Assembly: GCA_014763665.1 (NCBI GenBank)
Contig: JACXUY010000014.1
Span: forward strand, 1-35,485
DNA: 35,485 bases
Reading direction: 5' to 3'
Origin: Gammaproteobacteria bacterium
GTDB lineage: Bacteria; Pseudomonadota; Gammaproteobacteria; Thiomicrospirales; Thiomicrospiraceae
Positions 1 through 35,485 of the stretch are shown here, piece by piece. Within the stretch, counting starts at the first letter, position 1. The number at the start of each line of letters is the position of its first letter. The notes below the pieces were generated by a model. That model searched no databases. It had not been told where the DNA came from and worked only from the letters and a program-made list of their open reading frames with translations. A program made the position numbers and the translations under genes.

Positions 1-501
1 GTGCAAATGGGTGATTCAATGGTATTTCACGTTAATCAATATCAAGAAAGTCGCGACAAGTCCCTAGCTGAAGTGAGTGATGAGATTCGTTCTCTGTTGC
101 AACGTCAGGCGGCCTTTGCAGAGGCGGCGCAATTGGCAAAAACGGTTTTAGCAGAGGCGAAAGCATCTGACAAAGCGCCTGAAACCTTGGTTAAAGAAGG
201 TATCGAGTGGAAAGCAAGTCAATGGATGACGCGTAACTTCGGTCAAGTGTTACCTGAAATTCTTTCAGCCGGATTTAAAGCGCCTAAGCCCGCTGATAAA
301 GCTTCATGGGTATCACATCAATTATCAACAGGAGACACGGTACTCATTCGTGTTTCTGCGGTACGTACCGATGAAGCGAAATTAGCTAAAGTTGCTGATG
401 ACTTAAAAGGCGCATCCGTTCATGTTTTTGCTGATGCTGAACTAGAAGCAGTAGGTAAAACGATTAAAGATAAGTCTAAAATTGAGTTATTGGTTAAATG
501 A
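1..501 (+). CDS. ppiD: PpiD-type periplasmic folding chaperone, C-terminal part
   Basis: The reading frame is open from the first base, so only the last 166 or so residues are present. The fragment has the lysine- and alanine-rich character of the C-terminal helical region of PpiD/SurA-like chaperones: a stretch near residue 15 (QYQESRDKSLAEVSDEIRS) followed by a long helix with the RQAAFAEAAQLA pattern. In this family it packs around the parvulin domain. PpiD is anchored in the inner membrane by an N-terminal helix and helps newly secreted outer-membrane proteins leave the Sec translocon. The membrane anchor and the parvulin domain must lie upstream of the window. It is followed by a repeat-rich gap with no classical U-tailed terminator. 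The assignment rests on sequence character and length, not on a catalytic motif, so it is moderately sure. Confidence 0.72.
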   Translation: MQMGDSMVFHVNQYQESRDKSLAEVSDEIRSLLQRQAAFAEAAQLAKTVLAEAKASDKAPETLVKEGIEWKASQWMTRNFGQVLPEILSAGFKAPKPADKASWVSHQLSTGDTVLIRVSAVRTDEAKLAKVADDLKGASVHVFADAELEAVGKTIKDKSKIELLVK

Positions 502-522
502 GCCATTCTTTATTCAAGGGAG

Positions 523-635
523 CCTCTAATAACCTAACGGGTAGGGGGGCACCTTACTTACGGTGCACTAAAGTGTCAGCTTAAGGTGCACTAAAGTGTC
601 ACCTTAAGGTGCACTAAAGTGTGGGGTAAGGGATG
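523..635 (+). repeat. Dispersed extragenic repeat element, copy A, with three 23-bp units
   Basis: This stretch downstream of ppiD matches, on the opposite strand, the region 5625-5692. Shared blocks in order are CCTCTAA, CCTAACGGG, a G-run, CACC-(loop)-GGTG, GCACTAAAGTGT and a GGGG(T/G)AAGGGATG end. In this copy the 15-mer GGTGCACTAAAGTGT occurs three times, at 562-576, 585-599 and 608-622, an exact 23-bp period. CACTAAAGTG is itself a short dyad. The middle unit is flanked by AAGGTG/CACCTT arms, so each unit can form a hairpin. No coding potential or transposase is associated with it. It resembles REP/MITE-like intergenic elements in structure; its family is not recognised. Confidence 0.85.
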
Positions 636-742
636 GCCAATCGTGGTTGCTGTTGTTAAGTTTAAAAGAAGCTAAAAAAGCCAAAATCAGTCAAACGCTA
701 ACAGCAATTTTCATCTTCAAAGTATCGTGGATTGGAAGCTCA

Positions 743-1354
743 GTGTTGAACAACAAACTTCTTGTTATTGACGATGATTTGGTGCTATTGTCTTTACTCC
801 AAATGACCTTAATGCAAGATTATGATGTGTTAACGGCTAATAGTAAAGAAGCCGCTTTGTCAATACTGAGTGAGCTTGATGCCTTTCCCGAGGTGGTGAT
901 TCTCGATTTAGGTTTGCCCCCCATGCCCTATACGCCCGACGGTGGGTTGTTGTTGTTGTCGCAAATCCTCGCAATGAAGCCGAATACAAAAGTTATTGTT
1001 CTGACTGGGCAAGATCAGGAAGCTGTTTCCTTTAGAGCCCTATCTTTAGGTGCGTTTGATTTCATAGTCAAACCTGCCAGCTCCGATCAGATCATCGCAG
1101 CGGTGAAGCGTGCCTTTTTATTTCTAAGACAGCAAACATTGACAACCGAACAAGGCATTCACGCCATTCAATTTATGGTTTCGCAAAATGCAGGACTAAA
1201 GCAAGTACGTAATGAAGCTGAAAAACAGTTGTTTTTGCATGTTTGGCATCAGAGCAAAGAAAACGTGCATGAAACGGCGCGACGCTTAGGCATTAAACGT
1301 GAAAATGTTTACTACTTATTGGATAAGTTTGGGGTGAGTCGTGCTGATACCTGA
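743..1354 (+). CDS. Response regulator: receiver plus Fis-type HTH, no AAA+ domain
   Basis: A cytoplasmic two-component response regulator of 203 aa. I place the start at GTG 743, because the receiver begins at once (LLVIDDD) and GGAAG lies just upstream; the longer frame from TTG 647 adds a non-receiver extension. Acidic pocket Asp10-12, phosphoacceptor Asp55 (VVILDLGLPP), Thr88 (VIVLTGQ) and Lys110 (FIVKPAS) are all present. Residues about 160-198 form a Fis/NtrC-type helix-turn-helix (ENVHETARRLGIKRENVYYLL). No sigma-54-activating ATPase domain lies between them, so it should bind DNA but not remodel sigma-54 holoenzyme. The layout is like RegA/PrrA/ActR. The receiver, with LDLGLPP and a following DGG, recalls PrsR of exosortase/PEP-CTERM systems. 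The stop codon overlaps the start of the kinase gene, so the two are translationally coupled partners. Targets are unknown. Confidence 0.88.
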   Translation: MLNNKLLVIDDDLVLLSLLQMTLMQDYDVLTANSKEAALSILSELDAFPEVVILDLGLPPMPYTPDGGLLLLSQILAMKPNTKVIVLTGQDQEAVSFRALSLGAFDFIVKPASSDQIIAAVKRAFLFLRQQTLTTEQGIHAIQFMVSQNAGLKQVRNEAEKQLFLHVWHQSKENVHETARRLGIKRENVYYLLDKFGVSRADT

Positions 1355-2438
1355 ATGGTTATATTTGTTTTTGCTAACAGTAGGCACGACCATTATTATG
1401 GTTTTATTTTATTTGCGAGCACAATGGCGTTTATTTATGGGTGTGCTTGAGCAAATACAACAGCTTAATGAACATAGCAAGCGAGATTTAATTTATTTTT
1501 TAGATAGCTTGTGTGATTCCTTAGGGGCTTTGTCTATTTGTGGTTTGCATTGGCAGTTACAGTGGTTTGGGCAGACCATCAAACGTGATTTAGGCATAAC
1601 CAGCCGTTATGCACATCATTTTGAATTAGTAGAATCAGATGCCCATTTGCAACTGACCTTTTATGTGACCAGTGCGCGCTGGGAAAAAGCCTTTTACTTC
1701 GAATTGCTGCGTCAGCAATTGCGTACTTTGTGTGCGCTTGATCTAGCCTTAAAAATGCGCCAAGTGTCTAGCTTTGAACAAGCCGTTGCGCGCTATCAAT
1801 TGTTCTTAGCGCACGATCTTAAAAATTTAGCGCAAATGGTGGTGCTGTGGCAGCAGCAGGTTCAGGATACACCGATAGAGGAGGCGATCATTGCCCTTAA
1901 ACGCTGGCAATCGGTCGCACCCCTCATTGCCGATCGCGCCGCATTGCTTGCCAAGCGTTTAACAGCACCTGGTGAAATGGTTAATCAGACACATAAACAA
2001 ACCGCTGTTCCTGTGGCAGATTTAGTTGGCAGGATAGCACGTTGGGCACAGGTGCACGGCGTAAAGCTCGAGATGAATGATTCCTTGCCTGATGTTATGG
2101 TTGAAATAGACTGGGAAGCCTTAGACGATGCCGCTTTTCAGCTAATGCGTAACTATCAACAACACGCCAGTATAGATCAAACGGTGTCGCTGACTGTGAG
2201 TGTTAAAAAAACTCACTTGCAATTGTTATTCTCTCATCCCGATCCGATTGATGAAGCTGTGTTTAAACGAATGCAGGAACCCCTATGGACATCGTCGGAA
2301 AATGGATTGGGATTAGGCTTATGGCAAATGGGGCAGGTGTTGCAACACATGAATGCAAGCCTAACGCTTAACCGAGATGCACAGGGTAGGTTATCTTTCT
2401 GCTGGCTGTTCTTAACGAGTCAACAGACAATAAAATGA
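1341..2438 (+). CDS. Membrane-anchored histidine kinase with degenerate ATP-binding motifs
   Basis: A 365-aa sensor kinase starting at GTG 1341, 14 bases inside the response-regulator gene, with GGGGTGAG as ribosome site. One transmembrane helix spans about residues 6-26. The next ~120 residues are a helical/mixed region with no recognised sensor domain. The H-box is AHDLKNLAQ with His158, a form typical of PrsK-like kinases. The catalytic domain is unusual. The N-box reads LMRNYQQHA, with Asn271 but His where the second Asn is expected. The G1 DxGxG motif is replaced by SHPDPID. The G2 motif GLGLGLW at 322-328 is intact. It may still bind ATP weakly, act mainly as a phosphatase, or depend on a partner. 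The tight overlap makes the upstream regulator its cognate partner. Confidence 0.85.
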   Translation: MLIPEWLYLFLLTVGTTIIMVLFYLRAQWRLFMGVLEQIQQLNEHSKRDLIYFLDSLCDSLGALSICGLHWQLQWFGQTIKRDLGITSRYAHHFELVESDAHLQLTFYVTSARWEKAFYFELLRQQLRTLCALDLALKMRQVSSFEQAVARYQLFLAHDLKNLAQMVVLWQQQVQDTPIEEAIIALKRWQSVAPLIADRAALLAKRLTAPGEMVNQTHKQTAVPVADLVGRIARWAQVHGVKLEMNDSLPDVMVEIDWEALDDAAFQLMRNYQQHASIDQTVSLTVSVKKTHLQLLFSHPDPIDEAVFKRMQEPLWTSSENGLGLGLWQMGQVLQHMNASLTLNRDAQGRLSFCWLFLTSQQTIK

Positions 2439-2670
2439 GTCATAACCGACCAAGCTAAACTTAGCACTTAATGACACTAGCGCAAAAGGCATGAACCAGT
2501 ATGCTATGGGTTCACAGTAGTTGGTTAATAAATGCGTTAGCCGAGGTTCTTGTTATTTGGCGCTGTAAAAAATTTTTACTCTTTATTTATGCAGTTACCT
2601 GACGATAATAACCTCTAAGGCAAGACATCTTGCTTGAACTTTTAAACTTCTAATTAACATGAGGTGATTT
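2439..2670 (+). other. Intergenic region before pilin-like gene, with A/T dyad
   Basis: A 232-bp gap with no open frame of note. It holds a near-perfect A/T dyad, GTAAAAAATTTTTAC, at 2565-2579 (7-base arms around one base), and a strong ribosome site GAGGTGA just before ATG 2671. The dyad could be an operator or a weak terminator for the kinase gene; the sequence alone does not decide. I could not identify a convincing -35/-10 pair. Confidence 0.4.
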
Positions 2671-3315
2671 ATGAAAAATCAGAAAGGTTTTACTTTGGTC
2701 GAAATGGCCATTGTGCTAGTCATTATTGGTTTGCTATTGGGCGGTGTGCTTAAAGGGCAGGAGTTGATTGAGAATAGTCGAATCAAGAATGCCATGAATG
2801 ATATTAGGGGTACTCAAGCAGCTTTAAATGCTTATATGGACCGTTATCATCAGATACCAGGTGATGATAATGACCCGAATTTGACTAACCGTGGAGGTGC
2901 TTGGACTGGTTTGACGCTTGGAGATGGTAATGGAGCCTTATCGCGTAACAACCCTTTTGCTGGCGACGCTAATGAAACAGTGTTTTTTTGGCAACATTTA
3001 CGTGCGGGTGGATTTGTTTCTGGTTCACCTAAAACAACAGGATTAGCAGCATTACCCAAAAATGCATATGGTGGTCTTATTGGGGTCACTGGTATTGGTG
3101 TGTTCGGTATGCCAGCAAATGGTAAGTATGTCTGTTTAAGTGGAATAACAGGCAAAGCTGCCCGTGCAATCGATTTGGCGATGGATGACGGATTGGCTAA
3201 ATCTGGCACTATGAGGGCGGCTGCACTTGCATCAACCAATACAGGGCCGGGTACTGCAGCTCCTACAGATGAATATACCGATGAACCAATGTTTACGATA
3301 TGCACTACTATGTGA
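2671..3315 (+). CDS. Orphan type IV pilin-like / pseudopilin protein
   Basis: A 214-aa protein with a class III (prepilin) signal: six residues ending in Gly6, then FTLVEMAIVLVIIGLLLGG. Prepilin peptidase should cut after Gly6 and methylate Phe7; Glu11 is the conserved Glu5 of the mature protein. Residues 7-28 form the hydrophobic spine. The globular part has the QAALNAYMDRYHQIPGDDN pattern seen in a family of stand-alone pilin-like proteins, and two cysteines (155 and 211) that could form a C-terminal disulfide loop. No pilus assembly genes (pilB, pilC, pilD, gsp) are nearby. It could be a minor pilin, a competence or adhesion pilin, or a pseudopilin. It lies downstream of the two-component pair but has its own 5' region and terminator. 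Confidence 0.85.
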   Translation: MKNQKGFTLVEMAIVLVIIGLLLGGVLKGQELIENSRIKNAMNDIRGTQAALNAYMDRYHQIPGDDNDPNLTNRGGAWTGLTLGDGNGALSRNNPFAGDANETVFFWQHLRAGGFVSGSPKTTGLAALPKNAYGGLIGVTGIGVFGMPANGKYVCLSGITGKAARAIDLAMDDGLAKSGTMRAAALASTNTGPGTAAPTDEYTDEPMFTICTTM

Positions 3316-3342
3316 TTAAATTGAATTAATATAATAACTACT

Positions 3343-3371
3343 CCCCACTTCGGTGGGGGTTTTCTTTTTCT
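3343..3371 (+). terminator. Rho-independent terminator of pilin-like gene
   Basis: The stem CCCCAC-TTCG-GTGGGG (3343-3358) has a stable UUCG tetraloop and is followed by GTTTTCTTTTTC. It lies 28 bases after the pilin stop codon. Confidence 0.9.
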
Positions 3372-3397
3372 GTTGTCTTGATATACCCATAAAACAC

Positions 3398-3426
3398 TTG
3401 CTAAAAGCCGCTCAATCCGCTACACT
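3398..3426 (+). promoter_or_regulatory. Sigma-70 promoter of the tRNA pair
   Basis: TTGCTA (3398-3403) and TACACT (3421-3426) are separated by exactly 17 bases. The predicted start, near 3433, is about 20 bases before the tRNA-Leu gene. No other promoter lies between the pilin terminator and the tRNA. Confidence 0.6.
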
Positions 3427-3454
3427 TAATAAGTTGATGCAGATTGACATGCCT

Positions 3455-3541
3455 GCCTGAGTGGCGGAATCGGTAGACGCAGTGGATTCAAAATCCACCG
3501 TTGGTAACAACGTGGGAGTTCGAGTCTCCCCTCAGGCACCA
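3455..3541 (+). tRNA. tRNA-Leu (anticodon CAA)
   Basis: An 87-nt class II tRNA with encoded CCA. The acceptor arms GCCTGAG and CTCAGGC pair perfectly. The anticodon stem GTGGA/TCCAC encloses the loop TTCAAAA, giving CAA at 3489-3491, which reads UUG. The long variable arm (GTTGGTAACAACGT) is typical of Leu, and the T arm is GGGAG-TTCGAGT-CTCCC. It is preceded by a good promoter and followed 27 bases later by tRNA-Val. Confidence 0.97.
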
Positions 3542-3568
3542 AACTGACACAAGGTCAGTAAGAACAAC

Positions 3569-3645
3569 AGTCGCGTAGCTCAGTTGGTTAGAGCACCACC
3601 TTGACATGGTGGGGGTCGGTGGTTCGAGTCCACTCGCGACTACCA
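3569..3645 (+). tRNA. tRNA-Val (anticodon GAC)
   Basis: A 77-nt tRNA with encoded CCA. Acceptor arms AGTCGCG/CGCGACT pair, discriminator base A. The D arm contains GCTCAGTTGGTTAGAGC. The anticodon stem CCACC/GGTGG encloses TTGACAT, giving GAC at 3603-3605, which reads GUC and GUU. The T arm is GGTGG-TTCGAGT-CCACT. It is probably co-transcribed with the preceding tRNA-Leu. Confidence 0.97.
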
Positions 3646-3657
3646 AATTAATGTAAT

Positions 3658-3684
3658 ACGGGTCTGCAAGTCAGGCCCGTTTTG
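3658..3684 (+). terminator. Terminator of the tRNA pair
   Basis: ACGGGTC (3658-3664) pairs with GGCCCGT (3674-3680) through one G-U pair, followed by TTTT. It sits 12 bases after tRNA-Val and before pcnB. The U-tract is short, so it may be leaky into pcnB. Confidence 0.75.
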
Positions 3685-3724
3685 CTATCACCATTTGACG
3701 CCTCAATAAGGGTGACCCATTATC

Positions 3725-5032
3725 GTGAATGTGACACCACACATTATTCCTCGTTCCGAACACAGCATCAGTCGTCGTCAGATTGACAAGGGTGTGTTGG
3801 ATGTTCTTTATACCTTATCAAAAAATGGATATGAAGCCTATTTAGTGGGCGGTTGTGTACGTGATTTGCTGTTAGGGTTAGAGCCTAAAGATTTTGATAT
3901 CGTCACCAATGCCACGCCAGATCAAGTAAAAGGTGTGTTTCGTGGTCGTTGTCGCATTATTGGGCGTCGTTTTCGCTTAGCGCATGTGCATGTCGGCGAT
4001 AAAGTCATCGAAGTGGCTACTTTTCGTGCTCAATCTGAAGAGCGAGGCGATCGTGTCATTGATGATCAAGGTATGCTGCGTCGTGATAATGTTTACGGTA
4101 CGCGTGATGAAGACGTTTGGCGTCGTGATTTTACTGTCAATGCGCTTTACTACAACATTAAAGACTTTAGTATTGTTGATTACGTTGGCGCCATGCAAGA
4201 TTTGCAGGCCGGTCAAATTCGCCTGATTGGTGAGCCGGTACAACGTTATCGTGAAGATCCCGTTCGTATGATTCGTGCGGTGCGTTTTGCCTGTAAACTG
4301 GGGTTGGAATTACCACAAGAAACAGCCTCTCCTTTACCTGACTTGTCGCATTTGTTAGCTGAGGCAGCACCTGCACGATTATATGAAGAAGTGTTAAAGC
4401 TCTTTCATGCTGGTCAGGCGTTGTGTGTATTTGAGAAGTTGCGTCAGCATGGACTCATGGGTGGCTTGTTTGATCAAACGGAATATTGTTTACAACAGCC
4501 AGATTCTTGGTCTGCTTTGGTGATTCCTGTCGCTTTGGGTCAAACAGATGAGCGTATTGCTTCCGATAAGGGGGTTCATCCAGGTTTCTTGTTTGCCGTG
4601 ATGATGTGGGAGCCCTTGTGGCAAGCCATGGAACGGGATGAGCAAGAGTTGGTTTCGCTTGATGAACTACTTAAAGCAGCCAATATGGTGTTAGCAGAGC
4701 AAAGTGAGCGCACCGCACTAACGAAACCGATTATGCACTATGTAAAAGAAGTGTGGGCGATGCAGCTGTTGTTGCTAACTAAGCAAGACCAAGTAGAGCG
4801 CGTCATGGCTATTCCGCGTTTTCGAGCAGGTTTCGATTTCTTGGCGTTGCGAGCGGTTGCAGTACCACGCTTCTCGGCTGTGGTCGATTTTTGGCAACAG
4901 CAGCAAGATGCTCATCCTGAATGGTTGTATCAGCCAACCTATGTGACGGCAGTGGAGGATCAAGAGGTTGCCTTTGAAGAAGCACTTGAGCAAACGCGTC
5001 GTCCTAAGCGTCGTCGCCGTCCTCGTCGGTAA
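3725..5032 (+). CDS. pcnB: Poly(A) polymerase I
   Basis: Adds 3' poly(A) tails to RNA and marks it for degradation. The 435-aa protein shows the class II nucleotidyltransferase head: VGGCVRDLLLG at 41-51, then KDFDIVTNATP with catalytic Asp56 and Asp58, RRDFTVNALYYN, and EDPVRMIRAVRFACKLGLEL, which is the PAP/CCA-transferase core. The C-terminus is a basic tail (RRPKRRRRPRR), as in gammaproteobacterial PcnB, which separates it from CCA-adding enzymes. The start is GTG 3725 with AAGGGTGA upstream; GTG 3731 is an alternative. folK follows after five bases, the classic pcnB-folK arrangement, so the two are almost certainly one transcript. Confidence 0.95.
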   Translation: MNVTPHIIPRSEHSISRRQIDKGVLDVLYTLSKNGYEAYLVGGCVRDLLLGLEPKDFDIVTNATPDQVKGVFRGRCRIIGRRFRLAHVHVGDKVIEVATFRAQSEERGDRVIDDQGMLRRDNVYGTRDEDVWRRDFTVNALYYNIKDFSIVDYVGAMQDLQAGQIRLIGEPVQRYREDPVRMIRAVRFACKLGLELPQETASPLPDLSHLLAEAAPARLYEEVLKLFHAGQALCVFEKLRQHGLMGGLFDQTEYCLQQPDSWSALVIPVALGQTDERIASDKGVHPGFLFAVMMWEPLWQAMERDEQELVSLDELLKAANMVLAEQSERTALTKPIMHYVKEVWAMQLLLLTKQDQVERVMAIPRFRAGFDFLALRAVAVPRFSAVVDFWQQQQDAHPEWLYQPTYVTAVEDQEVAFEEALEQTRRPKRRRRPRR

Positions 5033-5037
5033 TTCCT

Positions 5038-5553
5038 ATGTTGGCTTATTTGGGATTAGGCGCTAATCTGAATCAGCCCGTGCGACAGTTAAATCAAGCG
5101 GTACAGGCGTTGCGAGCGCAGCCGATGATTCGATGCTTGCGTGTTTCTCCTTATTATCAGTCTGCTCCCATGGGGCCAAAAGATCAGCCTGATTATGTCA
5201 ATGCGGTCGTAGAGTGTGAAACCGATTTGTCGCCATTAGCGTTGCTAGAAGTCTGTCAGTCGATTGAGCAGGCACAGTTACGTGAACGTAAACGCCACTG
5301 GGGCGAACGCACGCTGGATATTGATATTTTGTCTATTGACGATTTGGTGATGCAATCGGAGCGGTTAACCTTGCCTCATCCCGGTATCATTGATCGTGAC
5401 TTTGTTGTGTTGCCTTGGCGAGATTTGGCTCCAGATTATGCGATTCCAACACTGGGTTTGGTTAATGAGTTGACTTGTAGCAGAGAGTTTAACGCCCAGC
5501 CAATGACACCATCACAACAGGAAAGGGCGCTTCTAAAAATTCCCACCTCGTGA
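5038..5553 (+). CDS. folK: 2-amino-4-hydroxy-6-hydroxymethyldihydropteridine pyrophosphokinase
   Basis: HPPK transfers pyrophosphate from ATP to hydroxymethyl-dihydropterin, a step in folate synthesis. The protein is 171 aa, slightly longer than the usual ~160. It begins AYLGLGANL (the family's GSN loop has Ala-Asn here). It has YYQSAPMGPKDQPDYVNAV, the magnesium-binding motif HWGERTLDIDIL (Asp94 and Asp96), and LPHPGIIDRDFVVLP. In most relatives the first motif reads RWGPRTLD, so the His and Glu here are mild variants. It lies five bases after pcnB, with no strong ribosome site of its own, suggesting coupling to pcnB translation. Confidence 0.95.
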   Translation: MLAYLGLGANLNQPVRQLNQAVQALRAQPMIRCLRVSPYYQSAPMGPKDQPDYVNAVVECETDLSPLALLEVCQSIEQAQLRERKRHWGERTLDIDILSIDDLVMQSERLTLPHPGIIDRDFVVLPWRDLAPDYAIPTLGLVNELTCSREFNAQPMTPSQQERALLKIPTS

Positions 5554-5624
5554 CGTTTTTAGAGTTCCCAAGTTTTTTACCTCTGGTGGAAGGGATTAAA
5601 TTAAATGGCACATTTATTTTCTCT

Positions 5625-5692
5625 TCATCCCTTCCCCCACACTTTAGTGCACCGCAAGGTGAAACCCCCTTCCCGTTAGGGTTTTTAGAGGT
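5625..5692 (-). repeat. Dispersed extragenic repeat element, copy B
   Basis: Read on the minus strand this 68-bp stretch matches copy A (523-635): CCTCTAA, CCCTAACGGG, G-run, CACC-TTGC-GGTG, GCACTAAAGTGT, GGGGGAAGGGATG. It has one GCACTAAAGTGT unit, whereas copy A has three. The length difference is almost exactly two 23-bp units. It fills much of the folK-panB gap and ends about 15 bases before panB, so panB transcription must start within or before it. Confidence 0.85.
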
Positions 5693-5707
5693 TAATGAAA
5701 GTTAGAG

Positions 5708-6505
5708 ATGAACGATTCAGTTAAACCCGTTGCCTTATCTAAGCTACTTAATGCGAAGGCTTTAGGCGAAAAACTGGCGCTGTTAACCGCTTACGATGCC
5801 AGTTTCGCTCGCTTGTTGCATCAATGTGGTGTCGATGCCTTATTGGTGGGCGATTCCTTAGGTATGGTGATGCAAGGTCATGATTCCACCATTCCCGTTA
5901 CGCTTGATGATGTGATTTATCACGCTAAGATGGTGAAGCGCGGAGCACCCTTGGCTTGGGTCATTGCTGATCTGCCCTTTATGACAGCGATGGATGTTGA
6001 GCAAGGATTAACGAGTGCGCGTCGCTTGTTGCAAGAAGCGCAGGTGCAAATGGTTAAGGTCGAAGGCGGATTGTCTGTGCTGCCTTTAGTGCAAGCGTTG
6101 ACAGAGCAAGGCGTTCCCGTTTGCGCTCATATAGGCTTGTTGCCGCAACAAGCTCTGAGAGCGGGTTATAAAATGGCGGGCAAAACAGAAGTCGATGCAC
6201 AACGCTTATTGGATGAAGCTCTGGCTTTGGAAAAAGCTGGTGCTTCGTTACTGGTTATGGAGTGCGTGGTTGCTGAAGTGGCGCAACGTATTACCTCTGC
6301 CTTATCCATTCCAACCATCGGCATAGGTTCGGGGGCGCAAACAGATGGTCAGGTGCTAGTGTTGCACGATATTCTCGGCTTGTCGTCTTATGCGCCTTCA
6401 TTTGCGCCTAAGTTTCTCATAGAAGGTAGAAGTTTGGCTGAAGCGGTGACGGCTTATGTTCAGGCCGTTAAGTCAGGTGAGTTTCCGAGTCAAGTAAAGG
6501 GCTAA
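5708..6505 (+). CDS. panB: 3-methyl-2-oxobutanoate hydroxymethyltransferase
   Basis: First committed enzyme of pantothenate synthesis: it adds a hydroxymethyl group from methylene-THF to alpha-ketoisovalerate to give ketopantoate. Its 265 aa are the normal length. Visible family motifs are LLTAYDASFARL, VDALLVGDSLGMV with metal ligand Asp49, VIADLPFM with Asp88, KVEGG with Glu119, CAHIGLLPQ, LLVMECV with the catalytic Glu185, and IPTIGIGSGAQTDGQVLVLHD near the C-terminus. It lies seven bases upstream of panC, forming a two-gene pantothenate operon. panD is not in the window. Confidence 0.97.
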   Translation: MNDSVKPVALSKLLNAKALGEKLALLTAYDASFARLLHQCGVDALLVGDSLGMVMQGHDSTIPVTLDDVIYHAKMVKRGAPLAWVIADLPFMTAMDVEQGLTSARRLLQEAQVQMVKVEGGLSVLPLVQALTEQGVPVCAHIGLLPQQALRAGYKMAGKTEVDAQRLLDEALALEKAGASLLVMECVVAEVAQRITSALSIPTIGIGSGAQTDGQVLVLHDILGLSSYAPSFAPKFLIEGRSLAEAVTAYVQAVKSGEFPSQVKG

Positions 6506-6512
6506 TCGTTAA

Positions 6513-7391
6513 ATGACACAATTAATTCATCAGCTCGCACACTGGCGTGATATTCGGCAGCAGTGGCAAGACTCATCGCAACGGATCGCTTTTGTACCGA
6601 CGATGGGTAATTTGCATGAGGGGCACTTCTCGTTAGTGAAGTTAGCACAGCAACATGCTGATAAAGTCGTAGTAAGCATTTTTGTTAATCCGTTACAGTT
6701 TGGGCCTAATGAAGATTTTGATCGTTATCCACGTACTCTCAATACAGATGTTGAAGCATTGAGTCAGCTGGGTGTCGATGTGGTTTTTGCGCCTGATGTG
6801 GATGAAGTTTACCCTGATATGACTTCTGATATTTCTGGCGGTGAAGGTTTTTTAGTGCTTCCGCCTCCCAAATTGACCAATATTCTTTGTGGTGAATCTC
6901 GTCCCGGACATTTCACCGGAGTGGCAACCATTGTATTAAAGTTATTTAATATGATTCAGCCTCAACTTACTGTTTTTGGTGAAAAAGATTACCAGCAATT
7001 AGCCATTATTAAAGCAATGGTCAGTGCCTTAAATTTGCCAATAAAAGTTATTTCTGCTCCCACTTGTCGCGCCGCTGATGGATTGGCGCTCTCTTCACGC
7101 AATCAATATTTATCGTTAACACAGCGTCAGCAGGCATCGGCCATTTATAAAACATTACAAACGATTGCGTTTGGGCTTCGTCAGGGTCAATCGAGTGATG
7201 TATTGATTGAACAGGCTCGGCATGAGTTGATTTATCAAGGTTTTGATGGTGTTGATTATGTTTCTGTGCGTCACCCTGATTCGTTAGCAGTACAAAACTT
7301 TTTGGGTAATGATGGAGCAGTCATATTGATTGCAGCGCGGTTAGGTACTACAAGACTAATTGATAACTTGGTTGTAATGGCTGAAGCTTAG
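6513..7391 (+). CDS. panC: Pantothenate synthetase (pantoate--beta-alanine ligase)
   Basis: Joins pantoate and beta-alanine using ATP, via a pantoyl-adenylate. The 292-aa protein has the class I nucleotidyl-transferase signature PTMGNLHEGHFSLV (HEGH is the HIGH-like motif), then VSIFVNPLQFGPNEDFDRYPRT, FGEKDYQQL, and LALSSRNQYLS, which corresponds to the KMSKS-like loop. One mild oddity is a short insertion-like stretch SDISGGEGFLVLPPP around residues 108-122, where relatives usually carry a tighter loop. It is coupled to panB. Confidence 0.97.
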   Translation: MTQLIHQLAHWRDIRQQWQDSSQRIAFVPTMGNLHEGHFSLVKLAQQHADKVVVSIFVNPLQFGPNEDFDRYPRTLNTDVEALSQLGVDVVFAPDVDEVYPDMTSDISGGEGFLVLPPPKLTNILCGESRPGHFTGVATIVLKLFNMIQPQLTVFGEKDYQQLAIIKAMVSALNLPIKVISAPTCRAADGLALSSRNQYLSLTQRQQASAIYKTLQTIAFGLRQGQSSDVLIEQARHELIYQGFDGVDYVSVRHPDSLAVQNFLGNDGAVILIAARLGTTRLIDNLVVMAEA

Positions 7392-7477
7392 GATTTTAGA
7401 TGGGGTCCTGTGGTATTAGCATTGCGCTTAGCGTAAAATAAACAAAATTGATAAAAATGTAGAACAAGGATGGCACT

Positions 7478-8404
7478 ATGCAGGCAATGGCAGATCGTGA
7501 TGGCGTTATTTGGTTAGATGGACAGATGGTTCCTTGGCGTGATGCAAAGGTTCATGTGTTAACGCACACGCTCCATTATGGTATGGGTGTTTTTGAAGGG
7601 GTTCGTGCTTATGAAACCCCCGAAGGTACAGCTATTTTTCGTCTGCATGCCCACACCGATCGCTTATTTAATTCAGCCAAAATAATGAACATGGCCATGC
7701 CTTATAGCAAGGAAGAGCTTAACGAAGCACAAAGAGCGGTGGTGCGTGAAAATGGGCTGTCATCTGCTTATTTAAGACCTATGGCGTTTTATGGCGCTGA
7801 AGGGATGGGCTTGCGGGCGGATAACTTAAAAACCCACGTCATGGTTGCTGCTTGGACTTGGGGCGCCTACATGGGCGCAGAAAACCTTGAAAAAGGCATT
7901 AAAGTAGCGACTTCATCTTTTACGCGTCATCACCCTAACATCTCCATGACTAAAGCAAAAGCCAATGGTGCTTATATGAACTCAATGTTGGCCTTGCAAG
8001 AAGCCATTCGACATGGTTGCGATGAGGCCTTGTTATTAGACAAAGAAGGCTATGTGTCGGAAGGTTCGGGTGAAAACTTCTTTATGGTTCGTGACGGAGT
8101 TATTCACACTCCATTGTTAACCTCGGCCTTAGACGGGATTACCCGTAAAACCATTATGCAATTAGCAAAAGAATTGGGTTTCAGTGTTGTTGAGCGTAAC
8201 ATCACACGTGATGAAGTCTATATTGCTGATGAAGCCTTCTTTACAGGCACGGCTGCTGAAGTCACGCCCATTCGTGAATTAGATGGTCGTGCTATTGGTT
8301 CGGGATCTCGTGGCCCAATCACACAAGCCATTCAAGCGCGTTATTTTGCATTAGTGCAGGGTAAGGATAAAGATCATGCTGAATGGCGTACGTTGGTTTC
8401 ATAG
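7478..8404 (+). CDS. ilvE: Branched-chain amino acid aminotransferase
   Basis: A fold-type IV PLP enzyme of 308 aa that makes or degrades Leu, Ile and Val by transamination with glutamate. Visible landmarks: WLDGQMVPWRDAKVHVLTH, THTLHYGMGVFEGVRAYE, SAYLRPMAFYG, the PLP lysine Lys161 in TKAKANGAYMNS, DEALLLDKEGYVSEGSGENFF, and EAFFTGTAAEVTPIRELDGR. These are diagnostic of IlvE rather than D-amino-acid transaminase or aminodeoxychorismate lyase. AAGGATGG precedes ATG 7478. It shares the keto-acid alpha-ketoisovalerate with PanB just upstream, a sensible metabolic neighbour, though an 86-bp gap suggests a separate promoter. A small zinc-finger gene follows after 15 bases. Confidence 0.96.
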   Translation: MQAMADRDGVIWLDGQMVPWRDAKVHVLTHTLHYGMGVFEGVRAYETPEGTAIFRLHAHTDRLFNSAKIMNMAMPYSKEELNEAQRAVVRENGLSSAYLRPMAFYGAEGMGLRADNLKTHVMVAAWTWGAYMGAENLEKGIKVATSSFTRHHPNISMTKAKANGAYMNSMLALQEAIRHGCDEALLLDKEGYVSEGSGENFFMVRDGVIHTPLLTSALDGITRKTIMQLAKELGFSVVERNITRDEVYIADEAFFTGTAAEVTPIRELDGRAIGSGSRGPITQAIQARYFALVQGKDKDHAEWRTLVS

Positions 8405-8419
8405 GCGGGAAGGGTTAGT

Positions 8420-8641
8420 ATGAAAGATTCGACTCAATTAATTACGCCCAATGCAAATAACCATTATCAGGTGACTAGTAAAGACATTCCCTTAACATGC
8501 CCCATGCCTGGTATGTCTTTGTGGAACTCTCATCCTAAGGTTTATTTGCCGATTGAAGAGACGGGACATGCTAAGTGCCCTTATTGCGGTGCCGAATACA
8601 CCATGACCGATTGGTCTGAAAATGGAGTTCAACATCATTAA
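8420..8641 (+). CDS. Small zf-CHCC zinc-finger protein
   Basis: A 73-aa protein of the zf-CHCC type (the domain also found in the mitochondrial complex I subunit NDUFS6). Likely zinc ligands are Cys27 (LTCPMPG), His38 (SHPKVYL), Cys53 and Cys56 (CPYCGAEY). Small proteins of this kind are widespread in proteobacteria and often sit beside ilvE, but their role is not well defined. It starts at ATG 8420 with GGAAGGG upstream, 15 bases after ilvE, so it is probably co-transcribed. There is no signal peptide or membrane segment, so it is cytoplasmic. Confidence 0.85.
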   Translation: MKDSTQLITPNANNHYQVTSKDIPLTCPMPGMSLWNSHPKVYLPIEETGHAKCPYCGAEYTMTDWSENGVQHH

Positions 8642-8672
8642 TTTGACGTCTGCCTCAAGCAAGGAAAACAGC

Positions 8673-9695
8673 ATGCTACATTATCGTGAGAGCTTTGCTG
8701 AGAGTAAACTACTCGCAGAAAAAGTTTTAGAGGAAACCGTTCGTCGTGGGGTGTGTCCGAACCCCATTAACTTTATGGTTTGGTATGAGTATTTGCTCAA
8801 GCGCGATGCCTTTGTCGTAGACAGAATTACAGTCGCTACCGATGACGAGCAAACGGCTATTGAATTATTCAACCATATTGTTAGTCGCATCTGCATGATG
8901 AGTGAAATTGACGGCCTTGTGTTGAAGCTGGTCAATGATATTATCAGTGATATGAATGGGTGGGAAAGCACCCTCGAACGCCATACTCTAATTTTAGAGC
9001 AGGCATTGAGTGACTTGTCGGCTAAAAGTGACGTTAACCTAGCTTCCATGGTGGTCAAAAATGTGGTTGAGTCTATTAAGGACTTAACAGACAGTGCCAA
9101 GGGCATGAGGTCTAAAATGGAAGAAGTGCGTAGCGAAGTTGATAATCTAAAAAAACAACTTGAGGTTAGTCATAAAGAAGCGCACACAGACCCGTTGACG
9201 GGTATTGGCAATCGTCGCGCTATGGACAAATTTGTCGAAGATAATCTTGATGAGAATAGCTCTGATAGTTTTTCGTGCATTATTTTAGATATTGATTTTT
9301 TCAAACGCATTAATGATCAGCATGGTCATATGGTGGGGGATAGTGTATTGCGCTTTATCGCTAAACTCTTACAACAAGCCATTAAAGGACAAGACTTTGT
9401 TGGTCGTTTTGGAGGAGAGGAGTTTATTATGCTGCTTCCTCAAACCAGCGCAAGCAATGCATACGCTTTTGCTGAAAAATTGCGTAAACTGCTTCAAGAT
9501 ACCAACTTAAAGTTACGCAATTCACATGATACATTAAAGTTTACCGCTTCCTTGGGTGTTTCCACTTATCGCAAAGGTGAAAAGGTTACGGATTTTATTA
9601 ATCGTGCCGACAATGCCCTTTACGTTGCCAAGGAAACGGGGCGTAATCGTGTGGTTGATGAAATTGAGGCATCTAACACCAAGTACAGCCAGTGA
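8673..9695 (+). CDS. Diguanylate cyclase (GGDEF domain), cytoplasmic
   Basis: Makes cyclic di-GMP from two GTP. I choose ATG 8673 (AAGGAAA upstream, 340 aa) over an in-frame ATG at 8622 that overlaps the zinc-finger gene. The N-terminal ~165 residues are helical without membrane segments and contain NPINFMVWYEYLLKRD, a pattern seen ahead of many soluble GGDEF domains. A coiled coil (SKMEEVRSEVDNLKKQLEV) leads to DPLTGIGNRRAMD and the active site GGEEF at 247-251. The allosteric inhibitory site RxxD, expected five residues upstream, reads KGQD, so product inhibition may be weakened. No EAL domain is present. The N-terminal input is unknown. Confidence 0.93.
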   Translation: MLHYRESFAESKLLAEKVLEETVRRGVCPNPINFMVWYEYLLKRDAFVVDRITVATDDEQTAIELFNHIVSRICMMSEIDGLVLKLVNDIISDMNGWESTLERHTLILEQALSDLSAKSDVNLASMVVKNVVESIKDLTDSAKGMRSKMEEVRSEVDNLKKQLEVSHKEAHTDPLTGIGNRRAMDKFVEDNLDENSSDSFSCIILDIDFFKRINDQHGHMVGDSVLRFIAKLLQQAIKGQDFVGRFGGEEFIMLLPQTSASNAYAFAEKLRKLLQDTNLKLRNSHDTLKFTASLGVSTYRKGEKVTDFINRADNALYVAKETGRNRVVDEIEASNTKYSQ

Positions 9696-9710
9696 TTTTT
9701 GGCTATTCTT
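9687..9710 (+). terminator. Weak terminator between convergent genes
   Basis: AGCCA (9687-9691) pairs with TGGCT (9700-9704), followed by ATTCTTC. The stem is only five pairs and overlaps the end of the cyclase gene. It is a candidate only. Confidence 0.35.
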
Positions 9711-9715
9711 CTTTG

Positions 9716-11275
9716 CTAGCGTCTAACTTTACGTTGAGAAGAGGAAGGAATGCCCATCGCCTCTCTATATTTAGCGACAGTTCTGCGTGCAACACTGATT
9801 TTCATCACTTCTAGTTTATCGACTAAGTCTTGATCACTAATCGGTTTTTTGGGATCTTCTGCGTCAATGAGCTGTTTAATCCGTGCTTTGATGGCCACGG
9901 CTGATTGGTCCTGTGGACCATATTGACTTACGCTGCTAGAGAAAAAGTATTTGAGCTCATAGGTGCCTCGGGGGGTTTGCATGTATTTTTGTGTGGTGGC
10001 ACGGGAAATGGTGGATTCATGTAGCCCGAGTGCGTCGGCAACATCGCGAAGCACTAAAGGTTTCATGGCAACTTCGCCCTCATCTAAAAACTGAGCTTGT
10101 TCGGCAACAAGGTAAGCACCGACCCTGAGCAAGGTTTCGCCGCGACTTTGAATGCTTTTAATCAGTCCACGCGCCTCTAACAGCTTTTCTTTCATGGCTT
10201 CAGCTTGCTCTTGGCTGCGACTTGATTTATCAAGGTGTTTGAGTAGGTCTACATATTCATTGTTGACGCGAACGCGCGGGTAAGCGTTGGGATTTAATTC
10301 AACTTTCCAGCCTTTTTTGTCTCGTTTGATGATGAGGTCGGGAATAATAACCTCTCGTTCACTGTCGGCAAAGCTCAGACCAGGTTTTGGGTTGAGTGAT
10401 TGAATTAAACGGAGTAATGCATTCCAGCTTGCTTCATCGAGTCCATAAACGCGCTTTAATCGGGTAAAATCACCATATGCAAACCAGTCAAATCGTTCGC
10501 TGAGCATACGTATGGCGGTATCAACCAGATGGGTTTGCGGTAATATACCTTTGAGTTGTATTAATAGACACTCTTGTACAGATCGTGCACCCACTCCAGC
10601 CGGATCGAAATTGTCTTGAATCAAGGTGAGTACCGTCTCGATATCGTTTTCGTCTGGTGTGAAGGATTCATTCTCACTTATGCTGCTAATCACTTGATCT
10701 AAATCACTGCTTAAATAGCCTTGCTCATCAATTAAATCAATGAGGTAATAGGCAATCGCTTGTTGAATGTCCGTTCCCCAAGTGAAGGTATCGACTTGCC
10801 ATTTGAGGTGACTGTATAGGTCTTCATGAGCAGCTGTATAGCTTTCTGCTGGGGTATAGTCATCATTTTCGTGATGAGAGGTAACCGAAAAATCTTCAAA
10901 TTCACTCTGTTGAACAGGTGCTTCATTGCCATCTTTGTCGAACAGGTCATCCCACTGACAATCCAGATTCTCGGTAAGATTATTTCGGTGATCTATTGAG
11001 TGATCGTCAACAACACTCTTAAATTCACTTAACGCAGCCAATTCTGTCTCTGTATCAACATGATCAAAGCTGGCCGACTCGATTGGTTCGTTGAGTGAAG
11101 GCATGCCAGAATCATCCATTTCTAATTCAAGCATGATATTACTGTCTAAGGCCTCGCTGATGGCTTCTTGAAGTTCAATAGCCGAGAGCTGCAAAATCTT
11201 AATTGATTGTTGCAGTTGTGGCGTGAGCTTAAGCTGTTGGCTAAGGTTAAACTGTAATCCTGGCAACATGGCCAT
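9716..11275 (-). CDS. rpoN: RNA polymerase sigma-54 factor
   Basis: Sigma-54 directs polymerase to -24/-12 promoters that need an AAA+ activator. I place the start at the ATG ending at 11275 (MAMLPGLQFNLSQQLKLTPQ) because AAGGAAAG lies seven bases upstream; a 14-residue extension to 11317 has no such site. The 519-aa product shows region I (QLKLTPQLQQSIKILQLSAIEL), a long acidic region II rich in Asp/Glu/Ser, the core-binding region, the HTH (LRDVADALGLHESTISRATTQKYMQTPRG), and the C-terminal RpoN box ARRTVAKYRE. It is complete. It lies outside the usual lptB-rpoN-hpf-ptsN cluster: neighbours are a diguanylate cyclase (convergent) and a small membrane protein (divergent). Confidence 0.97.
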   Translation of the reverse strand: MAMLPGLQFNLSQQLKLTPQLQQSIKILQLSAIELQEAISEALDSNIMLELEMDDSGMPSLNEPIESASFDHVDTETELAALSEFKSVVDDHSIDHRNNLTENLDCQWDDLFDKDGNEAPVQQSEFEDFSVTSHHENDDYTPAESYTAAHEDLYSHLKWQVDTFTWGTDIQQAIAYYLIDLIDEQGYLSSDLDQVISSISENESFTPDENDIETVLTLIQDNFDPAGVGARSVQECLLIQLKGILPQTHLVDTAIRMLSERFDWFAYGDFTRLKRVYGLDEASWNALLRLIQSLNPKPGLSFADSEREVIIPDLIIKRDKKGWKVELNPNAYPRVRVNNEYVDLLKHLDKSSRSQEQAEAMKEKLLEARGLIKSIQSRGETLLRVGAYLVAEQAQFLDEGEVAMKPLVLRDVADALGLHESTISRATTQKYMQTPRGTYELKYFFSSSVSQYGPQDQSAVAIKARIKQLIDAEDPKKPISDQDLVDKLEVMKISVARRTVAKYREAMGIPSSSQRKVRR

Positions 11276-11345
11276 GTGAGACTTTCCTTGTGAAACGAAT
11301 TTTGGCGTATGCAGCAATAATATGCGTTATTGGTTATACGTGCAT

Positions 11346-11351
11346 TATAAT
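11346..11351 (+). promoter_or_regulatory. Possible -10 box upstream of small membrane protein gene
   Basis: A perfect TATAAT lies 42 bases before the chosen start at 11394, in the 118-bp divergent gap with rpoN. No convincing -35 is present, so this is a candidate only. Confidence 0.35.
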
Positions 11352-11393
11352 ACGCTTGTTGCCCTAAGGGTGAAGTTTAACGATGAGGAACTC

Positions 11394-11825
11394 ATGAAAG
11401 TATCAAAAAATGAGATGAAGCAACTAATTGATCGGTTGCCAGAGGACACCAGTTGGGATGAGCTGGTTTTTCAACTTTACCAAGATGGTAAAGTGAATTT
11501 AGGCTTGGCTGAATATGAGCGGGGGAAAAGTTTAACCAAAGAGCAGGTTCAGCAACTCTTTATTCGTGCAGAGTCTGCACATGATTTACCCGCGGACATG
11601 CGTAATACTTTGATTTATCATCCAGGGAATACGACAACCATTGCGATGGTGGCTGGCGTAATTGCCGCCAGTTTTGCTTTTGTTTTTCCTCCAATCGCTT
11701 GGTTGGCTGCTCCAGTTGCATTTATCGGCGGTTTTATGGGGGTGTTGGCGGGTCAGCAACGGGCTTGGGTGGCCATGCTGTTGGCGATGGTTACCTTGAT
11801 GCCGTTTGCACTAGCATCCTTATAA
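11394..11825 (+). CDS. Small membrane protein with antitoxin-like N-terminal domain
   Basis: A 143-aa protein, taking ATG 11394 with GAGGAA just upstream; an in-frame ATG at 11322 would add 24 residues. Residues 1-55 (QLIDRLPEDTSWDELVFQLY, then KVNLGLAEYERGKSLTKEQV) closely follow the pattern of short addiction-module proteins of the LPxDxSWDELxxxLYxxxKxxxGL type. Residues about 82-98, 101-119 and 124-141 form two or three hydrophobic membrane helices. No toxin gene of ParE/RelE or PIN type is adjacent, so it is not an ordinary toxin-antitoxin pair. It is divergent from rpoN and convergent with murB. The function is unknown; the domain likeness is from pattern memory only. Confidence 0.7.
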   Translation: MKVSKNEMKQLIDRLPEDTSWDELVFQLYQDGKVNLGLAEYERGKSLTKEQVQQLFIRAESAHDLPADMRNTLIYHPGNTTTIAMVAGVIAASFAFVFPPIAWLAAPVAFIGGFMGVLAGQQRAWVAMLLAMVTLMPFALASL

Positions 11826-11855
11826 CACTTAGCTAAAATTGAGCTTAAATTGGCT

Positions 11856-12884
11856 TCACCAAACAACCACTTCTTTTTCTAATGAGATAGAGAAGTGGTT
11901 AATGACATCTTCACGTATTGCTTCAGCTACGTTTAAAATATCTTTGCCACTTGCTTTACCGTAGTTAACCAGAATGAGTGCGTGCTTATAGTATGTTCCA
12001 ACATCCTCAACACGCCGTCCTTTCCATTTTGCTTTTTCAATGAGCCACGCAGCTGGGATTTTAATACATCCATTGGTCAGCTTGTGTCCAGGAATGTCTG
12101 GGTATTGTTGCTGTAATTGCTGAAAATGTTTCAAAGTAATGCTTGGGTTTTTAAAAAAACTACCTGCACTACCTAACACCGAAGGGTCGGGAATACGTTC
12201 TTGACGCAATTTAATGATGGCATCGTAAACCATGCGAGGAGTGATGTTTTCTAATTTCAAGTTGGGGTGGTTGACGAACATGGCTTCGTGTAGCGGTTCA
12301 TGTACGAGATTGGGTGTACTTTGTTTCAATAACCTAAATGTTACGCGATGTATGAGGACGCGATTGCTCAGCTCATGTTTGAAAATACTGTCTCGATAAG
12401 CAAAATGACATTCGTTTTTACGAAGTTCAATGCGTTGTCCGTTACGAAGATCAAAGGTTTGAATTCGAGTGATAGTGTCTTGAACTTCTGCACCATATGC
12501 ACCAATGTTTTGCACCGGTGCGGCGCCCACATTACCCGGAATTAAGGCGAGATTTTCAAGACCCCACCAGCCTTGTTCAACGGTGTAGGTTACTAAATCG
12601 TGCCACGACCTGCCAGCACCAACAGAAAGCCATACCGAATGTTGATCCTCTTTAACAATTTTAATTTCATCATAATTACAACTGAGTACCAGTGCGTCAA
12701 GGTCATGCGTGAGCAGTAAATTGCTTCCACCACCCATGATCTTCCAAGGTAAAGAGGCTAGTTTGGGATCTTGTCGTAATGTAGGTATGGCACTGGCATG
12801 TTTGATTTCAACAAAGTAACGCGCTTTACATGAAACACCGAAGGTGTTGCGCTCTTTGAGATCGTAATTGGCATAAAGATACAT
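11856..12884 (-). CDS. murB: UDP-N-acetylenolpyruvoylglucosamine reductase
   Basis: Reduces UDP-GlcNAc-enolpyruvate to UDP-MurNAc with NADPH, the second step of peptidoglycan precursor synthesis, in the cytoplasm. The 342-aa protein is the type I (E. coli-like) form. NTFGVSCKARYFVEI and KIMGGGSNLLLT mark the FAD-binding domain, followed by GLENLALIPGNVGAAPVQNIGAYG. The catalytic Ser is Ser242 in GSAGSFFKNP, and the C-terminal catalytic Glu lies in ISLEKEVVVW. The FAD-binding and substrate domains are complete. It is the last gene of a minus-strand cluster, 22 bases after csiV, and runs convergently into the small membrane protein gene. Confidence 0.97.
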   Translation of the reverse strand: MYLYANYDLKERNTFGVSCKARYFVEIKHASAIPTLRQDPKLASLPWKIMGGGSNLLLTHDLDALVLSCNYDEIKIVKEDQHSVWLSVGAGRSWHDLVTYTVEQGWWGLENLALIPGNVGAAPVQNIGAYGAEVQDTITRIQTFDLRNGQRIELRKNECHFAYRDSIFKHELSNRVLIHRVTFRLLKQSTPNLVHEPLHEAMFVNHPNLKLENITPRMVYDAIIKLRQERIPDPSVLGSAGSFFKNPSITLKHFQQLQQQYPDIPGHKLTNGCIKIPAAWLIEKAKWKGRRVEDVGTYYKHALILVNYGKASGKDILNVAEAIREDVINHFSISLEKEVVVW

Positions 12885-12906
12885 AGTTATTTGATCTCAA
12901 ATGATT

Positions 12907-13533
12907 TTATGGACGAACCATAAGTAATACGCCACACATAGGATGATCGAAGTATTGCAGTTCGTTAAGTTTCACTTTGCGTGCTTCTTGCAATCTAAAA
13001 CGCCATTGTTGATCTATGACTGATAATGGTAATTGTTGTTTAGCAGCAAATGCAGAGGCAACCGAGTCGGGTAGCTGTTTTGTGCATTGTAGTTCTAACA
13101 CGATATGCTCGAACTTTTGTTTGTAGAGTTTTATTTTACCCGCTAAAGGGAGCCCATTGCGACTGATCCCTTCTGGCAAACGCGTGTTTTTGGCAGCCTC
13201 ACGAGATTCGGCTGGTTGAGACCAGGCTAAGTGAGCAAGGATGGCAAATTCACCACTACTGGTCAGTCTGCGTGCTGTTTCTTTGAGTGATAATTGCGAA
13301 TCATTCAGCAATACTCGACCGCCAGCACCAGCACTTAGTGAAAGATCCTTATCACTCAAATCGAGTTTTTCGGGTAGTGCTGGCCAGTGTTCACTTAACC
13401 ATAAAGTGGGGTTTTTAGATTCAAATACAATCATTTCAATGACATAGGCTTGTGCACTTGAAAAGCTGGCGAACACTAGGCTAATGATGATTAGTAAAGC
13501 ATTAATCCGGGAGGCAATCATGGGTAACATCAT
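12907..13533 (-). CDS. csiV: CsiV-family periplasmic protein
   Basis: A 208-aa exported protein. An N-terminal signal peptide (LLIIISLVFASFSSAQA, cut near residue 29) is followed by YVIEMIVFES. The rest matches the CsiV pattern: LTSSGEFAILAHLAWSQP, GKIKLYKQKFEHIVLELQC, and a C-terminal ELQYFDHPMCGVLLMVRP (in relatives ELHYLDHPxxGVL). CsiV of Vibrio cholerae was described as a periplasmic peptidoglycan-binding protein linked to D-amino-acid signalling. The gene beside mfd is the usual place for this family. It starts 11 bases after the mfd stop and runs into murB, so a shared transcript is likely. The biochemical role in this organism is inferred. Confidence 0.82.
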   Translation of the reverse strand: MMLPMIASRINALLIIISLVFASFSSAQAYVIEMIVFESKNPTLWLSEHWPALPEKLDLSDKDLSLSAGAGGRVLLNDSQLSLKETARRLTSSGEFAILAHLAWSQPAESREAAKNTRLPEGISRNGLPLAGKIKLYKQKFEHIVLELQCTKQLPDSVASAFAAKQQLPLSVIDQQWRFRLQEARKVKLNELQYFDHPMCGVLLMVRP

Positions 13534-13544
13534 TCTCTAACTAC

Positions 13545-16500
13545 TTAGGGGGTGCTGAGTTGCATTAACAGATCATCAACCGCTTTTAGCCGCTCGGTAG
13601 CAGTGCTGATGTCTCCAAACCATTTTAACTTGTTTGGTCCATCGAGTTTATAGATTTTTGGTTGTTGCTGAATCAACTTGATCAGTTTCATAGGATCGAG
13701 AGAAGTTTTAGCTAAAAAATGCAGTTTAACATGGCCTGCGCTGGCTTCGATTTTGTGAATACCTAATCTTATGGCGCAATGTTTCAGTTGCATAATGGCA
13801 AATAGGTTTTTGCACGCATCGGGTAATAAGCCAAAACGGTTCACCATTTCGACTTGCAGTTGATGTAGATCGGCTTGGTCTTCAGCCGCATTGATACGTT
13901 TGTAAAGTACTAAACGAGCAGAGATGTCGGGCAAATAGTCATCGGGAATGAGCGCAGGAATACCAAGATCGACATCGCAATTGTCGTTATTGTCTTCTAA
14001 ATTGGGTACTTCTCCGCGGCGATAAGCGCGTACTGCTTTATCGAGCAGTTGCGTGTAGAGTTCAAAGCCAATTTCGTGCATTTGACCACTTTGTTCGTGA
14101 CCCAAGAGTTCACCCGCACCGCGAATTTCTAGGTCTTGGCTGGCGAGGGCAAAGCCCGAACCGAGTTGATCGTGGCGTGCAATGGCTTCAAGACGTTTGA
14201 TGGCATCGCTGCTTAGTGCCTCCTTTGGTGGGGTGAATAAATAGGCATAAGCTTTGTGATGTGAGCGTCCGACTCGTCCACGTAATTGGTGTAATTGCGC
14301 TAGACCAAACTTGTCAGCGCGATAGATAAGGATGGTGTTGGCATTAGGGATGTCGATACCAGTTTCGATAATGGTGGTAGAAACGAGAATATTGTATTGC
14401 TGGTGATAAAAATCACGCATCACTCGTTCCAATTCGCGTTCGGGCATTTGTCCGTGTGCCATGGCAATACGGGCGTCGGGCATGAGTTGGGTTAATTCTT
14501 CTACAAAAGCGGGCATGCGTTCGACATCGTTGAAGAGGACATAAACCTGTCCACCACGGTGAAGTTCACGCGTACAAGCTTCTTTGGCTAATGCTGGATT
14601 CCAATCTTGCACGAACGTTTGAATGGATTGACGTTTTGCAGGCGGTGTGGCGATAATCGACATGTCTCTCAGTTGGGCAAAAGCCATAGAAAGGGTGCGC
14701 GGAATGGGTGTGGCAGTCATAGCGAGAATGTCCACCTGTGTGCGCAGACTTTTTAAGAATTCCTTTTGTTTGACGCCAAAACGATGTTCTTCGTCGATAA
14801 TAATCAGTCCTAAATCGTGGTAACGCATATCGCTTTGCAATAACTTATGCGTGCCAATGACGATATCTACTTTGCCTTCAGCGATTTGTTCAATGACTTT
14901 CGACTGATTGTTGGAGCCACCAAAACGCGATAGCGATTCAATTTTAACTGGCCAGTCGGCAAAACGGTCGCGAAAATTTTGTAAATGTTGATTCGCCAAC
15001 AAGGTTGTCGGAACCAATACCACAACTTGTTTACCGCCATGTACCGCCATAAAAGCGGCACGCATAGCAACCTCTGTTTTACCAAACCCCACATCGCCAC
15101 AGACCAAGCGATCCATTGGACGGGGCGATTGCATATCCGCAATGACCGCATCAATGGCGCTTTGTTGGTCGGGTGTGGTTTCAAAAGCGAAACCTGCACT
15201 GAATCTTAGATAGTCAGCACCAGCATCGGCAAAGGCGTGGCCGCGACGCGCTTCACGCGCTGCATAAAGATCGAGTAATTCAGCAGCGACGTCACGTACT
15301 TTTTCAATCGCTTGCTTGCGTGCTTTACTCCAGCGATCATTGCCGAGTTTATGCCAAGGTGCATGATCAGCATCAGCTCCAGCATAGCGACTAATCAGGT
15401 GAAGATTCGTAATCGGGACATACAGCTTGTCACCACCTGCATATTCAAGTGCGACAAATTCACGCGGAATATCACCGAGCGTTAGGGTTTCTAGCCCAAC
15501 ATATCGACCCACACCATGTTCTAAATGAACAACAGGGGAGCCTATATCTAGCTCAGCGAGTGAACGAACGCCATCGGTAAAATCTTGGTGCGCACTGCGT
15601 TTACGACGACGTGTTTGCCTGACTTGGCTGGCGTAAAGTGAGACTTCACTAATAATAATGAGATCATCTAACCACAGGTTTTGGCTCAGTGGAGCAACGG
15701 TTAAATAGAGTCCTGCTGTTTCAGCTGTTAGAAAATCTGACCAGCTTTCTGCACGCATTGCCTTGAGGTGAGATTTTTGCAGTAGCTCAATCAGAACTTC
15801 ACGACGTCCGACGGATTCGGCAACCAATAATACTTTGGTTTGACTATTCAAGGTCGGTAACCAGTCTGCCAGTCGCCATAAGGCATCGGCTCGGCTGGGA
15901 TCAATACTCAGATCGGGAAGAGTTTTTATCTGCCAGTGTTGACTATTATCGGCCTTGCTTTCGCTTGTTAGCTCAATGCGATAAAACCCCTTCATGCGTG
16001 CGAAAAGGTCGTTAGCTGTTAAGAAAAGTCTTTCAGGCGGTAGTAGCGGATGGTTGGGGTCGAGCTTGCCGATACTGTAACGCTCTTCCACGTCACGATA
16101 AAAAGCTTCCGCCGAGCTCACGACTTGTCCTACCCAAACTAGGTGTGTGTCGGCAGTGAGATAATCAGTAATGGCGCTGAGTTGTTCAAAGAATAAGGGT
16201 AGATAATATTCTAAGCCATTGGCGTTTTGTCCCTTAGAAACTGCTTGATAAAGCCAGTTGGTGCGCGTGTTATGGTCGGGAAAGGCATCGCGCCACTGTT
16301 GGCGAAAAAGATTGATGCTATCTGCATCGAGTGGATATTCTTTTGCTGGCAAAAGGGTTATGGAGTCGATGCGTTGCCTTGTTAGTTGCGTACTCACATC
16401 AAATTCCCGAAGGGAATCTATCTCATCATCCAGCCAGTCGATTCGTAGTGGCATTTCTCCACCCATGGGAAACACATCGAGTAAAGCGCCTCGAAGAGCA

Positions 16501-16982
16501 TATTCACCATGTTCCATTACTTGACCGACGCGTTGATAACCATTGCTCTCTAAATTGCGAGTAAACTCATGGCGGTTAATAGTTTGACCTGTAGAGAGAA
16601 CAAAACTCCGGCTGAGCAAATAGCTTGATGGAATGAGTCTATGCATCAAGGTAGCAATGTGCGCGATCAAAAATTTCGGAGGGGTTGTTGCCTGACGATA
16701 CAGTGCTTGTAACCGTGCGGAAATTATGTCTTGATGTGGCGAAAATCGGTCGTAAGGAAGGGTTTCCCAGTCTGGAAAGAGTAAGGCGGTTTTGTCGCTG
16801 AAAAAATTCAGTTCGCTGGCCAGCTGTTGAGCTTGCTGAGCCGTATCCGTAATGACCAGTAGCGGTTTGCTCAGTGAACGGCCTAGCTCTGCAAGGGCGA
16901 GTGGGATGCCAGCGTCAGTGAGTCCCGACCAGTAGAGCATCTTGTGTTGTTGTTGATTCCATAGAGGCAGGCTAAAAGTCAC
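13545..16982 (-). CDS. mfd: Transcription-repair coupling factor
   Basis: A 1145-aa ATP-dependent translocase that removes RNA polymerase stalled at DNA lesions and recruits UvrA. The usual parts are visible in order: an N-terminal UvrB-like module (LLFPDWETLPYDRFSPHQDIISARL, EYALRGALLDVFP), the RNA-polymerase-interaction domain near GVGRYVGLETL, then the RecG-like motor with Walker A GDVGFGKTEVAMRAAF near residue 630, DEEH near 730, and MTATPIPRTLSMAF. The LRGRVGRSHHKAYAYLF and GSGFALASQDLEIRGAGELLG motifs of the translocation region follow. The C-terminal TRCF domain starts about residue 1000. Length and motifs are intact. It heads the mfd-csiV-murB cluster and diverges from sqr. Confidence 0.98.
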   Translation of the reverse strand: MTFSLPLWNQQQHKMLYWSGLTDAGIPLALAELGRSLSKPLLVITDTAQQAQQLASELNFFSDKTALLFPDWETLPYDRFSPHQDIISARLQALYRQATTPPKFLIAHIATLMHRLIPSSYLLSRSFVLSTGQTINRHEFTRNLESNGYQRVGQVMEHGEYALRGALLDVFPMGGEMPLRIDWLDDEIDSLREFDVSTQLTRQRIDSITLLPAKEYPLDADSINLFRQQWRDAFPDHNTRTNWLYQAVSKGQNANGLEYYLPLFFEQLSAITDYLTADTHLVWVGQVVSSAEAFYRDVEERYSIGKLDPNHPLLPPERLFLTANDLFARMKGFYRIELTSESKADNSQHWQIKTLPDLSIDPSRADALWRLADWLPTLNSQTKVLLVAESVGRREVLIELLQKSHLKAMRAESWSDFLTAETAGLYLTVAPLSQNLWLDDLIIISEVSLYASQVRQTRRRKRSAHQDFTDGVRSLAELDIGSPVVHLEHGVGRYVGLETLTLGDIPREFVALEYAGGDKLYVPITNLHLISRYAGADADHAPWHKLGNDRWSKARKQAIEKVRDVAAELLDLYAAREARRGHAFADAGADYLRFSAGFAFETTPDQQSAIDAVIADMQSPRPMDRLVCGDVGFGKTEVAMRAAFMAVHGGKQVVVLVPTTLLANQHLQNFRDRFADWPVKIESLSRFGGSNNQSKVIEQIAEGKVDIVIGTHKLLQSDMRYHDLGLIIIDEEHRFGVKQKEFLKSLRTQVDILAMTATPIPRTLSMAFAQLRDMSIIATPPAKRQSIQTFVQDWNPALAKEACTRELHRGGQVYVLFNDVERMPAFVEELTQLMPDARIAMAHGQMPERELERVMRDFYHQQYNILVSTTIIETGIDIPNANTILIYRADKFGLAQLHQLRGRVGRSHHKAYAYLFTPPKEALSSDAIKRLEAIARHDQLGSGFALASQDLEIRGAGELLGHEQSGQMHEIGFELYTQLLDKAVRAYRRGEVPNLEDNNDNCDVDLGIPALIPDDYLPDISARLVLYKRINAAEDQADLHQLQVEMVNRFGLLPDACKNLFAIMQLKHCAIRLGIHKIEASAGHVKLHFLAKTSLDPMKLIKLIQQQPKIYKLDGPNKLKWFGDISTATERLKAVDDLLMQLSTP

Positions 16983-17020
16983 TGAATCCTTCCTGTTGGT
17001 GTTGCTTGTAAATGTTTTCT

Positions 17021-17029
17021 ATTATAGCA
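17021..17029 (-). promoter_or_regulatory. Extended -10 promoter for mfd
   Basis: On the minus strand this reads TGCTATAAT, a perfect extended -10 (TG-n-TATAAT), about 39 bases upstream of the mfd start. No good -35 is visible, as expected for this class. It faces away from the sqr promoter in the 178-bp gap. Confidence 0.6.
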
Positions 17030-17096
17030 TTGTGGGTTAGCTTGAACATGCTTGGCTACGTACTGAATATTGGTGATATACGAATAAATAGCGCCT

Positions 17097-17105
17097 TGTT
17101 ATAAT
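17097..17105 (+). promoter_or_regulatory. Extended -10 promoter for sqr
   Basis: TGTTATAAT is a perfect extended -10, 56 bases upstream of the sqr ATG. AAGGAAG then serves as the ribosome site just before the start. No clear -35 is visible. Confidence 0.6.
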
Positions 17106-17160
17106 TCGCAGGGCGACATGATTAACACAAAATTTAAACAGTAAACGAAGGAAGTACCAC

Positions 17161-18456
17161 ATGGCAACCATTGTTATTGTTGGCGCTGGTATTGGCGGTA
17201 TGCCAATGGCTTACGACATTAAGCGTCAATTGGGTTCTGCGCACACGGTTAAAGTTGTGTCTGCGTTAGATCAGTTTCAATTTACGCCCTCTAATCCTTG
17301 GGTAGGCGTGGGTTGGCGTACATCTGAAGACATTTCTTTTCCCATAGAACCAGCACTAACACGCAAAGGCATTGAGTTTATCCACGCAACCGTGACAGAA
17401 ATTAATCCAAATGAGAACCATTTGTTGCTCTCTGATGGCAGTCGCCTTGACTATGATTATGTTATTCTAGCAACAGGTCCCTACTTAGCTTTTGAGGAAG
17501 TTGAAGGTTTGGGTCCAATTAGCCATGGTGGTAACACCGTTTCAGTTTGTACGACGCATCACTCTGTTGAAGCATTCAATGAATGGGAGAAGTTTTGTGC
17601 TTCACCAGCACCCATTGTTGTGGGAGCGGTGCAGGGTGCGTCTTGTTTTGGTCCTGCTTACGAATACGCCATGATCATGGACACAGACTTGCGCAAACGT
17701 AAGATTCGTAAAGACGTGAAAATGACGTTTGTCACCTCAGAGCCCTACATTGGACACTTAGGGTTAGGCGGTGTTGGTGACTCTAAAGGCATGTTAGAAA
17801 GCATCATGCGTCAGCGCCATATTAACTGGATTTGCAATGCCAAGGTGACTAAAATTGAGCAAGGTGTGATGCATGTGGATGAGCATGATACCAATGGTGC
17901 AGTCGTTAAGTCGCATCAATTGCCATTTGGTTATTCGATGATGTTGCCAGCCTTTAAAGGTCCTAAGTTCTTGCAACAAGCAGATGAAGCTTTGGTTAAT
18001 CCGCGCGGTATGGTTAAGATTGATAAGTTTAACCGCAATCCAACCTACAAAAATGTTTATGCTTTAGGTGTGGTAGTGGCTATTCCTCCGGTGGAAGCGA
18101 CACCAGTTCCCGTGGGAACGCCTAAAACGGGTTTGATGATTGAAGGCATGGTTACAGCGATTTGTCATAACATCGAAAACGAATTATCGGGTAAAGCACC
18201 CTGTGAAGAAGCAACCTGGAACACCGTTTGTTTAGCCGATTTGGGCGATACGGGTGCCGCCTTTGTGGCCTTACCGCAAATTCCACCCCGCAATCTTACT
18301 TGGGCTAAACAAGGCAAGTGGGTGCATTTAGCCAAAATTGCGTTCGAGAAGTATTTCATCCGTAACATGAAAAATGGTAATTCAGAGCCGATTTATCAAA
18401 AGTATGTGATGAAAATGTTGGGTATTGTGCGTTTGAAATCGCAAGAAAAGTCTTAA
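17161..18456 (+). CDS. sqr: Sulfide:quinone oxidoreductase
   Basis: An FAD enzyme at the inner membrane that oxidises sulfide to polysulfide/sulfur and passes electrons to quinone. The 431-aa protein begins with a dinucleotide-binding motif (IVIVGAGIGGMP). PSNPWVGVGWRTSEDI, ATGPYLAF, GASCFGPAYEYAMI, TSEPYIGHLGLGGVGDSKG and AIPPVEATPVPVGTPKTGLMIE follow, closely like the structurally known Acidithiobacillus ferrooxidans SQR. All three redox cysteines are present: Cys130 (SVCTTHH), Cys162 (GASCFG) and Cys357 (NTVCLAD). The C-terminal amphipathic region WVHLAKIAFEKYFIRNMK fits membrane attachment. No signal peptide is present. It is a single-gene unit with its own promoter and terminator. Confidence 0.95.
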   Translation: MATIVIVGAGIGGMPMAYDIKRQLGSAHTVKVVSALDQFQFTPSNPWVGVGWRTSEDISFPIEPALTRKGIEFIHATVTEINPNENHLLLSDGSRLDYDYVILATGPYLAFEEVEGLGPISHGGNTVSVCTTHHSVEAFNEWEKFCASPAPIVVGAVQGASCFGPAYEYAMIMDTDLRKRKIRKDVKMTFVTSEPYIGHLGLGGVGDSKGMLESIMRQRHINWICNAKVTKIEQGVMHVDEHDTNGAVVKSHQLPFGYSMMLPAFKGPKFLQQADEALVNPRGMVKIDKFNRNPTYKNVYALGVVVAIPPVEATPVPVGTPKTGLMIEGMVTAICHNIENELSGKAPCEEATWNTVCLADLGDTGAAFVALPQIPPRNLTWAKQGKWVHLAKIAFEKYFIRNMKNGNSEPIYQKYVMKMLGIVRLKSQEKS

Positions 18457-18482
18457 CAACAACGCATCAGTCACTGACTGTA

Positions 18483-18511
18483 AAAAACCGCTCAAACCGA
18501 GCGGTTTTTTT
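18483..18511 (+). terminator. Terminator of sqr
   Basis: ACCGCTC (18487-18493) pairs with GAGCGGT (18499-18505) around AAACC, followed by TTTTTT and preceded by an A-run. It is a strong terminator about 30 bases after the sqr stop. Confidence 0.9.
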
Positions 18512-18523
18512 ATGAACGATGCG

Positions 18524-18550
18524 TTGTCACTTTTGCTGCTGTGGTATGAT
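18524..18550 (+). promoter_or_regulatory. Promoter for the TRIC-like channel gene
   Basis: TTGTCA (18524-18529) and TATGAT (18545-18550) are separated by 15 bases. The -10 is preceded by TG-G, making an extended -10 (TGGTATGAT) that compensates for the short spacer. It lies 31 bases before ATG 18581. Confidence 0.5.
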
Positions 18551-18580
18551 TGATTTCTGATTTTTTGAGGACGCCTCTGA

Positions 18581-19192
18581 ATGCTAGATCCATTGTTATT
18601 ATCACTGGATTTGATGGGAACCATCGTGTTTGCCATTACGGGATTATTAGCGGCCAGCCGCCATCAGTTAGATGTATTTGGTGCTTTGGTGTTGGCTATG
18701 GTAACGGCCGTGGGTGGTGGTACGCTGCGCGATTTAATTCTCGGTGTTCCTGTTTTTTGGTTGATGCATACCGAATACATCTATCTTATTATTGTGACGA
18801 CGATATTGGTCGCACTTTATCGACGAACTCATGTCATTCCCATGAAAGTCTTGTTGTTATTAGATGCTATTGGTTTGGCGGTATTTACCATTATTGGCGC
18901 GCAGAAAGCCTTGGCCTTAGGTTATGCCGATGTCATTGTGGTGATGATGGGCGTGATGACGGGCGTTGTTGGTGGTATGATTCGCGATGTTTTGGTTGGT
19001 GAAATTCCGCTCATTTTGCGCCAAGAGATTTATGCTACGGCTTCTTTTCTGGGTGCAAGCGTTTATGTACTCGCTAATCAGTGGATTGGGCTATTTGAAT
19101 TGGTCATTCTGCTGTCAATGATCGCCACACTGACCATGCGCTTAGGTGGTGTTTTTTTAGGCTGGCGCTTACCCAAATTTATTACCACCTAG
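18581..19192 (+). CDS. TRIC cation channel family membrane protein (YicG/UPF0126-like)
   Basis: A 203-aa inner-membrane protein of about seven helices. It has two internally repeated halves, each carrying a glycine-rich GG(G/M)xxRD motif: AVGGGTLRDLILGVPVFWL in the first and GVVGGMIRDVLVGEIPLIL in the second. This duplicated GGxxRD signature marks prokaryotic TRIC (trimeric intracellular cation) channels, formerly UPF0126. Bacterial homologues conduct monovalent cations in vitro, but the physiological substrate is not established; some have been linked to amino-acid uptake. It lies 25 bases before the lipoprotein-release permease gene on the same strand, probably by chance of operon layout. 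Confidence 0.92.
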   Translation: MLDPLLLSLDLMGTIVFAITGLLAASRHQLDVFGALVLAMVTAVGGGTLRDLILGVPVFWLMHTEYIYLIIVTTILVALYRRTHVIPMKVLLLLDAIGLAVFTIIGAQKALALGYADVIVVMMGVMTGVVGGMIRDVLVGEIPLILRQEIYATASFLGASVYVLANQWIGLFELVILLSMIATLTMRLGGVFLGWRLPKFITT

Positions 19193-19217
19193 TAGCTTAC
19201 CGATACAGGATACAACT

Positions 19218-20468
19218 GTGAATTTTCCCTTTGAATGGCGCATTGGACTTAGGTACTTACGCGCAAAACGACGTAATCATTTCATTTCGTTCATTTCGCT
19301 CATCTCTTTTCTAGGCATTGCCCTAGGGATTTTGGCACTCATTACCATTTTGTCGATTATGAATGGTTTTCACGAAGAAATCCGCTCACGTATGCTGAGT
19401 ATGACAGCACATATGACCGTATCTGGGCAGGATGATAAACTCGAAAACTGGCAACAATTAGCTGGTGAAATTAAACAAACGCCATCGATCATTGGGTTAG
19501 CGCCTAATGTCAGTCGTTTGGCATTGGTTGCACATGGCGGTAGTTCTCAAGGCGCGATGGTAAAAGGGGTTGATCCTAATTTAGAAGGGGCGGTTTCAAC
19601 CATTGAACAACACATTAAATTAGGTCAGTTTGATGCGCTCAAAGCAGGTGAGTTTGCGATTGTATTGGGTAGCGAGTTGGCTGCGAAATTGGGTGTAGTA
19701 TTAGGTGATAAGATCACTCTGATTACGCCAGAAGGCAGTAATACTGCGGTGGGCTATATTCCTAAGATGAAGCGTTTTACTTTGGTAGGTATTTTTGAAG
19801 TAGGTATGCATGATTATGATGGCGGCATGGCTTATATTCACCTTGCTGATGCTCAACCCCTTTTTGGATATGATGAAAGTGAAGTGAGTGGATTGCAGTT
19901 AAAAGTGACCAATATGTTCGACATTCCAACCATGCGAGATGATCTTAGCAGCGTCATTACGCGTACCGTTTATGTGACTGATTGGACGCAACAACATGCT
20001 AACTTCTTTGCTGCGTTACAATTAGAAAAACGCATGATGTTTATTGGTCTTGCGTTGATTGTGATGGTGGCAGCGTTTAATATCATTTCTACGATGGTGA
20101 TGGTGGTTACCGATAAACGGAGTGATATTGCCATCCTTCGTACCATTGGTGCCTCTCCAGCTTCTATTATGATGATATTCATTGTGCAAGGCATGGCGAT
20201 CGGGTTAATTGGCATGTTGTTGGGTATTGCCGGTGGGGTGTCTGTTGCGACGAATATTGATACCATTGTGCCCTTTATTGAACACTTATTTGGTTTCAAA
20301 TTCTTTCCGGCAAATGTTTTTTATATTAGTTTTGTCCCATCTCATCTAGAGTGGAGAGATGTGTGGCAGGTCGCGTTCATGACATTTATGCTCACCTTGT
20401 TAGCTACGCTATATCCAGCATGGCAAGCCTCAAAAACACAGCCAGCGGAGGCTCTGCGCTATGAGTAA
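19218..20468 (+). CDS. lolC: Lipoprotein-releasing ABC transporter permease (LolC/LolE family)
   Basis: A 416-aa inner-membrane permease that extracts mature outer-membrane lipoproteins and passes them to LolA. The N-terminal signature [23 protein letters not shown] and the first helix with [24 protein letters not shown] are characteristic. A ~220-residue periplasmic domain follows, then three helices (about 272-298, 317-347 and 385-405), giving the MacB/LolCE topology. The start is GTG 19218, with AGGA upstream. It overlaps lolD by eight bases. Only one permease gene is present; a classical system has lolC-lolD-lolE. It may therefore be the single hybrid permease called LolF, with another copy elsewhere as the alternative. 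Confidence 0.92.
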
Positions 20469-21150
20469 TCAACGTGAAAACTTTGTATTAGAAGCGCAGG
20501 GGTTGTCTAAGCGCTATGATGAAGGCGATATGCATGTTGATGTGCTCAAATCAATCGACTTTAGCATTGAACCAAGCGATTGCTGCGCTATTGTCGGAGC
20601 TTCAGGATCGGGGAAATCGACTTTATTACATCTGTTGGGCGGATTGGATAAACCTACAGCGGGTAAGGTTCGTTTATGTGGCCAAGATTATTCAACTCTC
20701 AACGAAGCAGAAAGGGGACGTTTACGTAATCGTCATTTGGGCTTTGTTTACCAGTTCCATCATTTACTACCAGAGTTCACTGTGCTGGACAATGTGGCGA
20801 TGCCGTTAATGGTTAGACGTGTGCCTGTGACACAAGCAAGATCACAAGCGATGGAAATGTTGAATTCTGTTGGTTTGTCTCATCGATTGATGCATAAACC
20901 GAGTGAGTTGTCAGGCGGTGAGCGGCAACGTACTGCCATTGCTCGCGCCTTGGTGACGCGCCCCGACTGTTTAATGGCAGATGAACCGACGGGTAATCTA
21001 GATTCAGCCACGGCAGATAAAATCTATGATTTGCTGATGGAACTGCAGCAGCAAACACAGATGGCGCTGATTATTGTGACACACGATAGCGCTCTGGCGG
21101 CTCGAATGAATCGAGTGTTACATATGCGCGATGGGCAATTTGTCGGTTAG
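20461..21150 (+). CDS. lolD: Lipoprotein-releasing ABC transporter ATP-binding protein
   Basis: A 229-aa cytoplasmic ATPase that powers lipoprotein release. Walker A is GASGSGKST near residue 42. The LolD motif region [24 protein letters not shown], the ABC signature [15 protein letters not shown], Walker [14 protein letters not shown] and the H-loop IVTHD are present. The [12 protein letters not shown]-like segment identifies LolD among the MacB/LolD/FtsE-type ATPases. The gene overlaps the permease gene by eight bases, so expression is coupled. Confidence 0.95.
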
Positions 21151-21221
21151 GTTTTTGCTAACCAATAGCTAACTGCGGTATCATAGCATTTATTTAATTT
21201 GTCTCTGTGGAGAATTCCTGC

Positions 21222-22112
21222 GTGATTTCATTTCGTGGAAGCATGGTTGCCATTGTTACGCCCATGACCTCAGAAGGTTTGGTTGATTACCCGGCTTTCG
21301 AACGCTTATTAGATTTTCATTTAGATAACGAAACCTCGGTTATTTGTGTTGCTGGAACAACAGGTGAAGCCTCGACCTTGGACTATGACGAACATTGCGC
21401 CTTAATTCGTTATGCAGTTGAGTACGTTAAGGGGCGCATTCCGATTATGGGCGGTACAGGCGCTAACAGTACACGCGAAGCGATTGAACTCACTCAGTGT
21501 GCCAAAGACGCTGGTGCTGATGCTGCCTTATTGGTAACGCCTTATTACAATAAGCCGACACAAGAAGGGCTTTACCTGCACTACAAAGCGGTTGCAGAGG
21601 CGGTTGATATTCCCATTGTTCTTTACAATGTGCCGGGTCGTACAGCAGTGGATATGCTGCCAGAAACGGTGGCACGTTTATCGCAACTTCCCAATATCAT
21701 AGGTATTAAAGATGCAACGGGGAACTTAGCCCGTCTAACAGCCATGCAGGCGATTTGTGCACCTGATTTTGAATTTTATACGGGTGACGATGCTACGGCG
21801 GTTGAGTTCATCTTATTGGGCGGTCATGGCGGCATTTCGGTAACGGCTAATGTGGCTCCCAAGGTAGTGAGTCTTGCTTATCAAGCGGCACTGGCTGGCA
21901 AAGCTGAACAGGCTCGTGCTTTAGATTTTCCCTTGCAAGCCTTACATCGTGATTTATTTGTTGAAGCCAATCCAATTCCTGTCAAATGGGCCTTGCACCG
22001 CATGGGATATATTGATTTAGGTATTCGTTTACCTCTGACGGTATTGTCCGATTCCAAGCGTCCGCTCATTGAAGCAGCGCTTCAACAAGCCCATTGTTTA
22101 GCCAACTCATAA
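21222..22112 (+). CDS. dapA: 4-hydroxy-tetrahydrodipicolinate synthase
   Basis: Condenses pyruvate with aspartate semialdehyde, the first step of the lysine/diaminopimelate branch. I choose GTG 21222 (GTGGAG upstream), which gives ISFRGSMVAIVTPM, the normal N-terminus of the family; an in-frame GTG at 21207 adds five residues. The 296-aa protein has GTTGEASTL (Thr46, Thr47), PYYNKPTQEGLY (Tyr109), YNVPGRTAVD (Tyr135) and the Schiff-base Lys163 in GIKDATGN. It is followed after nine bases by the BamC gene, the same order as E. coli dapA-bamC. Confidence 0.97.
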   Translation: MISFRGSMVAIVTPMTSEGLVDYPAFERLLDFHLDNETSVICVAGTTGEASTLDYDEHCALIRYAVEYVKGRIPIMGGTGANSTREAIELTQCAKDAGADAALLVTPYYNKPTQEGLYLHYKAVAEAVDIPIVLYNVPGRTAVDMLPETVARLSQLPNIIGIKDATGNLARLTAMQAICAPDFEFYTGDDATAVEFILLGGHGGISVTANVAPKVVSLAYQAALAGKAEQARALDFPLQALHRDLFVEANPIPVKWALHRMGYIDLGIRLPLTVLSDSKRPLIEAALQQAHCLANS

Positions 22113-22133
22113 TTTTTCGGAGTGCCTTGTTTC

Positions 22134-23225
22134 ATGAAATATTCTTTAGGCTTAGTGGGCATCACGGCCTTATCTGTATTGTCGCTTTCAGGCTGTAGTA
22201 GTCTTAGCAAGTCTTTTGGCTCGGGTGATGCAATTACCAATAAAGATAACTATCGTGTCACACAAGATGCGTTAATTTCGCCTTTGGAGTTGCCCCCAGG
22301 ATTTCAAAATCCTAACCGCAGTATGGATTTGAGTAATCGGCAGTTGATGGGTCAGTTGAACGACAAAATCATGCGCAAAGATATTCCTACGTATCAAGTG
22401 GATGGGTTGTCTATTCGTAGTAATTTGTCTGAACGTTGGTTGCATGTTGATAAAGTTAATCCAGATGATTTGTGGGAGCGCCTGCAACGCTTCTTGGTGG
22501 CTCAAGGCTTCACCGTTGAAGAGTCGCGTAAAGACGTCGGTTTGATTCGTACCGCTTATGTAGCGCGTAAAGAAGTCGTTCCTAAATCTGAAATGAGTTT
22601 TCTAACTCGTATTCTGAATTCATGGCGTGAAGAAACAGCCAAGGGTGCAATGGATAGGTTAACCTTACGCGTTGAAACCGACAAGCAGGGCGGTGCTAAC
22701 GTTTATCTACGTCATTCGATGATTTTTTCTGATTTTGATGGTGACATTAACAACTGGCGTTTACGTCCTTATCAACCTCTATTTGAAGCAGAGATGTTGT
22801 ATCAGTCGATGGTGTTTTTAGGTGCTTCCATGAATAATGCTGTTGCGCAAGTTGCGGCAACTGAGAAGCGTCTTGAAATGTCTTTAGATGGTGAATTTGC
22901 TGGCTTAAGCTTGAAGGCAGGTATGGAAGAAAGTTGGCAGTTTATTCTGTCGCTTGCTGATCGTTCAGGTTTCACTGTGTTGAACACGGACAAAGCCAAC
23001 GGTGTGATGACCTTAAAACTCAAGTCTGATGCAACACAAGAAGAGAAAGGCTTCTTCTCTCGTTTGTTCAGTTCAGAGCCAGAGGCTGTTAACCAAGTCA
23101 GTTTGAAGTTTAAAGCGAACAGCAGCTTGAAGACAACCGATGTCATCGTTGAAAGTGCCGACAATCGTGTATTGACGGCAAATGAGCGCAGGTCTATCTT
23201 CCAGCGTATGGGTGCGATTGAATGA
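22134..23225 (+). CDS. bamC: Outer membrane assembly lipoprotein BamC
   Basis: A lipoprotein of the BAM complex that inserts beta-barrel proteins into the outer membrane. ATG 22134 gives a clean lipoprotein signal ending in LSLSGC, with the acylated Cys near residue 21; an in-frame GTG at 22122 would add four residues. The mature N-terminus [22 protein letters not shown] is the unstructured BamC segment that binds BamD. Two helix-grip domains follow (about 90-200 and 240-360). The 363-aa length is close to the family norm. It lies downstream of dapA, the conserved location, and overlaps purL by four bases (ATGA). Confidence 0.93.
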
Positions 23226-26200
23226 GTCAGGTGATTGAATTGATTTGGGGGCGTGCGGCGCTCTCTTCTTTTCGTACCCAGCAATTGAAGCAACGTGCTC
23301 AGCAGTGTGGCGTTGAGTTATCAAAGGTGGAAGCTCAGTTTATTTATGTCACTGAGTGTCAACAACCATTAGATGCGCAAGCTCGATTAACGCTAAGTAA
23401 ATTATTGAATGAAGAGAGTGGTTTGGCGCAGGGTTTGACAGCACAATTTGTCGTGTCGCCTCGTGTGGGCACCATTTCGCCTTGGTCTTCAAAAGCGACC
23501 GATATTGTGCACAATTGCGGCTTGAATAGCATTAAACGTATTGAACAGGCCATTGCTTGGCATTTGGATGATAGTCTCAGCAGTGAGCAGCTTGCCTTGG
23601 TACAGGGTTTGGTTCACGATCGTATGACGGAAAGTGTGTTAGATTCTGTTGAAGCCTTAACAGCACTTTTTGCGCATCAAGCGCCTAAGTCGTATCAAAC
23701 GATTCCGGTCTTGTCGCAAGGCCGTGCGGCCTTGGTTGAGGCGAATCAACGTATGGGATTAGCTCTGTCTGAAGATGAAATCGATTTTTTGTTTGCCGCT
23801 TTTAACGAACAATTAAAACGTGATCCGGTTGATGCTGAATTGATGATGTTTGCCCAGGCAAATTCGGAACATTGTCGTCATAAGATTTTTAATGCCAAAT
23901 GGACGATTGATGGTCAAGCGCAGGATCATAGTTTATTCGGCATGATTCGTAATACCTATGCCAATGAACCTTCTCGTATGTTGTCGGCTTACAGTGACAA
24001 TGCGGCGGTGATGCAAGGTAGTATGGGGGAGCGCTTTTTCCCTGATGCCGATGGCGTTTATCGTGCGCATGAAGAACAGGTCGCCATTTTAATGAAGGTC
24101 GAAACCCATAATCATCCGACAGCGATTGCCCCTTTTGCGGGTGCGGCAACCGGTTCGGGTGGTGAAATTCGCGATGAAGGCGCGACAGGGCGTGGTGCTA
24201 AACCTAAGGCAGGGCTAACTGGCTTTACTGTATCGAATCTTGCCATTCCAGCATTTCAGCAACCCTGGGAGTTGCAGTACGGTAAACCAGGTCGCATTGT
24301 TTCTGCACTCGATGTCATGATTGAAGGCCCTTTAGGTTCTGCCGCCTTTAACAATGAGTTCGGTCGTCCTGGCTTATGTGGCTATTTCCGCACCTATGAA
24401 AACCCAGTATTAACACCTAATGGGGTTGAGCAGCGTGGCTATCACAAGCCGATTATGTTGGCGGGTGGGTTAGGTAATATTCGCGAACAACACGTGCAAA
24501 AACAACCTTTTCCAGCGGGTTCTAAACTGATCGTTTTGGGTGGCCCAGCCATGCTTATTGGTTTGGGTGGTGGTGCGGCTTCCAGTGTCGATGCAGGTAA
24601 ATCACACGAAAGCCTCGATTTTGCATCGGTGCAGCGTGGTAATCCAGAAATGGAACGTCGTGCGCAAGAAGTTATCGACCGTTGTGCTTGGATGGGGGAA
24701 GAGAATCCCATCTTGTTCATCCATGATGTGGGTGCGGGTGGTTTGTCGAATGCCATGCCAGAATTGGTTAATGACGCCGGTAAAGGGGCGAAGCTCAATT
24801 TGCGTGCCATACCGAATGACGAATCGAGCATGTCACCGATGGAAATTTGGTGCAACGAATCGCAAGAGCGTTACGTGCTTGCCATTGCTGCTGATAAACT
24901 TGAGATTTTTGAAGCCATTTGTCAGCGCGAACGCTGTCCTTTTGCCGTACTAGGTGAGGCAACGCAAGAGGCGCATTTAACGGTTGAAGATCCGCAGTTT
25001 AATAATGCGCCGGTCGATATGCCGTTACCGATTTTATTAGGTAAAGCACCGAAGTTGCATCGTGATGTGACAGACGTGGTACGTTCGCAACCGGGATTTG
25101 ATACCGCTGCGATTGATGTGAATGATGCGGTCAATCGACTAATGGCCTTGCCAACCATTGCCGATAAAACTTTCCTCATTACCATTGCAGACCGCAGTAT
25201 TACGGGTTTGGTTGCTCGTGATCAAATGGTAGGGCCTTGGCAAGTACCTGTTGCAGATGTGGCAGTAACGGCAACCGATTACGTCCATCATACCGGTGAA
25301 GCCATGGCAATTGGCGAACGTTCTCCTTTAGCGGTGTTAGATCCAGCAGCTTCGACACGTATGTCGGTGGCTGAGTCGTTAACCAACTTATTGGCAGCCG
25401 ATGTGGCCGACTTGACCCACATTAAGTTGTCGGCTAACTGGATGGCGGCGGCTGGACATAGTGGCGAAGATGCTGCGCTTTATGCAGGCGTGAAGGCCGT
25501 TGGTATGGAGTTTTGTCCAGCATTGGGTTTAACCATTCCAGTCGGTAAAGATTCTTTATCGATGAAGACCCTGTGGAAAGACGAACAGGGTGAGCAAAAA
25601 GCCGTTATTTCGCCACTTTCATTAGTGGTGACGGCTTTTGCACCTGTGCAAGACATTCGTCAAACTTGGACACCAGAGTTACGTGCTGATTTGGGTGGTC
25701 AACTCTGGTTGTTAGATTTGGGGGCTGGAGCCAATCGTCTAGGTGGTTCTTGCTTGGCGCAGGTGTACAATCAGGTGGGTGATGTCGCTCCTGATATCAC
25801 GCCAGAGGCGATGCGTAGCCTGTTTAATCTATTAACCTCTGCCCGTGCGCAGGGATTAATTACTGCTTACCATGACCGCAGTGATGGTGGTTTGTTTACT
25901 ACCTTGGCAGAAATGGCTTTTGCTGGTCGTACCGGTTTAGATATTGATTTGTCTGTTTTTGCAGACGATGTGATTGCAGCCTTGTTTAGTGAAGAAATTG
26001 GTGTTGTCGTGCAAGTCACGTCAGCAAACCAATCAATGTTTACCAAGTTGGTTGCAGAACATGGCTTGAGTGATTGTTGTCATGCGATTGCACGTTTTAA
26101 CGATACACAGTGTTTGCGTGTTAGCGCGAATGGAGCTTTGGTATTTGAGCGCAGCTTAGCTGACTGTCATGCACGTTGGTCGGAAACCTCCTATCGCATG

Positions 26201-27103
26201 CAGGCTCTGCGTGATAATGCAGACTGCGCGCAGCAAGCTTATGGATTAATTCATACACAGGCAACAGAGGCGAAATTGTTTGCCCAGTTGAGTTACGATC
26301 CAGCTGAAAAGGTGAATGCTCCTTACCTGAACTTGGGTGCGCGTCCTAAAGTAGCCATTCTGCGTGAGCAAGGCGTGAATGGTCAACAGGAAATGGCTGC
26401 GGCCTTTACCCAAGCGGGTTTTGATGCGGTTGATGTCCATATGAGTGACATCATTAGCGGTCGTTTGTCGCTTGAGCAAATGAAGGGACTCGTGGCTTGT
26501 GGTGGTTTCTCTTATGGTGATGTGATGGGTGCAGGTCGTGGTTGGGCTTCGAGTATTCAGCTCAATAGTCTGGCATCGGCGGTCTTTACCGACTTTTTCC
26601 ACCGTCAGGACACTTTTACCTTAGGGGTGTGTAATGGTTGCCAAATGTTGTCGTGTCTCCACGACCTGATTCCAGGTGCTGAACACTGGCCACGTTTCTT
26701 CCGCAATACTTCAGAACAGTTTGAAGCACGCCTATCGATGGTGAAGGTGGAAGAGAGCGCGTCTGTGTTGTTGCAGGGGATGGCTGGCTCGATGATGCCA
26801 ATTGCTGTGGCGCACGGTGAAGGTCGTGTTGTATGGCGTGACGAAGCTCATCAAGCGCAAGCTCAGGTTGCGTTGCGTTATGTTGATGCCTCTGGATCGG
26901 CTACCGAAGTCTATCCGCTCAATCCGAATGGATCAGTGGCCGGCTTAACGGGCTTTACATCCAACGATGGACGTGCCACTATTATGATGCCACATCCTGA
27001 GCGGGTGTTCCGACGCGATCAGTATTCTTGGCATCCTGATGATTGGCCTGAAGAAGGGCCATGGATGCGATTGTTCCGTAATGCGAGGATTTGGGTGGCC
27101 TAA
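23222..27103 (+). CDS. purL: Phosphoribosylformylglycinamidine synthase
   Basis: Fourth step of purine synthesis: FGAR plus glutamine and ATP to FGAM. This is the large single-chain form (1293 aa) of gammaproteobacteria. An N-terminal PurS-like domain is followed by a linker, the synthetase core ([53 protein letters not shown]), a second core half ([27 protein letters not shown]) and a C-terminal glutaminase domain ([19 protein letters not shown]). The glutaminase Cys lies in GVCNGCQML near residue 1137, with the His/Glu pair in [10 protein letters not shown]. All parts are intact. The ATGA overlap with bamC couples it to the upstream cluster; E. coli has purC near bamC instead. Confidence 0.98.
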
Positions 27104-27150
27104 GGCTTAGTGTAATTAAGAAGATTGATGATTACCCAAACACATTTAAT

Positions 27151-27179
27151 TTGCACATTGTGAAGTTAGGGCATATCAT
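27151..27179 (+). promoter_or_regulatory. Candidate soxB promoter
   Basis: TTGCAC (27151-27156) and TATCAT (27174-27179) are separated by 17 bases, with five of six -10 positions matching consensus. It lies about 45 bases before ATG 27225 and after the purL stop, so soxB likely has its own promoter. Confidence 0.4.
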
Positions 27180-27224
27180 CATTTGATAATTTATTTTTTT
27201 CGACAACTGAGGAGACTCATCACG

Positions 27225-29099
27225 ATGGCAATGAATCGCCGTGAATTTCTGCACGTCATGGGTATGGCTGCAGCTGCTGGTATGTTACCGAATATGGCTC
27301 GTGCTGGTAAGAAAGCCGATATGTACAAAATGCCTCGTTATGGCCAAGTTCGTATCATGCACATTACCGATACACACGCTCAGTTGAAACCCATTTATTT
27401 CCGTGAGCCTAATGTTAACCTAGGTATGGGTGCAGCTTTCGGCAAGTTACCACATATCGTGGGCGAGAAGTTACTAAAAGAGCTGAGAATTAAGCCGAAT
27501 TCGCGCGAAGCTTATGCCTTCACTTATTTGAACTTCACCGATGCAGCGCGTCAATACGGTAAAGTAGGTGGTTTTGCTCACGTTAAAACGCTAGTCGATA
27601 GTTTACGTGAACAGGCTGGTGGTCGTCAGAATACATTGTTAATTGACGGTGGTGATATGTGGCACGGTTCGGGCACGGCGCTATGGACGCGTGGTGCGGA
27701 CATGGTTGGCGCTAGTAACATTCTTGGTGTTGACTACATGACGCCTCACTGGGAATTCACATATACGCAAGAAGAAGTTTTCCGTAATTTGAGCAAGTTC
27801 AAAGGTCAAATGTTGGCACAAAACTGCTTGATTCGTGAAGACTCTTTGATGGGTGATGATTATGCTGCGCTGACGAAGAAATACGGCGGTATTGGTTTGT
27901 TTAGCGAAGAAAGTCGTCATGCCTTTGCACCTTATGCGATTAAAGATGTTGGCGGTTTCAAAGTTGCGGTCATTGGTCAAGCCTTCCCTCGTATGGCTAA
28001 CGCTAACCCACGTGCCAACTTCCCAGATTTAACCTTCGGTGTTAATGAAGAAGAAATGCAAGAAACGGTTAACCACGTTCGCGCTAAAGAAAAACCCGCT
28101 GCGGTAATCGTCATTTCTCATAACGGTATGGACGTTGACATTAAGTTAGCGAGCCGTGTGACGGGTATTGACGCGATCTTCGGCGGTCACACTCACGATG
28201 GCGTGCCAGTACCTGTGAAAGTGAAAAACAAATCAGGTACCACCTTGGTAACGAATGGCGGTTCTAACGGTAAGTTCGTTGGTGTGATGGACTTAGACAT
28301 TAAAGCTGGTAAAGTCGCAGGCTTTCAATACAAACTGTTGCCCGTATTCTCGAACATCTTGCCAGCCGACAAAGAAATGGAAACCTATATTAACACCATG
28401 CGTCAAACCAAGTATGACGATAAAGTGATTGAAGGTCGTCGTGCAGATAATGCCGTGAACAAAGATCGTTTAGGTAAAACTTACGAATCACTATTAAGCG
28501 AAGTTGTGGGCGTGGCTGGTGAAACCCTGTACCGTCGTGGTAACTTCATGGGTACATGGGACCAAGTTATCGTTAACGCACTGCGTGAAGAACACGATAC
28601 GCAAATTGCACTGTCAGCGGGTGTTCGCTGGGGTACCTCGGTATTGGCTGGCGACAAGATCACCTTTGAAAACGTCCTGGATGAAACCTCAATGACTTAT
28701 GGTGAAACCTACCGTACAGAAATGACGGGTGCGCAATTACGTCAAGCCATGGAAGGTATCGCGGACAACTTGTTCGTTGAAGATCCTTACTTGCAATCGG
28801 GCGGTGATATGGTTCGTATCGGTGGTTTGTCTTACGACATCGACCCAACTCAACCATTGGGCAAACGTATCAGCAATCTTCGTCTAGACAACGATACTCC
28901 AATCGAAGCGGGCAAATCTTACACCGTTTCGGGTTGGGCGCAAGTGGACTCAGTGGGTTCAGGTCGTTTAATTCATGACGTGGTTGCGGATTACATCCGT
29001 AAGCACAAAGAAGTTAAACTGTCGAAAGTGAACCACCCACGTTTAAAAGGTGTGAAAAACAATCCTGGTGTCGAAAACTACGCGACACCACTGCTATAA
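27225..29099 (+). CDS. soxB: SoxB thiosulfohydrolase
   Basis: A periplasmic manganese enzyme of the Sox pathway that hydrolyses the terminal sulfone of SoxYZ-bound thiosulfate, releasing sulfate. I take ATG 27225, with GAGGAG upstream; ATG 27231 is possible. The 624-aa product starts with a Tat signal (NRREFLHVMGMAAAAGMLPN, cut near ARA), fitting a protein folded with its metal before export. Metal-site motifs of the 5'-nucleotidase-like fold are visible: MHITDTHAQLKP (46-55), DGGDMWHGSGT (141-151), PHWEFTYT (the SoxB-type replacement of GNHEF), and GGHTHDGVPVP. It stands alone: no soxXYZA or soxCD lie within the window. A strong terminator follows. Confidence 0.96.
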   Translation: MAMNRREFLHVMGMAAAAGMLPNMARAGKKADMYKMPRYGQVRIMHITDTHAQLKPIYFREPNVNLGMGAAFGKLPHIVGEKLLKELRIKPNSREAYAFTYLNFTDAARQYGKVGGFAHVKTLVDSLREQAGGRQNTLLIDGGDMWHGSGTALWTRGADMVGASNILGVDYMTPHWEFTYTQEEVFRNLSKFKGQMLAQNCLIREDSLMGDDYAALTKKYGGIGLFSEESRHAFAPYAIKDVGGFKVAVIGQAFPRMANANPRANFPDLTFGVNEEEMQETVNHVRAKEKPAAVIVISHNGMDVDIKLASRVTGIDAIFGGHTHDGVPVPVKVKNKSGTTLVTNGGSNGKFVGVMDLDIKAGKVAGFQYKLLPVFSNILPADKEMETYINTMRQTKYDDKVIEGRRADNAVNKDRLGKTYESLLSEVVGVAGETLYRRGNFMGTWDQVIVNALREEHDTQIALSAGVRWGTSVLAGDKITFENVLDETSMTYGETYRTEMTGAQLRQAMEGIADNLFVEDPYLQSGGDMVRIGGLSYDIDPTQPLGKRISNLRLDNDTPIEAGKSYTVSGWAQVDSVGSGRLIHDVVADYIRKHKEVKLSKVNHPRLKGVKNNPGVENYATPLL

Positions 29100-29125
29100 T
29101 ATGCCTTAGCATGCTTATAGCTATT

Positions 29126-29156
29126 AAAAAGCCCCGCCATATTGGCGGGTTTTCTT
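29126..29156 (+). terminator. Terminator of soxB
   Basis: CCCGCC (29133-29138) pairs with GGCGGG (29144-29149) around ATATT, with TTTTC after and an AAAAA run before. It is a strong terminator 27 bases after the soxB stop; the A-run gives it possible bidirectional activity, though the convergent CIA30 gene ends about 75 bases further on. Confidence 0.9.
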
Positions 29157-29229
29157 ATTGCAATAAATTGATCCGCTGGTATTGATGATGAAACATTAAG
29201 CATGCCGATTATTAGCACTACATACATCA

Positions 29230-29730
29230 TCACACCCGATAAAAACCCCAGCCACGTACACAAACATCGGCTTGGAAAGCACGACCTATGGCCACAATCG
29301 CCACTTTAGTGATGCCGCTGACATCGAGTTGAGACCAGGTTTTGTAATTTTCAAAGGCACTGAAGGGGAGATATTGAGTTTGCCATGTCGGTGTGGCTTG
29401 GAATGATTGACGAAAAGACTGCCAAGGTAGCCATAATTGCCCAGTGCGCACATGCACGTTGTAGCTTTCGTTATTTCCCCAAACATCTAAGTAAATACCA
29501 CTGAATGCTGTTGCATCAAATGGTTTAGGCATTTCCCATTTCATCTGTATAAAGCCGCCACGGTTTTCTAAAGAAACGGCTCCCGTTAAACAACGACAAC
29601 GACTATTTTCGACCACACGCTCAGATAATTGCGCGACCGATACACCACCCATAACGCGATCATCGGCGGTTTGCCAGCCATCATTAGCTTTATCTGCTTG
29701 GTAAATAGGCAATAACTGATAGGGGTTCAT
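29230..29730 (-). CDS. CIA30-domain protein (NDUFAF1-like)
   Basis: A 166-aa cytoplasmic protein with no signal peptide, consisting of one CIA30 domain. The N-terminal motif DGWQTADDRVMGGVSVAQL and the following GGFIQMKWEMPKPFDATAFSGIYLDVWG, YNVHVRTGQ and WQTQYLPFSAFE are typical of the galactose-binding-like CIA30 fold. In mitochondria the domain is a complex I assembly factor; the bacterial stand-alone proteins have no established role. It is a single-gene minus-strand unit, convergent with soxB and divergent from serS. A link to respiratory-chain assembly is a guess from homology only. Confidence 0.88.
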   Translation of the reverse strand: MNPYQLLPIYQADKANDGWQTADDRVMGGVSVAQLSERVVENSRCRCLTGAVSLENRGGFIQMKWEMPKPFDATAFSGIYLDVWGNNESYNVHVRTGQLWLPWQSFRQSFQATPTWQTQYLPFSAFENYKTWSQLDVSGITKVAIVAIGRAFQADVCVRGWGFYRV

Positions 29731-29816
29731 TTTGGTTGCTTCTTCAAGTGGTTAATGGTTCGAGTCTATCATGATATTGCCTAACGTCTCAATCCCGCCT
29801 AAGCGTCAGCGCTTTT

Positions 29817-29825
29817 TGCTATAAT
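29817..29825 (+). promoter_or_regulatory. Extended -10 promoter for serS
   Basis: TGCTATAAT is a perfect extended -10, 28 bases before ATG 29853. AAGGAAAG at 29842-29849 is the ribosome site. The predicted 5' leader is only about 20 bases, leaving no room for a T-box or similar leader control. Confidence 0.65.
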
Positions 29826-29843
29826 TATGGCATTCGACCTTAA

Positions 29844-31133
<1,290 letters not shown>

Positions 31134-31134
31134 T

Positions 31135-31171
31135 GGTAAGAATGACGTGAGCAATCTCTTCACGCCTTACC
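31135..31171 (+). promoter_or_regulatory. Hairpin between serS and gltX
   Basis: GGTAAG (31135-31140) pairs with CTTACC (31166-31171) and CGTGA (31146-31150) with TCACG (31160-31164), separated by a small asymmetric internal loop. No U-run follows, so it is not a standard terminator. It may be an RNA processing or mRNA-stability element between the two cistrons. Confidence 0.5.
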
Positions 31172-31213
31172 CAACACACCTAACATAACACCAGAATAAA
31201 GAAAGAATTAACA

Positions 31214-32608
31214 ATGAAAACACGTTTTGCGCCATCGCCAACTGGCTACATTCACATGGGTAATGCCCGTACTGCTTTATTTAGTTACCTAGCTGCACAA
31301 GCTGCGGGTGGTGATTTTGTGTTACGTATCGAAGATACTGATGCGGAACGCTCTCGCGAGGAATATGTCGATGCCTTGCGTGAAGACTTATTGTGGTTAG
31401 GTTTGCCTTGGCAAGAAGGTCCCGATGCGGATAAGGGTAATGGTCCTTACTGGCAATCACAACGCGATGCCATTTATGCCGAGTATTACCAAAAGTTGGA
31501 AGACATGGGTATGATTTACCCTTGTTTTTGTACGCCCCTGGAGCTGGAAGTCATGCGTAAAATGCAAGCGCAAGCTGGGTTGCCACCTCGTTATGATGGT
31601 CGTCATGCCAATTTAACTCCCGAACAAGTAGCGCAACGTAAAGCCGAAGGTCAGCCCTTCACCTTGCGTTTCCGCGTGCCTAAAGGCGAAGAGGTTGTGT
31701 TTGACGATATGGTTAAAGGAAAGCAACGCTTCAAAACCAATGATATCGGCGATTTTATCATCGCTCGTGGTGACGGTTCACCCGCCTTCTTCTTCTGTAA
31801 CGCCATTGATGATGCGCTTATGGGTATTACTCATGTGTTGCGCGGTGAAGACCATTTAACCAACACGCCACGTCAAATCATGATGCTCAAAGCATTAGGC
31901 TTGCCTATTCCACAGTATGGTCATATGAATTTGATTTTAGGCACCGATGGCGCACCGCTATCGAAACGTAATGGTAGCCGTAATATCCGTCAAATGCAGA
32001 GCGAGGGATTCCGCCCCGATGCGGTGCTGAATTACATGGCACGCTTAGGTCATTACTACGAAAACCCAGCCTATATGACGCCTGCTGAATTAGGTGCTCA
32101 GTTCAAGGTTGAAAACTGTGGCTCAGCGCCAGCACGCTTCGACGAAGCGCAATTGCACTACTGGCAAAAAGAGGCGGTGATGCGTATGGACGATGCCAGC
32201 TGGTGGGAATGGATTGGTGCTGAAACCCGTGCTTTGGTACCCAGCACACAACAAGTCGCTTTTATTGAAGCCATTCGCCCCAATACGGTATTTCCCCAAG
32301 ACGCGCTCACTTGGGCAAAAATCTTGTTTACCCCTTTAGCCTTCGATAGTGAAACCGAAGCAGCCATTGCTGCTGCGGGACCTGCTTTCCTAACAGCGGT
32401 AGAAACCCATGTTAAGGCAAGCTATAGCGATATGATTGATGCAGTGAAAACCGCCAGCGGTGCTAAAGGTAAAGCCTTATTCTTACCTTTGCGCTTACTA
32501 ATGACGGCTCGTCATGATGGGCCTGAAATGGCTAAACTCTGGCATCTCATCGACAGTGAGGCCATGTTGGCGCGTTTGGGTCAAGTAATGACGGTGCAGG
32601 AGGGTTAA
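31214..32608 (+). CDS. gltX: Glutamyl-tRNA synthetase, with altered zinc site
   Basis: A class I synthetase (464 aa) that charges tRNA-Glu, and in many bacteria also mischarges tRNA-Gln. The HIGH-like motif is [17 protein letters not shown]; the KMSKS-like motif is [40 protein letters not shown] and the C-terminal anticodon-binding domain are present. E. coli GltX binds zinc with CxC and a later CxH; here Cys104-x-Cys106 remains, but the second half reads His131-x-Asn133, so the zinc site is probably lost or changed. Some gammaproteobacteria carry two GluRS paralogues with different tRNA preference, and this could be one of them. It lies four bases upstream of cysS. Confidence 0.95.
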
Positions 32609-32612
32609 GATT

Positions 32613-34007
32613 ATGACGGTACACATCTATAACTCGCAAACGAAACAAAAAGAAGTTTTTAAGCCCATTCAGGCGCCTCATGTCGGTATGTATGTATGTG
32701 GCATCACTGTTTATGATTATTGTCACATTGGTCATGCTCGGGTCATGGTGTGTTTCGATATGATTGTGCGTCATCTGCGCAGTCGTGGATACGATGTGAA
32801 GTATGTGCGCAATATTACTGATATTGATGACAAAATCATCCAGCGTGCTATCGAAAATGGTGAAAGCACGCAAACCTTAACCGAACGCTTTATTAAAGCC
32901 ATGCACGAAGATGAAGCCGCGCTCAATGTGCTGCGTCCCGATGTCGAACCTAAAGCAACCGAATATATTACGCAAATTACCGATATGGTACAAACCTTAG
33001 TCGATAAAGGTTTTGCTTATGCTGCTGCCAATGGTGATGTCTATTTTCGCGTGGAAAAGTTTGCTGACTATGGCAAGCTGTCGGGTAAAAGGATTGAAGA
33101 GTTGCAATCGGGTGCGCGTGTCGATGTGAATGAGCAAAAAGAAAGCCCGTTAGACTTTGTGCTGTGGAAAGCATCTAAGCCAGATGAACCACATTGGTCT
33201 TCGCCTTGGGGCGAGGGGCGTCCGGGATGGCATATTGAATGCTCTGCTATGTCAAAACATACCATAGGTGAGCACTTAGATATTCATGGTGGTGGTCACG
33301 ACTTACAGTTTCCGCATCACGAAAATGAAATCGCTCAAAGCGAATGTGCACATGGTCATACCTACGTGAATACCTGGATGCACGTGGGTTTTGTCAATGT
33401 TAATAATGAAAAAATGTCTAAGTCGTTAGGGAATTTTTTTACTATCCGTGATGTGTTAAAAAGCTATCCTGCTGAGGTGATTCGTTTCTTCTTATTGTCG
33501 AGCCATTACCGTAATCCGCTTAACTACACCACCGAAAACTTAGACAATGCTCGTGCGGCCTTGCGTCGCTTATATGGTGCATTAGATGGGGTGAAGTTAG
33601 TAACACCAGCCGCTAACCTAGTCAGCCAGTGGACCGATGCCTACAATGCGGTGATGGATGATGACTTTAATACTCCGCAAGCCTTTGCCGTGTTATTCGA
33701 TTTAGCAACGGAAGTGAATAAAGCGAAAGCCACTAAAGATCAGTACTTGGCTGGACAGCTGGCACAGCTATTGGTCTCTTTGGGCAATCAACTCGGTATT
33801 TTAACCAGTGAACCGAGTGCCTTTTTGCAGGGTGGTATCGCGACGGATGGATTAAGTGAAGCCGACATTCAAGCCAAAATAGAGGCTCGATTGGCAGCGA
33901 AAAAAGCCAAAGACTTTACTCAAGCGGATAGTATTCGTAATGAACTTAAATCAGCAGGCATTGAAATTTTAGACACACCACAAGGCACGACTTGGCGTCG
34001 GATTTAA
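32613..34007 (+). CDS. cysS: Cysteinyl-tRNA synthetase
   Basis: A class I zinc enzyme that charges tRNA-Cys. The 464-aa protein carries [20 protein letters not shown] (the HIGH motif plus the first zinc Cys), WHIECSAMS (second zinc Cys), [19 protein letters not shown] (zinc His and Glu) and the KMSKS loop [12 protein letters not shown]. The DALR domain follows from about residue 340, and [21 protein letters not shown] closes the C-terminus. All ligands are intact. It lies four bases after gltX and ends at a strong bidirectional terminator. Confidence 0.98.
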
Positions 34008-34020
34008 TGATTAGAAAAAT

Positions 34021-34045
34021 AGGCGCAGATAACTGCGCCTTTTTC
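34021..34045 (+). terminator. Bidirectional terminator between cysS and sulP
   Basis: AGGCGCAG (34021-34028) pairs perfectly with CTGCGCCT (34033-34040) around ATAA. TTTTTC follows and AAAAAT precedes, so it can stop transcription from both convergent genes. Confidence 0.93.
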
Positions 34046-34054
34046 ATTCGATAA

Positions 34055-35485
34055 TCATCGATTCATCGACACGTGATAATGCGGGTCTTCGGAAACATTC
34101 ACTTCCACTAATTCCTTCGCTTTGGAGAGCAAAGCTTGGCATTCGGGACTTAAATGTTTCAGTACCAGTTTTTTGCCTTTCGCTTGATAACGCTCTGTGA
34201 GTTTATCAATGGCTTCGACACCAGTATGGTCATAAACACGCGAATATTTGAAATCAATCTTGACACACTCAGGGTCATCATCTATGGCAAATTGTTCGCT
34301 AAAGCTACGTGCAGAAGCAAAAAACAAAGGGCCATGCACGTGATAAATCACCTTGCCATCGGGTTGAACTTTTCGCTCTAACATCACTTTTTGTGCATGT
34401 TGCCAAGCAAAAACCAAGGCTGCAATAATCACCCCGGCAATGACGCCAATTGCTAAATCAAATATAACGGTGAGTAGCGTAACGATAATAACGATAGCTG
34501 CATCTGATTTCGTCATACCTCGCAATATCGCCATACTCGACCATTCAAAGGTTGCAAAAACGACAAAAAACATCAAACCAACAAGGGCGGCGATGGGAAT
34601 TTGTTCAATTAAGTCAGACAACACCAAAATAAACAATAACACAACGAACGCAGCAGTAATACCCGACAAACGCCCCGTACCGCCAGATTTGGTATTAATC
34701 ATCGACTGACCAATAAGCGCACAGCCACCCATGGTACCAAACATGCCAGCAATCACATTAGCAGAACCTAAGGCTAGGCATTCCCGATTGCCTTGACCGC
34801 GCGTTTGGGTAATGTCATCAATTAAGGTCATGGTGAGTAGGGATTCCGTGGTACCAATAACTGCCAAAATCAAAGCATAAGGCGCGACAATAACCAAACT
34901 TTCCCAGGTAAACGGAATCATTGGGATATGAAAGCCGTTTAAGGCAGCATTGCTGGGATCACCAAACAGTAAAACCGATAAGCTACCTTCAATACTGGCA
35001 ATATCACCAACGGTGCGTAAGTCCCAATCTAAAGCAACTACCGCCAAGGTCATTAACACAATCGCTGCCAATGCCGAAGGAATGGCTTTGGTTAAGCGAG
35101 GCAGAAGATAAATGATGGCCATGGTAGCAAACACAATCGCCAATAATTGCCACAAAGCGCTTCCTTGCAGCCAGTTGCCGCTTGCATCCTTAAATGCGGG
35201 CAACTGAGCCATAAAAATAATTAAGGCCAAGCCGTTAACGAAACCGAGCATGACGGGAGCGGGCACCATGCGAATAAAACGCCCCCATTTTTGCCAGCCG
35301 ATAATCAATTGAATGATGCCCATACCAATTACTGCGGCAAATAGATACTCGACACCGTGCTGAACTACCAGTGCTGTCATGACCACCGCTAAGGAACCAG
35401 CGGCAGCGGATATCATACCCGGACGACCACCAAAAGCGGCGGTAATAAAAGCGACAATCACCACAGCAAATAAGCCCGCCATCGG
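34055..35485 (-). CDS. SulP-family anion transporter with STAS domain, N-terminus cut off
   Basis: An inner-membrane anion transporter of the SLC26/SulP family. The frame is open through the last base of the window, so the first two or so helices are missing; 475 residues are visible. Multiple hydrophobic helices run to about residue 375. Family segments seen include GGRPGMISAAAGSLAVV near the N-terminus of the fragment, GTTESLLTMTLIDDITQTRGQGNRECLALGSANVIAGMFG, and GGCALIGQSMINTKSGGTGRLSG. The last ~100 residues form a cytoplasmic STAS domain (VYHVHGPLFFASA-like strand, VKIDFKYSRVYDHTGVEAIDKL). Substrates in this family are sulfate, bicarbonate, chloride or organic anions; some autotroph homologues are bicarbonate importers. 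The substrate cannot be told here. Confidence 0.92.
   Translation of the reverse strand, partial: PMAGLFAVVIVAFITAAFGGRPGMISAAAGSLAVVMTALVVQHGVEYLFAAVIGMGIIQLIIGWQKWGRFIRMVPAPVMLGFVNGLALIIFMAQLPAFKDASGNWLQGSALWQLLAIVFATMAIIYLLPRLTKAIPSALAAIVLMTLAVVALDWDLRTVGDIASIEGSLSVLLFGDPSNAALNGFHIPMIPFTWESLVIVAPYALILAVIGTTESLLTMTLIDDITQTRGQGNRECLALGSANVIAGMFGTMGGCALIGQSMINTKSGGTGRLSGITAAFVVLLFILVLSDLIEQIPIAALVGLMFFVVFATFEWSSMAILRGMTKSDAAIVIIVTLLTVIFDLAIGVIAGVIIAALVFAWQHAQKVMLERKVQPDGKVIYHVHGPLFFASARSFSEQFAIDDDPECVKIDFKYSRVYDHTGVEAIDKLTERYQAKGKKLVLKHLSPECQALLSKAKELVEVNVSEDPHYHVSMNR

Follow-up and report, generated by a model that had tools for sequence, protein, structure and literature searches.

The window (the whole 35,485-nucleotide stretch of DNA analysed here) carries two copies of one intergenic element, on opposite strands. 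Copy A begins 16 bp past the stop codon of ppiD, and copy B is placed between folK (5038-5553) and panB (5708-6505), antisense to both genes. Between these two copies, the window also holds two tRNA genes recognised by Rfam (3455-3538 and 3569-3642), which sit between prepilin-like and pcnB-like genes.

The initial annotation described two opposite-strand copies with shared blocks, differing in length by two 23-bp units, and both points are sound. The right part common to the copies (596-635 and 5626-5665) shows 90% identity across 40 bp, and the difference of three units versus one accounts for their lengths within a base or two. The extents originally given take in only the 5' part of the element, and the full ones are listed in Table 1. 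A position in the 3' region of a gene applies to copy A, which follows ppiD, and describes copy B incompletely: copy B splits the folK/panB junction and itself supplies the last residues and the stop codon of folK.

Copy B is complete. The model R1 matches it at 5524-5692 with 131 bits, and also matches its core palindrome in antisense. The AGAGGT in its left end faces outward, 15 nt before the ATG of panB; no promoter-like or terminator-like site was found in this copy. Copy A is decayed, with its 3' half mostly lost and an R1 match (522-615) that is weak and poorly aligned. Its units stand head-to-tail on the forward strand (557-579, 580-602, and 603-625). Neither copy is covered by any Rfam family.

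Table 1. Coordinates of the element copies and their parts in the window
Feature	Position	Strand	Description
Copy B	5525..5696	-	Complete 172-bp S1 element with one 23-bp unit
Target-site duplication, folK side of copy B	5521..5524	.	GAAA; from the sequence
Target-site duplication, panB side of copy B	5697..5700	.	GAAA; from the sequence
Right terminal inverted repeat of copy B, hairpin	5525..5569	-	Forward strand reads GGGCGCTTCTAAAAATTCCCACCTCGTGACGTTTTTAGAG
Left end of copy B	5680..5696	-	Forward strand reads GGTTTTTAGAGGTTAAT
Single 23-bp unit of copy B	5640..5662	-	TCACCTTGCGGTGCACTAAAGTG, two small hairpins
Core stem-loop of copy B	5584..5639	-	GGGGGAAGGGAU ... AUCCCUUCCACC
Copy A	518..635 (end approximate)	+	Decayed S1 element with three units
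Three tandem 23-bp units of copy A	557..625	+	Family D2
Possible 3' hairpin remnant of copy A	668..682	+	GAAGCTAAAAAAGCC; by-eye resemblance to loci L164 and L167

Architecture, unit number, and distribution of the family

The two copies in the window are part of a dispersed family with many further copies in the genome, as had been proposed. A genome-wide search for the 15-mer GGTGCACTAAAGTGT returned 20 exact occurrences and 24 at no more than one mismatch; these are not chance matches, because the reversed control of the same 15-mer gives 0 occurrences in the same 2.17-Mb genome. Hereafter, G000 denotes the window's genome, G001 its closest relative, and G003 another relative.

Full copies measure about 145-250 bp and belong to two subfamilies, S1 and S2. 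In S1, ACCTCTAAAAACC is followed by a G-rich stretch and then by the 23-bp units, 0-4 in number; next come a stem-loop (GGGGGAAGGG...CCCTTCCACC) and the 3' hairpin (CTCTAAAAA...CACGAAGTG...TTTTTAGAG), which terminates in GGTGCCC. The S1 terminal inverted repeat is GGGCACCTCTAAAAAC, the left end consisting of a G-rich tip plus ACCTCTAAAAAC and the right end of GTTTTTAGAGGTGCCC. S2 is the S1 core with other ends, GGAATCTCTGAA...TTCAGACCTTCC; its terminal inverted repeat is GGAAGGTCTGAATAA, with a degenerate left end (GGAA-TCTCTGAA) and TTCAGACCTTCC at the right. By eye, S1 and S2 are alignable over their whole length, and intermediate copies exist.

The internal tandem repeat was expected to expand and contract. 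Dispersed copies do carry anything from 0 to 4 units, but most S1 copies are unit-free, with a count of 0 at 107 of the 113 independent loci obtained from the model. One unit is read from the sequences of many S2 copies, and counts of 2, 3, or 4 are found in a few copies (on contigs C72, C201, and C186, and in the window). Comparison with the one close relative, G001, showed no site at which the unit number had changed, because the unit-bearing sites that could be scored clearly, namely copy B and four others, hold no element there. A second source of S1 length variation, besides the 23-bp unit, is an enlarged 3' hairpin, seen with about 20 additional bases at L164 (G000, contig C88) and L167 (G000, contig C126); a similar insert, GACGCTTTAGCGCTGCGAAGCAGAAGC, is present in about half of the S2 copies.

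A covariance model of S1 was run on 63 genomes of the order. It matched in all four genomes of the genus to which the window belongs (at least 49, at least 49, 28, and 30 matches), whereas 58 of the 59 other genomes of the family gave no match and the remaining one gave a single weak match. When the exact unit pattern was searched for in 85,000 species genomes, only Thiotrichales bacterium 35-46-9 matched, with the same matches as G001. Plasmids, phages, and viral contigs were searched as well and gave no match to the element. In G000, contigs C91, C205, C195, C88, C212, C187, C34, and C173 end inside the element or inside the IS5 transposase gene; these repeats thus appear to limit the assembly, and the copy numbers should be read as lower bounds.

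Insertion sites and the matching transposase

Exact 4-bp duplications flank 42 of 126 S1 copies, at one sharp and predicted register, against 1.4 in 126 expected by chance when flanks are swapped between copies. These duplications have a constant length of 4 bp but depart from the YTAR rule for E. coli IS5 targets. In S2, the flanking duplications are of the YTAR type (CTAG/CTAG in two copies and CTAA/CTAA in three), and YTAR adjoins the terminal repeat at most S2 ends.

The site of copy B is empty in G001, which has an undivided CAGGAAAGTCTTTCATGAACG with GAAA once and flanks that are 91-93% identical. The folK stop and the panB start overlap (ATGA) in both G001 and G003; in the window, copy B separates the two genes and gives folK a new C-terminus, RALLKIPTS, followed by a new stop codon. 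In addition, for 14 further copies, the 200-bp flanks were joined and used as queries against the three relatives. Seven of these sites are contiguous, and therefore empty, in G001 (L175, L306, L305, L309, L064, L307, and L143), and one, L061, is occupied in both G000 and G001. The other six gave no clear result in G001, although one of them (L146) is empty in G003. We interpret the empty sites as the result of recent transposition in the lineage of the window, the alternative at any single locus being excision in the relative. It is worth adding that G001 has an element of its own (contig C10, 31009-31153) about 100 bp from the L306 site of G000, so that the same intergenic region has been hit independently.

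In the G000 assembly, one IS5-type transposase gene is represented by five fragments, of which four lie at contig edges; PF05598 and a protein query detected them. Such fragments (DUF772, NF033581) sit behind GGGCACCTCTAAAAACC at contig edges. Two start behind GGGCACCTCTAAAAACCTCC or GGGCGTCTCTAAAAATTTCC, which is the S1 terminal repeat, and one deleted relic has S1 ends of this kind on both sides; fragments behind an S1-type end occur in both G000 and G003. The short fragment scores below the cut-off of NF033581 (IS5), at E 2.4e-6, and NCBIfam classifies a full homologue, from another genus of the family, as an IS5 transposase (271 bits, cut-off 140). The assembly contains the gene's N-terminal part alone, which is why a search with PF01609 gave no match. 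No intact transposase gene was found in the G000 assembly, and the insertion sequence that matches S1 is seen there as the fragments and the one deleted relic. S1 is an IS5-family derivative whose ends are common with those of a transposase-encoding IS5-family element. A search for an insertion sequence with S2 ends turned up nothing beyond MITE copies and chance sites, and L361 proved to be located upstream of an argS-like gene.

Because of the terminal inverted repeats, the 4-bp duplications, the empty sites, and an IS5 fragment with matching ends, we read the element as a family of IS5-type MITEs, non-autonomous and dependent for movement on an IS5-family transposase acting in trans, with a probability of roughly 0.93. 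The REP- or MITE-like mobile element of the initial annotation is thereby upheld as mobile and as a MITE, but not as a REP sequence. An IS5-family transposase would recognise the terminal inverted repeats of S1 (GGGCACCTCTAAAAAC) or S2 (GGAAGGTCTGAATAA), and each transposition would leave a 4-bp target duplication. The interior consists of a conserved folded core and a two-hairpin module of 23 bp, present 0 to 4 times, whose units are presumably gained and lost through slippage or recombination. Insertions survive almost only between genes, often within operons. S1 lies more often antisense to co-directional genes, and in many cases its AGAGGT left end closely precedes the start codon that follows; an insertion could therefore allow the downstream gene to be translated as before.

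Gene context, folding, and competing explanations

Merging orthologous insertions left 113 independent S1 loci, and simple ORF calling assigned a context to 99 of these. Within co-directional gene pairs, 41 copies are antisense and 23 sense, a modest bias (p 0.03); the remaining contexts are divergent (19), convergent (13), or within a reading frame (3). A start was defined as an ATG opening a frame of 60 or more codons, or a frame that was still open where the 400-base flank ended. By this definition, the left end lies 4-15 nt upstream of an ORF start at 22 of 105 loci and the right end at 2 of 111 (p 4e-6).

Near starts, the copies also match the anti-Shine-Dalgarno sequence better (p 0.009); GGAG-type left ends are not significantly enriched there. 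The idea that the right end avoids starts through a sequestered AGAGGT is unsupported by folding, as the predicted accessibility of AGAGGT does not differ (0.32 at the left, 0.28 at the right); folding alone, therefore, fails to explain the asymmetry. The simplest reading is that insertions that would destroy translation are lost and that the left-end AGAGGT can replace the native site. This pattern suggests that surviving insertions may supply a Shine-Dalgarno site inside operons, and the bias of one end toward start codons offers a concrete, testable case of a transposon compatible with tightly packed operons. It is possible, although we regard it as doubtful, that the left repeat would act as a portable ribosome-binding site for entry into operons at stop/start junctions in one preferred orientation, sparing the downstream gene, and the 23-bp unit as a number-variable module that tunes expression.

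The helices considered here were named by eye and then counted on alignments, rather than predicted. On A3, an alignment of 84 distinct copies from the three relatives that was fitted to the structure, 90.9% of helix cells are paired (97% in the core stem-loop), and 129 cells have changes on both sides; shuffles gave 44 such cells and slid versions no more than 41. The independent alignment A1 gave 13 versus 5. In the right-end helix, 12 of 13 pairs have both-side changes on A3 (the pairs were also counted on A1), and in some copies the first hairpin of the unit has changed on both sides, from CACC/GGTG to CTGC/GCAG. RNAalifold, run on simple MAFFT alignments, returned weak structures.

These observations can be read in more than one way. 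The difference between left and right ends at starts, the better anti-Shine-Dalgarno match, and compensatory changes that keep the helices, that of the unit hairpin included, would all suit a domesticated regulatory cassette, mobile in origin, kept for the ribosome-binding site that its left end would give to downstream genes, with the folded core and the number of units adjusting how stable or how well translated the mRNA is. Most of the tested insertions are nevertheless unshared with the closest relative and hence young, which requires no usefulness; 83 of 105 loci lie away from a start codon, and purifying selection against harmful insertions predicts an identical pattern. Going by the sequences at hand, we consider such a cassette unlikely. 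Covarying helices would likewise be expected of a vertically inherited structured RNA gene or riboswitch family. In helix 1, G-U outnumbers A-C on the given strand (37 versus 15 cells, the cells being non-independent and the alignment fitted to that strand), which is weak evidence that may favour action as RNA over action as single-stranded DNA. Copies at unrelated loci and the lack of an Rfam match speak against vertical inheritance, and the empty sites between close relatives contradict it, so that we hold this account to be very improbable.

An extragenic, palindromic element of high copy number could also be taken for a REP/BIME-type repeat spread by a RAYT (Y1) transposase, and this is the account to which we give the least credence, next to none. 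REP sequences make no target duplication, and the 4-bp duplications thus contradict it; moreover, the length is about 150-250 bp and the terminal inverted repeats match an IS5 element. Readings as attC or CRISPR were dropped on sight of the ends and spacing.

Comparison with known systems

Read as an IS5-type MITE, the family is apparently unrecorded: no paper describing it was found in the open-licence literature. It appears to be recently active and to shape intergenic DNA across a genus of sulfur bacteria represented by draft genomes. Its ends can be compared with those of E. coli IS5, GGAAGGTGCGAATAAG, which the S2 ends GGAAGGTCTGAATAA resemble; the 4-bp YTAR-type duplications of S2 are a further likeness. 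In contrast to IS5, the present element has no transposase gene, and the ends and targets of S1 differ.

Chunjie, a MITE of Geobacter uraniireducens, is about 200 bp long and has tens of copies (PMC10969869), and a paper cited in that article is the source for its insertion into an operon without disturbing it. The likeness, one of description only, is in size, copy number, and the insertion into an operon; the account of Chunjie in the part of that article drawn on here mentions no variable tandem module. The BOX element of Streptococcus pneumoniae, with its modular plan of boxA-boxB(n)-boxC (PMC3049150), is similar in layout: fixed modules at the 5' and 3' sides enclose a middle one that can be absent or occur up to several times, and that is largely independent in the predicted RNA fold. 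It differs in sequence, module sizes, and its streptococcal host, and is set apart here by description, our host being a Thiotrichales-type gammaproteobacterium.

The nearest published analogue is the BrickBuilt MITE of Porphyromonas gingivalis, which has 19 dispersed copies, ends like those of the IS5 family, and a leader and tail around 23-nucleotide tandem repeats (PMC4596501). IS5-like terminal repeats, 23-nt tandem units, and dispersal are all features of the present element. However, the terminal repeats of BrickBuilt are of the GAGACCTTTGCA type, and the ends here differ when compared with the table in the same paper. Target duplications were found for 3 of 4 testable BrickBuilt copies and differ in length (PMC4596501), whereas those of the present element are a constant 4 bp; in addition, the present element is mostly unit-free, its core is a covarying fold, and the host of BrickBuilt belongs to another phylum. 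An IS5-type MITE with a 23-bp module so far from Porphyromonas therefore implies that this architecture arose more than once or has spread.
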